From Deltaproteobacteria bacterium (GTDB lineage Bacteria > Desulfobacterota > Desulfobulbia > Desulfobulbales > JAGXFP01), in NCBI GenBank assembly GCA_020056965.1, contig JAGVGT010000080.1, forward strand, positions 1-64,000: 64,000 nucleotides of DNA, read 5' to 3'. The translations under genes were made by a program, and so were the position numbers. The first letter of the stretch is position 1, and every line of letters begins with the position of its first letter. Shown piece after piece: positions 1-64,000 of the stretch. The notes under the pieces were generated by a model. That model made no database searches, was not told where the DNA came from, and was given only the letters and a program-made list of their open reading frames with translations.

Positions 1-41
1 GGGCCATGCCCGCGATTCGCTCCTGATCGCGGGCATGGCCC
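1..41. repeat. Perfect inverted repeat at the window edge
   Basis: Two 16-base arms (positions 1-16 and 26-41) are perfect reverse complements around a 9-base loop. There is no T-run, so it is not a classical terminator. The stretch 2-82 is open in one frame and ends with TAG at 80-82, so it could be the 3' end of an upstream gene cut off by the window. The short residue string there matches no family I recognise. Confidence 0.5.
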
Positions 42-127
42 GCTCCTACAAGGTTTGCGGAAAATTGTTTAGAGTCACGTAGGCTAATGACTTGGGTATC
101 CTGGAAAGCCAAGCGGAGGTTGCCATA

Positions 128-979
128 ATGAAGAGTAAGAAACTTACCGTCCCCGATATCGTCGCCATGAAGGCGGCCGGTGAGAAGATTACCGTCCTTA
201 CCGCCTACGATGTCAGCTTCGCCCGGTTGATCGATAGTTCCGAGATCGAGGTGGTCCTGGTCGGCGATTCCCTGGGCAACGTGGTGCTGGGCTACACTTC
301 CACTGTGCCGGTGACCATGGAGGAGATGCTGCATCACGCCCGGGCGGTCAGCCGGGGGGTGGAGCGGGCGCTCCTGGTCGGCGACATGCCCTTCATGTCC
401 TATCAAACCGGCGAGCATGACGCCCTGGTCAACGGCGGCCGCTTTCTGAAGGAGGCTGGTTGCGACGCGGTCAAGCTGGAAGGCGGGGTCGAGATCTGTC
501 CGGTGGTGCGGGCCTTGGTCCGGGCCGGCATTCCGGTCATGGGCCATATCGGCCTCACCCCCCAGACAGCCGGCCTGCTGGGCGGTTACAAGGTGCAGGG
601 TAAGGACACGGCCTCGGCGCGGCGGCTGCTGGATGATGCCCGGGCCCTGGAAAAGGCGGGGGCCTTCGCGGTGGTTCTGGAGTGCGTGCCGGCCCAGCTG
701 GCCGAGCTGATCACCCGGGAGATCGGGATTCCCACCATCGGCATCGGCGCCGGGGTCCACTGTGACGGCCAGGTGTTGGTCACCCACGACCTGCTGGGGA
801 TGTTCGAGAAATTCGTGCCCAGCTTCGTCAAGTCGTACACCAATCTGGCCCCGCAGATTCGCGAGGCGGTCAAGGCCTACCGCGACGAGGTGAAAGGCGG
901 GATTTATCCGGATGACGCGCACAGTTTCACCATGAAGGTTGAGGTGGCTGAACTGTTGGGCGATCCTGCCAAGAAGTGA
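128..979 (+). CDS. panB: 3-methyl-2-oxobutanoate hydroxymethyltransferase (ketopantoate hydroxymethyltransferase)
   Basis: PanB transfers a hydroxymethyl group from 5,10-methylene-tetrahydrofolate to 2-oxoisovalerate, giving ketopantoate for pantothenate and coenzyme A synthesis in the cytoplasm. The 283-residue protein has the usual family length. The (beta/alpha)8 barrel motifs are clear: GDSLGNVVLGY (metal-binding Asp) near the N-terminus, GDMPF, MGHIGLTPQ mid-protein and IGIPTIGIGAG in the C-terminal half. I chose the ATG at 128 because a GGAGG box lies about eight bases upstream; an in-frame TTG at 92 would add 12 unlikely residues. The fumarase alpha gene follows 10 bp downstream on the same strand, so the two may be co-transcribed although their pathways are unrelated. 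No panC or panD is visible. Confidence 0.95.
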   Translation: MKSKKLTVPDIVAMKAAGEKITVLTAYDVSFARLIDSSEIEVVLVGDSLGNVVLGYTSTVPVTMEEMLHHARAVSRGVERALLVGDMPFMSYQTGEHDALVNGGRFLKEAGCDAVKLEGGVEICPVVRALVRAGIPVMGHIGLTPQTAGLLGGYKVQGKDTASARRLLDDARALEKAGAFAVVLECVPAQLAELITREIGIPTIGIGAGVHCDGQVLVTHDLLGMFEKFVPSFVKSYTNLAPQIREAVKAYRDEVKGGIYPDDAHSFTMKVEVAELLGDPAKK

Positions 980-989
980 GACCAGACCG

Positions 990-1826
990 ATGCGAACTCT
1001 CGAAGCAGCAATAATTTCCCAGGCCGTGCGGAAGCTGGTCGTCGAGGCGGCCTGCGACCTGGAGCCGGATATTCTGGGCGCCCTGGTCTCGGCCCGGGAC
1101 CACGAGGAGGCGCCTTTGGCCCGGGAGATTCTCGAGCTGCTGCTGGTCAACGCCGACATCGCCAGCCGCGCGCAGATGCCGGTCTGCCAGGACACCGGGG
1201 TCAGTGTCTTCTTCGTCGAACTGGGGCGGGAACTGATGGTGGTCGGCGACCTGGAGAAGGCCATTCAGGAGGGGGTCGAGCAGGGTTACCGCGAGGGTTA
1301 CCTGCGGATGTCGGTCTGCGATCCCTTGACCCGCCAGAACACCGGGACTAATACCCCGGCGGTGGTCCATTTCGCCCTGGTCGAGGGCGAGCAGTTGCGT
1401 CTGCTCTATCTGCCTAAGGGGTGCGGTAGCGAGAATATGAGCCAACTTAAGATGCTGCCGCCTTCGGCCGGCTCCGGCGGTATCGTCAACTTTGTCTGCG
1501 ACACCGTCTTTGCGGCCGGTTCCAATCCCTGTCCGCCGGTGGTGGTGGGGGTGGGGATCGGCGGCACCTTTGAAAAGGCCGCCCTCCTGGTCAAACGCGC
1601 GCTGTTCCGCCCCCTGGGCGAGGCCCATTCCCGCGCCGATGTGGCCGGGCTGGAGCAGGAAATCCTGGTGCGCCTGAACCGGGATGGACAGGGGGTCGAA
1701 GGGCTGGGCGGTTCCACTACCGCGCTGGCCGTGCATCTGGAGATCTTTCCGACTCATATCGCCAGTCTGCCGGTGGCGGTTAACATCCAGTGTCACGCCC
1801 ACCGGCATAAGGAAGTGGTGCTTTGA
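990..1826 (+). CDS. Fumarate hydratase class I, alpha (N-terminal) subunit
   Basis: This is the 4Fe-4S subunit of a two-subunit class I fumarase, which interconverts fumarate and malate in the oxidative or reductive TCA cycle. The 278-residue protein matches the alpha-subunit family. Cysteines in PVCQDTG, KGCGSENMS and NPCPP are the expected iron-sulfur ligands, with the glycine-rich VGIGGTFEKA region and a closing QCHAHRH segment. The ATG at 990 is preferred to an in-frame start at 939, which would lie inside panB. The beta subunit follows, but only after 399 bp containing a repeat element, an unusually wide gap for this pair. Tartrate dehydratase subunits share the family, so substrate is assigned by general similarity. 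Confidence 0.88.
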   Translation: MRTLEAAIISQAVRKLVVEAACDLEPDILGALVSARDHEEAPLAREILELLLVNADIASRAQMPVCQDTGVSVFFVELGRELMVVGDLEKAIQEGVEQGYREGYLRMSVCDPLTRQNTGTNTPAVVHFALVEGEQLRLLYLPKGCGSENMSQLKMLPPSAGSGGIVNFVCDTVFAAGSNPCPPVVVGVGIGGTFEKAALLVKRALFRPLGEAHSRADVAGLEQEILVRLNRDGQGVEGLGGSTTALAVHLEIFPTHIASLPVAVNIQCHAHRHKEVVL

Positions 1827-1872
1827 AAAATCTGGTGACCACTAATCTTCAGCCCGTTCTTCCGCGTCATCG

Positions 1873-2019
1873 CGTCATTGCGAGGAGGGGCAGAGTCCCG
1901 ACGTGGCAGTTAAGCGAAGCTTCAATCTCCTGTTGCAGGCACGGTTATCTTTAGCTGAATGGGATCAGGTTGCCAGACTTCCATGAGATTGCTTCGTCGT
2001 TACACTCCTCGCAACGACG
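1873..2019. repeat. Miniature inverted-repeat element, family A (copy 1)
   Basis: Ends CGTCATTGCGAGGAG (1873-1887) and CTCCTCGCAACGACG (2005-2019) are near-perfect reverse complements. A second copy at 11756-11888 shares both ends and internal blocks (CCCGACG near the left end, AGGCACG in the middle, GACTTCCA plus TTGCTTCGTCGTTACACTCC at the right). The element has no coding capacity and fills most of the gap 1827-2225 between the fumarase subunit genes. The remaining unique sequence there shows no gene. Confidence 0.75.
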
Positions 2020-2225
2020 AATTCCTCTCGATGAAACTACCTGGCCTGCTTTAAATACTGGCTGAAGTTCGATGGTAATCAGATTGAAAAATTCCTGGTT
2101 ATTTTTCATACAAAGGAACGTAATTCAGGTGTACCGGAACAAAAGAGACACATCCTTTTGTGCGGCAGTTCAAAGCATTCTGTCTCCTTGATTCTGGATT
2201 CTGAATTCCACAAGGTGGTCATACC

Positions 2226-2801
2226 ATGTCATTTCTGAAAGTACATTCGAGCGCCATTGATGGTTCCCGGGAGATCGAGATCCCTTTCCGGGCCGGAGCG
2301 GCGGCCACCCTCAAGGCTGGCGAATTGGTCGCCTTGACTGGCTATCTCTATACCGGCCGCGACCAAACGCACCGGCGGCTCTGCGCCTTGCTGGACGAGG
2401 GTCGGGATCTGCCGGTGGACCTGGCCGGGCAGTTGCTCTACTACGTGGGACCCACCCCGGCCAAGCCGGGTCAGGTCATCGGCGCGGCCGGACCCACCAC
2501 CAGTTACCGAATGGACGCCTATACCCCGCGTCTGCTGGAGCTAGGTCTGGCCGCTACCCTTGGCAAGGGCCAGCGGTCGGCCGCGGTGCGGCAGGCCATG
2601 CTCAAGCACGGAGCGGTCTATCTGGCCACCATCGGCGGCGCCGGCGCCTTGCTCTCCAAGAGCATCGTCAAGGCCGAGCTGGTGGCCTTTGCCGATGCCG
2701 GTCCGGAAGCGATGTTCCGCTTCGAGGTTGAGAAGTTCCCGGCCGTGGTCATCAACGACCTGGCCGGCCAGGATTATTACGAGATGTGCGTGGCCAAGTG
2801 A
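2226..2801 (+). CDS. Fumarate hydratase class I, beta (C-terminal) subunit
   Basis: This 191-residue protein is the swivelling C-terminal domain that completes the class I fumarase active site with the alpha subunit at 990-1826. Family features include VALTGYLYTGRDQTHRR, the YYVGPTPAKPG loop, GPTTSYRMD and the LATIGGAGALLSK segment. Its length equals that of other stand-alone beta subunits. The ATG at 2226 has an AGGTGG box upstream. The 399-bp spacer with a mobile repeat separates it from alpha, so the two may still be read through, or beta may have its own promoter; the sequence does not decide. Confidence 0.9.
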   Translation: MSFLKVHSSAIDGSREIEIPFRAGAAATLKAGELVALTGYLYTGRDQTHRRLCALLDEGRDLPVDLAGQLLYYVGPTPAKPGQVIGAAGPTTSYRMDAYTPRLLELGLAATLGKGQRSAAVRQAMLKHGAVYLATIGGAGALLSKSIVKAELVAFADAGPEAMFRFEVEKFPAVVINDLAGQDYYEMCVAK

Positions 2802-2927
2802 TTGGCGCGTGATGTGCCGCGCTGTAAAGCTTTCATATTCACCCTGCCCCTGGATTTTGACTTCACTCACCCTGTCTCCGTTCCCACCGCGTTCGTCGGT
2901 TCCTAAAAAATAAAACCTCACCCGCGC

Positions 2928-2956
2928 CTGGAAGCCTTTTCCCCGTGGCTTTCCAG
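2928..2956 (+). terminator. Possible hairpin after the fumarase beta gene
   Basis: CTGGAAGCC and GGCTTTCCAG can pair around a 10-base loop with one bulge. No T-run follows, so it is at best a weak or Rho-assisted terminator. The rest of the gap 2802-3193 shows no convincing gene or promoter. Confidence 0.3.
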
Positions 2957-3193
2957 TAACGTCAACTGGTCTCCGTGAACTGGCGCCGTCTTGGATCAGG
3001 CTCCGGAAGCTCTGTCTACTCCCCCTAGTAACTCAAAAATTGCTCTGAAAGGGCTGGATGACACAACTAACTTGTGTCCGTGGAACCGGCTGCGCTACAG
3101 TTTGGCATGCTTAACCGGCGTGGTCATGGTTGACCATATTTTCATGGTCAGCGATTGCGGCAATTCAGTGAAGGCTTTTTCCCGGGGAATTGG

Positions 3194-6100
3194 ATGAAGT
3201 TTCTCAACAAGTTGCACGGTCTCAAGATTACCATGATTTTTCCGGTGGCGCTGATCGGGCTGGTCCTGGTCCTGGGCTGGCAGGCGGCGGCCTCCCGAGT
3301 CCGTTCCGTCGATACCGAGATGCGGGAAAATCTGCTCCAGAGGGCCTTGGAGGTGGCCCGACAGATTGACCCCAATCTGGTCAAGAAACTTACCTTTACG
3401 GCGGCTGACCGGGGAACCCCGGCCTTTGCGCGGATCAGTGAACAGCTGCGGGCCATCGGCCAGCGTTTTCCCCAACGTGGCATTTACAGCATGGCCATGC
3501 GGGACGGACGGATCGTTTTCGGACCGGAAAATTATCCCCCCGGCGATCCCCAGGCCAGCCCGCCCGGCACGGTCTATCGGGAGCCTTCGGAGGCCTTCCG
3601 GAAAATATTTACGGACCATCGTCCTCTAACCGAAGGTCCGGGGGCGGATGAATACGGCAACTTCGTCTCTGCCATCGCCCCGGTGCTTGATCCGGTCTCG
3701 GACGAACTGCTGATGGTAGTCGGCATCGACATCGAGGTCAGCGATTGGCAGAACAAGCTGATCACCGCCCACCGCGGGCCGTTCTTGCTGACTTGCGCCT
3801 TGATTGCCAGTCTGCTGGGAGGGGCGGTCGTCGTCCGCTGGCGAAATCGTCAGGAGCGCACCGATACGCTGCGTCTCAAGATGTGGATCGTTGCACCCAC
3901 CGCCTTGGCGGTGCTGTTTGTGGGACTGTTGTTCTGCCTCTACCAATACCGGTCCGATCTTGATGCCTCCCGCCAGTATATGCTTTTTCTCACCGAGCAG
4001 GCCCGGAACGGCTGGGACCATCATATTGACGACCGGACGCTGATCCTGAAGAACCAGATCAATCTGGTCGCCCATGACGAGGCCCTGATCAAGGCCTGGC
4101 AGGCGAGGGATTTGGCGGCCCTTAACACTCTTGCCCAACCGGTGTTTGCGAACTTGAAACGGGAGGACCGGATCACCCATTTTTATTTTATCGCCCCGGA
4201 CAATACCTGTCTTTTGCGGGTCCATCAGCCCCCTCGTCGTGGCGACCGGATCGACCGGCAGACCCTGTTAATTGCCGAGCAGACCGGCGAGGATGCCTGG
4301 GGCTCCGAACTGGGGCCGCTGGGGACCTTCACCTTGCGCTATGTGCATCCCTGGCGCCGGGCCGGCGTCTTGCTGGGGTACCTGGAACTTGGCATGGAGA
4401 TTGATGAGATTGCCGAGGATCTGGCCAAATCGCATAATCTTGAACTGATCACCGTGCTGCGCAAGAAGTTTTCCTCCCAGGCGAATTTCGAGGCGGGCCG
4501 CCAGGCCTACGGATTCGCCGGTCAGTGGGACACTTTCCGGGATTTCGTGGTGGCCCATCATACCTCAAAGTCAACTCCGCAGGCGATCATGGCGTGGCTG
4601 GCCGAAGACCATCAGGCCTTCAGCAAGGCTGAGGTGTTTTCAGCTCGTCGGGGCGAGCAGAATCTCTTGTGCGGGGTGATCCATCTTCCCGATGCCGGCG
4701 GCCGGGATGTGGCCGATCTGCTGGTTATGTGGGATGTCTCGGCGCAGACGGAGGCCGCGCAGGGCAATCTGCTTCTGGTGCTGGGACTGATTATCGGGAT
4801 GTTCGGCGGCGTCATCGCCATGCTCTGGTCCGTCACCGGCGCGGCTGAGCGCCAGCTTTGGGCGGCCTTCTCACGACTGAGTGAAAGTGAGGCTTCCTAT
4901 CGCCGCCAATTCGCCGACAACCGGGCGATGATGCTCTTGGTTGACCAGGTGGACGGGAGAGTGCTTGAAGCCAACGATGCGGCCCTTCGCTTCTATGGTT
5001 ATTCCCGGTGTGAGATGCTGGCCATGCGGGTTAGCGATCTCAATATTTCTCCCGCTCCGGAGATCGATGATAACTTGGATATGGTGGTGGCTAGCGGGCT
5101 TTTTCAATTCCGCCATCGCTTGGGCGATGGCACGATCAGGGACGTGGAGGTTTCGACCAGCCTGATTCTGTTTGGGGATCGTCCGGTTCTGCACTCCATT
5201 ATTCACGATATCAGCGCCCGCAAGCAGGCCGAGGTGGAGCTGCTGGCAGCCAATCGGCACCTGGAAGAGGCAACAAATCATGCCGAGGCGGCGAATATCG
5301 CCAAAAGTCGATTTTTGGCCAACATGAGTCATGAGATTCGGACCCCGATGAACGGCATTATCGGCATGACCGGGCTGCTATTGACCACCGGGCTTAGCGA
5401 TGAACAGCGCCGATATACAGAGATCGTCCGGACCAGCGGCCAGGCGCTGCTCGACCTGATTAACGATATCCTCGATTTTTCCAAAATCGAGGCCGGCCGG
5501 CTGGATCTGGTCAGCGAGGACTTTGACCTGCGGATTATGCTGGAGGATTTTGCCGAGCTGATGGCGGTGCCTGCCCAGGCCAAAGGTCTTGAATTTGTTT
5601 GCGGCATTGCCCCCGAGGTCCCCACCTTGCTCAATGGGGATGCCAATCGCCTGCGGCAGATTCTCATCAACCTCACCGGTAATGCCGTCAAATTCACCGC
5701 CCGTGGGGAGGTCTCGGTCCAAGTCTCTCTGGCCGGCCAGGAAGATAACCTGGTCGAGCTGCGCTATGCGGTGCGGGATACCGGGATCGGCATTCCGGAG
5801 GATAAAATCGGCCTGCTCTTTTCGGCCTTTCAGCAGGGTGATGCCTCGATCTCTCGCAAGTACGGTGGCACCGGGCTGGGGCTGGTTATTTCGAAGCGGC
5901 TCTCCGAGTTGATGGGCGGTCAGATCGGCGTCGACAGTGAAGAAGGGCAGGGGGCCTCCTTCTGGTTTACGGTGCAGCTGGCTCGGCAGGCGATCGAAGT
6001 AACGGCCCCGACCTCTTCGCCAGCGCCGGCCTTGCGCGGTCTAAAGTTGTTGGTTGTCGATGGCAACGCCTCCAGCCGCGAAGTCTTGGCTCTGATGCTC

Positions 6101-7258
6101 AAGAGCTGGGGCATGCGCCCTGATCTGGCTGACTCGGCCGACCGCACTCTCCAACTGCTGGCCTTGGCCGCCGCCGAAAACGACCCTTATAGTCTCGTGC
6201 TGTTGGATCGACAGATGCCGGGCGTCCGGGACGACGAACTGGGACAACTCCTGGCCGACACTTCACCGCTGGGCAAGTCCGGCTTGGTTCTGATGACGAC
6301 CATCGCCCGCCGTGGCGATCCGGTCTGCCGGGGCCCAATCGGCTGCCATGCCTGCCTGACTAAACCGGTGCGACAATCCGACCTCTACAACTGTCTCGCC
6401 GGTATCTTAGGATTTAGCGAGGTCCGGGAATCCGGTCGGGATTCGAGGCAGGATGACTGCCAGTCCTTGGCTGACGATGGGCAGCGGGAAAAGTTCCAGA
6501 TCCTCTTGGCCGAAGATAATGTTGTCAATCAAGAGGTGGCGTTGACGGTCCTTAAGCAACTTGGTTATCGCGCCGAGGCGGTGGCGAACGGCAAGGAGGC
6601 CATCGCCGCCCTGCAGTCAAACCACTACGACTTGGTGCTGATGGACATCCAGATGCCGGAGATGGACGGACTGGAAGCCACCCGGGCGATTCGCTCCGGG
6701 GCCGCCATGGTGCAGAACAGCAAGATCCCGATTGTTGCGGTAACCGCCAATGTCATGCCCGGCGACCGGGAGCAGTTTTTGGGCGCCGGCATGGATGATT
6801 ACATCGGCAAGCCGTTTTCGAGACAGTCGTTACTCATGGTCCTGGAGCGTTGGCTGAACGGCTCCGCTCAGAAGGGGCCGCAGCCGGCCGGAGAAGCGTT
6901 GGCGGTGGCTGCGCCGATGTCCGTCTCGGCCATCTTTGACCGCAAAGTCCTCCTGGCGCGACTCGACAATGACGAAGAAATCCTGGCCCGGCTGATGCGG
7001 ATGTTCATGGAGAGCGGGGCTGCCGATCTGGCCGCCCTGAAAGAGCAAATCGAGCAGGACAACGCCCCGGCGGCGGGACGGACGGCCCATAAGCTCAAAG
7101 GTTGTGCCGCCACCCTCAGTTGCCCGACCCTTCAGACCACGGCCCTGGTGATGGAAAAGGCCGGCAAGGCCGGTGACCTGCCGGCCTTACGGAGAGGAAT
7201 ACCCGACTTGGCGCAGGCCTTCGAGCAAGTGCGGGAGGTTTTTAGCGACGCACTGTGA
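3194..7258 (+). CDS. Hybrid sensor histidine kinase with two receiver domains and a C-terminal Hpt domain
   Basis: This is a 1354-residue membrane phosphorelay protein. A transmembrane helix at about 13-30 is followed by a periplasmic Cache-like sensor (about 31-200), two helices (about 207-226 and 236-258), a second extracytoplasmic sensor region (about 260-520) and a further helix (about 530-555). The cytoplasmic part has PAS (about 565-690), HisKA with His713 in MSHEIRTPMNG, HATPase_c, receiver 1 (Asp1005 in LLDRQMPG), receiver 2 (Asp1151 in LMDIQMPEMDG) and Hpt (His1299 in AHKLKG). All phosphotransfer residues are present. The ATG at 3194 is preferred to one 39 bases upstream because MKFLNKLHG begins the basic, membrane-inserting N-terminus. 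No output response regulator is adjacent. The ligand is unknown. Confidence 0.9.
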   Translation: MKFLNKLHGLKITMIFPVALIGLVLVLGWQAAASRVRSVDTEMRENLLQRALEVARQIDPNLVKKLTFTAADRGTPAFARISEQLRAIGQRFPQRGIYSMAMRDGRIVFGPENYPPGDPQASPPGTVYREPSEAFRKIFTDHRPLTEGPGADEYGNFVSAIAPVLDPVSDELLMVVGIDIEVSDWQNKLITAHRGPFLLTCALIASLLGGAVVVRWRNRQERTDTLRLKMWIVAPTALAVLFVGLLFCLYQYRSDLDASRQYMLFLTEQARNGWDHHIDDRTLILKNQINLVAHDEALIKAWQARDLAALNTLAQPVFANLKREDRITHFYFIAPDNTCLLRVHQPPRRGDRIDRQTLLIAEQTGEDAWGSELGPLGTFTLRYVHPWRRAGVLLGYLELGMEIDEIAEDLAKSHNLELITVLRKKFSSQANFEAGRQAYGFAGQWDTFRDFVVAHHTSKSTPQAIMAWLAEDHQAFSKAEVFSARRGEQNLLCGVIHLPDAGGRDVADLLVMWDVSAQTEAAQGNLLLVLGLIIGMFGGVIAMLWSVTGAAERQLWAAFSRLSESEASYRRQFADNRAMMLLVDQVDGRVLEANDAALRFYGYSRCEMLAMRVSDLNISPAPEIDDNLDMVVASGLFQFRHRLGDGTIRDVEVSTSLILFGDRPVLHSIIHDISARKQAEVELLAANRHLEEATNHAEAANIAKSRFLANMSHEIRTPMNGIIGMTGLLLTTGLSDEQRRYTEIVRTSGQALLDLINDILDFSKIEAGRLDLVSEDFDLRIMLEDFAELMAVPAQAKGLEFVCGIAPEVPTLLNGDANRLRQILINLTGNAVKFTARGEVSVQVSLAGQEDNLVELRYAVRDTGIGIPEDKIGLLFSAFQQGDASISRKYGGTGLGLVISKRLSELMGGQIGVDSEEGQGASFWFTVQLARQAIEVTAPTSSPAPALRGLKLLVVDGNASSREVLALMLKSWGMRPDLADSADRTLQLLALAAAENDPYSLVLLDRQMPGVRDDELGQLLADTSPLGKSGLVLMTTIARRGDPVCRGPIGCHACLTKPVRQSDLYNCLAGILGFSEVRESGRDSRQDDCQSLADDGQREKFQILLAEDNVVNQEVALTVLKQLGYRAEAVANGKEAIAALQSNHYDLVLMDIQMPEMDGLEATRAIRSGAAMVQNSKIPIVAVTANVMPGDREQFLGAGMDDYIGKPFSRQSLLMVLERWLNGSAQKGPQPAGEALAVAAPMSVSAIFDRKVLLARLDNDEEILARLMRMFMESGAADLAALKEQIEQDNAPAAGRTAHKLKGCAATLSCPTLQTTALVMEKAGKAGDLPALRRGIPDLAQAFEQVREVFSDAL

Positions 7259-7318
7259 AGTTGGCTCGGAGGGTGGCGCCTTCTCCGCGATATTCGTCAG
7301 ATGGGATTGATGACCGGA

Positions 7319-8428
7319 TTATATGCTTTTGGCCAGCAGGCCGGCGAATTCATCTTTCTCCATGGGAAGATCCCTCGGGGAGATCCCCGCGCGGATCAGT
7401 TGGAGTAGCGAGTCCAGTTGGCCGGGGGGTGGCTGGGAGCCGGCTTTAGCAAGATGCCGCAAAAGTTCACTCTTACCAATCTTGGCCCCATAAAACAGCC
7501 GGCGTTGCGCGCCGACCTGTTCCGGTTCATAAGGTTCGTATGTCTCGGGGGCGGCGTTAAGTCCCTGAAGATGCAGGCCTGATTCGCAGTAAAAGATTTT
7601 CTCCCCCAGCAAGGGGTGGTGGGGGGAGATCGATTGGCCGGTCAGTCGGCCGATTAAATCGCCAAGTTCCCTGAAATGGGAAACCCGGTAGTTGCGGTGG
7701 CGGCGCAGTGCCAAAAATCCGGCCACTTCCTCCAGCCGGGCATTGCCGGCCCGTTCGCCTACTCCCAAAACGGTGACATCGGCCCAATCGGCGCCGGCCT
7801 CCAGGGCGGCCAGGCTGTTGGCGGTGGCCATGCCGAAGTCGTTGTGGCAGTGGACCCCGACCTCGACCGCAAAGTTTTTCTTCAGAGTAGTTACCCGTCG
7901 GGCCAGTTCGGCCGGGGTCGCCACCCCCACCGTGTCGGCCAGCCGGATTCGATCAACCCCGGCGGCTGCGGCCGTATTGACGATTTCCAGCAGGAACGCC
8001 GGGTCGGCCCGGGTGGCATCTTCCAATCCCAGTGATATAAACCCGATACCCAACTCTTGGCTCAGGTGGAGAGAATGGTTGACTGCTCCCAGGATCCAGC
8101 CTCGGCTCTTGCCCAGTTTTTTGGTGATGTGCAGGTCAGAGGCCGGGATGGAGAGTGACAGGACATCCGGGCGCAGGCGGGCGGCCACGGCGATATCCTC
8201 CGCCCGGCAGCGGCACCAGAGGGCCAACCGGGCGCGAGTCCTCGCGGCCCGGCAACCGGCCAGGAGACCAGGCAGATCGCCATCCAGGCTGGTCGCCACC
8301 CCCAGCTCGATCTCTTCAATCCCCAGCCGATCCAGCTGGGTGGCGATGGCCAGCTTCTCAGCAAGGCTGAACTGGACGCCGACCATCTGGCCGCCTTCTC
8401 GCAGGGTGGAATCGATTAATCCCTTCAT
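7319..8428 (-). CDS. nifV: Homocitrate synthase NifV
   Basis: NifV condenses acetyl-CoA and 2-oxoglutarate to homocitrate, the organic ligand of the nitrogenase FeMo-cofactor. The 369-residue protein has the DRE-TIM metallolyase opening (DSTLREGGQ), the metal-binding VGVHCHNDFGMATAN segment and the VLGVGERAGNARLEE motif. That, with location in a nif/mod cluster, separates NifV from leucine-pathway isopropylmalate synthases; it also lacks the long regulatory C-terminal domain of LeuA. The ATG at 8428 is chosen because GGAGGG lies nine bases upstream; another ATG six codons earlier overlaps that box. It follows modC on the same strand after 165 bp of repeat-like sequence and probably ends the mod transcript. 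Confidence 0.9.
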   Translation of the reverse strand: MKGLIDSTLREGGQMVGVQFSLAEKLAIATQLDRLGIEEIELGVATSLDGDLPGLLAGCRAARTRARLALWCRCRAEDIAVAARLRPDVLSLSIPASDLHITKKLGKSRGWILGAVNHSLHLSQELGIGFISLGLEDATRADPAFLLEIVNTAAAAGVDRIRLADTVGVATPAELARRVTTLKKNFAVEVGVHCHNDFGMATANSLAALEAGADWADVTVLGVGERAGNARLEEVAGFLALRRHRNYRVSHFRELGDLIGRLTGQSISPHHPLLGEKIFYCESGLHLQGLNAAPETYEPYEPEQVGAQRRLFYGAKIGKSELLRHLAKAGSQPPPGQLDSLLQLIRAGISPRDLPMEKDEFAGLLAKSI

Positions 8429-8593
8429 GGCTTGTGTTCCCTCCATGATAATTCCTGATTAGCGCTAATCTTCCGTGACAAGTTCGTCATCCCTAAAATT
8501 GTTGATATATCGGTTTGCCACGTCTCGAAAAGTCCGTCATTCCGACAGGCTCCCAGCGCCATCCGTGGCCGGGCGCCAACAGGCGCACCCGCC

Positions 8594-9664
8594 TCACTCC
8601 ATTACCGCCGCTGATTTGATCTGCACCCAGACCGCTTGGCCCGGCTTAAGCGCCAGGGCCGCCTGCGAGCGCTTGGTCACCCGGGCCAGCACGGCGGCGC
8701 TGCCAAGCCTGACCCGCACCAAGCTCAACCCGGGATGCTCATCGTCACCAATCTCCTCTACCTGCCCGGGCAGGATGTTGAGAATACTGGTCTCTTCCGG
8801 GCGAGTGAGGCAGAGGCTGACCCCGCCGGAGGGCACCCGCACCCGCACCCGGCGGCCCAGGGGGATGGCCCGATCCCGGGTCCAGATTGAGCCGCCGGGG
8901 AAATCCACCCGGGCCAGGTGCCAGCGGGCATCCCGTTCCGCCACGGTTCCTTCCAGCACGGTTTCGCGTTCCTGCCCGATCCGGAGCGGCAGATCGAGGC
9001 GGGAGAGGGTTTCGGCCAAGGGGCCGTAGCCCAGCACCCGGCCATTCTCCATGATCACCAGATGATCGGCCAGGCGCGCTACCTCGTCCGGGGAGTGGGT
9101 CACGTACAGCACCGGCAGCTCCATTTCGTCATGCAGCCGTTCCAGATAGGGCAGGATCTCTTGCTTGCGGGCCAGATCCAGGGCGGCCAGGGGTTCGTCC
9201 ATCAGGAGCAGGCGGGGGCAGACCGCCAAGGCCCGGGCGATGGCGACCCGCTGCCGTTCGCCGCCGGAGAGGCGCTCGGGTTTGCGCTCCAGCAGATGGC
9301 CAATCCCCAAAAGCTCCACCGCCTGCTCAAGGCTGAATTCCGGCGTGTTTTTGCTCCGGGTCAGCCCGTAGCGCAGATTGCCCAGCACCGTCAGATGCGG
9401 AAAAAGGCTGGCCTCCTGAAAGACGTAGCCCAGGGGGCGCTGATGGACCGGGAGAAAGGTGCGCTCGTCCTGCCAGACCTCGCCTTTAAAGGTCAGCCGC
9501 CCCGATTCGGCCCGCTCCAGCCCGGCAATACAGCGCAACAGCGTGGTCTTGCCGGAGCCGGATTGGCCAAAGATGGCGGTGACGCCGCGACCGGGCAACT
9601 CCAGCGCCACCTCCAGGCTGAAGCCGGGCCATTGGTGCTGAAAATGGGCGTTGATCCGATCCAT
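8594..9664 (-). CDS. modC: Molybdate ABC transporter ATP-binding protein ModC
   Basis: ModC is the ATPase of the molybdate importer. The 356 residues contain Walker A GQSGSGKTT (about 34-42), signature [15 protein letters not shown], Walker B LLLMDEPLAALD and an H-loop TH. A C-terminal MOP domain (about 285-352) probably binds oxyanion, which distinguishes ModC from generic ABC ATPases. It starts 3 bp after modB, so the two are translationally linked. In this context it supplies molybdenum for FeMo-co. The MOP domain here may be the only molybdate-sensing module in the operon, since the neighbouring ModE protein lacks one. Confidence 0.95.
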   Translation of the reverse strand: MDRINAHFQHQWPGFSLEVALELPGRGVTAIFGQSGSGKTTLLRCIAGLERAESGRLTFKGEVWQDERTFLPVHQRPLGYVFQEASLFPHLTVLGNLRYGLTRSKNTPEFSLEQAVELLGIGHLLERKPERLSGGERQRVAIARALAVCPRLLLMDEPLAALDLARKQEILPYLERLHDEMELPVLYVTHSPDEVARLADHLVIMENGRVLGYGPLAETLSRLDLPLRIGQERETVLEGTVAERDARWHLARVDFPGGSIWTRDRAIPLGRRVRVRVPSGGVSLCLTRPEETSILNILPGQVEEIGDDEHPGLSLVRVRLGSAAVLARVTKRSQAALALKPGQAVWVQIKSAAVME

Positions 9665-9667
9665 GTT

Positions 9668-10345
9668 TCAGCCTTGAGTGGTTTTGGGCCGCCGGACGTA
9701 GAGCGCCAGGAGCACCAGAAACGAAAAAATCAACATGACCGCCGCCATGCGGTGGGCCTCCGGATATTCCATCGCCTCCACATGATCGTAGATCTGCACC
9801 GAGGCAACCCGGGTGACGCCGGGGATATTGCCGCCAATCATCAGCACCACCCCGAACTCGCCCACCGTATGGGCAAAGGTCAGAACCGCCGCAGTCAGGA
9901 AACCCGGCCGGGCCAGGGGTAGAACCACGGTGAAAAAGGCATTCAGCGGGGTGGCCCGGAGGGTGGCGGCCACTTCCAGAAACCGCTCGCCGATGGCCTC
10001 GAAGGCGTTCTGCAGCGGTTGCACCATGAACGGCAACGAGTAAAACACCGAGGCCAGCACTAGCCCCCAGAAGGTGAAGGGCAGCGGCCCCAGCCCCAAG
10101 GCGCGGGTCAATTGGCCAATCATCCCTTTCGGCCCCATGGCCAACAACAGATAGAAGCCCAGCACCGAGGGCGGCAAGACCAGCGGCAGGGCCACCACCG
10201 CCCCGATCACCCCCTTCCAGCGGGAGCGGGAACGGGCCAGCCACCAGGCGATGGGGGTGCCGACCAATAAGAGAATCAGGGTGACCGTGGCGGCCAGTCG
10301 CAGGGTCAGCCAGAGGGCCTGAAGATCGCCGTCGCTTAACAGCAT
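9668..10345 (-). CDS. modB: Molybdate ABC transporter permease ModB
   Basis: ModB forms the inner-membrane channel of the molybdate importer. The 225-residue protein has about five hydrophobic helices and the cytoplasmic EAA-type loop (EVAATLRATPLNAFFTVVLP) that docks onto ModC. Family signatures PLVLPPSVLGFYLLL and TVGEFGVVLMIGGN are clear. It lies between modA and modC. A 150-bp gap separates it from modA and holds a repeat element at 10373-10490, which may reduce or uncouple expression of modBC relative to modA. Confidence 0.94.
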   Translation of the reverse strand: MLLSDGDLQALWLTLRLAATVTLILLLVGTPIAWWLARSRSRWKGVIGAVVALPLVLPPSVLGFYLLLAMGPKGMIGQLTRALGLGPLPFTFWGLVLASVFYSLPFMVQPLQNAFEAIGERFLEVAATLRATPLNAFFTVVLPLARPGFLTAAVLTFAHTVGEFGVVLMIGGNIPGVTRVASVQIYDHVEAMEYPEAHRMAAVMLIFSFLVLLALYVRRPKTTQG

Positions 10346-10372
10346 GTTCTGCCTGCCTTATTTTTGTTGCAC

Positions 10373-10490
10373 TCGCAAAAAGTGCTCGTAGGCTGATTTC
10401 CCGTCATTCCGGCGCCGGCCGGAATCCAGAGTTTAATAAGTTGCCGGAGTCCTGGACCCCGGCCTGCGCCGGGGTAACGGATTTTTGCGA
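10373..10490. repeat. Miniature element with TCGCAAAAA ends, family B
   Basis: Terminal inverted repeats TCGCAAAAA (10373-10381) and TTTTTGCGA (10482-10490) bound 118 bp. Inside are two nested palindromes: a GTCATTCCGG to CCGGAATCC block and a GGACCCCGG to CCGGGG block. Related elements occur at 21731-21849, 26642-26770 and 47861-47977. It sits between modA and modB, inside a presumed operon. No target duplication is evident here. Confidence 0.6.
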
Positions 10491-10495
10491 AACCA

Positions 10496-11269
10496 TCATT
10501 TTTTGTCCGGGAGGACGAAGCCGTATTTGCTCATGATACTCCGGGCCGGGGGCGCGCCCATAAAATCGGCAAACTGGTGGGCCAGAGGCTTGGCGGCGCC
10601 CAGCTTGGTGATGATGAAGCCCTGTTCCAGCGGGCTATGTAAATGGTCGGGGATGAGGAAATAGCCCCCGGATGTCGCCAGCTCCGGATTGAGCACCAGC
10701 GCCAGGGCGATGATCCCCACCTGGGCGTTACCGGTCTGCACGAACTGGGCGGTATTGGCAATGTTCTCCCCTAACACCAGCTTATCCTGCACCTTATTCC
10801 ACATCCCCGAGGCGCGCAGCGCCTCTTCGGCACGCTTGCCGTAGGGGGCGTGTTTGGGATTGGCGATGGCAATCTTGCTGATCTGCGGATCGCTCAGGCT
10901 GGCCAGGGTCATCTTGCCGGCCTCCAGGCTGTTGCTCCAGAGGACAATCCGGCCCACGGCGTAGGGCTTGACTTCGGAGGCCGTCAGGTCAAGCTTGGCC
11001 AGTTCCCGGGGGTAGGCAATATCGGCTGAGAAATAAAGATCGTAGGGCGCCCCCTGCTGGATCTGGGTGTGAATCTTCCCGGAAGAGCCGTAGATCACCT
11101 CAATCTCGGCGCCCGGCTGGCTGGCCTTGAAACCGGCCACGATTTCATCCAGGGCGAATTTGAGATCGGCCGCGGCGGCAATGGTGATTTTTTCGGCGCG
11201 GGCGGTGGTGGCCAGCAACAGGGCAACGACGAGCACCAGTAGTTTAAGTAGTCTCATGATTATTCTCAT
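10496..11269 (-). CDS. modA: Molybdate-binding periplasmic protein ModA
   Basis: ModA captures molybdate in the periplasm and delivers it to ModBC. The 257-residue precursor begins with a signal peptide (MRLLKLLVLVVALLLATTA followed by a cleavable RAEK-like site). Mature motifs include AAADLKFALDEI and VIYGSSGK, which hold the oxyanion, and a closing MSKYGFVLPD. The ATG at 11269 overlaps the modE stop as TAATG; a second in-frame ATG four codons later is equally plausible as the signal-peptide start. Order modE-modA-modB-modC on one strand supports the assignment. Confidence 0.93.
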   Translation of the reverse strand: MRIIMRLLKLLVLVVALLLATTARAEKITIAAAADLKFALDEIVAGFKASQPGAEIEVIYGSSGKIHTQIQQGAPYDLYFSADIAYPRELAKLDLTASEVKPYAVGRIVLWSNSLEAGKMTLASLSDPQISKIAIANPKHAPYGKRAEEALRASGMWNKVQDKLVLGENIANTAQFVQTGNAQVGIIALALVLNPELATSGGYFLIPDHLHSPLEQGFIITKLGAAKPLAHQFADFMGAPPARSIMSKYGFVLPDKK

Positions 11270-11661
11270 TATGGTTCTTGCAGATATTCAGCCAGAAAGC
11301 GACTGGTCTCCGCCGCCAGATAGTTTTGCATGCGTCCATCCAGGGCCCAGAAGGCACCAATGGCCTGGACGCCCCGGGCAGTCAGGGTGGTGCCGCCGCC
11401 GCCCTTGCCGCCGCTGGCCTTACTGACCAGGGGCTGGTCGGCCTGGCGGTTCATGGAATCCACCAGATCCCAGGCGTGTTTGTAAGACATATCCATCGAC
11501 TTGGCCGCCTGGGCGATGGAGCCGAACTGCTGAATCCGCTCCAGAAGAATCACTCGCCCGTAGGCGAGGAAGGTGCCGTCCGAACCGTTCAGCCAGATCC
11601 GGCCCTGGCAGTGATAGCCTTCACCGCTTGGGGTGGATTGTTTGCCGGTGTGCTTCTTCAT
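11269..11661 (-). CDS. modE: ModE-type molybdate-responsive regulator, DNA-binding domain only
   Basis: This 130-residue protein matches the N-terminal LysR-like winged helix of ModE: GRVILLERIQQFGSIAQAAK (helix-turn-helix start), MDMSYKHAWDLVDSMN and the glycine-rich wing GGKGGGGTTLT. The C-terminal MOP (molybdate-binding) domains of E. coli ModE are absent, so the protein either senses molybdate by another partner or is constitutive. The start codon lies inside a perfect palindrome (11660-11693) resembling a ModE operator, and no Shine-Dalgarno sequence precedes it, suggesting autoregulation and possibly a leaderless transcript. The stop overlaps the modA start (TAATG). Confidence 0.85.
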   Translation of the reverse strand: MKKHTGKQSTPSGEGYHCQGRIWLNGSDGTFLAYGRVILLERIQQFGSIAQAAKSMDMSYKHAWDLVDSMNRQADQPLVSKASGGKGGGGTTLTARGVQAIGAFWALDGRMQNYLAAETSRFLAEYLQEP

Positions 11662-11693
11662 GGTCGTTATATCTAGGAGAATATAACGACCAT
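11660..11693. promoter_or_regulatory. Perfect palindrome over the modE start, probable ModE operator
   Basis: Arms ATGGTCGTTATAT (11660-11672) and ATATAACGACCAT (11681-11693) are exact reverse complements around 8 bases. CGTTATAT-N-ATATAACG is the core of known ModE-binding sites. The modE start codon is at 11661-11659, so bound ModE would block transcription or initiation of modEABC. The binding itself is inferred. Confidence 0.8.
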
Positions 11694-11755
11694 GTCAATA
11701 ATTTAACTGGTTTCCCCATCCGGGAAGTCTAAATGTGGCGTGAACGTGGAGAATT

Positions 11756-11888
11756 CGTCTTTGCGATGAGGGGCGTAGCCCCGACGCGGTAATCTACTGT
11801 TTAAGGCACGATTTCTATTAGCCCATCTGACTTATTGCGTGCAAGACTTCCAGGAGTTTGCTTCGTCGTTACACTCCTCGCAATGACG
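11756..11888. repeat. Miniature inverted-repeat element, family A (copy 2)
   Basis: Ends CGTCTTTGCGATGAG (11756-11770) and the right end CACTCCTCGCAATGACG (up to 11888) mirror each other. Shared blocks tie it to the copy at 1873-2019. It lies in the gap between nifB and modE (11694-12063), where no gene is visible. Confidence 0.7.
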
Positions 11889-11979
11889 GGGGAAGAAGTT
11901 ATTTCCGGTTCGGGAGTAAGCCCTCAATTCGAAATAAGTCGTTTCTGGATGGAAACTAACTAGGTAACCGACGGCTGGT

Positions 11980-12057
11980 AAAGTGCCTGAAGTTATTGAA
12001 GTTCTCATGATCGGATGAGACCACAACTTAAGGCACTTATAACTTAAGGCACTTGCC
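11980..12057. repeat. Clustered AAGTGCCT / AGGCACTT repeats
   Basis: ACTTAAGGCACTT occurs twice in direct orientation (about 12026-12054), with an inverted AAGTGCCTGAAGT around 11980-11993 and TTTAAGGCAC at 11812. The block is immediately 3' of nifB on the minus strand and could fold into alternative hairpins, perhaps ending the nifENB transcript. Confidence 0.45.
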
Positions 12058-12063
12058 GTTCCT

Positions 12064-13353
12064 TTACACACACCCTCCGCCGCCACCGGAGCAGCCGCCG
12101 CCGGCGCACTTGACCTTGCGGGCTTTAAGCTGTTCAACCTTCTTGCCTTCGAAAACGGCGGTCAGGCCCGCCTCGATGAAGCCGTTCATCTCTACTGGTT
12201 TGACCCCGGTCTTGGCCAGGATCTCCCGGGGCTTGTCGCCGATGCCGCTGACCAGCACGGCCCGGCAATCCCCGAGCAGCTTGCCCATCCGCAGCCAGCG
12301 CCGAATGCCGCCGCCGGTTTCCGGGGTGGCGCGTTCCTCGACCATTTGGAAGCCCTCAGCGCCCTTCTGCCAGATCTGAAACCGTTCCGCTTCGCCCAGG
12401 TGCTGGTTGACCAGCACCCCTTCCATGGTGGCCACGGCCACATAGGGGCGCTCCGTCGCGGGCGCGACCTTAGGCAGGGTGGCGCAGGCCGACAGGCAGC
12501 CCCGGAACTCATCGGTGCGGTCTTCGTCCAGCAGTCCCACCGCATCGGCCCGGCAGCGCGTGCAATGGCGCATCTGGGGCAGATATTTCTCGGCTTTGGC
12601 CCTGATCACCGCCATCTCCTCCTTGCTGGGCTGGGGCAGATCGCCGAAGGTGGTATCGACGTTGGGGAAGAGGGCCATGCAGTTTAAAAGATCGACTCCC
12701 AGTTCCTGCATGGTGGCGGCGACCGCCTCAACCTGGTCATCATTGATTCCCGGCACCACGATGGTGTTCACCTTAACCGTGATCCCGTGCGCCTTGAGGC
12801 TGCGGATCGCCGCCAATTGCCGGGCCAACAGCAGGTCGGCCCCCTGGATCCCGCGATAGAGGACGTTGCCGTCGCTCACCCAGCTGTAAATCTCGGCCCC
12901 GACTTCCGGGTCCACCGTATTGACGGTGATGGTGACGTGCGACACTTCCAGTTCGGCCAGTTCCGGGATATAGGGGCCGATGGCCATGCCGTTGGAGGCC
13001 AGGCACAAGATCATCTCCGGAAAGCGTTTGCGGATGGCCCGCAGGGTACCCATGGTCTCTTCCGGGTTGGCGAAGGGGTCGCCGGGGCCAGCGATTCCGG
13101 CCACGGTGATGCGCGGCTCCTTCTCCAGCACCTTTTCCATGTAGGTCAGGGCCTGATCGGGCGAGAGGATGGAACTGGTCACCCCGGGCCGCGATTCGTT
13201 GACGCAGTCGTACTTGCGGTTGCAATAGTTGCATTTGATATTGCATTTGGGCGCCACCGGCAGATGCACCCGGCCGAACTGGCCCTTGACCTTGGCGTTG
13301 AAACAGGGATGCTTGGCGAAGTCCTTGGCGGGGATGAGATTGGGAGTTGGCAT
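12064..13353 (-). CDS. nifB: Nitrogenase cofactor biosynthesis radical SAM protein NifB with C-terminal NifX-like domain
   Basis: NifB fuses two 4Fe-4S clusters and inserts carbide and sulfide to make NifB-co, the FeMo-co precursor. The 429-residue protein carries HPCFN, the radical SAM motif CNIKCNYC (Cys37, Cys41, Cys44), the SAM-binding AGPGDPFANPEET stretch and the later CTRC pair. From about 320 a NifX/NafY-like cofactor-carrier domain follows (VAVATMEGVLVNQHLGEAE), then a Gly/Cys-rich tail. It is the third gene after nifE and nifN, 102 bp from nifN, and is probably expressed from the sigma-54 promoter upstream of nifE. A second, cysteine-depleted NifB-like gene is at 27398-28543. Confidence 0.96.
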   Translation of the reverse strand: MPTPNLIPAKDFAKHPCFNAKVKGQFGRVHLPVAPKCNIKCNYCNRKYDCVNESRPGVTSSILSPDQALTYMEKVLEKEPRITVAGIAGPGDPFANPEETMGTLRAIRKRFPEMILCLASNGMAIGPYIPELAELEVSHVTITVNTVDPEVGAEIYSWVSDGNVLYRGIQGADLLLARQLAAIRSLKAHGITVKVNTIVVPGINDDQVEAVAATMQELGVDLLNCMALFPNVDTTFGDLPQPSKEEMAVIRAKAEKYLPQMRHCTRCRADAVGLLDEDRTDEFRGCLSACATLPKVAPATERPYVAVATMEGVLVNQHLGEAERFQIWQKGAEGFQMVEERATPETGGGIRRWLRMGKLLGDCRAVLVSGIGDKPREILAKTGVKPVEMNGFIEAGLTAVFEGKKVEQLKARKVKCAGGGCSGGGGGCV

Positions 13354-13405
13354 GGTGGTAGTCCTGGTTATGGTTAAGTCGTTAGGTTTATGCTCTTGGT
13401 TAAAT

Positions 13406-13443
13406 GCGACCTATAGGTCGCATGGGTCCTATAGGTCCTATCC
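13406..13443. repeat. CCTATAGG-type iterated palindromes between nifN and nifB
   Basis: A perfect 16-bp palindrome GCGACCTATAGGTCGC (13406-13421) runs into GGGTCCTATAGGTCC. The same CCTATRGG words recur at 32607-32639, between nifH and nifI1. It may act as an RNA hairpin tuning the downstream cistron. Confidence 0.5.
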
Positions 13444-13455
13444 GAAGGAGGCTTT

Positions 13456-14820
13456 TTACATGTAGCTGTAGCCCACCGGAGAGTTGTCCTGCTTGGCCCG
13501 GATCAGTTCGTTAGTAATCAGATCAAAGAGCTGCTGGGCTCCCTCGTAACCCAGGTGGAGGATGCGTTGGCCGCCGATCCGGTCGTGGATCGGGAAGCCC
13601 ACCCGGATCAGGGGGATTCCGAGTTTGCGGGCCAGAGAGTAGCCCTTGCTGTGGCCGACGATCAGATCGGGCTTGAGTGCCTCGGCCCGTTCGGCGATCT
13701 CATAGAAGTCCATACCCTCGAAGACCTCGGGGCTCTCCCCCGGCAGTCCGGCCAAGACCTCATCGATGGCGGCCTTGAAGCGCCCGCTCTGGCCACCGGA
13801 GGCGCAGAGCACCGGGCGGACGCCGATCTCGGCCAGGAACCCGGCCATCCCCACCACCAGATCCTCCTCACCGTAGAGCACCGCCGTTTTACCGGCCAGG
13901 TACTTGTGTCCGTCGACCAAGGCGTCGATCAGGCGGCCCTTGCTGGCTTGCAGGGCTTGGGGAATTGGCTGGCCGCTCAGTTCGGCCAGCAGGGTGAAAA
14001 AACGGTCGCTGGCGCGGATGCCCACCGGCATGGGCAAGCGGTGGTTGGCCACCTTGCAGCGCGCCTTCAGATAGGGGCCGCCGGTGTCGTCGGGCAGGGT
14101 CAGGCCGAACTCAATGGTGGCGTCGGCGCGGCCCATACCCTTGATCGCCTCGATGGTGGTGCCGCCCTCGGGGATCAGCGGGCAGTCGGCCAGGGCCGGA
14201 CCGTCCAGGGTATCGGAGATGTCCGGCAGGATGGTGCCGTTAAGGCCGAAGGCGGCCAGAATACTTTTCAGGTGGCGCAAATCGGCGGGCGAGACCAGGC
14301 CGGGCAGGATATTCAGCGTGCCATTGCGGGGTCCGCCCTCGGACAACGCCTCGACCAGTCCGCGTACCGCCGCGTGGAAGCCTTCCATGTGGCTGCCGGA
14401 ATAGCTGGGGGTGGAGACCGCCACCAGCACCGGCAGTTCCCCGTCGCCGTTGTAATCGCGGCGATACTCGCTCAAGATCATCTTGACGTCGTCGCCAATG
14501 GTCTCGGTTAGGCAGGTGGTGGCGATGCCGATCAACTTGGGCTGGTATTTGGCGCTGACGTTGGTCAGTCCCTGCTTGAGGTTTCTGCCGCCGCCGTAAA
14601 CCGCGTCTTTTTCGCCCAGGGCCGAGCTGGCAATGTCGATGGGCTCGTTGAAGTGGCTGATGATGTAGCGGCGCATGTAAGTGGCGCAGCCCTGGGAGCC
14701 GTGCAGGAACGAGACCGAGCCGGCCACGCCGCGAAAGGCCAGACAGGCGCCGAGCGGCTTGCAGAGCTTGCAGGCGTTGGTGGTGGAGGTGTAATTGGCG
14801 CGGGGCGGCATCTTGCTCAT
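13456..14820 (-). CDS. nifN: Nitrogenase iron-molybdenum cofactor scaffold subunit NifN
   Basis: NifN forms an alpha2-beta2 scaffold with NifE on which NifB-co matures to FeMo-co before transfer to NifDK. The 454-residue protein is homologous to NifK. It retains NACKLCKPLGACLAFRG and the SVSFLHGSQGCATYMRR segment carrying P-cluster-like cysteines, plus TTCLTETIGDD in mid-protein. The ATG at 14820 follows a GGAG box. It lies 201 bp after nifE on the same strand; the gap contains two short repeat types. Absence of an N-terminal extension and the NifE partner next door separate it from NifK. Confidence 0.94.
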   Translation of the reverse strand: MSKMPPRANYTSTTNACKLCKPLGACLAFRGVAGSVSFLHGSQGCATYMRRYIISHFNEPIDIASSALGEKDAVYGGGRNLKQGLTNVSAKYQPKLIGIATTCLTETIGDDVKMILSEYRRDYNGDGELPVLVAVSTPSYSGSHMEGFHAAVRGLVEALSEGGPRNGTLNILPGLVSPADLRHLKSILAAFGLNGTILPDISDTLDGPALADCPLIPEGGTTIEAIKGMGRADATIEFGLTLPDDTGGPYLKARCKVANHRLPMPVGIRASDRFFTLLAELSGQPIPQALQASKGRLIDALVDGHKYLAGKTAVLYGEEDLVVGMAGFLAEIGVRPVLCASGGQSGRFKAAIDEVLAGLPGESPEVFEGMDFYEIAERAEALKPDLIVGHSKGYSLARKLGIPLIRVGFPIHDRIGGQRILHLGYEGAQQLFDLITNELIRAKQDNSPVGYSYM

Positions 14821-14878
14821 GGTGTTTCTCCGAAAAACAGTCCAACCAAACGGTGGTTAAAGGATAGACGTTTACATT

Positions 14879-14953
14879 CCCTCATCCCGGCCTTCTCCCG
14901 GAGGGAGAAGGAGGTTATTCCCTCTCCCTCCGGGAGAGGGTCAGGGTGAGGGG
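14879..14953. repeat. Purine/pyrimidine-rich nested palindromes between nifE and nifN
   Basis: Two local palindromes, CTCCCGGAGGGAG and CTCCCTCCGGGAG, sit inside CCCTCATCCC to GGGTGAGGGG outer arms. A second repeat-like block, TGGGCAAAGCGCAGCGTGCCCA, is at about 14989-15010. Both resemble widespread short intergenic repeats. They lie within the nifEN operon and may form RNA structure. Confidence 0.6.
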
Positions 14954-15021
14954 ATTATTAAGTGCGGTATCAATTAAGTGTGTAGGATGGGCAAAGCGCA
15001 GCGTGCCCATCGTCAAAAAGC

Positions 15022-16362
15022 TCAGCTCTTTTGGGGCACAAACTGCCAGACCGGGCTCATCACCGAGCCGTGCACCTCGCGGGCGAAGTTGAGCATCCCG
15101 GCGAACCCTGCCAGGGCCTCTTTCCTTTCGTGGTTGTGGTCGCAGAAGGCCACCCCCAGCTTGTAGGCAATGGGCCGTTCCTTGACCCCGCCGACAAGGA
15201 TGTCCACTTCCTTCTCCTTCAGGAAGCTGGTCAACTCCAAAGGGTTGGAGTCATCGACGATGATGGTCCCCTCGTCGGTGATTTCGGCCAGTTCCTGGTA
15301 ATCCTCCTGGGTGCCGGTCTGGGAGCCGACCATCACCACCTGCATGCCCAGGAGGCGGAAGGCCTTGACTAAGGAAAAAGCCTTGAAGGCCCCGCCCACA
15401 TAGATCGCCGCCTTCTTGCCGGCCAGATCCTTCTTGAAGCGTTCCAGTTCCGGCAGGAGCAGCGAGAGTTCCTCGCGCACCAGTTCCCGGGTGCGGGCCA
15501 GCATTTCGGGATCGTCGAAGAAGCGGGCCACGGTGTAGAGCGATTCGGCCATATCCTCGATGCCGAAGTAAGAAACCCGCACTACCGGGGTGCCGTATTT
15601 ATCCTCCAGCATCCTGGCCAGATGCATGGTCGCTCCCGAGCACTGCACCACGTTCAAGGCGGCGCCATGGCAGCGCTGGATATCGCCGACCCGGCCATCG
15701 CCGGTGATGTTGGCCACCACCTCAACCCCCATCCGGCTGAAGTATTCGCGGATCATCCAGATCTCCCCGGCCAGGTTGAAGTCGCCGAGGATGTTAATCG
15801 AGTGTTTGGAAATGCCCGTGGTATCACCGGTGCCGACCAGCTGGAACATGGCGTCACAGGCGGCCTCGTAACCGGCCCGTTTGTTGCCCTTGAACCCCTC
15901 GGACTGCACCGGCAGCACCGGAATCCCTTTCTCGGCCGCGACCCGGGCGCAGACCGCCTTCAAGTCGTCACCGATCAGTCCGACGATGCAGGTGGAATAG
16001 ACGAAGGCGGCCTTGGGGCTATGGCGGTCGATCAGCTCGATCAGGGCAGCGTAGAGCTTCTTCTCGCCGCCGAAGATCACGTCCATTTCTTGCAGGTCGG
16101 TGGAGAAGGAGAGCCGGTGCAGCTCCGGGCCGGAGGAGAGGGCGCCGCGGATGTCCCAGGTGTAGACCGCGCAGCCGATCGGGCCATGCACCAGGTGCAG
16201 GGCATCGGCGATGGGGTAGAGAACCACCCGCGAACCGCAGAAGACGCAGGCCCGCTGGCTCACCGCCCCGGCCAGGCTCTCCTTGTCGCAGTCGATGGCG
16301 AAGGGGGTTTCCCCTTTGCGGTGGATTTGATCCTGGCGTTCTTTGAAGATGGCTGACGGCAT
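15022..16362 (-). CDS. nifE: Nitrogenase iron-molybdenum cofactor scaffold subunit NifE
   Basis: NifE is the alpha-type subunit of the NifEN scaffold that completes FeMo-co with Mo and homocitrate. The 446-residue protein shows QRACVFCGSRVVLYPIADA, HLVHGPIGCAVYTWD, STCIVGLIGDD and the NifE signature CDHNHERKEALAGFAGM near the C-terminus. The ATG at 16362 is chosen because AGGGG lies seven bases upstream; another ATG eleven codons earlier has no such box. A sigma-54 promoter and a NifA-type site precede it, making it the first gene of nifENB. Confidence 0.95.
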   Translation of the reverse strand: MPSAIFKERQDQIHRKGETPFAIDCDKESLAGAVSQRACVFCGSRVVLYPIADALHLVHGPIGCAVYTWDIRGALSSGPELHRLSFSTDLQEMDVIFGGEKKLYAALIELIDRHSPKAAFVYSTCIVGLIGDDLKAVCARVAAEKGIPVLPVQSEGFKGNKRAGYEAACDAMFQLVGTGDTTGISKHSINILGDFNLAGEIWMIREYFSRMGVEVVANITGDGRVGDIQRCHGAALNVVQCSGATMHLARMLEDKYGTPVVRVSYFGIEDMAESLYTVARFFDDPEMLARTRELVREELSLLLPELERFKKDLAGKKAAIYVGGAFKAFSLVKAFRLLGMQVVMVGSQTGTQEDYQELAEITDEGTIIVDDSNPLELTSFLKEKEVDILVGGVKERPIAYKLGVAFCDHNHERKEALAGFAGMLNFAREVHGSVMSPVWQFVPQKS

Positions 16363-16403
16363 ATATGCCCCTTGCTGATTGTTTGCGGTTGCCAATCCTT
16401 AAC

Positions 16404-16418
16404 GCAAGGGGTGTGCCA
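16404..16418 (-). promoter_or_regulatory. Sigma-54 promoter of nifENB
   Basis: On the minus strand the sequence is TGGCAC-ACCCC-TTGC, a perfect -24 (16418-16413) and -12 (16407-16404) pair with the standard 5-base spacer. It lies about 42 bases before the nifE start codon. Confidence 0.9.
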
Positions 16419-16515
16419 GTCGGGGTGGCTGGTTTAATTGTTTAATTAAAACGGCATGATAGCTGCTTGATAATGGACGGGTGGACGGGCCGGGGCCGGT
16501 TTGGAAAATCGCGGG

Positions 16516-16531
16516 TGTTGGGATGGAGACA
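16516..16531. promoter_or_regulatory. NifA upstream activator site for nifENB
   Basis: TGT-N10-ACA with TGT at 16516-16518 and ACA at 16529-16531, about 100 bp upstream of the -24 element, the usual distance for NifA enhancer sites. The remaining sequence between nifE and the plus-strand kinase gene shows no other clear site. Confidence 0.8.
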
Positions 16532-16689
16532 ATATTGAAGATGATGCGACAAAATTGCAGTGAGGATTCGTTTCGTTAGGGGCACATAATTAAGTAGGAA
16601 ACGTTGGTAGAATGGCGCTAGAATTGCTTAGCAAAGGGATAGCTGCGGTGCTTACGAAATCATCCTGCGGATGACCAGTTGGAGTACTT

Positions 16690-18324
16690 ATGACTGTAAT
16701 GATCGACCCGGAGAAGAGCAGCCTGCTGCGAGCCGCGCCGCGACTCCTGCAGGTTCTGGGTGTGCTGGCCCGCCACAATTTTCTGGGCGCCCTGCGCGGC
16801 CGGAGCCATTGGCCGTCGCCGAAAGAGGTGCGGGAAACCTTCGAGGAGTTGGGGCTGACCTTTCTTAAATTCGGCCAGGTGCTCGCCATGCGCCGCGACC
16901 TCTTGCCGACCGCCTACATCGACGAGTTGGAGCTGCTGCACGACCAGTTGCCGGCGCTGGACATTGCGGCGGTGCGGGAGACGGTTGAGGCCGAACTGGG
17001 CGCCCCGTTGACCGAGTTGTTCGCAACGTTCAGCGAAACGCCGATTGCCGCCGCTACCATCGCCCAGGTCCATGAGGCGACCATGCCGGATGGGCGGCGC
17101 GTGGCGGTGAAGGTGCAGAGGCCCGATCTCGAAGCGATGATCGCCACCGATATCGCCGCCATGAATTTTCTGGTGGCATTGGGGGAAAGATTCTTGCCGC
17201 GCTTGCGGGCCCTTGACCTGCCGGTGCTGGTGCGGGAATTTGCCTACAGTCTGAACCGAGAAACCGATTTTGTCCACGAAGCGCGCTCCATCGTGCTCTT
17301 TCGGACCGCGCTGGCCGATCTCCCCGACCTCTGGATTCCCGACGTGGTGGCGGAATGTTCGGGTGAAACCGTGCTCACCCTGGAGTTTGCTGCCGGCGAG
17401 CGCGTGGACCTCTACGCCAGACAGCACCCGGAAGCGATGCCCCAGGCGATTAAAACCCTGGTCAGACTGATGCTGCAAACAATCTTCGAGGAAGGACTCT
17501 TTCATGCCGACCCGCATCCCGGCAATGTTCTGGTGCTGTCGGACGGGCGCCTCTCCCTGCTTGATTTCGGGATGACCGGCGAGCTTGACGAGCCGATGCG
17601 CGACTCCCTGACCCTGCTGCTGGAAGCGGTCGTCAAGGGCGATGCCCGGGGAGCCACCGAGGCCTACCTGGAGATGGTCTCGGGCAGCGAAAAGGCCAAT
17701 CGAGCCGGATTGCTGGTGGACATCAAGGCCGCGATCTACGAGATCCACCGGAGCGATCTGTCCAAGGTCTCGATCGGGGACGCCTTCGACGCGCTGTTGC
17801 GGGCCGGCAGCCGGCACGGGGTCCACAATCCCGCCGAGTTTTTTCTGTTGACCCGCGCCTTCGTCATCCTGGAATCGATGATCCGCCAACTCGACCCGCA
17901 ACATAACTACCTGGAATCGTTCCGCGAAGAGATCGCCCGTCTCTCCGAGAAGCACTTCTCTCTGGAGCGGATCAAGGAAAAGACCGGCAAGCTGGCCCGG
18001 GAACTGGAGCGTTTGCTGAGTGACGCGCCCGGCGACACCCGCCACATCCTCCGCCGCGTTGCCGAAGGCAATCTGGGCCGTTTGCAGATCCCGGCAGTGG
18101 AGGCCCTGGGCGGCAGCATCAACCGCAACCTCAAACGATTGACCGATGCCATCGCGGCGGCGGCGCTCTTGATCGGCGGCTCGATGCTGGCGATCGCCCC
18201 GCCGGAAGGCGGCTGGCACCACTATTTTGGCGAAGCCTTGGTTGGCGCCGGTGTTGTCGCCATATTCTTCGTCGGCCTGGCTACTCTGCGCCGTGACCGG
18301 GGCCGGGGCCGGGGCCGACGCTGA
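16690..18324 (+). CDS. ABC1/UbiB-family atypical protein kinase
   Basis: The 544-residue protein has the UbiB-family hallmarks: FLKFGQVLAMRRDLLP (KxGQ motif), the alanine-rich loop AAATIAQVHEA replacing the normal P-loop, VAVKVQRP, HADPHPGNVLVL and LLDFGMTGE, and two predicted membrane helices at the extreme C-terminus (about 495-540). Family members act as ATPases that support isoprenoid quinone synthesis or membrane lipid homeostasis. The exact substrate cannot be read from sequence. No ubiquinone or menaquinone genes are nearby. Its ATG has GGAG nine bases upstream. It is transcribed divergently from nifE, so its promoter shares the 16.4-16.7 kb region. Confidence 0.88.
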   Translation: MTVMIDPEKSSLLRAAPRLLQVLGVLARHNFLGALRGRSHWPSPKEVRETFEELGLTFLKFGQVLAMRRDLLPTAYIDELELLHDQLPALDIAAVRETVEAELGAPLTELFATFSETPIAAATIAQVHEATMPDGRRVAVKVQRPDLEAMIATDIAAMNFLVALGERFLPRLRALDLPVLVREFAYSLNRETDFVHEARSIVLFRTALADLPDLWIPDVVAECSGETVLTLEFAAGERVDLYARQHPEAMPQAIKTLVRLMLQTIFEEGLFHADPHPGNVLVLSDGRLSLLDFGMTGELDEPMRDSLTLLLEAVVKGDARGATEAYLEMVSGSEKANRAGLLVDIKAAIYEIHRSDLSKVSIGDAFDALLRAGSRHGVHNPAEFFLLTRAFVILESMIRQLDPQHNYLESFREEIARLSEKHFSLERIKEKTGKLARELERLLSDAPGDTRHILRRVAEGNLGRLQIPAVEALGGSINRNLKRLTDAIAAAALLIGGSMLAIAPPEGGWHHYFGEALVGAGVVAIFFVGLATLRRDRGRGRGRR

Positions 18325-18380
18325 ACGGCGAGTAACAGCAACAGACTTTTATCCACATCCAGAACGATAGAGAGTCAGCA

Positions 18381-21300
18381 ATGGGAATCGACAAAAACCA
18401 GAAAAGCTTTACAGCAGATGAACTGCGCCGCCAGGCCGAAGAGCGCTTGCTTGAGAAGACGGAAGCTCCCCCGCGAACCGAGGAAGAGACGCAAAGGCTC
18501 GTCCATGAGCTTGAGGTCCACCAGGTCGAGATGGAGATGCAAAATGACGAACTGCGCCGGACCCAGGAGGAGTATGAGCTAGCGCGCAACAAGTATGCTG
18601 AACTCTACGACTTTGCCCCCATTGGCTATTTCACTTTTAATCCAGGCGGATTGATCCAGGAGGTGAACCACTACGGCGCGCAACTGCTTGGAGTTGAAAG
18701 GCAACATCTGGCCAATAAAGCCCTTACCAATTTCATTGCCGATGCAGAGGGAAAAGCCATTTTTGCTCGGCACCTCGAAAGTGTCCTGGAAAGCAAGAGC
18801 ATCCAAAGATGTGAAATTAAACTCGCGGGAAGTGACGGCACCGTTATTAATGGCCAGATTAAGAGTGTCACGGTTGACACACTCGAAAGCAAGGACGGCC
18901 ATATCCTTACCTCCATCGTTGATGTCACGGCCAGCAGGCAAATGGAAACAGAGATTCAGGATGCCCGGGAATATGCCGAGAACATCGTCGAAACCGTGCG
19001 CGAGGCCCTGGTGGTGCTGAATGCAGACCTGAAGATCCTCACTGCCAATCTCAGCTTCTACGATACCTTCAAGGTTACGCCCGACGACACCATCGGCAAA
19101 TTCATTTACGACCTCGGTAACCGGCAATGGGACATTCCCAAACTGAGGGTGCTCTTCGAGTCGATCCTCCCCCACGATACCGTGTTCAACGGCTACGAGG
19201 TGGACCATGACTTTCCCGGCATCGGCCATAAGATCATGCTGCTCAATGCCCGGCAAATCTTCCGGGAGAAAATCGGCTCCCGGATCATTCTCCTGGCCCT
19301 GGAAGACATTACCGCTCGCAAGCAGCTGGAAACGGAAATTCAGGACGCCCGGGAATATGCCGAGAACATTGTGGAGACGGTGCGCGAGCCTCTGGTGGTC
19401 CTGAATTCCGAACTGAAGATCCTCACCGCCAATCACCGATTTTACGACACCTTCAAGGTGACGACCGAGGATACCGTCGGCAATTTCATCTACGACCTCG
19501 GTAGCCGGCAATGGGATATTCCCAAGCTACGGGTGCTCTTTGAGGAGATTCTCCCCCAGGATACCGTGATCAACGGCTATGAAGTGGAACATGACTTCCC
19601 CGGTATCGGCCGCAAAACCATGCTGCTCAACGCCCGGCAGATCTTCCGGGAAAATATCGGCTCTCGGATCATTCTCCTGGCCTTGGAGGACATCACCGAC
19701 CGGAAACTTTTGGAAACGGAGATCCAGGACGCCCGGGAATATGCCGAGAACATAGTCGAGACAGTGCGCGAGCCGCTGGTGGTGCTGAATTCCGAGCTGA
19801 AAATTCTTACCGCTAACCACCGTTTCTACGACACCTTCAAGGTAACACCCGAGGAAACGGTTGGGAATTTTCTCTACGACCTCGGCAACCGGCAATGGGA
19901 TATTCCCAAGCTGCGGGTCCTGGTGGAGGAGATCCTCCCCCTTGACACCGTGATCAACGGCTATGAGGTCGAGCATGATTTCCTTGATATCGGTCGCAAG
20001 ACCATTCTGCTCAACGCCCGGCAAATTTTCCGGGAAAATATCGGCTCACATATCATCCTGCTGGCCATGGAGGACATCACCGACCGCAAGCTTTTGGAAA
20101 CGGAGATCCAGGATGCCCGGGAATATGCCGAGAACATTGTGGAGACGGTGCGCGAACCGCTGGTGGTACTGAACTCCAAGCTGCAGATCCTCACCGCCAA
20201 CCACAGCTTCTACGGGACTTTCAAGGTGACGCCCGAGGCGACCATCGGCAATTTTCTCTACGACCTCGGCAACCGGCAATGGGACATTCCCAAGCTGCGG
20301 GTCCTGGTGGAGGAAATCCTCCCGCAGGATACCGTGATCAATGGTTATGAAGTTGAGCATGATTTCCCCGGCATCGGCCGCAAGACCATCCTGCTCAACG
20401 CCCGGCAGATCTTTCGGGAGAAGATCGGCTCCCATATCATCCTGCTGGCCATGGAAGACATCACCGACCGCAAGCAGTTGGAAACGGAGATCCAGGATGC
20501 CCGGGAATATGCCGAGAACATCGTCGAAACCGTCAGCGAACCGCTGGTGGTGATGAATGCCGAACTGACCATCCTCACCGCCAACCACAGCTTCTACAGT
20601 ACCTTCAAGGTGACGGCCGCCGAGACCATCGGGAAGTTCATCTACGACCTCGGCAACCACCAATGGGACATTCCCAAACTGCGAGTACTCTTTGAGGACA
20701 TCCTCCCCCTGGAGACCGTATTCAACGGCTATGAGGTCGAACATGAATTTCTGCTGATCGGCCGCAAGATTTTCCGGCTCAATGCCCGGGAGATCACCCG
20801 GAAGGATATCGGCTCCCGGGTGATCCTGCTGGCCATGGAAGACATTACCGGTCGTAAGCTGGCGGAGGAGCGGATCGGCGTGGTTATTCGCCAGCAGCAG
20901 GCCATTCTCGACAATATCCCCAATGTGGCTTGGCTGAAGGACCGGAACGGCCGGTATGTCGCGGTAAACGAGCCCTTCGGCAAGGCGTTCGGGGTCGCGC
21001 CCAAGGATCTGATTGGTAAAAACGACTACGATATCTATCCCCGGGAGCGGGCGGAAAAATACGAGATGGATTCCCGGGAGGCCATGTCCTCGGGGACGCG
21101 GTTCTGTTCCGAAGAGTCCTGTCTTACCCAGGCAGGAAATATTCAGCATCTGGAGAAGACCGAAACGCCCATCTTCGATGATGCGGGAGTCGTCATCGGC
21201 ATCATCGGGATCGCCCATGATATCACCAGTCGTAAAGAGGTGGAAATTACCCTCCGCCACGACAGCACCCATGATGTCTTGACCGGCCTCTATAACCGGG

Positions 21301-21707
21301 CCTTTTTCGATGAGGAGCTGGAGCGGCTTGCCGAGGGCGGAACCTTTCCGGTGGGCGTGGTGATGGCGGATGTCAACGGGCTGAAATCCGTCAATGATAC
21401 CTCGGGGCACGAAGCGGGGGATGAACTGATCCGCTTGGCGGCCCGGGTCATTCTGGAAGCATTCCGGGCTGGGGACATCGTGGCCCGGATCGGCGGCGAT
21501 GAATTTGCCGTTCTGCTGCCGGCTACGGAACAAAAAGTTGCCGAGGAAGCAGTCGCGCGGATCATGGGTCGCCCCGAAATCAGTAACGGGCTGGTGAGCA
21601 TCGCCTTCGGGATTGCCACCGCGGAAAACCAGGAACAGCTGGCGCAGGCCTTAAAATTGAGCGACGAAAGGATGTATCTGGATAAATCCGAGCAGAAGGA
21701 ATTGTAA
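18381..21707 (+). CDS. Diguanylate cyclase with N-terminal coiled coil, seven PAS-type modules (five tandem near-identical) and GGDEF
   Basis: The 1108-residue protein starts with a charged coiled coil (about 15-75) and a first PAS domain (about 75-185). Five consecutive 128-residue units follow, each opening with ETEIQDAREYAENIVETV and containing FKVT, YDLG, QWDIPKLRVL and LLNARQI landmarks. A further PAS (about 835-950) precedes a GGDEF domain (about 955-1108). The active-site GGDEF and the RNRAFFDEEL-like entry helix are intact, so it should make cyclic di-GMP. No transmembrane segment or EAL domain is seen, so it is probably a cytoplasmic redox or ligand sensor. The unit repeat in DNA is exactly 384 bp. 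It is 56 bp downstream of the ABC1 kinase gene. Confidence 0.9.
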   Translation: MGIDKNQKSFTADELRRQAEERLLEKTEAPPRTEEETQRLVHELEVHQVEMEMQNDELRRTQEEYELARNKYAELYDFAPIGYFTFNPGGLIQEVNHYGAQLLGVERQHLANKALTNFIADAEGKAIFARHLESVLESKSIQRCEIKLAGSDGTVINGQIKSVTVDTLESKDGHILTSIVDVTASRQMETEIQDAREYAENIVETVREALVVLNADLKILTANLSFYDTFKVTPDDTIGKFIYDLGNRQWDIPKLRVLFESILPHDTVFNGYEVDHDFPGIGHKIMLLNARQIFREKIGSRIILLALEDITARKQLETEIQDAREYAENIVETVREPLVVLNSELKILTANHRFYDTFKVTTEDTVGNFIYDLGSRQWDIPKLRVLFEEILPQDTVINGYEVEHDFPGIGRKTMLLNARQIFRENIGSRIILLALEDITDRKLLETEIQDAREYAENIVETVREPLVVLNSELKILTANHRFYDTFKVTPEETVGNFLYDLGNRQWDIPKLRVLVEEILPLDTVINGYEVEHDFLDIGRKTILLNARQIFRENIGSHIILLAMEDITDRKLLETEIQDAREYAENIVETVREPLVVLNSKLQILTANHSFYGTFKVTPEATIGNFLYDLGNRQWDIPKLRVLVEEILPQDTVINGYEVEHDFPGIGRKTILLNARQIFREKIGSHIILLAMEDITDRKQLETEIQDAREYAENIVETVSEPLVVMNAELTILTANHSFYSTFKVTAAETIGKFIYDLGNHQWDIPKLRVLFEDILPLETVFNGYEVEHEFLLIGRKIFRLNAREITRKDIGSRVILLAMEDITGRKLAEERIGVVIRQQQAILDNIPNVAWLKDRNGRYVAVNEPFGKAFGVAPKDLIGKNDYDIYPRERAEKYEMDSREAMSSGTRFCSEESCLTQAGNIQHLEKTETPIFDDAGVVIGIIGIAHDITSRKEVEITLRHDSTHDVLTGLYNRAFFDEELERLAEGGTFPVGVVMADVNGLKSVNDTSGHEAGDELIRLAARVILEAFRAGDIVARIGGDEFAVLLPATEQKVAEEAVARIMGRPEISNGLVSIAFGIATAENQEQLAQALKLSDERMYLDKSEQKEL
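18942..20861 (+). repeat. Five tandem 384-bp coding repeats (PAS units)
   Basis: Unit starts are at 18942, 19326, 19710, 20094 and 20478, each exactly 384 bases apart, the fifth ending at 20861. The units share long identical DNA runs, most strongly units 2-4, indicating recent expansion or gene conversion. Copy number could vary between strains by recombination without frame disruption. Confidence 0.92.
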
Positions 21708-21730
21708 GCAATCCGGCCCAGGTGATGAAA

Positions 21731-21849
21731 TCGCAAAAAGTCGTCAGTGACATACCGGAAAAACTATTAATAGCTTTCTGTGAACACAATATCAAACAGT
21801 TATTCCGTTCACCCTGAGCCCGTCGAAGGGCGGCCCAGCCTTTTTGCGA
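21731..21849. repeat. Miniature element with TCGCAAAAAG ends, family B
   Basis: TCGCAAAAAG (21731-21740) and CTTTTTGCGA (21840-21849) bound 119 bp downstream of the GGDEF gene. The interior includes a CACCCTGAGCCCGTCGAAGG block, a widespread short repeat also found as an inverted pair at 22708-22796. No target duplication was seen. Confidence 0.6.
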
Positions 21850-21914
21850 ACTCCTCACAGGTGAGGACAAAAGGCCCCGTACTTATCGAGCCATTTCCCT
21901 TCGTTCCCCGCGTT

Positions 21915-22313
21915 TTACAGACCAATTCGGCAGGCGATAAACTTTCGGGTCTCGCGGGCGGTGGCCAGCATCTCGTCGATCTGGCTGCGACTCGGGGTCT
22001 TGCAGTTGTAAGTGTCAATTTCGCAGATCTCCTGGAAGGAATCGAGATGGAGGAGGTCGCGGGCCAGAGCGGGCGGCAGTTGCAGGTGGCGTTCCATGGA
22101 GTGGATCATGTCGGCCATGGTGTGGTTGTCGGCCAGGTCGCCGTTATACATCAGGAAGCCCATGATGAACTTCTCGATGGCCATGGCGATGACATTGTAG
22201 AGAATATCCGGGGTGAAGATCTCCGGACGGCGACTCTGGCCCGCCGTAGCGGTACGCAGAAATTTTTCCCCATCGTGGTAATAGTTGCGCCAATCGGTGA
22301 TCTGCACGAGCAT
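21915..22313 (-). CDS. HEPN-like helical protein, expressed from a NifA/sigma-54 promoter
   Basis: This 132-residue, mostly alpha-helical protein resembles HEPN-domain proteins: YYHDGEKFLRTA near the N-terminus, a long helix with IAMAIEKFIMGFLMYNG, then HTMADMIHSMERH, a spacing typical of HEPN helices 1-3. The classical RNase Rx4-6H motif is not evident, so catalytic activity is doubtful. The ATG at 22313 follows AGAGGAA; upstream in-frame codons lie in the promoter region. A perfect sigma-54 promoter and a TGT-N10-ACA site lie upstream, so it belongs to the nitrogen-fixation regulon by location and control. Its role is unknown; binding or processing of a nucleotide or RNA during fixation is only a guess. 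Confidence 0.75.
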   Translation of the reverse strand: MLVQITDWRNYYHDGEKFLRTATAGQSRRPEIFTPDILYNVIAMAIEKFIMGFLMYNGDLADNHTMADMIHSMERHLQLPPALARDLLHLDSFQEICEIDTYNCKTPSRSQIDEMLATARETRKFIACRIGL

Positions 22314-22427
22314 GTCGAGTTCCTCTAAATTACATGGGGGGAAGGATGGCGGCAGCCGACGGAGCGAAGGCCGACCACCGCCACCTTTCCGGTACAACAA
22401 GAGAGAAGACTTCAACTTGTTTACATA

Positions 22428-22442
22428 GCAACGGTTGTGCCA
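22428..22442 (-). promoter_or_regulatory. Sigma-54 promoter of the HEPN-like gene
   Basis: Minus-strand TGGCAC-AACCG-TTGC (-24 at 22442-22437, -12 at 22431-22428), a perfect consensus about 115 bases upstream of the start codon. Confidence 0.88.
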
Positions 22443-22530
22443 AGCTGGGTTCGGCGGGTTTTTGGTTATAATATCGAAAGGTTGTGTGATTATGTCAGCC
22501 TGGCTGGCAGCTGGTGGCTGAAGTCGGGAT

Positions 22531-22546
22531 TGTCGTGAGATTGACA
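22531..22546. promoter_or_regulatory. NifA upstream activator site for the HEPN-like gene
   Basis: TGT-N10-ACA (TGT 22531-22533, ACA 22544-22546), about 90 bp upstream of the -24 element. The pairing with a perfect sigma-54 promoter makes chance occurrence unlikely. Confidence 0.78.
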
Positions 22547-22707
22547 ATACGGAAGTCTACTCAACAATTAGGTGGAATCCTGGCGGCGGGGGGCAATTAT
22601 ACTAAAACGGCAGTTAGGTATGCCTAATTTGGCATTTGTTGTTAGAGACTACTGATTAATCCCCTCACTTGTCCTGTGTTTAATTCCTTCTAATATTTAT
22701 TGACAGG

Positions 22708-22796
22708 TTGGGCCATCCTTCGACAGGCTCAGGATGATCGGAACAACGGTTTGAACGTAACCCCCGTTCACCCTGAGCCTGTCGAAGGGTGGCCCA
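22708..22796. repeat. Inverted pair of CCTTCGACAGGCTCAGG repeats
   Basis: The left arm (22708-22737) and right arm (22767-22796) are reverse complements over 30 bases with two mismatches. This is the common short intergenic repeat seen in many genomes. The gap 22547-22920 between the HEPN promoter and nhaA holds nothing else I can support. Confidence 0.8.
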
Positions 22797-22920
22797 AGAT
22801 TGTTCTTGCCCCATCAAGTTCCATCAACTAACCAAACAGCGCACTAGCCCACTTCCTGAGGGAGAGGGCTAGGATGAGGGATCTAAATGAAATCTTCATC
22901 CACAACTGCCGTTTGATTAT

Positions 22921-24069
22921 TCACGGCCGGCGCCGCACCTTCAACAGCCGGCCGAGGATGATGGCCAGAATTCCGCAACCGGCGCTGCCCAAGGCACCCA
23001 TCTTGGCCGCCCCCTGGATCAGCGGGTCGGTGAAGGCCTCGCCGGCCACGAAGAGGGCGACAGTCAGGCCCAGGCCGCCGATCAATCCGATCAGCAGCAG
23101 CTCTTTATTGCCGACATGCGCCGGCAGGGGATAGCCCAGTTTTTTACCCAGCAGGCCCATGGTGAAGATGCCGCCGGTCTTGCCGAGGGCCAGGGCGGCC
23201 AGAACCAGCCAGGTGGCGGGGCCCATGGCGGCGAACTCCACCCCGGCATTGGCCAGGCCGAACATGAACAGGCCGAAATCCACCACCACCTTCCATTCAT
23301 GTTCAAAGTTGGCCAGGGGGGAGCGGTCCCGCGGGTCTTCCTCGAAGAGATGTTTGTGCTCTCTGGCGGCATGGGGCAGAAAAGGAATGATGAAGACCAG
23401 GGCCAAGGCCGGATGGATATGGGCCTTAAACAGACCAATCCAGCTGAAGGCGCCGCCAAACAGGATATAGGGCCAATAGCTGGCAGTTTTACCGCGCCGC
23501 AGTAACCAGGCAATGCCCATGCCGATCAGGGTAAGGACCAACCATTGCGGCAGCACGGGATGCAGCTGGTTCGGGTAAAAGACCGCGATGATCAGCAGGC
23601 CGATGCCATCATCGACGATGGCCAGCAGCAGGAGAAAGGAGATGGCGGGATGATTCCGGCCGAAGACCAGACTGGCGACCAGCCAGGCCAAGGCGATGTC
23701 GGTGGCGGTGGGAACGCCCCAGCCCCGGCTGAGCGCTGGTGAGCCAATCAAGGCGTTGAGTCCCAGATAGACCAGCACGGGGCCGACCACCCCGCCGGCT
23801 GTGGCCAGTAGTGGGTTCACCGCCTTGTGCGGGGGATTGAGATCGCCACCCGGCAGGCAGCTTTGGGTGATCTCGGTGGCGGCCAGACCAAAAAACAGCA
23901 CCATGAACAATTCGTTGGCGACGAAGTGGAAGTTGAGTGGCCCGAACATGGGCCGGTGGATGAAGTCATGGTAACCGACCGGCCCGAGATTTGCCCAGAT
24001 CAGCGCGACCACGACCCCGGCCAGAAGCGGGACCGAAAATTCCCGGAGCAGGTTAAGACGTTTTTTCAC
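22921..24069 (-). CDS. nhaA: Na+/H+ antiporter NhaA
   Basis: NhaA exchanges sodium for protons across the inner membrane for pH and salt homeostasis. The 382-residue protein has about eleven hydrophobic helices, VPTATDIALAWLVA and the AIVDDGIGLLIIA segment, whose adjacent aspartates are the ion-binding pair. It is the only gene of its kind here, with no sigma-54 site in front of it, and its link to the nif genes is positional only. The family is well conserved, so I am confident of type; ion preference is inferred. Confidence 0.92.
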   Translation of the reverse strand: MKKRLNLLREFSVPLLAGVVVALIWANLGPVGYHDFIHRPMFGPLNFHFVANELFMVLFFGLAATEITQSCLPGGDLNPPHKAVNPLLATAGGVVGPVLVYLGLNALIGSPALSRGWGVPTATDIALAWLVASLVFGRNHPAISFLLLLAIVDDGIGLLIIAVFYPNQLHPVLPQWLVLTLIGMGIAWLLRRGKTASYWPYILFGGAFSWIGLFKAHIHPALALVFIIPFLPHAAREHKHLFEEDPRDRSPLANFEHEWKVVVDFGLFMFGLANAGVEFAAMGPATWLVLAALALGKTGGIFTMGLLGKKLGYPLPAHVGNKELLLIGLIGGLGLTVALFVAGEAFTDPLIQGAAKMGALGSAGCGILAIILGRLLKVRRRP

Positions 24070-24224
24070 GATTCATCCCGTTGGGGCTGGTTGGGTAATG
24101 GAGCAGGGCTGGGGCCTGACGCCGCGGCACAAAAGCAACAGCAAACTATACCAATTAACCATCGCCGGTCAAGGGATCCCTTTGGTGTGTCATCCCGGCC
24201 GCAGCCTTGAGGCAACGGGAAAAT

Positions 24225-24644
24225 TCAGGGGCAATCCGGCAGGGGGAAATGGCCATAATCTCTGGTGAAACGGGCCTGGCCTGATTTCAGGAACTCTTCG
24301 TAGCTCCAGGCGGAGCGGCCCAGCCGCTGGCGATATTCGGCTTTAAGAACATAAGTCTCGGCGTCGAGCAGTCGGTCGTCCTCCAACCCCACCGTTACCC
24401 CTTGGCGGGTGTAGATTTCATCCTCGAACTCGTCCAGGCGGAACCAGGCTGTCTCCGGCAGATCCAGATAGAGCAGGCCCGCGACGGCGGCCCTCTTGCA
24501 GGCGATGATGGCCGGGTAGTCCACGCCGGTCAGGGGGCCGCGCCGGTATTGGTCGAGCCGGGCCGGGAGGCTGGCAGGTAGAGTGCCGACCACCCGAACC
24601 ATGATTTCCGGGCACATTAGGGTGCCGTAGGCGAAGAGATGCAA
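24225..24644 (-). CDS. Gamma-glutamylcyclotransferase-like (AIG2) protein
   Basis: The 139-residue protein opens with LFAYGTLMCPEIM, the substrate loop of the GGCT/AIG2 fold, and contains LDEFEDEIYTRQGVTV, which supplies the conserved acidic residue, and a YVLKAEYRQRL strand. Members cyclise gamma-glutamyl amines or open related adducts; the actual substrate is unknown. It is the last gene of the minus-strand small-protein group, 58 bp after the acetyltransferase, and may be co-transcribed from the sigma-54 promoter at 26336-26350. Confidence 0.82.
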   Translation of the reverse strand: MHLFAYGTLMCPEIMVRVVGTLPASLPARLDQYRRGPLTGVDYPAIIACKRAAVAGLLYLDLPETAWFRLDEFEDEIYTRQGVTVGLEDDRLLDAETYVLKAEYRQRLGRSAWSYEEFLKSGQARFTRDYGHFPLPDCP

Positions 24645-24702
24645 GTTTATACCATCCGTCGATTGGCAGGAAATCTTAAGCGTTATCCGTCCCGGTGCGG
24701 CT

Positions 24703-25170
24703 TTATTGCCCGGACACTGCCTCCGGCCTTCTCTTTCGCAGGCAGATCAAGGCCGTGACCTGCCAACCAAGGCTACGGTAAAAATCCAGTCCTGTCGCAT
24801 TATTTCGGTCGGCCAGCAGCTGCAGACGGTGGGCGTTATGGGCAACCGCCCAATCGCCCAGTTCGGTCAAAAGTCGGCGGCCGATGCCCCGCCCGCGCCA
24901 GGCCACATCCACCACGACATCCTCGACCAGCAGGGCCGGGCCACCCTCGGCGGTGGAGATGGTGAGCTGGCCGGTGGCCATGCCGATCACCTTTCCTTCC
25001 GCCTCCGCCACCAGTACGCGGGCCTGCGGGGTCGCCAACATTAATTGCAGGCCCCGCCGTTGCCGCGCCGCATCGATCCGGAAATCCGCCTCAAGGGCAA
25101 AAAGCTCTCCCAGCAAGGTTGAGAGGCAGTCCAAATCAGCTGATTGGGCCGGGCGGATAAGCCAAGGCAT
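24703..25170 (-). CDS. GNAT-family N-acetyltransferase
   Basis: This 155-residue protein has the GNAT acetyl-CoA-binding signature WRGRGIGRRLL (about 92-102), the preceding beta4 strand LLVEDVVVDVAW and the C-terminal AHRLQLLADRNNATGLDFYR segment. The substrate is not identifiable. It follows the small MKSTW gene by 10 bp and likely belongs to the NifA-driven operon. A broken partial copy of the same protein (shared AHRLQLLADR and DFYR blocks) lies at 26555-26819, split by a miniature element. That shows local duplication of this gene. Confidence 0.88.
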   Translation of the reverse strand: MPWLIRPAQSADLDCLSTLLGELFALEADFRIDAARQRRGLQLMLATPQARVLVAEAEGKVIGMATGQLTISTAEGGPALLVEDVVVDVAWRGRGIGRRLLTELGDWAVAHNAHRLQLLADRNNATGLDFYRSLGWQVTALICLRKRRPEAVSGQ

Positions 25171-25180
25171 GGATTAAGTC

Positions 25181-25426
25181 TTACTCGCTGGGGCTGGTGG
25201 TGCGGATCGAGGCGATCCCGGCCCAGTCGTAGTAGGTGTTGACCGCCAATTTTTCGGCCTCTTCCACGGTGACCCGGACAAACTCCTCGCCCAGGAAGAT
25301 GGTGGCCTGGTCATAGACCTTGCCTTCGTTGATCTGCACGGTCACTCCCTTGCGGAGCTTGCGGGACATGGTGCCGTGCACCGGCATGGAGGCGTATTCA
25401 AAAATCTTTTCCCAGGTGGATTTCAT
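25181..25426 (-). CDS. Conserved small nif-linked protein, MKSTW family, unknown function
   Basis: The 81-residue protein is soluble, with no cysteines or membrane segment and a predicted alpha/beta character. I recognise no domain. AAGGAG is well placed before the ATG. Its first residues, MKSTWEKI, are repeated in the 55-residue reading frame just upstream (25458-25625), and the DNA around both starts is similar, so the two are related. It sits between the Nif11-type gene and the acetyltransferase, behind a sigma-54 promoter. It should be treated as a nif-regulon gene of unknown role. Confidence 0.7.
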   Translation of the reverse strand: MKSTWEKIFEYASMPVHGTMSRKLRKGVTVQINEGKVYDQATIFLGEEFVRVTVEEAEKLAVNTYYDWAGIASIRTTSPSE

Positions 25427-25457
25427 GTGGTTCTCCTTGCGAAATTGGTGAAATTTC

Positions 25458-25625
25458 TTAACCGATCAGGTAGTCAGCTGAAGGCTGAATATCCGCCATT
25501 TTGGCGGGTCTGGTGTAGCGGCCGGCCAGTCTCTCCTCACCTTCGCCCGATCCGCCAAAAATGAAGATGATAAGGCGAAACGGTAAGGCGCAATACGGAT
25601 ATATTTTCTTCCAGGTGGATTTCAT
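25458..25625 (-). pseudogene. Chimeric remnant: MKSTW start joined to a ferredoxin-like tail
   Basis: The 55-codon frame begins MKSTWKKI after a good AAGGAG box, copying the start of the neighbour at 25181-25426. It ends ADIQPSADYLIG, closely matching the last residues EDGEPAADYLIS of the ferredoxin at 27026-27328; even the DNA around the stop is alike (CTGATC-R-GTTAA). The middle matches nothing. This looks like two duplicated fragments fused by a deletion. It could still be translated, since start and ribosome site are intact. Confidence 0.5.
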
Positions 25626-25681
25626 GGGTATCTCCTTGTTATGGGGCAGTGGTCGATCATTCGCAAGGCCAGGGCAGGGGA

Positions 25682-25903
25682 TCAAACCCACCAGATCTGT
25701 CTTTTGGACGGGTTGCCGTTTTTTTCAAAGACGTCGCCCGACTCCTTTAATACCGTGTCCAGTTCCTCGATGCTGAAGTTGTAGCCGTCTTGAGCCGCCA
25801 GGGCGATGAACTCCTCCCGGGTGCCGGGGACGTCATATTTGGCCCTGATATTTTTATCTTCGCCGCCGGCGACCAACAGTTTTTCCACGTCTTTCCTTGC
25901 CAT
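25682..25903 (-). CDS. Nif11-domain small protein
   Basis: The 73-residue protein contains TREEFIALAAQDGYNFSIEELDTVL, shown here only as its key pattern: EEF, then A-x-x-GYNF, then EEL. These are the hallmarks of the Nif11 family, named from cyanobacterial and azotobacter nif regions and also used as leader sequences in some peptide natural products. The short tail ends KRQIWWV and has no cysteines, so a lanthipeptide precursor is unlikely. No modifying enzyme adjoins it. It is the second gene of the sigma-54 operon, 26 bp after the first. Confidence 0.75.
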   Translation of the reverse strand: MARKDVEKLLVAGGEDKNIRAKYDVPGTREEFIALAAQDGYNFSIEELDTVLKESGDVFEKNGNPSKRQIWWV

Positions 25904-25929
25904 GATTCTCCTCCCAAATGTTTAACAAG

Positions 25930-26244
25930 TTAATTTTCTAAAAATTCAATGCGGATGTTTTCCTCATCAACCTCACTTAAACGGTAGGAGCAGCCCTCGC
26001 TGAATTGCAGGCCGTGACTTACGGCTTCATTTTGCAACTGCATGAGGGCATCGATCAGTTCCTCCTCGTTCCCTTCGCTGTTGAGATGCACCAAGATCTC
26101 ACGGTCACTGTCGGTAAACTCCAACAGGAAACCGTTGTGTTCCAGAAAGACCAGATCCTCATGGGCGTATGAAACCCCCATGCCGACGGCCTCGACGATC
26201 TGTTTAACCTTGCCCAAGGGGTAAAGGGCTTTACCGGCGTTCAT
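25930..26244 (-). CDS. First gene of the NifA-driven small-protein operon, unknown function
   Basis: The 104-residue acidic protein has no domain I recognise. The visible pattern is an alternation of helices and strands: GKVKQIVEAVGMGVSYAHED, LVFLEHNGFLLEFTDSDRE and a strongly acidic C-terminus ending NIRIEFLEN. The ATG at 26244 is chosen because GGGAG lies six bases upstream; codons further upstream run through the promoter. The sigma-54 promoter lies about 92 bases before it. The Nif11-type gene follows directly. Confidence 0.72.
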   Translation of the reverse strand: MNAGKALYPLGKVKQIVEAVGMGVSYAHEDLVFLEHNGFLLEFTDSDREILVHLNSEGNEEELIDALMQLQNEAVSHGLQFSEGCSYRLSEVDEENIRIEFLEN

Positions 26245-26335
26245 GGGTTGCTCCCTACGGTTTTGGATCATTCGGTAAAGGTGAAAAAAATTTGCACCAC
26301 CAAAGCATCTGTCTCGCTGTGCTGAATATGCCATC

Positions 26336-26350
26336 GCAAACGTTGTGCCA
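26336..26350 (-). promoter_or_regulatory. Sigma-54 promoter of the small-protein operon
   Basis: Minus-strand TGGCAC-AACGT-TTGC (-24 at 26350-26345, -12 at 26339-26336), a perfect consensus upstream of the gene starting at 26244. Confidence 0.88.
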
Positions 26351-26446
26351 AGATGCTGCAGGTGACGATATTGACGATATCCCAGAGAGATAACTAAGGC
26401 TGCCGAGACTGGCTTGAGACTAGCCCCAGCGAACTGCGTACACCAA

Positions 26447-26462
26447 TGTTGCAAAGTTTACA
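26447..26462. promoter_or_regulatory. NifA upstream activator site of the small-protein operon
   Basis: TGT-N10-ACA (TGT 26447-26449, ACA 26460-26462), about 100 bp upstream of the -24 element. Confidence 0.78.
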
Positions 26463-26554
26463 TTTTTGCAGATCGTCGGACAAAGATGCTGGGCCTGGAA
26501 AAAGCCGGGTGTAAAACCTGGAGCGGAATTGGGGTGGCGGTATGGCGTCGGGCG

Positions 26555-26819
26555 AGGTTGAACGTTTCTGGTCCCGGCGTTTCAGGCAGATCAGCTCGGT
26601 GACCGGCCAGGCGATTTTCCGGTAAAAATCCCGAGCGACCGAGCTTCTTGCAAAATGAACGTCATCCCCGAATGTTGTTATCGGGGATCCAGTCTTTTCC
26701 AGCAGCCACAAAATGGATTCCGGCTAAAAGCCTGCCGGAATGACGACTTTTCTTCATTTTGCAAGAGGCTCGACCGTGTTGCTGCGGTCGGCCAGCAACT
26801 GGAGACGATGGGCATCGCG
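26555..26819 (-). pseudogene. Acetyltransferase remnant interrupted by a miniature element
   Basis: The minus strand encodes DAHRLQLLADRSNTV up to 26777 and then, after the 129-bp element, ARDFYRKIAWPVTELICLKRR. Removing the element and one copy of the CGACCG duplication joins the halves in frame, giving a C-terminal GNAT segment matching the intact protein at 24703-25170. The N-terminal two thirds are missing; the remnant starts right after the zinc-ribbon stop codon. It is therefore a truncated duplicate that was later hit by the element. Confidence 0.85.
26642..26770. mobile_element. 129-bp miniature inverted-repeat element with 6-bp target duplication
   Basis: Terminal repeats AGCTTCTTGCAAAATGA (26642-26658) and TCATTTTGCAAGAGGCT (26754-26770) match at 16 of 17 positions. 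The flanks are CGACCG on both sides (26636-26641 and 26771-26776). The interior has GTCATCCCCGA to TCGGGGATCC and GGATTCCGGC to GCCGGAATGACG palindromes. It has no coding capacity, so it must have been moved by a transposase encoded elsewhere. Confidence 0.85.
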
Positions 26820-26823
26820 GGGG

Positions 26824-27009
26824 TTATAAATCCTCGGCCTTGCTGAGGCTATACAGGGCGCGCCACCTGGCCCCGCAGGTGGCGCAGAACATGGCCACCT
26901 GCACCTGGTCGGCTTTGAGCTTTTCCGGAGGAGCGGCGGCCTTGATGGCCCGGGAGCCGCATTTAGGGCACTGCTCCCCGCCCGATTCCACATATGCTTT
27001 GTAGGTCAT
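26824..27009 (-). CDS. Small zinc-ribbon protein
   Basis: The 61-residue protein has two CxxC pairs, EQCPKCGSR (about 14-17) and MFCATCGAR (about 42-45), which should bind one zinc ion. There is no membrane segment. The partner is unknown; such ribbons bind nucleic acid or protein. The ribosome site is weak, but it follows the ferredoxin by only 16 bp and is probably co-translated in the nifH transcript. Confidence 0.65.
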   Translation of the reverse strand: MTYKAYVESGGEQCPKCGSRAIKAAAPPEKLKADQVQVAMFCATCGARWRALYSLSKAEDL

Positions 27010-27025
27010 ATCTTGGGGATGATAA

Positions 27026-27328
27026 TTAACTGATCAGATAATCCGCTGCCGGTTCGCCATCCTCGATCCCGTCAAGGATGGCGTCGATGGCCTCATGGCT
27101 GTCCACCCCTTTGAACCACCAGTTTTCCGGTTGCACCACCACGATCGGCCCCCGGTCGCACTGTTTGAGACAGGTGGTGGCGCTGACCAGGCAGTCGATG
27201 CCGCGGTCGAGAATTTCCTCTTCCAGATATTGCAAAAACCCATCGGTGCTTTTGTGACAGATGCCTTTTTTGTCGCCGGCGACGCGGAAGCTCTGGCAAA
27301 CCAGGATTTGTCTTTCGGGGATGGCCAT
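27026..27328 (-). CDS. Thioredoxin-fold 2Fe-2S ferredoxin
   Basis: The 100-residue protein has cysteines arranged as CQSFRVAGDKKGIC, then TTCLKQC, with the DRGPIVVVQPENWWF strand typical of thioredoxin-like 2Fe-2S ferredoxins found near nif genes in many diazotrophs. It probably carries electrons or protects nitrogenase components, but neither is shown by sequence. AAGGAG lies before the ATG. It follows the NifB-like gene by 69 bp of iterated repeat on the same strand. Confidence 0.85.
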   Translation of the reverse strand: MAIPERQILVCQSFRVAGDKKGICHKSTDGFLQYLEEEILDRGIDCLVSATTCLKQCDRGPIVVVQPENWWFKGVDSHEAIDAILDGIEDGEPAADYLIS

Positions 27329-27367
27329 GGGGGCTCCTTTATTGTTAGCTGTAAGTTGTTTGGTGTT

Positions 27368-27402
27368 AGTCGGACTTGTCTGACTTGTCTGACCTGTCTA
27401 AC
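27368..27402. repeat. Iterated GACTTGTCT units
   Basis: GGACTTGTC, TGACTTGTC and TGACCTGTC follow one another in a near-perfect 9-10 base tandem array between the NifB-like gene and the ferredoxin gene. Confidence 0.6.
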
Positions 27403-28543
27403 GCATCTTGCTTTTTTTCTTGCCGCCGTCGAAGAGCTGATCAACAGTTCCCTCGATCTCGCCCTCGGTGATCAGCACGGTGATGCCGTGTTCAGTCAGG
27501 ATCTGTCTGGGGTTTTGCCCGGCGCTGGCCGCCAGAATGGCAAAACAGTCATCCAGAGTGGCGGCCAACTCCGTCCAGCGGCTGCTGCCGCTGCCCGGAG
27601 CTGGTACCGGGCGGGTGCCGAGCAGACAGGTCAGCCCATCTTCCCTGGGGCCGTAGATCAACACGTGATACGCCTGCCCCAAATGCAGATCCACTTCCAT
27701 GCCGCTCAGGCTGGCCACGGCAATATTGGGCCGCTTCTTGCTGGGTTTGAGTGCCGCTGTAGTACTCTTGCAAGTACCGAGCAGCGAAGGGCAAGCAAGC
27801 CCCAGGCGATTTTCCTTGGCGGCAAAGATGGCGGTTTGCAGGTATTTTTCGGCGCCATCCCTGACCCGCTGCATCAACTCCAAATCCGGAGGGGTCAACA
27901 TCTGTTCTTCCTGGTCAGCGGGCCAAGCGTAGGGAACCAGCTGCATTTTCTCAGCCCCGCAACTGGCCATGATCCGGGCTATTTCTTCGATGTGATCATC
28001 GTTGATCCCCGGGTAAACCGTGCTGCGGATGGTGACAGTGCAGCCCGCCTCTTTGAAGGCCTTTGCCGCCCGGAACTGTTCTTCCAGCAACATTGGGATC
28101 GCCTGGGAGAGGGGCACCGTCTTTTTGCCCGGTCTGATCCAGGCATAGAGCTTATCCGCCACGTCCCGGGAAACCGCATCCACCAGAAGGGTTACTCCGG
28201 TAACTCCCGCCGCCGCCAGTGGTTTGGCGTATTCCTCACCCTGCAAGCCAAGGGTGGTGAGCGACAAATTCAGCTCGGGATATTTCCGGTGGATACCTTC
28301 TAACGTTTCCAGAGGCGCGGCGATTTCCGCCAGTGGATCCCCGGGGCCGCTGATTTCTACCCCGGTGATTGCCGCCTCTTGCTGAAGATTCTCTTCCAAC
28401 CATTTTAGGGCGCCGGCAGGAGGAATTGCCCGGGCCGACGAATCGGGATGGTCAAAGCGAATTCGGCAGAACGGTTGCTGGGCCACCGGTAGGATAAGCG
28501 TGGTCTTCTTTGCGCCTTGGCTGGGGAACGGGATTATGGTCAT
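27398..28543 (-). CDS. NifB-like paralog lacking all radical-SAM cysteines
   Basis: This 381-residue protein aligns along its length with NifB at 12064-13353, sharing LPVA, the GPGDPLAE SAM-loop region, YPGINDDHIEE (NifB has VPGINDDQVEA) and the C-terminal NifX-like domain (VASLSGMEVDLHLGQAY). The three cluster cysteines of NifB's CNIKCNYC are replaced by Pro24, Ile28 and Asp31, and HPCFN and the CTRC pair are also gone. It cannot be a radical SAM enzyme; it may be a cofactor carrier or scaffold. The ATG at 28543 is chosen because earlier codons fall in a repetitive stretch. It follows nifK by 121 bp on the same strand. Confidence 0.85.
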   Translation of the reverse strand: MTIIPFPSQGAKKTTLILPVAQQPFCRIRFDHPDSSARAIPPAGALKWLEENLQQEAAITGVEISGPGDPLAEIAAPLETLEGIHRKYPELNLSLTTLGLQGEEYAKPLAAAGVTGVTLLVDAVSRDVADKLYAWIRPGKKTVPLSQAIPMLLEEQFRAAKAFKEAGCTVTIRSTVYPGINDDHIEEIARIMASCGAEKMQLVPYAWPADQEEQMLTPPDLELMQRVRDGAEKYLQTAIFAAKENRLGLACPSLLGTCKSTTAALKPSKKRPNIAVASLSGMEVDLHLGQAYHVLIYGPREDGLTCLLGTRPVPAPGSGSSRWTELAATLDDCFAILAASAGQNPRQILTEHGITVLITEGEIEGTVDQLFDGGKKKSKMR

Positions 28544-28571
28544 GGTTTTTATATCCTGGGCTTCGGGTGGC

Positions 28572-28659
28572 TTGGGAGTAATGGGACTTAAGGGAAGTAT
28601 GGGAATTATGGGACAAAGACCTCCCATTCATCCCCATAACACCCATTGCTCCCATTAAC
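28572..28659. repeat. Iterated ATGGGA / TCCCAT units after nifK
   Basis: The words ATGGGA, AAGGGA and ATGGGA recur on one side and TCCCAT, CCCCAT and CCCAT on the other, allowing a long imperfect hairpin between nifK and the NifB-like gene. Confidence 0.55.
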
Positions 28660-28664
28660 CTTGC

Positions 28665-30038
28665 TTACAGCACCAATTCGAACTTCTCGTCCGGATCATC
28701 CCGGTCCTTGCGATCCAGCAGGACGCCCAGGATTTTCTCCAACAGCCGAATCCCGCCTTTGTAACCGACCGTCGGGAAGTACTGATGGCCCTGGCGATCC
28801 AGAATCGGGAAGCCCCAGCGGACGTAAGGAATATCCTCGTCCTTGGCGATATACTTGCAATAGGTGTTGCCAATGATCAGATCCACAGGCTCGTTCTTGA
28901 TCCACTGGTGGAGCAGGAACATGTCGCCCTTGGCCCTGACGTTGACCTCGTAGCCCATGTCCTTGGTCAACTCTTTAATCCGCTTTTCAAACTTCTTGCC
29001 CGGGGTGCCGGTGACCACATGGATCGGCTTCATATCCATGGAGACCAGGAATTCGGTCATGGCGATCAACTGGTCGGGATCACCAACCAGGGCAACCTTC
29101 TTGCCGTACAGATACTGGTGCATGTCCGAGATCATATCGACCAGCTGACCGCGTTCAGTGACAATCTCCTCAGGGATGCTCACACCGGCGATGGTCCGCA
29201 GGGCGTCGACAAAACGGTCGGTGGCCATCAGGCCAAAGGGCATATCCAAAACCGAACAGGGCACCTTGAATTTGCTGTCGAGTTCGCGGGCCGCATCGGC
29301 GGAACACCACTCGCCCAGGGCCAGGGTGCCCATGGAGTCGCCGCAGCTCTGCAGTTCGGCCACGGTGGTGCCACCGGCGGGGAACATCTTGTACTCGCCG
29401 GAGAGCGGCCCGTTCAACACCCCGGAGGTGTCCGGGAAGAGGATGGTCTTGACCCCGATCAATCCGGTCATCCGCTTGATCTCTTCCATATCGGAGGGTT
29501 CGACCCAGCCGGGGATGATATTGACCTTGCCGTTCTTCTTGCCGGTGGGCTCGGCCATCATGGCCATGGCGGTAACCATGTTGGAAAATCCGGTGACATG
29601 GGAGCCGACAAAGCTCGGGGTTGAGGCACTGATCACGTACTTGCCCTTGGGGATACTGCCTTCCGCTATCGCCTTCTTCTTGATCTGCGGCAGATCGTCG
29701 CCGATGGTCTCTGAGAGGCAGGTGGTGTGGATGGCGATCACCTCCGGCTCATAAACCGTGAAGATATTGTTGATGGCCTGCAGCATGTTGGCCTGACCGC
29801 CAAAGACCGAGGCCCCTTCGGTAAAGGAGCTGGTGGAGGCGGAGATCGGCTCCTTGTAATGCCTGGTTAAGGTGGAGCGGTGATAGGCGCAGCACCCTTG
29901 GGAGCCATGGCTGTGCGGTAGGCACCCATGGATACCCAAGGCGGCGTACATGGCGCCGATGGGCTGGCAGGTCTTGGCCGGGTTAATGGTCAAGGCCGTG
30001 CGCTCCGTGATCTCTAATGGGGTATGGCGGAGTAGCAT
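28665..30038 (-). CDS. nifK: Nitrogenase molybdenum-iron protein beta chain NifK
   Basis: NifK pairs with NifD in the MoFe protein and shares the P-cluster. The 457-residue protein carries TCQPIGAMYAALGIHGCLPH and HGSQGCCAYHRS with the P-cluster cysteines, TTCLSETIGDDLPQ and the NMVTAMAMMAEPTGK region. It lacks the ~50-residue N-terminal extension of the Azotobacter protein, as in clostridial-type (group II) nitrogenases. It lies 152 bp after nifD; the gap holds a short inverted repeat. Confidence 0.97.
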   Translation of the reverse strand: MLLRHTPLEITERTALTINPAKTCQPIGAMYAALGIHGCLPHSHGSQGCCAYHRSTLTRHYKEPISASTSSFTEGASVFGGQANMLQAINNIFTVYEPEVIAIHTTCLSETIGDDLPQIKKKAIAEGSIPKGKYVISASTPSFVGSHVTGFSNMVTAMAMMAEPTGKKNGKVNIIPGWVEPSDMEEIKRMTGLIGVKTILFPDTSGVLNGPLSGEYKMFPAGGTTVAELQSCGDSMGTLALGEWCSADAARELDSKFKVPCSVLDMPFGLMATDRFVDALRTIAGVSIPEEIVTERGQLVDMISDMHQYLYGKKVALVGDPDQLIAMTEFLVSMDMKPIHVVTGTPGKKFEKRIKELTKDMGYEVNVRAKGDMFLLHQWIKNEPVDLIIGNTYCKYIAKDEDIPYVRWGFPILDRQGHQYFPTVGYKGGIRLLEKILGVLLDRKDRDDPDEKFELVL

Positions 30039-30075
30039 TTTCTTATCCTCACTGGTGCAGGAAATTTATTTGGGG

Positions 30076-30119
30076 AGTGTCGGGTTACGGCGATAAGGCT
30101 GCCTAACCCGACCTACACT
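30076..30119. repeat. Short inverted repeat between nifD and nifK
   Basis: CGGGTTA and TAACCCG form the arms inside an AGTGT to ACACT frame. This resembles the common AACCCGAC intergenic palindrome family and could form an RNA hairpin between the two structural genes. Confidence 0.5.
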
Positions 30120-30190
30120 TTTGAACCGTTTCCTTCCATCCTTCGACATTCCGCGGTTGGATATTCTGCGGTTCTACGGTTCGCTTTTAT

Positions 30191-31834
30191 TTATTCCCAG
30201 TTATACGATGCGCTTAGCTGCGGGTTCTTCTGCCAGGGCGCCTTCATGTAGCCCCAGACCTTGGAGTTGACCATCCGGTCGATTTCCTTATAGAAATTCA
30301 CGGCGCCTTTGAAACCGGCATAGGGTCCGCCGGAGTCGTAACTGTGCAGCTGCTTCATCGGTATGCCCAGTTTCTGGATGGAGAATTTCTCCTTGATCCC
30401 GGCGCAGAAGATATCCGGCTTCATGAGCTCCACCAGTTTCTCCGCCTCGTACTGGTTCAAATCGTCGATGATCAAGGTGTTCTTGTCCATGTCCGGGGCC
30501 AGGCCGTCATAATGCTTGAACTGGTAGCCGGACTCCTCCAGAGCCTTGATTTCCTGGTCAGTCTTGCGCGGTTTGAAGCGGGTCGGGTCGGCCTCGACCT
30601 CGATCTCTTCGATGTTGCGGCTATCGGCATCGACCTTGATATTGGGGATCACCTGGCGACCCTCGTAATCGTCCTGATGGCCGAACTCGTAACCGGCCGA
30701 GATGGTCTTCATCTTCAGCTCATCGAAGAGTTCCTTGTAATGATGGGCGCGGGAGCCGCCGACGAACATCATGGCGGTCTTGTTTTCGGTCCGGGGAGTG
30801 ATCTCCAGCAGGGCCGCTTCCACCTCGGGCATTTCCTCGGCGATAACCTTTTCCACCGTCTCCATCAGCGCCTTATCCCCGAAGTACTGGGCGATCTTGC
30901 GTAAGGATTTGGCGGTGGCCTTGGCGCCGATGAAGTTAACCTTAATCCAGGGAATGCCGTACTTGGTCTCCATCATGTCGGCCACGTAGTTGATCGACCG
31001 ATGGCACATGACCGCATTTAAGTCGGCCTGGTGGGAAGAGGTGAACTGGTCGTAGGTCGAATTGCCGGAAAAGGTCGAGATGCAGGTGATGCCGCATTTC
31101 TTGAAAATCCGGTCGATCTCGAAGCCGTCGCCGCCGATGTTGTACTCGCCCAGCAGGTTGATCTTGAACTTGCCTTCCTTGGGTACGTCATTCTTGCCCA
31201 CCAGATGCCGGAAGACCTGGTTGTTGGCGATATGGTGCCCGGCCGACTGGGAGACGCCCTTGTAGCCTTCGCAGGAGAAGGCATAGACATTACAGTCGCC
31301 AAACTTTTCCTTCATATTGGCGGTGACGGTGTGGATATCGTCACCGATCAATCCCACCGGGCAGGTGGCGAAGACCGCGATGGATTTGGGATGGAAGAGG
31401 TCGTAGGCCTCCTGAATGGCCGCCGCCAGCTTCTTCTCGCCGCCGAAGATGATGTCCTGCTCCTGCATATCGGTGGAGAAGCAGTAGGTCATATAGTTTT
31501 CCCCGTTGGGCCCGCCGCCGTCGGTCTGGTTGCGCCGGGTCAGCCAGGCATAAAAACTACAGCCGATGGGGCCGTGCACCAGGTTGACGATGTCGCGGGT
31601 GGGGCCCATGATGACGCCCTTGCAACCGGCATAGGTGCAGCCGCGCATGGTGATGATCCCGGGAATGGTCCGCACGTTGGCGGCCAGAACCGGGGTGTCG
31701 TTCTGCTGGGCCTCGTTGATCATGATCTGCTTGGCGCGTTTGCGGGCGACCTTGGGCGGGTACTTCTCGAGAAGTTCCGCTTTGATATTGGCCGGGTCCC
31801 ACTGCACCAATTTTGTCTTGGCTGCTGTTGCCAT
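30191..31834 (-). CDS. nifD: Nitrogenase molybdenum-iron protein alpha chain NifD
   Basis: NifD holds FeMo-co and half the P-cluster. The 547-residue protein has MRGCTYAGCKGV, HGPIGCSFYAWLTRRN and ATCPVGLIGDD (P-cluster side), the FeMo-co ligand cysteine in AVMCHRSINY and ligand histidine in LHSYDSGGPYAGF, and GYKGVSQSAGHH for the substrate site. It is about 55 residues longer than Azotobacter NifD because of an insertion around 380-440, a mark of anaerobe-type group II nitrogenase. AAGGAGG precedes the ATG at 31834; codons upstream overlap nifI2. No vanadium- or iron-only signatures or delta subunit are present. Confidence 0.97.
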   Translation of the reverse strand: MATAAKTKLVQWDPANIKAELLEKYPPKVARKRAKQIMINEAQQNDTPVLAANVRTIPGIITMRGCTYAGCKGVIMGPTRDIVNLVHGPIGCSFYAWLTRRNQTDGGGPNGENYMTYCFSTDMQEQDIIFGGEKKLAAAIQEAYDLFHPKSIAVFATCPVGLIGDDIHTVTANMKEKFGDCNVYAFSCEGYKGVSQSAGHHIANNQVFRHLVGKNDVPKEGKFKINLLGEYNIGGDGFEIDRIFKKCGITCISTFSGNSTYDQFTSSHQADLNAVMCHRSINYVADMMETKYGIPWIKVNFIGAKATAKSLRKIAQYFGDKALMETVEKVIAEEMPEVEAALLEITPRTENKTAMMFVGGSRAHHYKELFDELKMKTISAGYEFGHQDDYEGRQVIPNIKVDADSRNIEEIEVEADPTRFKPRKTDQEIKALEESGYQFKHYDGLAPDMDKNTLIIDDLNQYEAEKLVELMKPDIFCAGIKEKFSIQKLGIPMKQLHSYDSGGPYAGFKGAVNFYKEIDRMVNSKVWGYMKAPWQKNPQLSASYNWE

Positions 31835-31847
31835 TATAATTCCTCCT

Positions 31848-32222
31848 TTATGAGATGGACTTGACGCCCGTCTCTCCTGTTCGGACCCGGACCGCATCGC
31901 TGATGGGGAGGACAAATACCTTGCCGTCCCCAGGCATGCCGGTCTGATTCGTATTGATTATGGTCTCCACCACGCATTTCACCATCTTGTCCTCAACCAC
32001 TGCGGTGATCAAACGTTTGGGGTAGAGCTTGCCTTTCTCGCCCAGCAGAGAGGCGGCCTCTTCATAGCCCTGGCGCACCCCTTCCAGGATCTGCGGGTTG
32101 ACAAAGCCCTTGCCCCGGCCATGGGCCTCATGGGCAAAGAAGGCGTCGACGCCGCAGTCGGTCAAGGCCTGCTTGGTCTGGTTCATCATGTTGATTCGCA
32201 CCACGGCGATGACCTCTTTCAT
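31848..32222 (-). CDS. nifI2: Nitrogen regulatory PII-like protein NifI2
   Basis: NifI2 acts with NifI1 to inhibit nitrogenase post-translationally when ammonium or low 2-oxoglutarate signals sufficiency. The 124-residue protein keeps the PII fold (MKEVIAVVRINMMNQTKQAL) and ends with the DGKVFVLPISDAVRVRTGE motif. It has an extended T-loop region relative to GlnB. The ATG overlaps the nifI1 stop (ATGA). It sits between nifI1 and nifD, the placement seen in archaea, clostridia and sulfate reducers. Confidence 0.95.
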   Translation of the reverse strand: MKEVIAVVRINMMNQTKQALTDCGVDAFFAHEAHGRGKGFVNPQILEGVRQGYEEAASLLGEKGKLYPKRLITAVVEDKMVKCVVETIINTNQTGMPGDGKVFVLPISDAVRVRTGETGVKSIS

Positions 32223-32575
32223 GCCGGTACCTCCTCGGCGGCGGCCGCAGTCTCCTTGACCCCGGAGCTGATGGTGTAGGACTCCTGGACATCGCTGATA
32301 AAGATCTTGCCGTCGCCGAAGGCGCCCTTACCCTTGGTGCGGGCCGTTTCCATGATGGTCTTGATGACGAAATCCTTGTCGGCGGCTTGAACCACGCTCA
32401 TCAGCATGACCTTGGGCAACTCGTCGTAGGTCACCTCGCCGATCTTGATGCCGCGCTGCTTGCCGCGACCGGCGACGGAGTACTTGGTAACGGCCGGGAA
32501 ACCGGCATCCATCAGGGCGGCCAGGACGGCATCGGCTTTCTCAGGACGAACAATTGAACGAATCATGAGCAACAT
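32219..32575 (-). CDS. nifI1: Nitrogen regulatory PII-like protein NifI1
   Basis: This is the partner of NifI2 in switching off nitrogenase activity by binding the MoFe protein. The 118-residue PII homolog starts MLLMIRSIVRPEKAD and contains the VAGRGKQRGIKIGEV T-loop and GDGKIFISDVQESYTI. The first ATG (32575) is selected because GGAG lies eight bases before it. It is 81 bp after nifH, with a repeat of CCTATGGGA words in between. Confidence 0.95.
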   Translation of the reverse strand: MLLMIRSIVRPEKADAVLAALMDAGFPAVTKYSVAGRGKQRGIKIGEVTYDELPKVMLMSVVQAADKDFVIKTIMETARTKGKGAFGDGKIFISDVQESYTISSGVKETAAAAEEVPA

Positions 32576-32606
32576 ATTGGTATCTCCGTTGTTTGATTTG
32601 GTTGGT

Positions 32607-32639
32607 TATAGGACCTATGGGACCTATGGGACTTATAGA
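32607..32639. repeat. CCTATGGGA iterons between nifH and nifI1
   Basis: TATAGGACCTATGGGACCTA followed by TGGGACTTATAG gives three near-identical 9-base units. They share words with the block at 13406-13443 and could tune nifI1 expression relative to nifH. Confidence 0.5.
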
Positions 32640-32656
32640 CTGACCTTTAAGCCGCT

Positions 32657-33568
<912 letters not shown>

Positions 33569-33675
33569 CTAATGGCACCGGAAAGTTTAGAGGTATCACC
33601 CTGAAACTATAGGCAAAAAAATATGACTGCCGGGATGGCGCCGATTTTAGAGGGCCATTTCCAACCCATAATCAA

Positions 33676-33691
33676 TGTCGGGCAGGAAACA
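33676..33691. promoter_or_regulatory. NifA upstream activator site of nifH
   Basis: TGT-N10-ACA (TGT 33676-33678, ACA 33689-33691), about 110 bp upstream of the -24 element, between nifH and nifA. Confidence 0.82.
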
Positions 33692-33732
33692 AACATGAAG
33701 GGATGCGAACAATTTTGTCTGCTGGGTCTGAC

Positions 33733-33762
33733 TTGATTAGTTTCTTTACGTAATTGTATAAT
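33733..33762 (+). promoter_or_regulatory. Candidate sigma-70 promoter for nifA
   Basis: TTGATT (33733-33738) and TATAAT (33757-33762) are spaced by 18 bases, about 190 bp upstream of the nifA start. No sigma-54 element precedes nifA, so it is probably expressed independently of itself. Confidence 0.45.
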
Positions 33763-33949
33763 TATCTACTATTTTGCCGGAAGATTTAACATCTTGGTGC
33801 AAAACCAATCCGGCTTCGGGGGGTGCTACTTATTAAAACCCCTATGATATCGTAGTGTTGTGGATAAAGATTGCTGTAGAGATGGGGTGGAACGCAACTT
33901 GCTGGAGAAGGATTGAGAATTTAAACGGTTTATCGCGGAGGAAAAGGCA

Positions 33950-35563
33950 GTGAGAGAAGGTAAAGCATCGGCAAGTTCAGGCACCACCGAACATTTGGAG
34001 GTCCAGGCCCTCTACCAGATCGCCCAGCTCATCGAGTCGGCCCTGGATCTGGACAAGGCGTTGTCGGAGACCTTGCGAATCCTCCACGAAACCCTGCGGA
34101 TGGAGCGTGCCACCCTGGTCCTGCCCGACGAATCCGGCTTGCGCCTGGTGATCCGCGCTTCCTATGGGCTGACCCAGACCGAGGCCCGCAAGGGGGTCTA
34201 TCGTTTTGATGAGGGGGTGATCGGCCGGATCTTCCAGAGCCGCCAACCCTTCGTGGTGCCGGACGTCCACAAGGAACCCCTGTTCCTGAACCGGACCGGG
34301 GCGAGAACCCGGGTCAACAAGGCGGAGATTTCCTTTCTCGGGGTACCGGTGGTGCTGATGGAAACGCCGGTGGGGGTGCTGACCGTGGACCGGCTCTTTG
34401 GCGCCGAGGTCTCCTACGAAGAGGATATCCGTTTCCTCACCGTGGTCGCCACCCTGATCGCCCAGTTTCTTAACCTGCACAAGGCCATCGCCAAGAAAGA
34501 GCAGTCGCTGATCGAGGAGAATATCTCGCTCAAGGCCGAGCTGCAGAACCGTTACAGCCATCACAACATTATCGGCCAGTGCAAGGTCATGCAAGAGGTC
34601 TTCCGCTACATCGACAAGGTGGCGCCCAGCCGGGCCACGGCCCTGCTTTTGGGCGAGTCGGGTACCGGCAAGGAGCTGGTGGCGCGGGCCGTCCACCAGG
34701 CCAGCCCGCGCCGCGATAAGCCCTTCATTAAGGTTAACTGCGCGGCCCTGCCCGACAACCTGCTGGAGAGCGAGCTGCTGGGCCACGAAAAGGGCGCCTT
34801 CACCGGGGCCATCGCCTTGAAGAAGGGGCGCTTTGAATTGGCCGACGGCGGCACCCTCTTTTTGGACGAGGTGGGGGAATTGCCCCTGCCGTTGCAGGCC
34901 AAACTCTTGCGGGTGCTGCAGGAGCGGCAGTTCGAACGGCTGGGCGGCACCACCACCATTACCGTCGATGTGCGGATCATCGCCGCCACCAACCGCAGTC
35001 TGGAACGGGCGGTTGAGGAGAAGAGCTTCCGGGAGGATCTCTTCTATAGGTTGAATGTGGTGCCGATTATCCTGCCGCCATTACGCGAGAGGTCGGAAGA
35101 CATCCCGGTGCTGCTCGACCACTTTCTGCGCGAGAGCAACAAGGTGCACAAGCGAAAGGTCCGGCTGGCCCGGCCGGTGATCGAATTTCTGATCGACTAC
35201 CCCTGGCCGGGCAACGTCAGGGAGCTCCAAAACCTGATCGAGCGGTTGGTGATCATGGGCGAGGGTGAGGTGCTGGGTCGGGCTGAGCTGCCCTCCTATA
35301 TGACCTCGCCGCCGGAAGCGGCCCCGGTGGCGCGGCCCGGCAGTAACGAGCCGGCGACGACGCCCGGTGCCACGACCGGGCCGGCTGAGACCCGCCCGGC
35401 GGCCATCTCCCTGGAGGCTTTGGAACGGCGGGAGATCGAGGCGTCCCTGGTGCGCCATGGCTGGGTGCAGTCAAGGGCCGCCCGGGAACTAGGGCTGACC
35501 CAGCGCCAGATTGGCTATAAGATTAAAAAGTTCAACTTGGTGCCGCCGGCTTATCTGGCCTGA
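33950..35563 (+). CDS. nifA: Nif-specific transcriptional activator NifA
   Basis: NifA is the enhancer-binding ATPase that remodels sigma-54 RNA polymerase at nif promoters. The 537-residue protein has an N-terminal GAF domain (about 20-175), an AAA+ domain with GESGTGKE and GAFTGA (about 205-440), a Pro/Ala-rich linker and a C-terminal Fis-type helix-turn-helix ([20 protein letters not shown]). The start is GTG at 33950 after GGAGG. The interdomain CX4C of oxygen-sensitive NifA proteins is absent; the only cysteines are Cys210 region and the NCAALP one. It is divergent from nifH, which fits local control. Confidence 0.93.
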
Positions 35564-35569
35564 TTAAAG

Positions 35570-35905
35570 ATGCTGGAAATCCTCAAGACCCTCGGGCTGT
35601 TCGTCCTCACGGCCCTGGCCGAGATCGTGGGCTGCTATCTGCCGTATCTGTGGCTCAAGCAGGGACGTTCCGCCTGGCTTCTCCTCCCGTCGGCAGTCAG
35701 TTTGGCCGCCTTTGCCTGGTTGCTCACGCTTCATCCTAATGCGGCGGGTCGAGTTTATGCGGCCTATGGAGGCGTCTATATCAGTGTTGCGTTGATGTGG
35801 CTCTGGGCGGTTGATTCCATCCGTCCCACCCTGACGGATTGGGTCGGGGTGGGCGTCTGCCTACTGGGCATGGCGATCATCATGTTTGGTTCACGGTATG
35901 CCTGA
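35570..35905 (+). CDS. YnfA/UPF0060-family small membrane protein
   Basis: The 111-residue protein has four hydrophobic helices and the family motifs [32 protein letters not shown] and a final [12 protein letters not shown]. It belongs to the drug/metabolite transporter superfamily as a small efflux-type protein, but substrate is unknown. It begins 6 bp after nifA on the same strand, so it is co-transcribed at least in part. No nif role is established. Confidence 0.85.
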
Positions 35906-36074
35906 TAAAACTGTGCGGCTGATGGTGCTGACGGCTCACCGCGGTTGGTTTTGCTACCGTTAGGCGGCGCCGGCCGGCCGTTTTGGCTGCGGCGGTCATC
36001 TCGCCTTCTTTTGTCCTTCATTTCAATGCCATTCCCTCCTTGTATTTATCTGGTAGTCTGGATGACGACAATAT

Positions 36075-36090
36075 TGTTATGTATCATACA
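36075..36090. promoter_or_regulatory. NifA upstream activator site of glnK-amtB
   Basis: TGT-N10-ACA (TGT 36075-36077, ACA 36088-36090) lies about 130 bp before the -24 element in the otherwise gene-free 35906-36291 gap. NtrC-type sites are not obvious there. Confidence 0.7.
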
Positions 36091-36186
36091 TTGTCAGCAT
36101 TTTTGTTACTAAAACGTATAAATTCTGGGGTTTTGAAACGGTCTATCCGCGTTTCATTATAATAATAAACACGCTAGATAAGATAG

Positions 36187-36630
<444 letters not shown>

Positions 36631-36658
36631 CGCAAAATATAAGGAGCGAGGTGGAGCC

Positions 36659-38221
36659 ATGAAAAAATTTGTCGCACTTTTAATAGTCATGATGCTGTGC
36701 TGCGGCACGGTAGCCATGGCCGCAGAACCGGTGGGCGACCCCTCCGGCGCCAATACCGGCACCGCCGCCGACGTGATCGGCGTCACCGCCGGTGCCCCCT
36801 CGGCCGATGACATGGCGACCCTGGGTAAGACCGAGCCGCTGGCAGTAAAACTTGCCGATGTGGTTGGTCACAACCGGGTCGCCCTCAACATGGTCTGGAT
36901 GCTGCTCTGTGGCTTCCTTGTCATGTTCATGCAGGCCGGGTTCGCTCTGGCCGAGGGTGGATTCACCAGGGCCAAAAATGCCGGCCACACCATGGCCATG
37001 AACTTCATGATTTACGCCATCGGTATCCTCGGCTACTGGGCTTGCGGCTTTGCCATCCAGATGGGTGGGGTCGGCGGTATCGCCACTCTGGGAGGCGGCG
37101 CGGTCCTGAATAACGAGTTTGCCATTACCCTGTTCGGCAAGAGTTTCGGACTGTTCGGCACCAAGGGCTTCTTCCTGTCGGGCGAGACTTATGATGCGGT
37201 AGTCTTCGGGATCTTCCTCTTCCAGATGGTCTTCATGGATACCACCGCCACCATCCCGACCGGCTCGATGGCCGAACGCTGGACCTTCAAGTCCTTCGTG
37301 TTCTACGGCTTCTTTATCACGGCTCTGGTTTACCCGCTGTACGCCAACTGGGTATGGGGCGGAGGCTGGCTTGCGCAGTTGGGCAAGAACTTCGGACTGG
37401 GCCATGGCCATGTTGACTTCGCCGGCTCTTCTGTAGTGCACATGACCGGCGGCATGGCCGCCCTGGCCGGCGCCATGGTGCTGGGTCCCCGGATCGGCAA
37501 GTTCAAGGCCGACGGCACCCCCAACGCCATTCCTGGTCACCATATCCCCATGGCGCTCACTGGCTGCTTCATCCTGGCCTTCGGCTGGTTCGGCTTCAAT
37601 GCCGGTTCCACCCTGGCCGGCGGCGACCTACGCATGGCGGTTGTAGCCACCAACACCATGCTGGCTTCAGCGGCCGGCGCCTTTGCTGCCATGATCTATA
37701 TGTGGATGCGCTACGGCAAGCCGGACATCTCGATGATTGCCAACGGCTTCCTGGCCGGTCTGGTGGCGGTTACCGCCCCCTGTGCCTTCATCGGCGCCGG
37801 AATGGCGGTAATGATCGGCGCCGTGGCCGGGGTGTTACTCTGCTTCAGTGTCTTCTTTATCGAGCAGAAAATGAAGATTGATGATCCGGTCGGCGCCATC
37901 TCGGTGCATGGCGTTAACGGCGCCTGGGGCGTGCTGGCCCTGGGATTGTTCGCCGACGGTACCTATGGCGAAGGCTTCAATGGGATGCCCGGCACCGTTA
38001 AGGGCTTGTTCTACGGAGATGCTGGCCAGTTCATGGCCCAGATCATCGGCACCGTGACCAACATGATCTTTGTCTTCGGTATCATGTATGTGTTCTTCAA
38101 GGTCCTCAACCGGTTCATCCCGCTCCGCGTTTCCCCGGAGATGGAACTGGAAGGCCTTGACCAGAGTGAAGTGGGCGTCACCGCCTACCCGGAGTTCCAA
38201 CTTAACAAGACCCATCGCTAA
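36659..38221 (+). CDS. amtB: Ammonium transporter AmtB
   Basis: AmtB conducts ammonium across the inner membrane and is shut by GlnK. The 520-residue precursor begins with a signal peptide (MKKFVALLIVMMLCCGTVAM, cleaved near AAEPV), then about eleven helices, FALAEGGFTRAKNAGHT, the first twin His in SSVVHMTGGMAAL and the second in ISVHGVNGAWG. The ATG at 36659 follows GAGGTGGAG; an upstream open frame overlapping glnK is not used. A strong hairpin follows before the porin gene. Confidence 0.95.
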   Translation: MKKFVALLIVMMLCCGTVAMAAEPVGDPSGANTGTAADVIGVTAGAPSADDMATLGKTEPLAVKLADVVGHNRVALNMVWMLLCGFLVMFMQAGFALAEGGFTRAKNAGHTMAMNFMIYAIGILGYWACGFAIQMGGVGGIATLGGGAVLNNEFAITLFGKSFGLFGTKGFFLSGETYDAVVFGIFLFQMVFMDTTATIPTGSMAERWTFKSFVFYGFFITALVYPLYANWVWGGGWLAQLGKNFGLGHGHVDFAGSSVVHMTGGMAALAGAMVLGPRIGKFKADGTPNAIPGHHIPMALTGCFILAFGWFGFNAGSTLAGGDLRMAVVATNTMLASAAGAFAAMIYMWMRYGKPDISMIANGFLAGLVAVTAPCAFIGAGMAVMIGAVAGVLLCFSVFFIEQKMKIDDPVGAISVHGVNGAWGVLALGLFADGTYGEGFNGMPGTVKGLFYGDAGQFMAQIIGTVTNMIFVFGIMYVFFKVLNRFIPLRVSPEMELEGLDQSEVGVTAYPEFQLNKTHR

Positions 38222-38230
38222 AGAGATCCC

Positions 38231-38254
38231 CCGGGGCGGCGTCGGCCGCCCCGG
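38231..38254 (+). terminator. Hairpin between amtB and the porin gene
   Basis: Perfect 10-base arms CCGGGGCGGC and GCCGCCCCGG around GTCG, with no T-run. It probably acts as an mRNA-stabilising or attenuating structure, giving less porin than AmtB, rather than as a full terminator. Confidence 0.65.
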
Positions 38255-38289
38255 CCAACACCTATAAAAGACAAGCAAGGAGCGAAACC

Positions 38290-39057
38290 ATGAAAAGCAC
38301 CACCAAGAAGCTCACCCTGGCCCTACTCGGAACCGCCTGCACCCTGTTCATGGCCACCACTGCCATGGCCGAAGAGGCTAAGCCCAAGGCCGACCTGACC
38401 ACCGGCTTTTACAGCCAGTACGTCTGGCGCGGTTTTGCTTACAGCCGCGACAGCCTGATAATTCAGCCCTCGATGACCATCTCTCACAAAGGCGCCGCGA
38501 TCAACCTCTGGGGCAACCTTGATACCGATCAGTATACGGTCGATCCGGAGGACAGCGAGACCAGTAACTTTAACGAGACCGATCTGACCCTGTCATACAG
38601 CGGCTCGGCCGGTAAGATCGGCTACAGCGGCGGTTACATTCTTTACAGTGTGGAAGGTTTGAAGGACACCCAGGAGGTGTATGCCACCGTCAGTGTCGAT
38701 ACCATTCTGGCCCCCAATCTGACCGTGTACAAGGAGATCACCGGTCTGCAGGGCTGGTATGCCAAGGCGGCGGTCAGCCACACCCTGGAGCTGACCAAGG
38801 AGATCAAGCTGGCCCTGGGCGCCAGTATCGGCTACCTGGACGACGAAGCGGATTACAGTGAGCTGCATGACGGCGTACTCTCCGCCTCGCTGGCGATCCC
38901 GGTGGCCGAGTACCTGACGGTCAGCCCCCAGTTGTACTATTCCTTCCCGCTCAGTTCCAAGGCCAAGGACTTCCTCAAGAATGCCAACAGCGGCACAATC
39001 GACAAGGCCAAGGCCGACTTCGTTTACGGCGGCCTGGCTGTGAATCTGGCCTTCTAA
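38290..39057 (+). CDS. Outer-membrane porin-like protein, TorF (Gcw_chp) family
   Basis: The 255-residue precursor has a signal peptide (MKSTTKKLTLALLGTACTLF, cut after AMA) and alternating amphipathic strands typical of a beta-barrel, with the TorF opening LTTGFYSQYVWRGFAYS and a terminal Phe (AVNLAF), the outer-membrane assembly signal. Its cargo is unknown; co-transcription with glnK-amtB suggests passage of ammonium or another nitrogen compound. AAGGAG precedes the ATG. A hairpin follows at 39145-39172. Confidence 0.82.
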   Translation: MKSTTKKLTLALLGTACTLFMATTAMAEEAKPKADLTTGFYSQYVWRGFAYSRDSLIIQPSMTISHKGAAINLWGNLDTDQYTVDPEDSETSNFNETDLTLSYSGSAGKIGYSGGYILYSVEGLKDTQEVYATVSVDTILAPNLTVYKEITGLQGWYAKAAVSHTLELTKEIKLALGASIGYLDDEADYSELHDGVLSASLAIPVAEYLTVSPQLYYSFPLSSKAKDFLKNANSGTIDKAKADFVYGGLAVNLAF

Positions 39058-39144
39058 TACCCGGCACCTCGGGAATCCGCCTTTCCTCGCCTGGGTGGAT
39101 TCCCAAAAGGGCTCTCCTGTTGCGGTGAGGGTCCTGAAGATAGG

Positions 39145-39172
39145 GGGCCGGCGCAAGCCGGTCCCCTGCTTC
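39145..39172 (+). terminator. Hairpin downstream of the porin gene
   Basis: GGGGCCGGC and GCCGGTCCCC pair around GCAA with one bulged base. A second hairpin (GGGAATCCGCC to GGTGGATTCCC) lies just upstream at about 39072-39105. Together they probably end the glnK-amtB-porin transcript. The rest of the gap to 39476 shows no gene. Confidence 0.5.
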
Positions 39173-39476
39173 GAATGAAAACCGCGCTGAATAACCCGCC
39201 TACTCAAACTGGACCGTTCCGGTTCAGACCCGCTGTCATGCCACGATAGGCCTAAAATAAGATTCTGGGTTATTTTAGTTTCAAGCCATATCGTAAAATA
39301 AACACCTCCTGCGGCGCATTGGAAATGCAGATGCGCAGCCATAAAACAATTTACCTCCCCCTCCATCAGATTATTTTTACCATAGGACACTATTTGTCCC
39401 AGGGTGCCTTGTATATTAAAAGAAAAAGACACCACAAATGATCTCTGCCAAGGCCACAAACCCAAGGGAGGGCGCC

Positions 39477-42400
39477 ATGCAATCTCAACCCGACATCATT
39501 CCGCGTGCATCTGACGGCAATCCGCTATTTTCCGCCTTCGGCATTGACCTCGGCACCACCAACTCGGCCATTGCCGCCCTGGCTTGGAACCCCTTGCAAC
39601 GCAGCACCGTCCTGGCTGAGTGCCTGGCCATCCAGCAGACTCTGCCAGACGGCAAGTTCGTCTCGTCCACCAATATTCCCTCGGTGGTCGCCATCAAGCA
39701 GAGCGACGTTTTGATCGGCGAGGGTGCCAAGTGGTTGAAGGCCAGGAATGGATACCAGCCGTGGCGGAACCTGTTTTTTGAGTGCAAGAACGACATCGGC
39801 GTCCGGCGCACCTATCACGAGGCCCCGGCGGGATTTCGTACAGCCCGGGAAATCTCCGCGACGATCCTGGAATTTCTGATGAAGCAGGCCAGTGGCTTGC
39901 CCCCGCCATGGAGCCAGCAGGTGGTGGTGACGGTGCCGGCCTCCTTCAGTGCCGCCCAGCGCCGCGAAACGATTTCGGCGGCCCAGGCAGCGGGGATTTC
40001 CTGCCGGGAGGGGATGCTGCTGGACGAACCGGTGGCGGCCTTCATCGACTACATCATAACCAATGCCGATCGGCTCGACCTGGCGCCGGGTCAGGAGAAA
40101 CGGCTGCTGGTCTTCGACTTCGGGGGCGGCACCAGCGATGTGGCCATCTTCACCATCACCGATCAAGGCGAAGACAACCCCATCCAGATCGCCCCCCTGG
40201 CGGTTTCCCGCTACTACCAGATCGGCGGCGGTGACATTGACCGGGCCATAGTTCATAAGGTGCTGATTCCCCAGCTTGTCGAGCAGAACGGTCTGGCCCG
40301 CTACACCCTTGGCTTCCAGGAGAAGAAGCGGCTGGAGGCGCCGCTCTCCGAGTTGGCGGAGTTTCTGAAGATTCGCTTGTGCAATGCGGTCATGGCAACC
40401 CGGGCGCGAGGGGGCAGCAAAGAGGAAGTAGCTGAACTTTCAGTGGCAATCGTGGGGGAGTTCACCTACCGGACCGGCAATCAAGAATTGCATTTCCACG
40501 ACCCTGTTCTCAACATGGCCGATTTCGCGGAGGCGTTGAAGCCTTTTCTTGACCTGGATTTGCTCTATCCCAAGGAAGATGAGTATATCAAAACCAACTC
40601 TATCTTTGCCCCCCTGATGAATACCCTGAAACAATGTCGGCTCGATTTTGACGACATCGATTACCTCCTGATGGTGGGCGGCAGTAGTCTCATTCCGCAG
40701 GTGGTCGATCTTTTCGTCGAAATCTTTTCGGAGAGCAAAATTCTCACCTACAAAAATCCAGTCGAAATGATCGGGGCGGTGGCGCGGGGAGCCGCTTATC
40801 AAGCTTTGTCTCTGCTTCATCACGGCAAGGGCATCATGGAAACGGTCTGCCATGATCGGATACTGGTGCGGACCGAGGGCAGCGGGGTGGAGCTGATCCC
40901 CCGGGGCGCCTCCTTGCCCTATCCTGCCGAAGGTTTCGCCGCCTGTCGAACCTTGGCCTTGCCCGAAACCTCCATTACGGGCACCCCGGTCAGAGTCGAG
41001 ATTGAAGGCGGCAGCGGCAAGCTGCTGTTCAGTTCAATCTGGGAGATCGAGCAACCGGTTCGGCGCGGTGAACCGCTCCTGCTGGAATACCGGATGGATG
41101 GTGACCAGGTTCTGCATCTGCGCTTGGCCGGCGCCACCCAGGAGCTGCCGGAGTTTGGCTGTCTCATCGAACACCCCATTACAGTCGTCCACAACAGCAA
41201 CGACCGGAAGAACAAAATCCTGGAGCTGGAAGAGAATCTGCGACTGGAGGTGTTCTCCCCCGAAGAGGAGGCGGTCAAGATCCTTGAGCTGGCGCAACAT
41301 TGCACCGCTCTGGGGCAGAACGAAAAGGCCTTGGGGCTGATGAGCAGCGCCCTCAGTAAAAAGGGGCCGGACCTGAATATCCTTAATTACATGGGCATCT
41401 GTTGTAAAAACCTGGGTGATGACGAGCGGGCCGAGAAGCTCTATCGGGAGGCGGCCTCGGTGGCACCGCGAAGCAGCACGCCGTTGTTCAACCTGGCCCT
41501 GATGCAGTTCCGGCAGGGACAATATGAGCAAGGCCTGAGTACCTTGGATGAGGCCATTGCCCGCAATCCAGAACCAGCCTACTACGTTCTGCGGGCAGAA
41601 ATGCTAGAGAAACTGGCGCGGGCGCCGGCCGAAAAGGCGGAAGCCCTGGAAACCGCCATTTCCGGCTTGGCCGGCTCGCTCCCGCAATTGAGCTCCTGGG
41701 AGCTGTTCTGGCTCGGCAAGGGGGCGGATATGCGGGGCGACTCGGAGCTGCTGAGCCGCTTGGATGTTGAGCAAACGCGGCGTGACGCCGGAGAAGTTGA
41801 GAACAGTCAGGGGAAGCTGCCGATTGTCTGCCAGGATTTAGTGTTATTCGGCAAGGATGACGGCTCAAGCCGCGAGATTCGGTCGGCCACGGTTCTGCTG
41901 GTGGAGGACGAGCCAATCTTGTTGGTCAGCCTGGTCGAAATGCTCCCAGATTTTGAACTGCAAGAGCATTGCTTCCTAACCGCTCCGAATGGTGAAGCTG
42001 CCTTGGAAATTATCAGGGCCGGAGGAGTTGACCTGGTTTGCACCAACCTCAACATGCCAAGGTTGGACGGCTTCGAGTTGATGGAACATCTCCGAAATGA
42101 GTTCCCCAACATCCCCTATATGGCCTTTAGCGGTTTCGGTGTCCCGGACATGGCGAAAAAAGTCATGAAACAAGGGGCCTATGCTTTCCTGGAGAAGCCT
42201 TTTGACATTGAAGTTTTCGCGGAAAAAGTAAAATACGGCCTGTTGCAGATTGGGCCAAAGCGCAAAGATATTTTAACATTAGCAGAATACTTGGGCGCCC
42301 GCCCCCCTGCAGATGATGAATACTGGCATGATGTCATATATGACATGGGCATAGCAATGGATCTACGAGATGGTTGCTTTGGCAACCTCACTGAAGGGGA

Positions 42401-42533
42401 TCCAGAAAAATGTATTGCTTATCACTTAATGGGGACTGATTGGGGGGAAGAGGTGTGGGCAAAATTAAGAATAGAAAGACCAGAACTATTTAATAAACCA
42501 GGACTCCCCCCGAGTTCGAGAAAGGCACAATGA
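39477..42533 (+). CDS. Hsp70-like ATPase fused to TPR repeats and a pseudo-receiver domain
   Basis: The 1018-residue protein starts with an Hsp70 nucleotide-binding domain: FGIDLGTTNSAIA (phosphate 1), LLVFDFGGGTSDVAI (phosphate 2) and LLMVGGSSLIPQV (adenosine). A divergent substrate-binding-like beta region follows (about 470-570), then TPR helices (about 590-740) and a receiver domain (about 800-915). In the receiver the phosphoacceptor aspartate is Asn857 (TNLNMPRLDG), although the acidic pair in LLVEDEP and the lysine in FLEKPF remain. A C-terminal ~90-residue domain is unknown. The ATG at 39477 has GGGAGGG five bases upstream. A terminator follows. Function unknown; probably a chaperone-like signalling ATPase. 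Confidence 0.88.
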   Translation: MQSQPDIIPRASDGNPLFSAFGIDLGTTNSAIAALAWNPLQRSTVLAECLAIQQTLPDGKFVSSTNIPSVVAIKQSDVLIGEGAKWLKARNGYQPWRNLFFECKNDIGVRRTYHEAPAGFRTAREISATILEFLMKQASGLPPPWSQQVVVTVPASFSAAQRRETISAAQAAGISCREGMLLDEPVAAFIDYIITNADRLDLAPGQEKRLLVFDFGGGTSDVAIFTITDQGEDNPIQIAPLAVSRYYQIGGGDIDRAIVHKVLIPQLVEQNGLARYTLGFQEKKRLEAPLSELAEFLKIRLCNAVMATRARGGSKEEVAELSVAIVGEFTYRTGNQELHFHDPVLNMADFAEALKPFLDLDLLYPKEDEYIKTNSIFAPLMNTLKQCRLDFDDIDYLLMVGGSSLIPQVVDLFVEIFSESKILTYKNPVEMIGAVARGAAYQALSLLHHGKGIMETVCHDRILVRTEGSGVELIPRGASLPYPAEGFAACRTLALPETSITGTPVRVEIEGGSGKLLFSSIWEIEQPVRRGEPLLLEYRMDGDQVLHLRLAGATQELPEFGCLIEHPITVVHNSNDRKNKILELEENLRLEVFSPEEEAVKILELAQHCTALGQNEKALGLMSSALSKKGPDLNILNYMGICCKNLGDDERAEKLYREAASVAPRSSTPLFNLALMQFRQGQYEQGLSTLDEAIARNPEPAYYVLRAEMLEKLARAPAEKAEALETAISGLAGSLPQLSSWELFWLGKGADMRGDSELLSRLDVEQTRRDAGEVENSQGKLPIVCQDLVLFGKDDGSSREIRSATVLLVEDEPILLVSLVEMLPDFELQEHCFLTAPNGEAALEIIRAGGVDLVCTNLNMPRLDGFELMEHLRNEFPNIPYMAFSGFGVPDMAKKVMKQGAYAFLEKPFDIEVFAEKVKYGLLQIGPKRKDILTLAEYLGARPPADDEYWHDVIYDMGIAMDLRDGCFGNLTEGDPEKCIAYHLMGTDWGEEVWAKLRIERPELFNKPGLPPSSRKAQ

Positions 42534-42725
42534 ATCAACCGATTCAAGAGATATGTTTACTTTCTACCGACGGTTTTCACCAAAAGCCAAAAGCGGACTC
42601 GTCGTCAATGAAGACGGGTTAACGCCGCCCGCGTCTAAACCGTGATCATCCGACCTCACCCGACCAAATGAAAAGGATGGTGGTGGTTCCTCTACCAACC
42701 AAACTGAAAGCAACTTGTCATTCAG

Positions 42726-42754
42726 GCCCTACCGGGAAACAGGTGGGCTTTTTT
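42726..42754 (+). terminator. Rho-independent terminator after the Hsp70-like gene
   Basis: GCCCTACC and GGTGGGC pair around an 8-base loop and are followed by six T residues (42749-42754). The rest of the 42534-42868 gap holds nothing else convincing. Confidence 0.6.
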
Positions 42755-42868
42755 ATTTCCAAGTGGCGTGGTAGTGCTTTTAGTCGTTTTAGGGTTGTGG
42801 GTTTTTTTGTTGGGTGGCGGCAGAAGTTGATAAAAAAGCACGTAAAAACATGATGTTATGGCAGTAGC

Positions 42869-42960
42869 TGGCGGAGAGGGTGGGATTCGAACCCACGTGT
42901 CGAGATTAATCGACAACCCGATTTCGAGTCGGGCCCGTTACGGCCACTTCGGTACCTCTC
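42869..42960 (-). tRNA. tRNA-Ser (anticodon CGA)
   Basis: On the minus strand, acceptor stem GGAGAGG/CCTCTCC, anticodon stem CCCGA/TCGGG with loop CTCGAAA (anticodon CGA, reads UCG), a long variable arm with GTCGA to TCGAC pairing, a TTCGAATCC T-loop and encoded CCA at 42871-42869. The 92-nt length with long variable arm is as expected for serine tRNA. Confidence 0.96.
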
Positions 42961-42991
42961 CGTTTGAGCAAACAATTCGATATGTTAATAA

Positions 42992-43027
42992 ACAACAGCC
43001 GCCCTGGTGAATCAAGGCGGCTGTTGT
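42992..43027 (-). terminator. Terminator of ctpA
   Basis: Perfect 12-base arms ACAACAGCCGCC and GGCGGCTGTTGT with a 12-base loop, followed on the minus strand by TTATTAA. It separates the ctpA transcript from tRNA-Ser. Confidence 0.7.
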
Positions 43028-43057
43028 CGTTTGGTGCGTACCTGTTCGGGCCCGTGC

Positions 43058-44548
43058 CTACTTCTCGGCCGGGGCAGGGGTGGCAGTAACTGGGGCGGCG
43101 ACTTCGGGAGCCTTGAGGCCGCCCAGCTTGAACTCGGAATAGACGGTGACGCCTTTCAGGATCATCAGGGCGGTGCGCAACTGGTTGTCCTTGGCCAGCC
43201 GTTCCTTGATCTCCTTGGCTTCATCCTCGGCCTTTTCCAGGGCAGTCTTTTCCTTCTGCGGTTTTACTTCCGCGCCGGGCTTGTCTTTTTCCTTATCCTT
43301 CATTTTGTCCGCCGGCTCGGTGACGCTGTCTCCGTCATCGGGTTCGCCCACATCGGTGATGTGGTGCTTGAGATCTTTCTCTCGCAGGAACTGGGGCTTG
43401 CTGTCTTTTTTCTTCACTGGCTCGGCGGGGGCCTCTTGGGGTAGAGGTTCCACTATGATGTCGGGCTCGATGCCCTTGGCCTGGATCGACCGGCCGCTGG
43501 GGGTGTAGTAGCGGGCGGTGGTCAACCTCAACCCGGCCCCGTTGGACATAGGGATGATGGTCTGGACCGAACCCTTGCCGAAGGTCTGGGTGCCGACGAT
43601 CAGGGCCTTCTTGTGGTCCTGCAGGGCGCCGGCGACGATCTCCGAGGCGCTGGCGCTGCCTTCGTTGACCAAAACCACGATGGGATATTCATGCTTATCG
43701 TTGTCGGGCCGGGCCGTGTATTCGGTATTTTGCTCCTTGACCCGTCCCTTGGTGGAGACAATCAGGCCGTCTTCAATGAAGATATCGGAGATCTTGACCG
43801 ACTGGGCCAGCAAGCCGCCGGGGTTGTTGCGCAGGTCGATGACCAGACCGCGGATTCGGCCCCGCTCGGAAAGCTCCTTTAACGCCTCCTTGAAGTCCTT
43901 GGTGGTGTTTTCCTGGAAGTTGGTAACTCGCAGGTAAATGTAGCCCGGCTCAAGAATCTTGGACTTGACGCTGTGCAGCGGGATGACATCGCGGACGATG
44001 GTGAATTCCTGCATCTCACTCCAGCCTTCGCGGTGCACGGAGATGATCACCGAGGTGCCCTTGGGGCCGCGCAACTTCTTGACCGCCTCCATCAGGGTCA
44101 TATCCTTGGTCAGTTCCTTGCCGATCCGGAGAATCTTATCGCCGGCCTTCAGGCCGGCCTTGTCGCCGGGGGTGCCTTCGATGGGGGAAACCACGGTCAG
44201 CACCGAATCCTTAATGGTGATTTCGATGCCGATCCCGTCAAAACTGCCCTTGGTCTCCATCTTCAATTCCTTGAAGTCGTCGGGCTTCAGGTAGGAAGAA
44301 TGGGGATCCAGAGAGGTTAGCATGCCTTTGATCGCACCCTGCAGAACCTCGTTGGTATCGACGTCTTCAACGTAGTTCTTCTGGATCAGGCTGAGGACGT
44401 TGGAAAAGACCTCTAAGCTCTTGTAAGTATCGGTGGAGCTGGCAGAGGCCCCCCGGTCCTGGGCTACCACCGTCAGGGCTAGAACGAAGGCAGCGGCCAG
44501 CAAGGGCAGGAGATATTTGCGGAAGGCGGAGGGGCGGCGGTTTTTCAT
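43058..44548 (-). CDS. ctpA: Carboxyl-terminal processing protease CtpA (S41 family)
   Basis: CtpA is a periplasmic serine protease that trims or degrades envelope proteins. The 496-residue precursor has a signal anchor (about 11-30), a PDZ domain (about 100-185, GSFDGIGIEITI) and a protease domain with VIDLRNNPGG, the catalytic serine in NEGSASASE and the lysine in TQTFGKGSVQ. A charged Lys/Glu/Pro tail (about 395-470) may be a coiled coil. It follows envC on the same strand, a common order with ftsEX in this group. Confidence 0.94.
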   Translation of the reverse strand: MKNRRPSAFRKYLLPLLAAAFVLALTVVAQDRGASASSTDTYKSLEVFSNVLSLIQKNYVEDVDTNEVLQGAIKGMLTSLDPHSSYLKPDDFKELKMETKGSFDGIGIEITIKDSVLTVVSPIEGTPGDKAGLKAGDKILRIGKELTKDMTLMEAVKKLRGPKGTSVIISVHREGWSEMQEFTIVRDVIPLHSVKSKILEPGYIYLRVTNFQENTTKDFKEALKELSERGRIRGLVIDLRNNPGGLLAQSVKISDIFIEDGLIVSTKGRVKEQNTEYTARPDNDKHEYPIVVLVNEGSASASEIVAGALQDHKKALIVGTQTFGKGSVQTIIPMSNGAGLRLTTARYYTPSGRSIQAKGIEPDIIVEPLPQEAPAEPVKKKDSKPQFLREKDLKHHITDVGEPDDGDSVTEPADKMKDKEKDKPGAEVKPQKEKTALEKAEDEAKEIKERLAKDNQLRTALMILKGVTVYSEFKLGGLKAPEVAAPVTATPAPAEK

Positions 44549-44741
44549 GGGTGTAATCCTGTTAAGAAAATTCCTTAATGCCGGGGCGTCAGATTATCTG
44601 GCTGGGGCGGCCAGCGGTGGTCAGCAGTGGTCATAGCAGGGGAGTCATCCGGGGCCGTTGCCAAGCAGACAAGGACACCCAGATTTTACCTCTATCCCTG
44701 CGAAAATCAGTTAATCTAGCACGTTGGCGGCCGAGGGACAA

Positions 44742-46022
44742 TCAATTATTCTTGGAAACTTTCCGGCCTTTCCCCGAGGATGGCGGGGATGGGGCGGTTT
44801 TTAGCAGCGCCCGGTTGACCCATTCCAAGGGGTCCTGCGAGTCGGCGCCGTGGCGAATTTCGAAATGCAGACCCTCGCCGAGCAGGCCGCCTTGATCACT
44901 CATGGTGCCCACGATCTCGCCGGCGGCGACCATCTCGCCTTCCTTCTTGTAAAATTCGGCGGCCCGGGAAACCAAGGAATAGTACTGCTGGCCGTGGTCG
45001 ATGATCAACAGATTGCCGTAACCGCGCAACTGGCCGACGTACACCACCTTGCCCTTATGGATGGCGCTGATTCCCGTGCCGGGCAGGGTCTTGATGTCGA
45101 TGCCGTCGGCACGGCTGGTCAAGCCGAATTTGCCCTGGTTGTTAGTCCCGAAATAGGTGGTTACGGTCCCTCGGACCGGTGGGGTCAGGCGCCCCTTCAT
45201 GGCGGCAAAGCCACCGGTGGTTACGGCCGGTTTTTTTCCGGCTGCGGCTGGCTTTTGCTTCTGGTCCTGGCTGGCGGACAGCCTCTCGCGGAGCAGGGTC
45301 ATGGTCTGGTTGAGATTGGTGGCGGCCTCCTCCATTTCGGCCAGGGCCTGTTGGTAGAGCCGCTTCTCTTTGTTGACCGAGGCCAGCAACCGCAAACGAT
45401 TGCTGCGGTTGTCGGCCAGGTGTCTGGTCTGCTGCTGGGAATCGGCGATTACGCCCTGGAGTTGCGCAGTTTGCTTGGTCAGTTCGTCGCGGAGTTTAGT
45501 CAGGTCTTTGATCTGGCGGTGAAAGGTATCGATGGTCTGTCGGTCTTGATCGAGCAGGACCCGAAATGATTCGTCAACATTGAGCAGGTCGGCCAGGTTG
45601 GCGGAGGCGAAGACGACATTCAGCATGCCGACCTCACCCATCCGGTAAAAGGCCGCCAGTCTTTTTTTGACGTGGGCCCGCGCCCCTTCGTGGGCGGTGG
45701 TGAGGGCGGTCAGTTCCTCATTGCGGCGACGGATCTCTTCCCTCTTGTCGGCCGCTTCCTTGGTGAGTTTGCTCAGCCGCCCCCGGCCGGTGCCCAAGGC
45801 CTGGTCGATTTTCTCCAGCTGCCCCATAAGATTGACCTCGCGAGCCCGGGAATCGCGGAGCAGATTGCGCTTCTCGCCCATGGCCTTCTGGACCTGCTTG
45901 ATCCGCTTCTGCTGCTCGGCCAGGTTGCTTTCCAGGGTGGTGCTCTGGCCTTTTTGGGCCATGGCGGCGCCGGGCGGCAGCAGGGTGGCGACAATGATCA
46001 GTAGCGACAAAAGCCGGAGCAT
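44742..46022 (-). CDS. envC: EnvC-like murein hydrolase activator (degenerate LytM/M23)
   Basis: EnvC is a periplasmic coiled-coil protein that, with FtsEX, activates amidases for septal cell-wall splitting. The 426-residue precursor has a signal peptide, a long coiled coil (about 25-260) and a C-terminal LytM domain (about 300-410). Zinc ligands are lost: the HxxxD region reads SRADGIDI and the usual HxH reads GLHFE, while a Tyr replaces another His. That marks an activator and not an enzyme. It is 8 bp after ftsX. Confidence 0.9.
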   Translation of the reverse strand: MLRLLSLLIIVATLLPPGAAMAQKGQSTTLESNLAEQQKRIKQVQKAMGEKRNLLRDSRAREVNLMGQLEKIDQALGTGRGRLSKLTKEAADKREEIRRRNEELTALTTAHEGARAHVKKRLAAFYRMGEVGMLNVVFASANLADLLNVDESFRVLLDQDRQTIDTFHRQIKDLTKLRDELTKQTAQLQGVIADSQQQTRHLADNRSNRLRLLASVNKEKRLYQQALAEMEEAATNLNQTMTLLRERLSASQDQKQKPAAAGKKPAVTTGGFAAMKGRLTPPVRGTVTTYFGTNNQGKFGLTSRADGIDIKTLPGTGISAIHKGKVVYVGQLRGYGNLLIIDHGQQYYSLVSRAAEFYKKEGEMVAAGEIVGTMSDQGGLLGEGLHFEIRHGADSQDPLEWVNRALLKTAPSPPSSGKGRKVSKNN

Positions 46023-46030
46023 GGGCAGGC

Positions 46031-46921
46031 TCAGATGCGCATGTGTTTGCGGATGGAGAGCAGGCTGCCCCAGGCACAGAGCAGGGTGGTCCCGCCGATG
46101 ATCATGGCGGTGACTGAAAACGGCAGAAAGGTGTATTCGAGCTGGTTGAGGAAGGTGGAGCCGCCCAGGTGGGTCCTGGTCCAGATGAAGATGGCATAGA
46201 GCAGCGTCAATCCCAGGCTGGAACCGAGGACGCCCTGGAGGATACCCTCAAAAAACAATGGGGCCTGGATGTAACGGTTGCTGGCTCCGACCAGGCGCAA
46301 AATCTCCAGCTCACTTTCCTTGGCGACTACGGTCAGCCGGATGGTACAGGAGACCATGAAGCCGGTGGCCAGAACCAGCAGGGCGCCGCTTAAGACGACG
46401 ATGACCCGCAACAGTTCGGTAAAATAGCCGAACCGCTCCAGCCATTCCTGGCCGTACTGGACCTTCTGGGCACCGGGCAGGGTGGCCAGGAAGTCGGAAA
46501 ATTCCTTCAGTCTGGTAAAGTTGCGAAAACTTTTCTCGGGATAAACCTCGATGGAGGGCGGCAGGAATTCGGGACCCAGGTCGGTCAAAAGATCCTTCTC
46601 CTTTTCGAGCTGTTTCTGGAGACGGATGAAGGCCTCGGCCCGGGAGACAAAGAGTATCTTGTCGGCTTTGGCGTAGGTGCTGATCTTGCTGCTGATCAAT
46701 GGTTGCAGAGCCGGTTCCACTTCGTTGTCCAGATAGACCACCAGGCGCAGTTCGTCGCCCAGGCGCGCCCCGATGTTGACGACGTTGAGATAGATCAGCA
46801 GAAAGAAGGAGAAGATCAGCACCGACAGGGTGACGGTAAGCAGGCTCATCAGCTGGGTCGGCCAGTTCTGCCGGAAATTGTGACCGACCTGTTTAAGATG
46901 AAAGTAGGATTTAAGTCCCAT
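46031..46921 (-). CDS. ftsX: Cell division ABC transporter permease FtsX
   Basis: FtsX is the membrane partner of FtsE. It signals through the inner membrane to EnvC-type activators at the septum. The 296-residue protein has one N-terminal helix (about 22-46), an extracytoplasmic domain (about 50-170), and three C-terminal helices with SELEILRLVGASNRYIQ, the FtsX coupling motif. It lies between ftsE and envC. Length and topology match the family. Confidence 0.94.
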   Translation of the reverse strand: MGLKSYFHLKQVGHNFRQNWPTQLMSLLTVTLSVLIFSFFLLIYLNVVNIGARLGDELRLVVYLDNEVEPALQPLISSKISTYAKADKILFVSRAEAFIRLQKQLEKEKDLLTDLGPEFLPPSIEVYPEKSFRNFTRLKEFSDFLATLPGAQKVQYGQEWLERFGYFTELLRVIVVLSGALLVLATGFMVSCTIRLTVVAKESELEILRLVGASNRYIQAPLFFEGILQGVLGSSLGLTLLYAIFIWTRTHLGGSTFLNQLEYTFLPFSVTAMIIGGTTLLCAWGSLLSIRKHMRI

Positions 46922-46980
46922 GCGCTATCTCCCTGTCCGGCCGGCCCGCAGGGTGGGCGGCGAGAGTCGGTGTTGATGAT

Positions 46981-47700
46981 TCACTGGTTGATTAGCGGCA
47001 GTTGCCGGGGCGAGGAGTGATTGGTAAAGAGGCCGTGTTCCAGCTGCACTCTGCGATAATCGCTGTTCCGGTAGAGGGATTCGTCATGGCTGGCGATAAT
47101 CAGGGTGGTCCCCTCCCGGTTGAGCTGCTCAAAGAGGTCCATGACCAGATTGGCGCTATCCTGATCAAGGTTGCCGGTCGGTTCGTCGGCCAGGAGCAGG
47201 GCCGGGGAGTTGGCGGCGGCCCGGGCGATGGCCACCCGCTGTTGCTCGCCGCGGGAGAGTTTGCCGGTCTGGATCTCGCGTTTGTGGGTCATCTTCAGAA
47301 TGGCCAGCAACTCATCGACGCGGCTGTTGATCTCCCGCTGGTCCCGATAGGCTACCTCCATGGGCATGGCGATGTTCTGGGCGGCGTTTAGTTTGGGGAG
47401 GAGCTTGAAGTCCTGGTAAACCACGCCGATCTCCTGGCGCAGTTGCTGAATCTCGGCCGACCCGGTCTTGGCCAGATCCCGGCCGCCGACCTCGATCACC
47501 CCCTTGGTGGGTTGTTCGATGGCACAGATCAGCTTGAGCAGGGTGGTTTTGCCGGCCCCGCTCATCCCGGTGAGAAAGAGCAGTTCGCCCTTGGCCACGG
47601 CCAGGGAGATGTTCTGGACGGCCACGATGTCCGGCGGATACACCTTGGTGGCCTTGACGATATCAACCAGGGGGCGGTCGTCGGGAAATAATTTCAGCAT
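46981..47700 (-). CDS. ftsE: Cell division ATP-binding protein FtsE
   Basis: FtsE is the ATPase of the FtsEX complex that drives septal amidase activation. The 239-residue protein has Walker [10 protein letters not shown], signature [14 protein letters not shown], Walker [12 protein letters not shown] and the switch His in IASHDESL. It starts the ftsE-ftsX-envC-ctpA run, with a 59-bp gap to ftsX. An AGG near the ATG serves as ribosome site. Confidence 0.95.
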
Positions 47701-47860
47701 CGCCTCGTCCTTGCTGCGAGCTCCCGGCCTGGAGCCAGCGTTGAGAAAATTTCAATCATCTTAAGCCGTTGACTATAACAGCCCTGGGAAAAATGTAAAT
47801 GATTTGCAGGCTGAAGGCCGAAGGATACGGAGCGCTTTTCGCCTGCAACCCCTTGATGGT

Positions 47861-47977
47861 TTTGCAAAAAGCCGTCATCCGGCGAATGTCGGGGCCAAGA
47901 TTCCGTCAACTCATTGAAATTCTGGATTCCGGCCTTCGCCGGAATGACGGGAAATCGGCCTCTGGGCTTTTTTCGAG
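47861..47977. repeat. Miniature element with TTGCAAAAAGCC end, family B
   Basis: TTTGCAAAAAGCC at 47861 and GGGCTTTTTTCGA ending near 47975 act as imperfect inverted ends. The interior GGATTCCGGCC to GCCGGAATGACGG matches the elements at 10373 and 26642. The surrounding gap 47701-48033 also holds inverted CTGAAGGC-type words (about 47807-47825 and 48013-48031) but no gene. Confidence 0.55.
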
Positions 47978-48033
47978 GTCATAATGTTTAATCGCAGTAA
48001 GTTCCTTTTGACCTTCAGCCTTCAGCCTCCGGT

Positions 48034-48795
48034 CTAAACCCCGATGAACGAATCGAAGATGGCAAAGGCCCGGGCCACCACCGGGGTTTCGGCCGGCAGG
48101 TCCAGGTAGGAGCGGCCGGAGAGTTCCTGGCTGACCAGCTCGGGGCTGGCCGGTAGCAGGCCGCCCAGAGGCAGATCGCTGCCGCTGACCGCCTCGGCGA
48201 TCTTGGCCAGCAGTTCCGGCGGGGTCGGTTCCGGCACCCGGTTGACGATCAGGCAGCGCTGCTTGATGGTGATGCCCAGCGGGCCGGTCAGTTCGGCGAT
48301 GCGCCGGGCGGTAAGAATGCCCCGGGCCGAGGGGTCGGAGATCACCAGCAGGTGGTCGATGGTCCGCAGGTTCATCCGGCTTAGGTGCTCCATGCCGGCC
48401 TCGTTGTCGACCAGGATATATTTGTAATTGCCGGCCAGATGGTCCATGGTCATGGCCAGGTGCTGGTTGGCGGCGCAATAGCAGCCGGGGCCGTCCGGTT
48501 GGCCCATGGCCAGGAGGTCAAAGCCGCGCTCCTCGACCAGGGCCTGGTGGACCTTCATCTCCATATACTGGTCGCGGGTGATGTTGGGGGGCAAGTCGCT
48601 CTTGAGCTCCTTGCGAATCTGGCCGATGGTGATCTCGATCTTCAGCCCCAGCAGCTCGTTGAGGTTGGCGTTGGCGTCGGCGTCCACTGCCAGCACCGGG
48701 GTGAGCCCGCGTTCCCGCAGGTATTTGATCAGCAGGGCCGAGATGGTGGTCTTGCCGGTCCCGCCTTTGCCAGCCAGGGCAATTACTTTGGTCAT
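48034..48795 (-). CDS. cooC: CooC-type nickel-insertion ATPase
   Basis: CooC-family ATPases deliver nickel to carbon monoxide dehydrogenase. The 253-residue protein has a deviant Walker A GKGGTGKTT, VDADANANLNELLG and GQPDGPGCYCAANQ, whose CxC pair binds metal at the dimer interface, and the NEAGMEHLSRM switch region. No carbon monoxide dehydrogenase gene is in this window, so it must act on one elsewhere or serve another enzyme. It is separated from ftsE by 333 bp. Confidence 0.88.
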   Translation of the reverse strand: MTKVIALAGKGGTGKTTISALLIKYLRERGLTPVLAVDADANANLNELLGLKIEITIGQIRKELKSDLPPNITRDQYMEMKVHQALVEERGFDLLAMGQPDGPGCYCAANQHLAMTMDHLAGNYKYILVDNEAGMEHLSRMNLRTIDHLLVISDPSARGILTARRIAELTGPLGITIKQRCLIVNRVPEPTPPELLAKIAEAVSGSDLPLGGLLPASPELVSQELSGRSYLDLPAETPVVARAFAIFDSFIGV

Positions 48796-49097
48796 GGGGG
48801 TCTCCTAAGGTTTTAGCCGTGGAAATATCCGACTCGGGAATTCACGGAATTAAGCAAGGGTGATTGCGGTTCAGATTATAGGTGCTCAGGCGGGGATGTC
48901 AATGGCCGTCAGGCTATAAAAAGCGGTGATATTCCGCAACTTTACTCTTGCAACTTGGGGGGCAGCTGGTATTTTACCGTGACGTTTCCGGCCGGGATGA
49001 TCTTTACGGCCCCACATGGCGCGGTTGCTTGCGGCGTAAGGCTGCGGCCCCATCTGCTTAACTTCGTGATCGCCAAGCACTGAACAGGAGATTTTCC
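48796..49097. other. Divergent gap between cooC and ileS
   Basis: Both genes are transcribed outward from this 302-bp stretch, so it must hold two promoters. I see no T-box, no convincing -35/-10 pair and no repeat. The AGGAG at the ileS start is present. Confidence 0.6.
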
Positions 49098-51887
49098 ATG
49101 GATTATCGGGCGACGCTCAATTTGCCCCAGACCGATTTCAGCATGAAGGCCAATCTGGCCCAGCGCGAACCGGAGTTTTTAAAGCAATGGCAGGACAGCA
49201 AGCTCTACGAGCGCTTGCAGGCCGCCGGGGCCGACCGGCCCGTCTATCTGCTCCACGATGGTCCGCCTTACGCCAACGGCCATCTGCATATGGGTCACGC
49301 CCTCAACAAGATCTTGAAAGACATCATCTTGCGGGCCAAGCGGATGGACGGCTTCCGCTGCGCCTTCGTGCCCGGCTGGGACTGTCACGGCCTGCCCATC
49401 GAACTAAATGTCGATAAGGAACTGGGCTCCAAAAAGAAAGAAATTACCAAACTCGCCTTCCGGGAGGCCTGCCGGAATTACGCCACCAAATGGATCGATG
49501 TCCAGCGCGACGAGTTTAAAAGATTAGGGGTCCTGGCTGACTGGGACAATCCTTACCTGACCATCCACCGTTCCTACGAGGCGGCCACGGCCCGGGAGTT
49601 CAACACCTTTCTGCTCTCCGGGGCGGTGACCCGCAGCAAGAAGCCGGTCCACTGGTGCCCATCCTGTCAGACCGCCCTGGCCGAGGCCGAGGTGGAGTAC
49701 GAAAACCACACCTCCGAGTCGATCTACGTGAAATTTCCGCTGGTCGGCGATCTGGGCGAAGTGGCCCCGGCCCTGGCCGGCCGACCGGTGTCGGTGGTGA
49801 TCTGGACCACCACCCCCTGGACCCTGCCGGCCAACCTGGCGGTGGCCCTCCATCCCGATTTTACTTACGCGGCGGTGGAGACCGGCGGCGAGGTGTGGAT
49901 CCTGGCCGAGGGGCTGGTCGAACGCGCCTTCGCGGAGTTCGGCCTCGCTGATTACAAAATTGTCGCCACCTTTGCCTCCCGGGGGCTGGAAGGGCGCAAG
50001 TGCCGCCATCCCTTCCTGGAGCGCGATTCGCTGCTGGTCCTGGCCGACTACGTGACCCTGGAGAGTGGCACCGGCTGCGTCCATACCGCACCCGGTCATG
50101 GTCGGGAGGATTACCTGACCGGTCTGCGCTACAACCTGGAGATCCTCTCGCCGGTCGATGCTGGCGGGGTTTTCACCGCCGAAGCCGGTCCCTACGCCGG
50201 GCTGTTCATCCGCAAGGCCAATCCGGTGATCGTTGAGGATCTGAGGAGCAGCGGCCATCTGGTCCACTACAGCCCGCTCGCCCACAGCTATCCCCACTGC
50301 TGGCGCTGCAAGAAGCCGGTGATCTTCCGGGCCACCGAGCAGTGGTTTATCGGGATGGACGAAAATGGTCTGCGTGAGAAGGCCCTGGCCGCCATCCGCC
50401 AGGTCAAGTGGGTGCCGCACTGGGGCATGGAAAGGATCTACGGCATGGTCGAGACCCGGCCCGACTGGTGTCTCTCCCGGCAGCGCGCCTGGGGGGTACC
50501 GATCACCGCCATCCTCTGCAAGGGTTGCGGGCAGGTCCAAAACGATGCGGCGGTCAACGAGCGCATCGATCAGCTGTTCCGTCTGGAGGGGGCCGATGCC
50601 TGGTTTGCCCATCCGCTGGCGGATTTCCTCGGCGCCGGGGCGGTCTGCGCTAATTGTGGCGGTAAGGAATTCTCCCAGGAAAATGACATCCTCGACGTCT
50701 GGTTCGACTCCGGCACCAGCCATGCCGCTGTCCTCGAGGAGCGGCCCGAACTGGTTTCCCCCGCCGACCTCTATCTGGAGGGCAGCGATCAGCATCGCGG
50801 CTGGTTCCAGAGCTCCCTGCTGGCCTCGGTGGGTACCCGCGGGCGCGCCCCTTATCGCACGGTTTTAACCCACGGCTTCGTGGTCGATGAGCAGGGCCGC
50901 AAGATGTCCAAGTCGGTCGGCAACGTCATCGCCCCCGAGCAGATCATCAAGCAGTACGGGGCGGAGATTCTCCGCCTCTGGGTGGCCTCCGAGGACTACC
51001 GCGACGACATCAAGATCTCCAACAACATCATCAAGCAACTCTCCGAGGCCTACCGGAAGATTCGCAACACGGTCCGCTATCTGCTCAGCAACCTCGGTGA
51101 TTTCGATCCGGCCGTCGATCGGGTGCCCTATGCGCAGCTGAGCGAACTGGACCGCTGGGCCCTTTCCCAGCTGGAGCAGCTCAAGCGGAAAGTGACCAAG
51201 TCCTACGAGACCTTCGAATTCCACGCGGCCTTCCACAGCCTGCTCTATTTCTGCACGGTGACCTTGAGTGCCCTCTACCTCGATATCATCAAGGACCGGC
51301 TCTACGCCTCGGCACCCGCCTCGCTGGAACGGCGCTCGGCCCAGACCGTACTTTACGAGCTGGCCGACAGCCTGCTGCGTTTGATGGGACCGGTGCTCGC
51401 CTTTACCGCCGCCGAGGCTTGGTCTTATTTGCCGCCTCTGGTCGGGCGGGAAGAGGATGTTGCCCTGGCCCTCTATCCGCCACCCCGGCCGGAGTGGGAG
51501 CAGGAAGAGCTGGACCGCAATTGGGAGCAACTGCTCAAGGTGCGCTCCGAGATCACCAAGGTGCTTGAGAAGGCCCGCCAGGACAAGATCATCGGCCATC
51601 CGCTCGAGGCCGAGGTGGTCTTTTCGGTCACCGGCGAGCTTAAGGATTTTCTAGCTGTCAACCTGGCTCAGCTTAAGACGGCGGCCATTGTCTCCGATCT
51701 GCATCTGGTTGAGACCCCGCCGGTTGGCGGGGTGGTCGGCGAGGAAATCCCCGAACTCACCGTGCTGGTCCGCCCGGCCCCCGGCCAAAAATGTGAACGG
51801 TGCTGGACCCGGGCGCTTTCGGTGGGCGAAAGCGCGGCCCATCCCCAACTCTGCGACCGCTGTCTCGGTGTGGTGGAGGGTCTATGA
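49098..51887 (+). CDS. ileS: Isoleucyl-tRNA synthetase
   Basis: IleS charges tRNA-Ile with isoleucine. The 929-residue protein has the class I PYANGHLHMGH (HIGH) motif, the CP1 editing region (GTGCVHTAPGHGREDY), the KMSKS loop GRKMSKSVGN and a C-terminal zinc finger CERCW to CDRC. Length and domain order are standard for a bacterial IleS. The AGGAG before the ATG is good. It overlaps lspA by four bases (ATGA), so both are translated together. Confidence 0.97.
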   Translation: MDYRATLNLPQTDFSMKANLAQREPEFLKQWQDSKLYERLQAAGADRPVYLLHDGPPYANGHLHMGHALNKILKDIILRAKRMDGFRCAFVPGWDCHGLPIELNVDKELGSKKKEITKLAFREACRNYATKWIDVQRDEFKRLGVLADWDNPYLTIHRSYEAATAREFNTFLLSGAVTRSKKPVHWCPSCQTALAEAEVEYENHTSESIYVKFPLVGDLGEVAPALAGRPVSVVIWTTTPWTLPANLAVALHPDFTYAAVETGGEVWILAEGLVERAFAEFGLADYKIVATFASRGLEGRKCRHPFLERDSLLVLADYVTLESGTGCVHTAPGHGREDYLTGLRYNLEILSPVDAGGVFTAEAGPYAGLFIRKANPVIVEDLRSSGHLVHYSPLAHSYPHCWRCKKPVIFRATEQWFIGMDENGLREKALAAIRQVKWVPHWGMERIYGMVETRPDWCLSRQRAWGVPITAILCKGCGQVQNDAAVNERIDQLFRLEGADAWFAHPLADFLGAGAVCANCGGKEFSQENDILDVWFDSGTSHAAVLEERPELVSPADLYLEGSDQHRGWFQSSLLASVGTRGRAPYRTVLTHGFVVDEQGRKMSKSVGNVIAPEQIIKQYGAEILRLWVASEDYRDDIKISNNIIKQLSEAYRKIRNTVRYLLSNLGDFDPAVDRVPYAQLSELDRWALSQLEQLKRKVTKSYETFEFHAAFHSLLYFCTVTLSALYLDIIKDRLYASAPASLERRSAQTVLYELADSLLRLMGPVLAFTAAEAWSYLPPLVGREEDVALALYPPPRPEWEQEELDRNWEQLLKVRSEITKVLEKARQDKIIGHPLEAEVVFSVTGELKDFLAVNLAQLKTAAIVSDLHLVETPPVGGVVGEEIPELTVLVRPAPGQKCERCWTRALSVGESAAHPQLCDRCLGVVEGL

Positions 51888-52375
51888 AGGGCGCATCCCT
51901 AAAAGCCCCGCTGGCCTGGGCCGCCCTGGTGGTGGTGCTCGACCAGATCAGCAAGGTCTGGGTGGCCGCCTCTTTTCAGTTCCAGGAGTCGCAGCCGGTC
52001 ATCCCGGGGTTGTTCAACCTCACCTTTATCACCAATACCGGGGCCGCCTTCGGCATCCTGGCTGGGGCGCAGAGTCTGGGGCGGCAGGTGTTTTTTGTCG
52101 GCGTCGCCCTGGTCGCCCTGGTCGTGCTTTACCTGGCCTACCGCGAGTACCGGGAGCAGGGGCAGGTTTACATGGCCGCCATCGGTCTGGTGGCCGGCGG
52201 GGCGCTGGGCAATCTGGTGGACCGGCTGCGTCTGGGCCATGTTATCGATTTTCTCGATTTTTATCTTCGCCAGCACCACTGGCCGGCCTTCAACATCGCC
52301 GACTCCGCCATCACCATCGGGGTTGGTCTCTTTCTGTTGGCCGGCTTTCGCGAACCAGGCCGAACCAAGCCCTGA
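51884..52375 (+). CDS. lspA: Lipoprotein signal peptidase II
   Basis: LspA removes the signal peptide from prolipoproteins in the inner membrane. The 163-residue protein has four helices and the catalytic aspartates in GNLVDRLRLGHVIDFLDFY and FNIADSAIT. The ATG at 51884 overlaps the ileS stop. ileS-lspA is a widespread pair. Confidence 0.95.
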   Translation: MKGASLKAPLAWAALVVVLDQISKVWVAASFQFQESQPVIPGLFNLTFITNTGAAFGILAGAQSLGRQVFFVGVALVALVVLYLAYREYREQGQVYMAAIGLVAGGALGNLVDRLRLGHVIDFLDFYLRQHHWPAFNIADSAITIGVGLFLLAGFREPGRTKP

Positions 52376-52398
52376 GGCGTCGGAACAGCTAAAAAACC

Positions 52399-52477
52399 TA
52401 ACGCCAAGTCGCAAAGACGCAAAGATAACGCATTTAAACAAATAGATTAAACATGGCGGCTTTGCGCCGTAGCGTTA
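52399..52477. repeat. Inverted TAACGCC...GCAAAG repeat between lspA and fabD
   Basis: Arms at 52399-52416 and 52460-52477 pair at 14 of 18 positions. This is a known type of short intergenic repeat (AACGC...CGCAAAG) and probably ends the lspA transcript. Confidence 0.55.
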
Positions 52478-52531
52478 AAAGACCCTTGGTGGGGTTTTAC
52501 CACACAAAAAAAATGAGCATTGGAGCTGACT

Positions 52532-53476
52532 ATGGCTGAGCGCCCCAAAATCGCCTTTCTCTTTCCCGGACAGGGTTCGCAATATGTCGGCATGGGTAAG
52601 GAGTTTCTCGAAAGTGATCCCGAGGCCCGCGAATTACTCGAGCAGGCTGAGTCTTTAAGCGGTTACCCCTTGCAGCGTCTCTGCCTGGAGGGGCCCATGG
52701 AGGAATTGACCCGCACTGCGCACCTGCAGCCGGCGGTGACGGTCTTAAATCTCATGACCCTTCAGGCCCTGCAACGGGCCGGGGTGGAAGCGGACCTGGT
52801 GGCCGGTCACAGTCTGGGTGAGTATTCCGCCCTCTGTGCCGCCGGGGTGGTTAGCTTTGCCGATGGCTTGCGCCTTACCGCCGAGCGAGGGCGGCTGATG
52901 GAGCGGGAGGCCGAGGCCCATCCCGGCGTGATGGCGGCCATTCTCGGTTTGGATATTGCCCGGGTCTCGGCAATAGTCGCAAACGTGCGCGACCGGGGCA
53001 TCATCACCGTTGCCAACCATAACTCGGCCCAACAAATCGTTGTTTCCGGTGAGCCAGTGCCTCTGGCGGCGGCCGCCGAACTGGCGGCCGCCCAAGGCGG
53101 CAAGGCCATCACCCTGAAGGTCAGCGGGGCCTGGCACAGCGAGTTGGTGGCCGGTGCGGTCCCCGATTTTTCGGCCTTCATGGCCAAAGTGGATTTCAAG
53201 GCCCCAGTGCGGCCGCTGCTTTTTAACGTTACCGCCGCCGAGGAGCACGATCCGGCCGCGATCCGGGCGATCATGTCCAGGCAGATCGCCTCTTCGGTTC
53301 GGTGGTTCGAGATCATCAACGATTGCCTGGCCCGGGGGATCGAGACCTTCGTCGAGGTCGGGCCTAAGACCGTGCTCTCCGGCCTGCTCAAAAAGATCGT
53401 CCCGGCTGGCCGCGATTATCGGGCCTTCCAGGTCGATACCCCGACGGCGGTGGCGAAGCTGGCTGGCGAATTGTAA
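52532..53476 (+). CDS. fabD: Malonyl-CoA-acyl carrier protein transacylase FabD
   Basis: FabD loads malonyl groups onto acyl carrier protein for fatty acid synthesis. The 314-residue protein has LFPGQGSQYVGMG (oxyanion region), the catalytic serine in GHSLGEYSA and the SGAWHSEL His segment. The ATG at 52532 has GGAG eight bases upstream; a TTG four codons earlier is unlikely. No other fab gene adjoins. A strong inverted repeat (53475-53538) follows. Confidence 0.95.
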   Translation: MAERPKIAFLFPGQGSQYVGMGKEFLESDPEARELLEQAESLSGYPLQRLCLEGPMEELTRTAHLQPAVTVLNLMTLQALQRAGVEADLVAGHSLGEYSALCAAGVVSFADGLRLTAERGRLMEREAEAHPGVMAAILGLDIARVSAIVANVRDRGIITVANHNSAQQIVVSGEPVPLAAAAELAAAQGGKAITLKVSGAWHSELVAGAVPDFSAFMAKVDFKAPVRPLLFNVTAAEEHDPAAIRAIMSRQIASSVRWFEIINDCLARGIETFVEVGPKTVLSGLLKKIVPAGRDYRAFQVDTPTAVAKLAGEL

Positions 53477-53538
53477 GACTGAAGACCGAAGGGCAAGACA
53501 CGGCATCAATAATCTTTGTTCCTTCGGCCTTCAGTCTT
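53475..53538. repeat. Inverted repeat at the end of fabD
   Basis: AAGACTGAAGACCGAAGG (53475-53492) and CCTTCGGCCTTCAGTCTT (53521-53538) pair at 17 of 18 positions. It acts as a likely transcript end and belongs to the CTGAAGGC word family seen near 47.8-48.0 kb. Confidence 0.6.
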
Positions 53539-53766
53539 CGACCTTCAACCTCTTCTTGCCGCTTGACATCCTGGCCTGATCCGGGTATTTTCGCGAGTTT
53601 CCTTGAACTGTAGTGAGTTCGGTTAAGCAGTGGATCGGCATAAATAATCGAGAGGCCATCATGTTAGTCGTCCTCGCCAGAGACGCGAGAACGACGGACA
53701 GTGCCAGTCAACAAGTCGATTTAGCGTTGGCCGAGTTGGCCAACTTAGCCTTATTGCGAGTTTGTC

Positions 53767-55131
53767 ATGTTTGAGAGTTTATCAGACCGTTTAAACAACA
53801 CCTTTAAAAAGCTGCGTGGACAGGCCCGGCTTACCGATGCCAACATCCAGGAGGCCATGGGTGAGGTGCGTCAGGCCCTGCTGGAGGCCGATGTCAATTT
53901 CAAGGTGGTCAAGGAGTTCATCGCCTCGGCCACTGAAAAGGCGATAGGGCTTGATGTCCTGGGCAGTCTGGCGCCGGGGCAGCAGGTCATTAAGGTTGTC
54001 CATCAGCATCTCCTTGAGTTGCTGGGCGGTGCTGCCACCCCTCTTAATCTGGGTGGAACGCCTCCGGCGACGATCATGCTGGTCGGTCTGCAAGGCTCTG
54101 GTAAGACCACCACCGCCGGTAAGCTTGCCCTGCTCTTGCAGAAGCAGGGGCGCCGGCCTTATCTGGTTCCGGCCGATGTGTATCGACCGGCGGCCATTGA
54201 GCAGTTGCAGGTGCTGGGGCGGACTCTGAGCCTGCCGGTGCATCCATCGCAATCGGGTCAGGATCCGGTCGAGATCTGCCGGGTGGCCCAGATGGTGGCC
54301 CGCGATAAGAATTACGACACCCTGATCATTGACACCGCCGGCCGACTGCACGTCGATGCCGAGCTGATGGCTGAATTGGGTCGCATTAAGTCCGAGATTC
54401 GTCCCGGCGAGATCCTCTTCGTGGCCGATGCCATGACCGGCCAGGACGCGGTGACCGTAGCCGACAAGTTCAATCAGGACCTGGCCATCAGCGGCGTGGT
54501 TTTGACCAAGATGGATGGCGATGCCCGGGGCGGCGCCGCTCTCTCGATCAAGAAAGTCACCGGCCAGCCCATCAAGTTCGTGGGCATGGGCGAGGGACTG
54601 GACGCCCTGGAGGTGTTCCATCCCGACCGGCTGGCCTCGCGCATCCTTGGGATGGGCGATGTTCTGTCGCTGATTGAAAAGGCCGAGTCGGTCGTCGATC
54701 AGAAGCAGGCGGCCCAGATGGTCGACAAGCTGCGCCGGGACGCCTTCACCCTGGAAGATTTTCGCGACCAGATCAGGCAGATCAGGAAGATGGGCAGCCT
54801 CGAGCAGCTGATGGGCATGATCCCCGGCATGAGCCGTTTGAAGCAGATGCAGAATATCCCCAAGCCCGACGAGAAGGAACTGGGGAGGGTCGAGGCGATC
54901 ATCAACTCGATGACTGCCCAGGAGCGGCGGCGTCATGAGATCATCACGGCCGGCCGCCGGCAGCGCATCGCCAAAGGCAGCGGCACCACGATCAATGATG
55001 TCAACAAGGTCATCAAGAGCTACGGTGAGATGCTCAAGGTGATGAAGAAGATGAAAGGCAAGGGGGTCTTCGGGGCCGCGCCGGTTTCCGGGGTCAAGAA
55101 AAGGAAGAAGATCAAGGGCATGTTTCGCTGA
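53767..55131 (+). CDS. ffh: Signal recognition particle protein Ffh
   Basis: Ffh binds signal sequences and 4.5S RNA and targets membrane proteins to FtsY. The 454-residue protein has the N-domain, a GTPase with GLQGSGKTTTAGKLA, DTAGR and TKMDGDARGG, and a methionine-rich M-domain ending KKRKKIKGMFR. It starts an operon with rpsP, khpA, rimM and trmD, a common bacterial arrangement. Confidence 0.97.
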   Translation: MFESLSDRLNNTFKKLRGQARLTDANIQEAMGEVRQALLEADVNFKVVKEFIASATEKAIGLDVLGSLAPGQQVIKVVHQHLLELLGGAATPLNLGGTPPATIMLVGLQGSGKTTTAGKLALLLQKQGRRPYLVPADVYRPAAIEQLQVLGRTLSLPVHPSQSGQDPVEICRVAQMVARDKNYDTLIIDTAGRLHVDAELMAELGRIKSEIRPGEILFVADAMTGQDAVTVADKFNQDLAISGVVLTKMDGDARGGAALSIKKVTGQPIKFVGMGEGLDALEVFHPDRLASRILGMGDVLSLIEKAESVVDQKQAAQMVDKLRRDAFTLEDFRDQIRQIRKMGSLEQLMGMIPGMSRLKQMQNIPKPDEKELGRVEAIINSMTAQERRRHEIITAGRRQRIAKGSGTTINDVNKVIKSYGEMLKVMKKMKGKGVFGAAPVSGVKKRKKIKGMFR

Positions 55132-55258
55132 TCTTGTGGTCTCGCTGACCACCGCGAGACGGGCGGACCGTGTCCCGTAACCAGTTGATTTATTGTTGGC
55201 CAAATCGGCCGATTTTGACTTATAGCTAAGTATTCAATATTGTGAGGAGGAAATAGCA

Positions 55259-55522
55259 ATGGCAGTAAAAATTCGTTTGGCCCGGTTGGGTCGCACCAAG
55301 AAACCGTTCTACCGTATCGTCGTGGCCAACTCCGAGTCTCCGCGTGACGGCCGTTTCCTGGCCGTGGTCGGCACCTACGACCCGCTGAAGAACCCCGCCG
55401 AGGTCAAGGTCAAGCAGGACCTGGTCGATCAGTGGATCGCCAAGGGTGCCCTGCCCACCGAGACGGTCAAGAACCTCCTGGCCAAGGTTGCTGCTCCGGC
55501 CGCCGCTCCGGCCGCCGAATAA
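55259..55522 (+). CDS. rpsP: 30S ribosomal protein S16
   Basis: The 87-residue protein has the S16 pattern [27 protein letters not shown] and [10 protein letters not shown]. An alanine/proline tail extends the C-terminus. AGGAGG precedes the ATG. It lies 127 bp after ffh. Confidence 0.97.
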
Positions 55523-55528
55523 GCTGCC

Positions 55529-55759
55529 ATGAAGGAATTGGTCAGTTTTATCGCCACCTCCCTGGTCGATGACCGCGAGGCGGTCCAGGTCACCGAGGTG
55601 GAGCGTGAGGACGGCACGGTCTTGGAGTTGCGGGTTGCCAAGGATGACCTGGGCAAGGTTATCGGCAAGCAGGGGCGGACGGCCCGGGCGATTCGCTCGC
55701 TGATGTCCGCTTCGGCCGCCAAGCTCAACCGCAAGGTCCGGCTCGAGATTCTCGATTGA
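55529..55759 (+). CDS. khpA: KH-domain RNA-binding protein KhpA
   Basis: The 76-residue protein is a single KH domain with VIGKQGRTARAIRSLM, the RNA-binding GxxG loop. KhpA-type proteins sit between rpsP and rimM in many genomes and bind RNA during ribosome or small-RNA work. It is 6 bp after rpsP. Confidence 0.93.
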   Translation: MKELVSFIATSLVDDREAVQVTEVEREDGTVLELRVAKDDLGKVIGKQGRTARAIRSLMSASAAKLNRKVRLEILD

Positions 55760-55789
55760 TTTACTGGTTTTGGCTCTGGGGGGTGTGAA

Positions 55790-56335
55790 GTGAGCGTTGA
55801 TTCGAAACTCCCTGCGCAAGTGCGTTTCGTCCGGGTCGGTCGGGTTAGCAAACCCCATGGGATTCTGGGCGAACTCAAGATCCTGCCCCACGGTGAACCG
55901 GACGATTTCAACCATTTCCCGGAGGTGTTGCTGGGAGATGAATCCGAACCGGTCGGACGTCTTTACAAGGTTGCACGGGCACGGCCCCAGAGTAAGGCCG
56001 TACTGGTGGTGCTGGCGGGCGTGGCGGATCGTAATGCGGCCGAGCTTTTGGGCGGCCGAGAAGTATGGACTGACGAAAAATTTCTGCCCGCCCTGGCCGA
56101 TGACGAGTTCTACTGGCATGAGCTGGTGGGGCTGCGGGTGGTCGTCGAGGGTGGCCGGGAGTTGGGTAAGGTCGCGGCCCTGATGGCCACCGGCGGCCAT
56201 GATCTGCTGGTGGTCCACGGCGGGGGGCGCGAATACCTGATTCCGGCCCGCCGCGAGTTCATGCTGGATACCGATCATCAGGCCGGGATCATCACTGTCG
56301 CCGATATTCCCGGTCTTTTCGACCTCAACGATTAG
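55790..56335 (+). CDS. rimM: Ribosome maturation factor RimM
   Basis: RimM binds S19 and helps assemble the 30S head. The 181-residue protein has VGRVSKPHGILGELK (N-domain) and a C-terminal PRC barrel with EFYWHELVGLRVV and REYLIPARREFML. The GTG at 55790 is the start, after GGGGGGTG. It precedes trmD. Confidence 0.94.
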   Translation: MSVDSKLPAQVRFVRVGRVSKPHGILGELKILPHGEPDDFNHFPEVLLGDESEPVGRLYKVARARPQSKAVLVVLAGVADRNAAELLGGREVWTDEKFLPALADDEFYWHELVGLRVVVEGGRELGKVAALMATGGHDLLVVHGGGREYLIPARREFMLDTDHQAGIITVADIPGLFDLND

Positions 56336-56464
56336 AACCGGTAGTTGGGTTTAGGAGCGGTTGTAAAGTAACTTGGACAATTCCGAACCTGCCCTTACGG
56401 CTCCTTATGTCGTGTTGGCTCTGCAGACTCCCCAGTTTATTATTTTTTCAACGGCTTAAGCGCC

Positions 56465-57262
56465 ATGCGGTTCGACATCCTCTCTATTTTTCCCGAGTTT
56501 TTCACCTCCCCGCTCAACGAGTCCATCATCCGGCGGGCCATCCAGGCCCAGCAGATCGAAGTTCATCTCCATAACATCCGCGATTTTGCCACCGACCGCC
56601 ATGCCATGACCGATGACCGGCCTTTCGGGGGCGCGGAAGGCATGGTGATGAAACCGGAGCCCATCGCGGCTGCCCTCGAGCAGGTCGCGGCAGAGACGGG
56701 GGGGCGCGGCCGGGTCATCCTCTTGAGTCCCCAGGGGCGGACCTTCGATCAGGCCCACGCCGTCGAACTGGCCGCCCACGATCATCTGGTCCTGCTCTGC
56801 GGCCGTTATGAAGGCGTCGATCAGCGGGTGGTTGAACTGCTGGTCGATGAAGAGATCTCCATCGGCGATTACGTCTTGACCGGCGGCGAGCTGCCGGCCC
56901 TGGTTGTTGTCGATGCCGTGACCAGGTTGTTGCCCGGGGTGTTGGGTTGCGCCGAGTCGGCCAGCCAGGACAGCTTCAGCCGGGGCTTTCTGAAGCATTC
57001 CCAGTACACCCGGCCGCGCGAATTCCAGGGGCTGGAGGTGCCCGAGGTGCTGCTGGGCGGCGACCACGCGGCGATCCGGGACTGGCGCTTGCTGGATTCG
57101 GTGCGGCGCACCCTGGCCCGGCGCCCGGAACTGTTGGCCGGAATCGAGTTTGACGCAGCCGAGCGCAAGCTCCTGACCAAGCATGGCTTGCTGGTCGAGG
57201 TCGCGCAACGGGGCGGGATCTTTCCACCCGAGAAAAAAAGGCGAGGGCGGGGCCGTGATTGA
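56465..57262 (+). CDS. trmD: tRNA (guanine-N1)-methyltransferase TrmD
   Basis: TrmD methylates G37 of tRNAs with CAG, CCG or CGG anticodons to prevent frameshifting. The 265-residue SPOUT protein has MRFDILSIFPEFF, GGAEGMVMKPEP, LCGRYEGVDQR and the knot SIGDYVLTGGELPALVVVDA. It overlaps the next gene by eight bases. Confidence 0.96.
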   Translation: MRFDILSIFPEFFTSPLNESIIRRAIQAQQIEVHLHNIRDFATDRHAMTDDRPFGGAEGMVMKPEPIAAALEQVAAETGGRGRVILLSPQGRTFDQAHAVELAAHDHLVLLCGRYEGVDQRVVELLVDEEISIGDYVLTGGELPALVVVDAVTRLLPGVLGCAESASQDSFSRGFLKHSQYTRPREFQGLEVPEVLLGGDHAAIRDWRLLDSVRRTLARRPELLAGIEFDAAERKLLTKHGLLVEVAQRGGIFPPEKKRRGRGRD

Positions 57263-57845
57263 GCGTGAAGAAGCACCGGCCGGCAATCCCGTGCGGGTGG
57301 ATGTAGCCCTGGTCCACTATCCGGTCCACAACCGCAACGGCGCGGTGATCGGCTCGGCCGTCACCAACCTGGACCTGCACGATATCGCCCGGGCTTCCCG
57401 GACCTTCGGGGTGGATTCCTACTATGTCGTTACCCCCTTTGCCGATCAGCAGCAGCTGGCCCGCGAGATTCTCGCACACTGGCTCACCGGCCACGGCTCT
57501 GAACGCAATCCGCCCCGCCGTGAGGCCTTAAGCCTGATCCGCATCTGTGATGATCTGGCCGGGGTCTATGCGGCGGCCACCGCCAAATGGGGGCGCCGCC
57601 CGACCATCCTGGCCACCAGCGCCGTGCCCGGTGGTGAGGTCCTCGGCTATACGCAGGTGCGGGAGCGGATCGCCACCGGTGAGCCCTTCCTGATCCTCTT
57701 CGGCACCGGCTGGGGACTAACCGCCGAGGCCCTGGCCGATGCCGATGCCCAGCTGCCGCCGCTCAAGGGGGCGGGCGACTACAATCATCTGTCCGTAAGG
57801 TCGGCGGCTTCCATCGTGCTGTACCGTTTGCTGGGCCTTGAGTGA
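57255..57845 (+). CDS. SPOUT-type RNA methyltransferase (Methyltrn_RNA_4 family)
   Basis: The 196-residue protein is a SAM-dependent RNA methyltransferase of the family found between trmD and rplS in deltaproteobacteria and Aquificae. Motifs include ALVHYPVHNRNGAVIGSAVT at the N-terminus and LFGTGWGLTAEAL for the knot SAM site. The GTG at 57255 is the start, overlapping trmD. Its RNA target is not known to me. Confidence 0.85.
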   Translation: MIEREEAPAGNPVRVDVALVHYPVHNRNGAVIGSAVTNLDLHDIARASRTFGVDSYYVVTPFADQQQLAREILAHWLTGHGSERNPPRREALSLIRICDDLAGVYAAATAKWGRRPTILATSAVPGGEVLGYTQVRERIATGEPFLILFGTGWGLTAEALADADAQLPPLKGAGDYNHLSVRSAASIVLYRLLGLE

Positions 57846-57877
57846 CACCCACAACAGACGTCTCGGAAAGTGGCTAG

Positions 57878-58822
57878 TCAGAGATCCGGATGAATCGGCT
57901 TCCGCGGTTCATTGCCTATGTCGTACTGCAGGGCTGACAGCAACAGCTGCCCCCCCAGGATTACCGGCATAGCAGCCAGCATGACTGTTCCGCTACTGGC
58001 AAAAACGAGCGTGGCGACCCCTTTGTACCAATGGTACAAGCCGAAACACACCCCGAAAGCGGATAATGGCAGCCCCGTGAGCAACATCAGCGAGGCCGCA
58101 TTGAAATCCCTAAGAATATAGAGATAAAAAATTCTTTTGAAAATTCTGGTGAGATGTCGGCCCAGAAACTCAAATAAAGCCCTGCCAACCTTTAAATTGC
58201 TTTTCTCGCCGCCATAAACCGCTTTCATGGGGATATCGGTAACCACGGCCCGAATGGTACTCAAACGGAACAACAGATCCGACTCAAAGAAATACCGCCG
58301 GGCTATTTTTTCCCAGGGTAGCTCCTTGGCTACCTTGGCATGGATTGCCAGAAAGCCGTTGGTGGGATCCATTACGCTCCAGTACCCCGAAGAGAGCTTC
58401 GAGAAAAAGGAAAGCGCCGCATTGCCGATTAAGCGCATACGCGGCATCCCCTGCAGACTTTCCAGACGAAAAAAGCGGTTCCCCTTGGCAAAGTCCGCTT
58501 TTTGATGGATGATCGGGCGGATTAGGGATGAAATCAGGCCAGGATCCATCTGGCCATCACCATCAAGCTTTACCACGATTTCGGCACCACGTTCGATAGC
58601 GACCTTCATACCGGTGATAAAGGCCCCTCCCACTCCTGTATTTTTTTCATGAAAGATGACCCTTACGCGGGGGTCGGAGCAAAACTGTTCTACGTAAGTG
58701 CCGGTTTGGTCGGGACAGGCATCATCGACGACAAAGATAGCCGCAACTTCCGGGCCGATCTTTTGGATGACCGGCAGAATCCGCTCGCGTGTTTTATAGC
58801 AAGGGATGACGACACAAACCAT
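57878..58822 (-). CDS. Glycosyltransferase family 2 with C-terminal membrane helices
   Basis: The 314-residue protein starts with VCVVIPCYKTRERIL (GT2 fold) and has the DGDGQMDP metal-binding motif and two helices at about 232-300. It resembles polyprenyl-phosphate sugar synthases such as dolichol-phosphate mannose synthase. AGGAGG precedes the ATG. The partner membrane glycosyltransferase is 40 bp upstream on the same strand, so together they likely load and transfer a lipid-linked sugar. Confidence 0.88.
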   Translation of the reverse strand: MVCVVIPCYKTRERILPVIQKIGPEVAAIFVVDDACPDQTGTYVEQFCSDPRVRVIFHEKNTGVGGAFITGMKVAIERGAEIVVKLDGDGQMDPGLISSLIRPIIHQKADFAKGNRFFRLESLQGMPRMRLIGNAALSFFSKLSSGYWSVMDPTNGFLAIHAKVAKELPWEKIARRYFFESDLLFRLSTIRAVVTDIPMKAVYGGEKSNLKVGRALFEFLGRHLTRIFKRIFYLYILRDFNAASLMLLTGLPLSAFGVCFGLYHWYKGVATLVFASSGTVMLAAMPVILGGQLLLSALQYDIGNEPRKPIHPDL

Positions 58823-58862
58823 TTTCCGGCGCCTCCTGATTGGTGTGGAAATATCGATGCCG

Positions 58863-60227
58863 CTACGAGGTGGCTACAACTACCTTCTGACTTGCTCTCT
58901 CCCGTCTCCTTTTGAAAAAAGCCCTGCACGTCACGGCAAAGTGGACCGCCAGCAAAAAGACCACTGGGTAGCCAGGGAAGGAGTAGCGCGGTAAGGGGGC
59001 CAGAACCGTGTGGATCGCCGTGAGATATAACAAAAATAAGGCTGCCAGAAAGAGGGGGGCATTGTTCGGTTCGATCCGGGCCGAGCCGAAATAGATCAGC
59101 ACAGCCAAGCAACAATTCAAGGCCGCCAAAACCACCAACCATCCATGCAGTGCCATCATTGCGGCGAGGACCATAGCCGGCAGGGAATTCCCGCTGTAGA
59201 TCGATAACATAACCTGGTGAACAAAAGGTCCTCCTTCCCCGGCGATGACCGACGGACTCCAAAAGGTGACCGGCTTACCGAATAGATACCAGGCCAGATA
59301 CCGCCCCGGTTCGTTACGCGCTCGCGCCCAAAGGGCCGCAACTGCTGTCCCCATGTCCTGGGCCATTGCATTGTACTCCGGATCCTCATTGTATGGGAAG
59401 CCACGCAGTTTGGGGTTGTGATGGATAAGATTCGGGTAGATCCCCAAGGCAAACGATGCGGCAGACTGGCTGACCTCAGCATTCGCCGGATGGGTGTTCT
59501 TCCAAGCAGACCAGCTGGACCAGAGCAGAGTCGTGCCGGCCACAATCAATAAACCGGAGATCACAGCCCGGCGTTGGGGGAAGAGCTTCCAGAAAATGAG
59601 TGGTAATAAAAATGGATAAAGTAACACTGCTGGCCTGATCATGGCGGAAAGTCCGAATATACCCCCGCACCCTGTCATCCAACCGAGACTTTTGCCTCGA
59701 CAGGCCTGAATGCATAAAAACATGGCAAAGGTGATAAAAAAGGTAAACAAGGTTTCGGTAAGAATATAGCCGCTGCCAACAATTAAGTGCGGCGAAAGAG
59801 CGACCAGTAGGCCGGCAATAAAAGCGGGACATGGGGACATCATCCGTAGAGCAATTACGTACAGCAGCAGGGCTGTCAACGAACCGAGTAAAGCCTGGAG
59901 GTTTAGTGTCACCGTCACAAAATTGTCGAAGTTGGGGAACAAGTTAAGGATCAGCGACAAAAACAGGGGATAGCCAGGAGTGATATAGTTGGCCGGAGAA
60001 AAGGGCTGGGAGTATTCTAGTGAGTAGACGCCGTGCGAGACGAGATTCCGGGCTAATTGAACATACAAAGCGGCATCAGCCCGCTCATACGAATAGACAA
60101 CCATCGTATTAACGTAGCAAAATCGAAAGAGGGCTGCGAAAAGGAAAACAGCCAGGCCGTAACCGATGATTTCCTTTCGTTCGGCTGGGTCTTTCGGTCC
60201 CGCGAAGGCAATAACTTCTCGTAACAT
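58863..60227 (-). CDS. Membrane glycosyltransferase, GT39/ArnT-like
   Basis: The 454-residue protein has about eleven hydrophobic helices and the acidic first-loop motif ERADAALYVQLARN, then FSPANYITPGYPLFL, typical of dolichyl-phosphate-mannose-protein mannosyltransferase-like enzymes. Substrate is unknown. Base composition is visibly lower in GC than the flanking ribosomal genes, suggesting transfer. With the GT2 gene it interrupts the normal trmD to rplS order on the opposite strand. Confidence 0.85.
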   Translation of the reverse strand: MLREVIAFAGPKDPAERKEIIGYGLAVFLFAALFRFCYVNTMVVYSYERADAALYVQLARNLVSHGVYSLEYSQPFSPANYITPGYPLFLSLILNLFPNFDNFVTVTLNLQALLGSLTALLLYVIALRMMSPCPAFIAGLLVALSPHLIVGSGYILTETLFTFFITFAMFLCIQACRGKSLGWMTGCGGIFGLSAMIRPAVLLYPFLLPLIFWKLFPQRRAVISGLLIVAGTTLLWSSWSAWKNTHPANAEVSQSAASFALGIYPNLIHHNPKLRGFPYNEDPEYNAMAQDMGTAVAALWARARNEPGRYLAWYLFGKPVTFWSPSVIAGEGGPFVHQVMLSIYSGNSLPAMVLAAMMALHGWLVVLAALNCCLAVLIYFGSARIEPNNAPLFLAALFLLYLTAIHTVLAPLPRYSFPGYPVVFLLAVHFAVTCRAFFKRRRERASQKVVVATS

Positions 60228-60697
60228 GGATATCCTTTAATATTCTTAAGCCTAATTGGGCGCGCTTACTGATGTCCCTGGTGGCCAATTTTCCGGAACA
60301 CTGCAACTCAGCCTGTTAAAGGGCGAACTGCTTGTCGCGGGAAACTTTTTCCATGCTTAGCTGATAGGTACCTGGCAAGTGGTTTTGTTTCAAGACAATT
60401 CACTGCCAACTCAAGCTAGGCCAATCAAGTCTGGTTATGTGACGTGACCTCGGAAAAACGGGGAGCGTCCTTGGCTGGCGATAAAGTAGATGGGCGAAGG
60501 ACATTCCTTAAAAGGACCCTTGGCAAGAGATAGACTTTTCAGGCGTGAGCATGGATTGGCTTTACCGACCAATTATGGCATGTCTTGCTGACTATAAAAA
60601 ATTCTCTCGACGTAAAAACAACACTGGAAATTTTTTTCAAAACGGGTATTTTGGTGGATTCCTTACGTCAAAAACCATTTTTATTGGAGACATGATA
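60228..60697. other. Gap between the glycosyltransferase gene and rplS
   Basis: This 470-bp stretch must hold the rplS promoter and the divergent glycosyltransferase promoter. It is AT-rich near 60590-60690. No repeat, terminator or clear -35/-10 pair was identified; a short frame from 60545 is in frame with rplS but begins before its ribosome site. Confidence 0.5.
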
Positions 60698-61045
60698 ATG
60701 AGCGTAATTGCCCAGATCGAAAAAGAGAACATGAAGTATGACATACCCGATTTCCGGGTTGGCGATACCGTCAGCGTCCATATCCGTATCGTTGAAGGCA
60801 ACAAAGAGCGCGTCCAGATTTTCAAGGGCGTGGTCATCCGCCGCAAAAACGGCATGATGAGTGCCGCCTTCACCGTCCGCAAGATTTCTCACGGCATCGG
60901 GGTCGAGAAGACCTTCCCGCTCCATTCGCCCCGGGTTGAGAAGATCGAGGTTGACAGCCGCGGCCGGGTTCGGCGTGCCAAGCTTTACTATCTGCGTGAC
61001 CTGAAAGGCAAGGCGGCCCGGATCAAAGAGCTCGGCATCGTCTAA
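60698..61045 (+). CDS. rplS: 50S ribosomal protein L19
   Basis: L19 sits at the 30S-50S interface. The 115-residue protein has [13 protein letters not shown], the [19 protein letters not shown] strand and [18 protein letters not shown]-like [13 protein letters not shown] chose ATG 60698, eight bases after GGAG (60686-60689); an ATG at 60692 is too close to that box and the longer frame is not the family start. Confidence 0.96.
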
Positions 61046-61127
61046 GCGATTGCCGCTTGCCGGCGTGTTGTGGATGTCCGTTGGCCGACCAAGGGTCGGG
61101 CCGGGCGTTGGAAATGAGTTAATGGAG

Positions 61128-61160
61128 CCCTGCTGCTAACTTTCTGGTTACGGCGGGGCT
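61128..61160 (+). terminator. Weak hairpin between rplS and rnhB
   Basis: AGCCCTGC and GCGGGGCT can pair. There is no T-run, so it is at most an attenuator. Confidence 0.3.
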
Positions 61161-61175
61161 TCGTGCGTTGTGGCG

Positions 61176-61832
61176 ATGAAAAAAAAACCGACCCTCTTCT
61201 CCGAAACCGATTTCTTCGAGACTGACACCTTTGCCTTCGAGCGGGCGCTGATGGGCCAGGGCTTTGCGGTGGTGACCGGTACCGATGAGGCGGGGCGTGG
61301 CCCCCTGGCCGGGCCGGTGGTGGCCGGTGCGGTGATTCTGCCTCAACCCTGTGATTTTGCCCTCTTTCGTGATTCTAAGCAGCTTTCTCCGGTCGCCCGG
61401 GCCGGTCTGCTCGGATATCTCCGGGAGATCGGGGCGGTGATCGGGGTGGGGGTGTGCGAGGTGGAAGAAATCGACCGGCTTAATATCCTGCGTGCCTCGC
61501 TGCTGGCCATGCAGAAGGCCTTAGAGGCTCTGGCGGTGGCGCCCGATTTCCTCCTGGTTGATGGCAAGTTCACGACCCCGGCCCTGCTGCCCCAGAAGAG
61601 TCTGGTCAAAGGCGACAGCCGGAGCGCCTCAATTGCTGCCGCCTCCATTGTTGCCAAGGAGGAGCGGGACCGGCTGATGGGTGATTATCATCACCATTAC
61701 CCCCAGTATAATTTTGCCGGTCATAAGGGTTATCCCACCGCCGAACATCGCCGACTGCTTAAACTTCATGGCCCCTGCGCCATCCATCGCCGGACCTTCA
61801 AGGGGGTCAGGGAATTGCTGGGGGAAGATTGA
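61176..61832 (+). CDS. rnhB: Ribonuclease HII
   Basis: RNase HII cuts RNA from RNA-DNA hybrids, including misincorporated ribonucleotides. The 218-residue protein has GTDEAGRGPLAGPVVAGAV (catalytic Asp, Glu), DSKQLS and VKGDSRSASIAAASI. A GTG two codons earlier (61170) is an equally possible start. Its stop overlaps the yraN start (TGATG). Confidence 0.93.
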   Translation: MKKKPTLFSETDFFETDTFAFERALMGQGFAVVTGTDEAGRGPLAGPVVAGAVILPQPCDFALFRDSKQLSPVARAGLLGYLREIGAVIGVGVCEVEEIDRLNILRASLLAMQKALEALAVAPDFLLVDGKFTTPALLPQKSLVKGDSRSASIAAASIVAKEERDRLMGDYHHHYPQYNFAGHKGYPTAEHRRLLKLHGPCAIHRRTFKGVRELLGED

Positions 61833-62203
61833 TGGGCGGCGACCATCTGGTGCTGGGGGCCCGGGGTGAGGACCTGGCCGAGAAATATCTGAAAAAGGCC
61901 GGTTACCGGATTTTGGCCCGGAATTACCGCTGCCGCTTTGGCGAGATCGACCTGATCGCCGAAGAGGGCGACAGTCTGGTGTTTGTTGAGGTCAAGACCA
62001 GAAGCGGCGGCGGTTTCGGCCATCCCCTGGAGGCAGTGGATCGCCACAAGCGCGGACAGTTGACCAGGGCCGCCCGCCGGTATCTCGAGGAAACCAGCGC
62101 CACCGAACGTTTCTGCCGCTTCGATGTGGTGGCCGTCTGCCTCAGCGGCGAGCCGCAACTGGAACTGGTGCGGAACGCCTTTGAACTGGAAGAGGGCCGC
62201 TGA
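61832..62203 (+). CDS. yraN: YraN/UPF0102 endonuclease-like protein
   Basis: The 123-residue protein has the restriction-endonuclease fold motif RFGEIDLIAEEGDSLVFVEVK. The biological role is unsettled; its rnhB neighbour is typical. Both ends overlap neighbours (TGATG at 61832, and the stop shares an A with pdxA at 62203), implying coupled translation. Confidence 0.92.
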   Translation: MGGDHLVLGARGEDLAEKYLKKAGYRILARNYRCRFGEIDLIAEEGDSLVFVEVKTRSGGGFGHPLEAVDRHKRGQLTRAARRYLEETSATERFCRFDVVAVCLSGEPQLELVRNAFELEEGR

Positions 62204-63210
62204 TGGCTGGGAAAATTCTCGGCATAACCATGGGTTGTCCGGTCGGCATCGGCCCTGAGATCATCCTGCGTTTCCACCAGGGGCAGGGCGAAGGGGCCAG
62301 TTTCACCCCGGTAGTTCTGGGTGATTATGGCGTTCTGGTCCGCTGCCGCGACGAATTGGGTTTGGCTCTGGAGATCGTCTGCTGGCGGCCGGGTGAACCG
62401 CTCAAACCCGGCGCGGTTAACGTTTTGCCATTATCCGACCTGGGCCGTCACCTGCACTGGGGGCAGCCGGATGCGGCCACCGGTCGGGCCATGGGGGGGT
62501 ACATTGAGACCGCCGTGCGCTTGATCGATGCGGGTGCTCTTGCCGGCATGGTCACCTGTCCGATCACCAAAGCGGCCCTCAATCTGGGCGGTTACCACTA
62601 TCCCGGCCATACCGAGATGCTGGCCGACCTCTGCGGGGGCGGCGATTTTGCTATGATGCTGGCGGGAGGGCGGTTGCGGGTGACCCTGGTCACCATCCAT
62701 GTCGGGATTGCGATGGTGCCGGAGCTGCTGAGCGCCGCAACGGTGGCGCGGCTGATCGAGATTACTGGTCAGTCCCTGCGCCGGGACTTCGGGATCGAGC
62801 AGCCGCGTTTGGCGGTGGCGGCCTTAAACCCCCATGCCGGGGAGGGCGGGATGTTTGGGGACGAGGAGCGCCGTTTGATCGAGCCGGGCATGGCCCTGGC
62901 TGCGGCGGCGGGCTGGCAGGCGGAAGGGCCATTTCCACCGGATACCGTGTTCCATAAAGCCGCTGCCGGTCGTTATGACGCGGTGATCTGCATGTATCAT
63001 GACCAGGGCTTGATCCCTTTCAAGCTCCTGCATTTCGAGGATGGGGTCAACGTGACGCTGGGGTTGCCCATTGTCCGTACCTCGGTGGACCACGGCACGG
63101 CTTACGACATCGCCGGACTGGGAGTGGCCAGCCCGGCCAGTTTGGCGGCGGCCTTTCGTCTGGCCGGAGAGATCGTGGTGAACCGGCAGCGAGTGGCCGG
63201 AACTGGATAA
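62203..63210 (+). CDS. pdxA: 4-hydroxythreonine-4-phosphate dehydrogenase
   Basis: PdxA oxidises 4-hydroxythreonine phosphate in pyridoxal phosphate synthesis. The 335-residue protein has GCPVGIGPEI, CPITKAALNLGGYHYPGHTE, HPHAGEGG (metal and substrate) and the MYHDQGLIPFK motif. It overlaps yraN. A related subgroup (PdxA2) acts in sugar-acid catabolism, but this one is close to the canonical type. Confidence 0.92.
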   Translation: MAGKILGITMGCPVGIGPEIILRFHQGQGEGASFTPVVLGDYGVLVRCRDELGLALEIVCWRPGEPLKPGAVNVLPLSDLGRHLHWGQPDAATGRAMGGYIETAVRLIDAGALAGMVTCPITKAALNLGGYHYPGHTEMLADLCGGGDFAMMLAGGRLRVTLVTIHVGIAMVPELLSAATVARLIEITGQSLRRDFGIEQPRLAVAALNPHAGEGGMFGDEERRLIEPGMALAAAAGWQAEGPFPPDTVFHKAAAGRYDAVICMYHDQGLIPFKLLHFEDGVNVTLGLPIVRTSVDHGTAYDIAGLGVASPASLAAAFRLAGEIVVNRQRVAGTG

Positions 63211-63282
63211 ATGATTAGAATAGAGTATCGATAGTAGTCTCAGCAGCGGGAAAGAGCTGGCTGGCGCTGGAGTAATAATTGC

Positions 63283-63483
63283 ATGGTATTGAGTTGGTTC
63301 AAATTGGTTAAGCAAAGCGGAATAATTGCCCGGCAGACTTTCCGGGCTGCTTTAGTTGGTGAGGGCCGGGTGGTTTCAGGATCAGCGGGTATGCAGAATA
63401 TGGTTGTTACCGGCTTTCCATTGATGACAGAACCTCTTTCGCTGGCTAAGATGGGCCGGGCGGAGGCGGTCTTATGGATATGA
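63283..63483 (+). CDS. Possible small gene overlapping the tmk start
   Basis: A 66-codon frame follows pdxA and ends with TGA inside the tmk start region (ATGGATATGA), a geometry that allows coupling. The peptide matches no family I know. It may be only chance; no clear ribosome site is seen. Confidence 0.25.
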   Translation: MVLSWFKLVKQSGIIARQTFRAALVGEGRVVSGSAGMQNMVVTGFPLMTEPLSLAKMGRAEAVLWI

Positions 63484-64000
63484 ATCGGCGCGGGTTGCTG
63501 ATCGCCTTCGAGGGCATCGACGGCACCGGAAAATCTTCCCAGCTCCAGATGCTGGCCACGACCCTTGAGCAGTTGGGCCGGTCGGTGGTGATTACCCGGG
63601 AGCCCACCGACGGTCCGTATGGTCGCAAGATCCGTTCCCTCTTCACCAGCCGGGCCGGGATTACTCCGGCGGAGGAGTTGGCGTTGTTCATGGCTGACCG
63701 TCGCGAGCATGTGCGGGAGGTGATCGAGCCGGCTCTGCGGGCCGGGCGAATCGTCCTGACCGATCGCTATTATCTCTCCACCGCCGCTTACCAGGGCGCC
63801 GCCGGGCAGGATCCGGAAGCGATCATGGCTGCCAACGAAACCTTTGCACCGGTGCCGGACCTGGTGCTGCTGCTGACCCTGACGTCGTCCCAGTCAGTCC
63901 ACCGGATCAGGTCCTTGCGGGGCGAGGCCTTGAATGATTTTGAACAGGAAGACACCTTGACCAGAGTCGCCGCCATCTTTGCCGGGTTGGACCGCTCGTA
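63474..64000 (+). CDS. tmk: Thymidylate kinase, 3' end beyond the window
   Basis: Tmk phosphorylates dTMP to dTDP. The visible 175 residues include the P-loop FEGIDGTGKSS, the TREPTDGPYG substrate loop and DRYYLSTAAYQG. The ATG at 63474 has GGAGG about seven bases upstream; a second ATG two codons later is possible. The gene continues past position 64000. Confidence 0.95.
   Translation, partial: MDMNRRGLLIAFEGIDGTGKSSQLQMLATTLEQLGRSVVITREPTDGPYGRKIRSLFTSRAGITPAEELALFMADRREHVREVIEPALRAGRIVLTDRYYLSTAAYQGAAGQDPEAIMAANETFAPVPDLVLLLTLTSSQSVHRIRSLRGEALNDFEQEDTLTRVAAIFAGLDRS

Follow-up and report, generated by a model that had tools for sequence, protein, structure and literature searches.

The stretch of DNA analyzed here (the window; 64 kb) carries on its minus strand a nitrogenase operon in the order nifH (32657–33553), two P-II family genes in the nifI1 (32219–32575) and nifI2 (31848–32222) positions, nifD (30191–31915), nifK (28665–30038), a 381-amino-acid NifB paralog (27398–28543), a 100-amino-acid thioredoxin-like [2Fe-2S] ferredoxin (27026–27328) and, further on, a GNAT acetyltransferase (24703–25170). 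The nifH, nifD and nifK products score above the cut-offs of TIGR01287, TIGR01282 and TIGR01286, respectively; the ferredoxin matches PDB entries 1f37 (E 3e-7) and 5abr (E 7e-6). The paralog, here called pseudo-NifB, lies directly downstream of nifK on the same strand, 121 bases from its end, and is inside the nifHDK operon as an earlier note on this DNA had stated. Its ATG at 28543 is preceded by AGGA, which could plausibly serve as ribosome site; the same frame continues without a stop to another ATG at 28627. No minus-strand terminator was found between nifK and pseudo-NifB in a scan for sigma-70 promoters and terminators, in which the overall number of sites was not above that in shuffled sequence, and a scan for upstream activator motifs with mismatches allowed returned chance-level matches only. 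A second cluster in the window contains nifE, nifN, a true nifB with all ligands present (12064–13353, minus strand), a solute-binding/ABC transporter set, and a homocitrate-synthase-like gene.

Pseudo-NifB has the two-domain build of NifB: Pfam detects Radical_SAM (43 bits, above cut-off) and a Nitro_FeMo-Co/NifX-like domain (PF02579; 33.1 bits, cut-off 26.3). With the true NifB encoded in the window it shares 31% identity over 366 aligned positions (E 6e-53) as well as the GPGDP, PG-N and HLG motifs, which bears out its earlier description as a NifB-like paralog, but at 113.4 bits it does not reach the cut-off of the NifB equivalog model TIGR01290 (343.65). Over the whole 3.08 Mb genome (89.9% complete), this model has just two matches, the true nifB and pseudo-NifB.

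What distinguishes pseudo-NifB from NifB is the loss of the residues that hold its clusters. Ten cluster-ligand positions, taken from published ligand sets (PMC9692996; PMC7145814), were checked in an alignment of 88 paralogs and 21 NifBs, along with the NifB fingerprint motifs of PMC5715403. The NifBs keep 10/10 ligands, the paralogs zero to four, and the window protein none. The former CxxxCxxC site (28451–28474, minus strand) now reads P24, I28 and D31, the Pro/Ile/Asp replacement noted earlier; HPC, the K1 histidine (HLPVAP in NifB), CTRC, TxTxN and Cx2CRxDAxG are also missing, and the switch loop (ExRP, with C50/E53) is deleted in 88/88 paralogs. By contrast with the paralogs, all 13 co-located true NifBs keep every fingerprint motif except TxTxN, which is found in 11. 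Radical-SAM cysteines number zero in 74 of the 88 paralogs and one in 14, never more, although the alignment is poor in the N-terminal cysteine column, and counts from it are unreliable. CxxxCxxC itself occurs in 0/80 named orthologs (the best 80 of 145 relatives); it is absent from all orthologs, and NifB catalysis has been lost, as the earlier note proposed. Sequencing error is excluded as a cause, because equal losses occur at 80 independent named loci.

The further claim that every ligand has been removed is true of the window protein but not of the family. HPC and the K1 histidine are retained in some paralogs only, mainly basal Desulfovibrionales, which also keep one or two further K-cluster cysteines. 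Desulfovibrionales sequences such as L061, L073, and L083 retain three K1-type ligands (the HPC cysteine, the histidine and the third cysteine) plus one K2 cysteine, with zero radical-SAM cysteines; judging from these residues, cluster binding may still be possible there. The sole invariant cysteine across the family is C333; additional cysteines occur in many members, in the N-terminal part or the linker. Within the barrel, the GPGDP and PG-N motifs and N181 are conserved.

An AlphaFold2 model of pseudo-NifB (pLDDT 86.7 overall, 51 sequences) predicts an intact NifB barrel joined to a NifX/NafY-like domain, in agreement with what the sequence had suggested. The pseudo-radical-SAM barrel (about residues 11–240; 27824–28513, minus strand) has pLDDT values mostly above 90, and structure comparisons, which covered mostly this part, give Z scores of 28–29 to solved NifBs (7jma, 7jmb, 7bi7, 6y1x) vs. 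20 or less to other radical-SAM enzymes. A model of the true NifB, of lower confidence (pLDDT 71), was left out of the comparison. The C-terminal domain (about residues 267–373; 27425–27745, minus strand) is assigned from PF02579, profile matches and Foldseek, which pairs it with NifX from a NifEN complex (9ian_F, E 1e-5). Profile comparison ranks the NafY core (1p90, E 2e-4) above NifX (9ian, E 0.03) by a small margin, and in the profile alignment with NafY the HFG histidine and the following DC pair line up; taken alone, the domain matches TIGR01290 only, not TIGR02663. Its histidine H287 (27683–27685, minus strand) is the equivalent of NifX H35 and NafY H121. It is invariant in 88/88 orthologs, within an H[LF]G motif in 80/80 named ones (again the best 80 of 145 relatives). 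The corresponding residue is a ligand of FeMo-co in NafY (PMC8496260) and of NifB-co in NifX, and is absent from NifY and NafX (PMC13128457).

Pseudo-NifB was searched for in the order (96 genomes), in a draw of 395 genomes from the phylum, and in a scan of named genomes. It is present in about 53 of the 96 genomes, as orthologs 40–67% identical to the window protein, with true NifBs alongside at 30–36%. The phylum draw added a few more families; from the scan of named genomes came 80 loci (the best 80 of 145 relatives), in Desulfobulbales, including cable bacteria and Desulfopila, in Desulfovibrionales such as Pseudodesulfovibrio and Humidesulfovibrio, and in Desulfamplus. The carriers comprise many sulfate reducers and relatives of these, among them the cultured Desulfobulbus alkaliphilus and Pseudodesulfovibrio pelocollis. 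The gene is not essential everywhere, since nifHDK without pseudo-NifB is found in some of the order's diazotrophs. Natural gene-less sites, in which nifK is followed directly by the ferredoxin gene, are found in diazotrophs of the same order (L140, L142, and L143); in G008 the ferredoxin begins 14 bases past the nifK match, an arrangement much like that in G013 and G028. A Nitratidesulfovibrio vulgaris strain, DP4, also lacks the gene by nature, and on its plasmid the ferredoxin gene comes after nifK.

Where pseudo-NifB occurs, its neighborhood is conserved: nifK is directly upstream in 74/79 loci, which confirms the existence of nifK-linked homologs lacking CxxxCxxC, the ferredoxin gene is next downstream in 77/79, and a GNAT gene follows within 5 kb in 49/54. 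The ferredoxin and the acetyltransferase are conserved nif operon members (loci L035–L114) and stay with pseudo-NifB when nifK has moved. The five loci without an upstream nifK belong to cable bacteria and one relative, and have the paralog–ferredoxin–GNAT trio intact. A nif-independent role, which these loci might suggest, was rejected, nifK being elsewhere in the genome in 5/5 cases. As the gene keeps company with the ferredoxin and GNAT genes but not with nifK in cable bacteria, however, the protein may have the ferredoxin, and not NifDK, as its partner. The thioredoxin-like ferredoxin of Clostridium pasteurianum docks to MoFe protein via acidic residues (PMC8561814); the pseudo-NifB-adjacent ferredoxin is of the same type and, by sequence inspection only, shows an EEE run in a comparable position.

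Pseudo-NifB is conserved under purifying selection, which, with the intact predicted fold and the maintained place in the operon, speaks well for a retained function. Reading frames are open in nearly all of some 50 orthologs from 15 families, and dN/dS over 68 pairs (which are not independent) has a median of 0.185 and a range of 0.042–0.305, not near the value of 1 that would have spoken for neutrality. Constraint is strongest on the NifX-like domain (0.091) and moderate on the barrel (0.229). The gene evolves faster than other nif genes: nifK gives 0.035 in the same comparison and true nifB 0.044, the latter from two pairs only in a smaller clean set excluding hits to the paralog and nifK. 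Pseudo-NifB distances correlate with nifK distances (Mantel r 0.70; 0/999 permutations as high).

In a quick tree with some forks open, the pseudo-NifB family is one clade (SH-aLRT 100), with the Desulfovibrionales members that keep K1 ligands near its base. The family descends from NifB, and this descent spans the whole length of the protein. Because early branches of a single clade keep K1-type ligands, we infer that loss began with the radical-SAM cluster and the switch loop, and that the K site decayed later.

Several known nitrogenase maturation proteins resemble pseudo-NifB in part. NifY is a two-domain NifX-like protein encoded, like pseudo-NifB, behind nifK (nifHDKTY). The N-terminal parts of the two proteins differ, and NifY lacks the cofactor histidine (PMC13128457) that pseudo-NifB keeps. 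The NifB-co carrier NifX has a homologous cofactor domain with the ligand histidine, but pseudo-NifB is much longer, by the barrel, and is encoded in the nifDK operon of a genome with no TIGR02663 match at E 1e-5. NafY, an escort of FeMo-co and chaperone of apo-NifDK, has a C-terminal NifX-like domain with an HFG-type histidine, a joined N-terminal domain and a link to NifDK. Its N-terminus, however, is all-helical and binds apo-NifDK, whereas pseudo-NifB is modeled with a dead TIM-type alpha/beta barrel, for which such binding is a prediction only. The finding has also been partly anticipated: most of the NifB sequences excluded in PMC5715403 lacked Cx3Cx2C and were thought to be misannotated NifX. 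By description, those sequences likewise keep the NifX domain, but pseudo-NifB has a complete barrel and forms a separate clade. A misannotated NifX without a barrel is rejected here, since the barrel is complete both by sequence and in the model. No paper on the pseudo-NifB clade was found in the open-licence literature searched.

With its cofactor domain conserved, its chemistry removed, and its gene placed with nifDK, pseudo-NifB is most simply read as a NifB-derived pseudoenzyme, a NafY/NifX-like escort or insertion factor that brings cofactor to MoFe protein; on sequence evidence, we put the probability of this at about 0.5. It derives from a duplicated NifB and can bind neither the radical-SAM cluster nor the K-clusters any longer, and so does not synthesize NifB-co. 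Made together with NifD and NifK, the protein would hold a FeMo-co-type cluster (NifB-co or finished FeMo-co) via H287 in its C-terminal domain, the dead barrel would be the docking part, probably towards apo-NifDK, and the outcome would be either delivery of the cofactor or an empty MoFe protein kept ready. Cofactor binding, the identity of the cofactor and the docking partner are what we infer from the comparisons above; kinship of the adjacent ferredoxin with the MoFe-docking one of C. pasteurianum fits by analogy. Among the carrier, chaperone and regulator roles offered in the earlier note, the first two are the best supported, since the cofactor histidine is invariant and its domain the most constrained; carrying to NifEN, insertion into NifDK and regulation are not separable from one another by sequence. 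As the NifX-like domain was inherited from the NifB ancestor, its presence alone is no proof of a carrier role. A more elaborate version, which we hold only tentatively, is that a whole lineage of anaerobes recruited a duplicated NifB as a non-catalytic, dedicated escort whose dead barrel docks to or gates apo-NifDK, forming with the ferredoxin and acetyltransferase a MoFe-maturation module, an anaerobic counterpart of NafY, and that the early branches with K1 ligands may hold a cluster in the barrel.

The invariant histidine would also serve a NifX-type carrier that takes NifB-co from true NifB to NifEN, docking by NifB-derived surfaces and not serving NifDK. Descent from NifB over the whole length is consistent with such surfaces, and many pseudo-NifB genomes, the window's included, have no free-standing nifX match. 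The gene is in the nifDK operon rather than with nifENB, however, the domain profile slightly prefers NafY to NifX, and in 17 of the 53 genomes with pseudo-NifB a small NifX is encoded beside nifB as well. Presence or absence of nifX and pseudo-NifB is not significantly associated either way (Fisher p 0.26), and the argument from it was dropped. On balance, we consider this carrier unlikely. Somewhat less likely still is a regulator or decoy, binding no cofactor, whose dead barrel would associate with NifB, the ferredoxin or P-II proteins to tune cofactor synthesis to the supply of NifDK. Pseudoenzymes often regulate their active relatives, the same operon holds two P-II genes, and the barrel keeps its fold and its GPGDP and PG-N motifs under moderate constraint; it is, however, the NifX-like domain and its histidine that are most constrained, not the barrel.

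The barrel could conceivably have kept or acquired an enzymatic or ligand-binding activity of its own, for example binding SAM or a cluster via other residues. Conservation of GPGDP and N181, the K1-type ligands of basal members, and the additional cysteines of many others point that way, but with zero ligands in the window protein, only C333 invariant in the family and the switch loop deleted in all 88, we regard such an activity as improbable. Least credible is a functionless, decaying pseudogene: the faster evolution relative to nifK and the absence of the gene from some diazotrophs might be expected of one, but the low dN/dS and the roughly 50 open orthologs contradict it, as do the invariant residues and conserved operon position.

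If the escort reading is correct, the Mo-nitrogenase operons of many anaerobes encode an extra component for MoFe maturation. How cofactor passes among NifB, NifEN and apo-NifDK is still under study, with most of the knowledge coming from Azotobacter. Pseudo-NifB is missing from the nif genes usually listed, and probably goes under annotations like radical SAM protein and NifB/NifX family protein; NifB counts made from domain hits will over-count genomes that carry it, and heterologous nif sets assembled from such bacteria should include it. It would also be a clear case of a radical-SAM pseudoenzyme in which the order of losses is preserved.

Some minor features may be recorded. At L146, on a plasmid of Nitratidesulfovibrio vulgaris RCH1, a NifB-like match (about 6001–7434) is split in two, and the annotation gives just a short NifB/NifX family CDS, in contrast to strain DP4; a disruption of nifB or an incomplete annotation as distributed may be the reason. 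In the window, a 73-amino-acid ORF with a Nif11 domain (25683–25903, minus strand) is flanked by small ORFs of unknown family at 25181–25426 and 25930–26241. Remnants of a second GNAT copy lie at about 26550–26850 (minus strand), apparently split by a palindromic repeat element of ~135 bases (26638–26772) with about 20 partial genomic matches.
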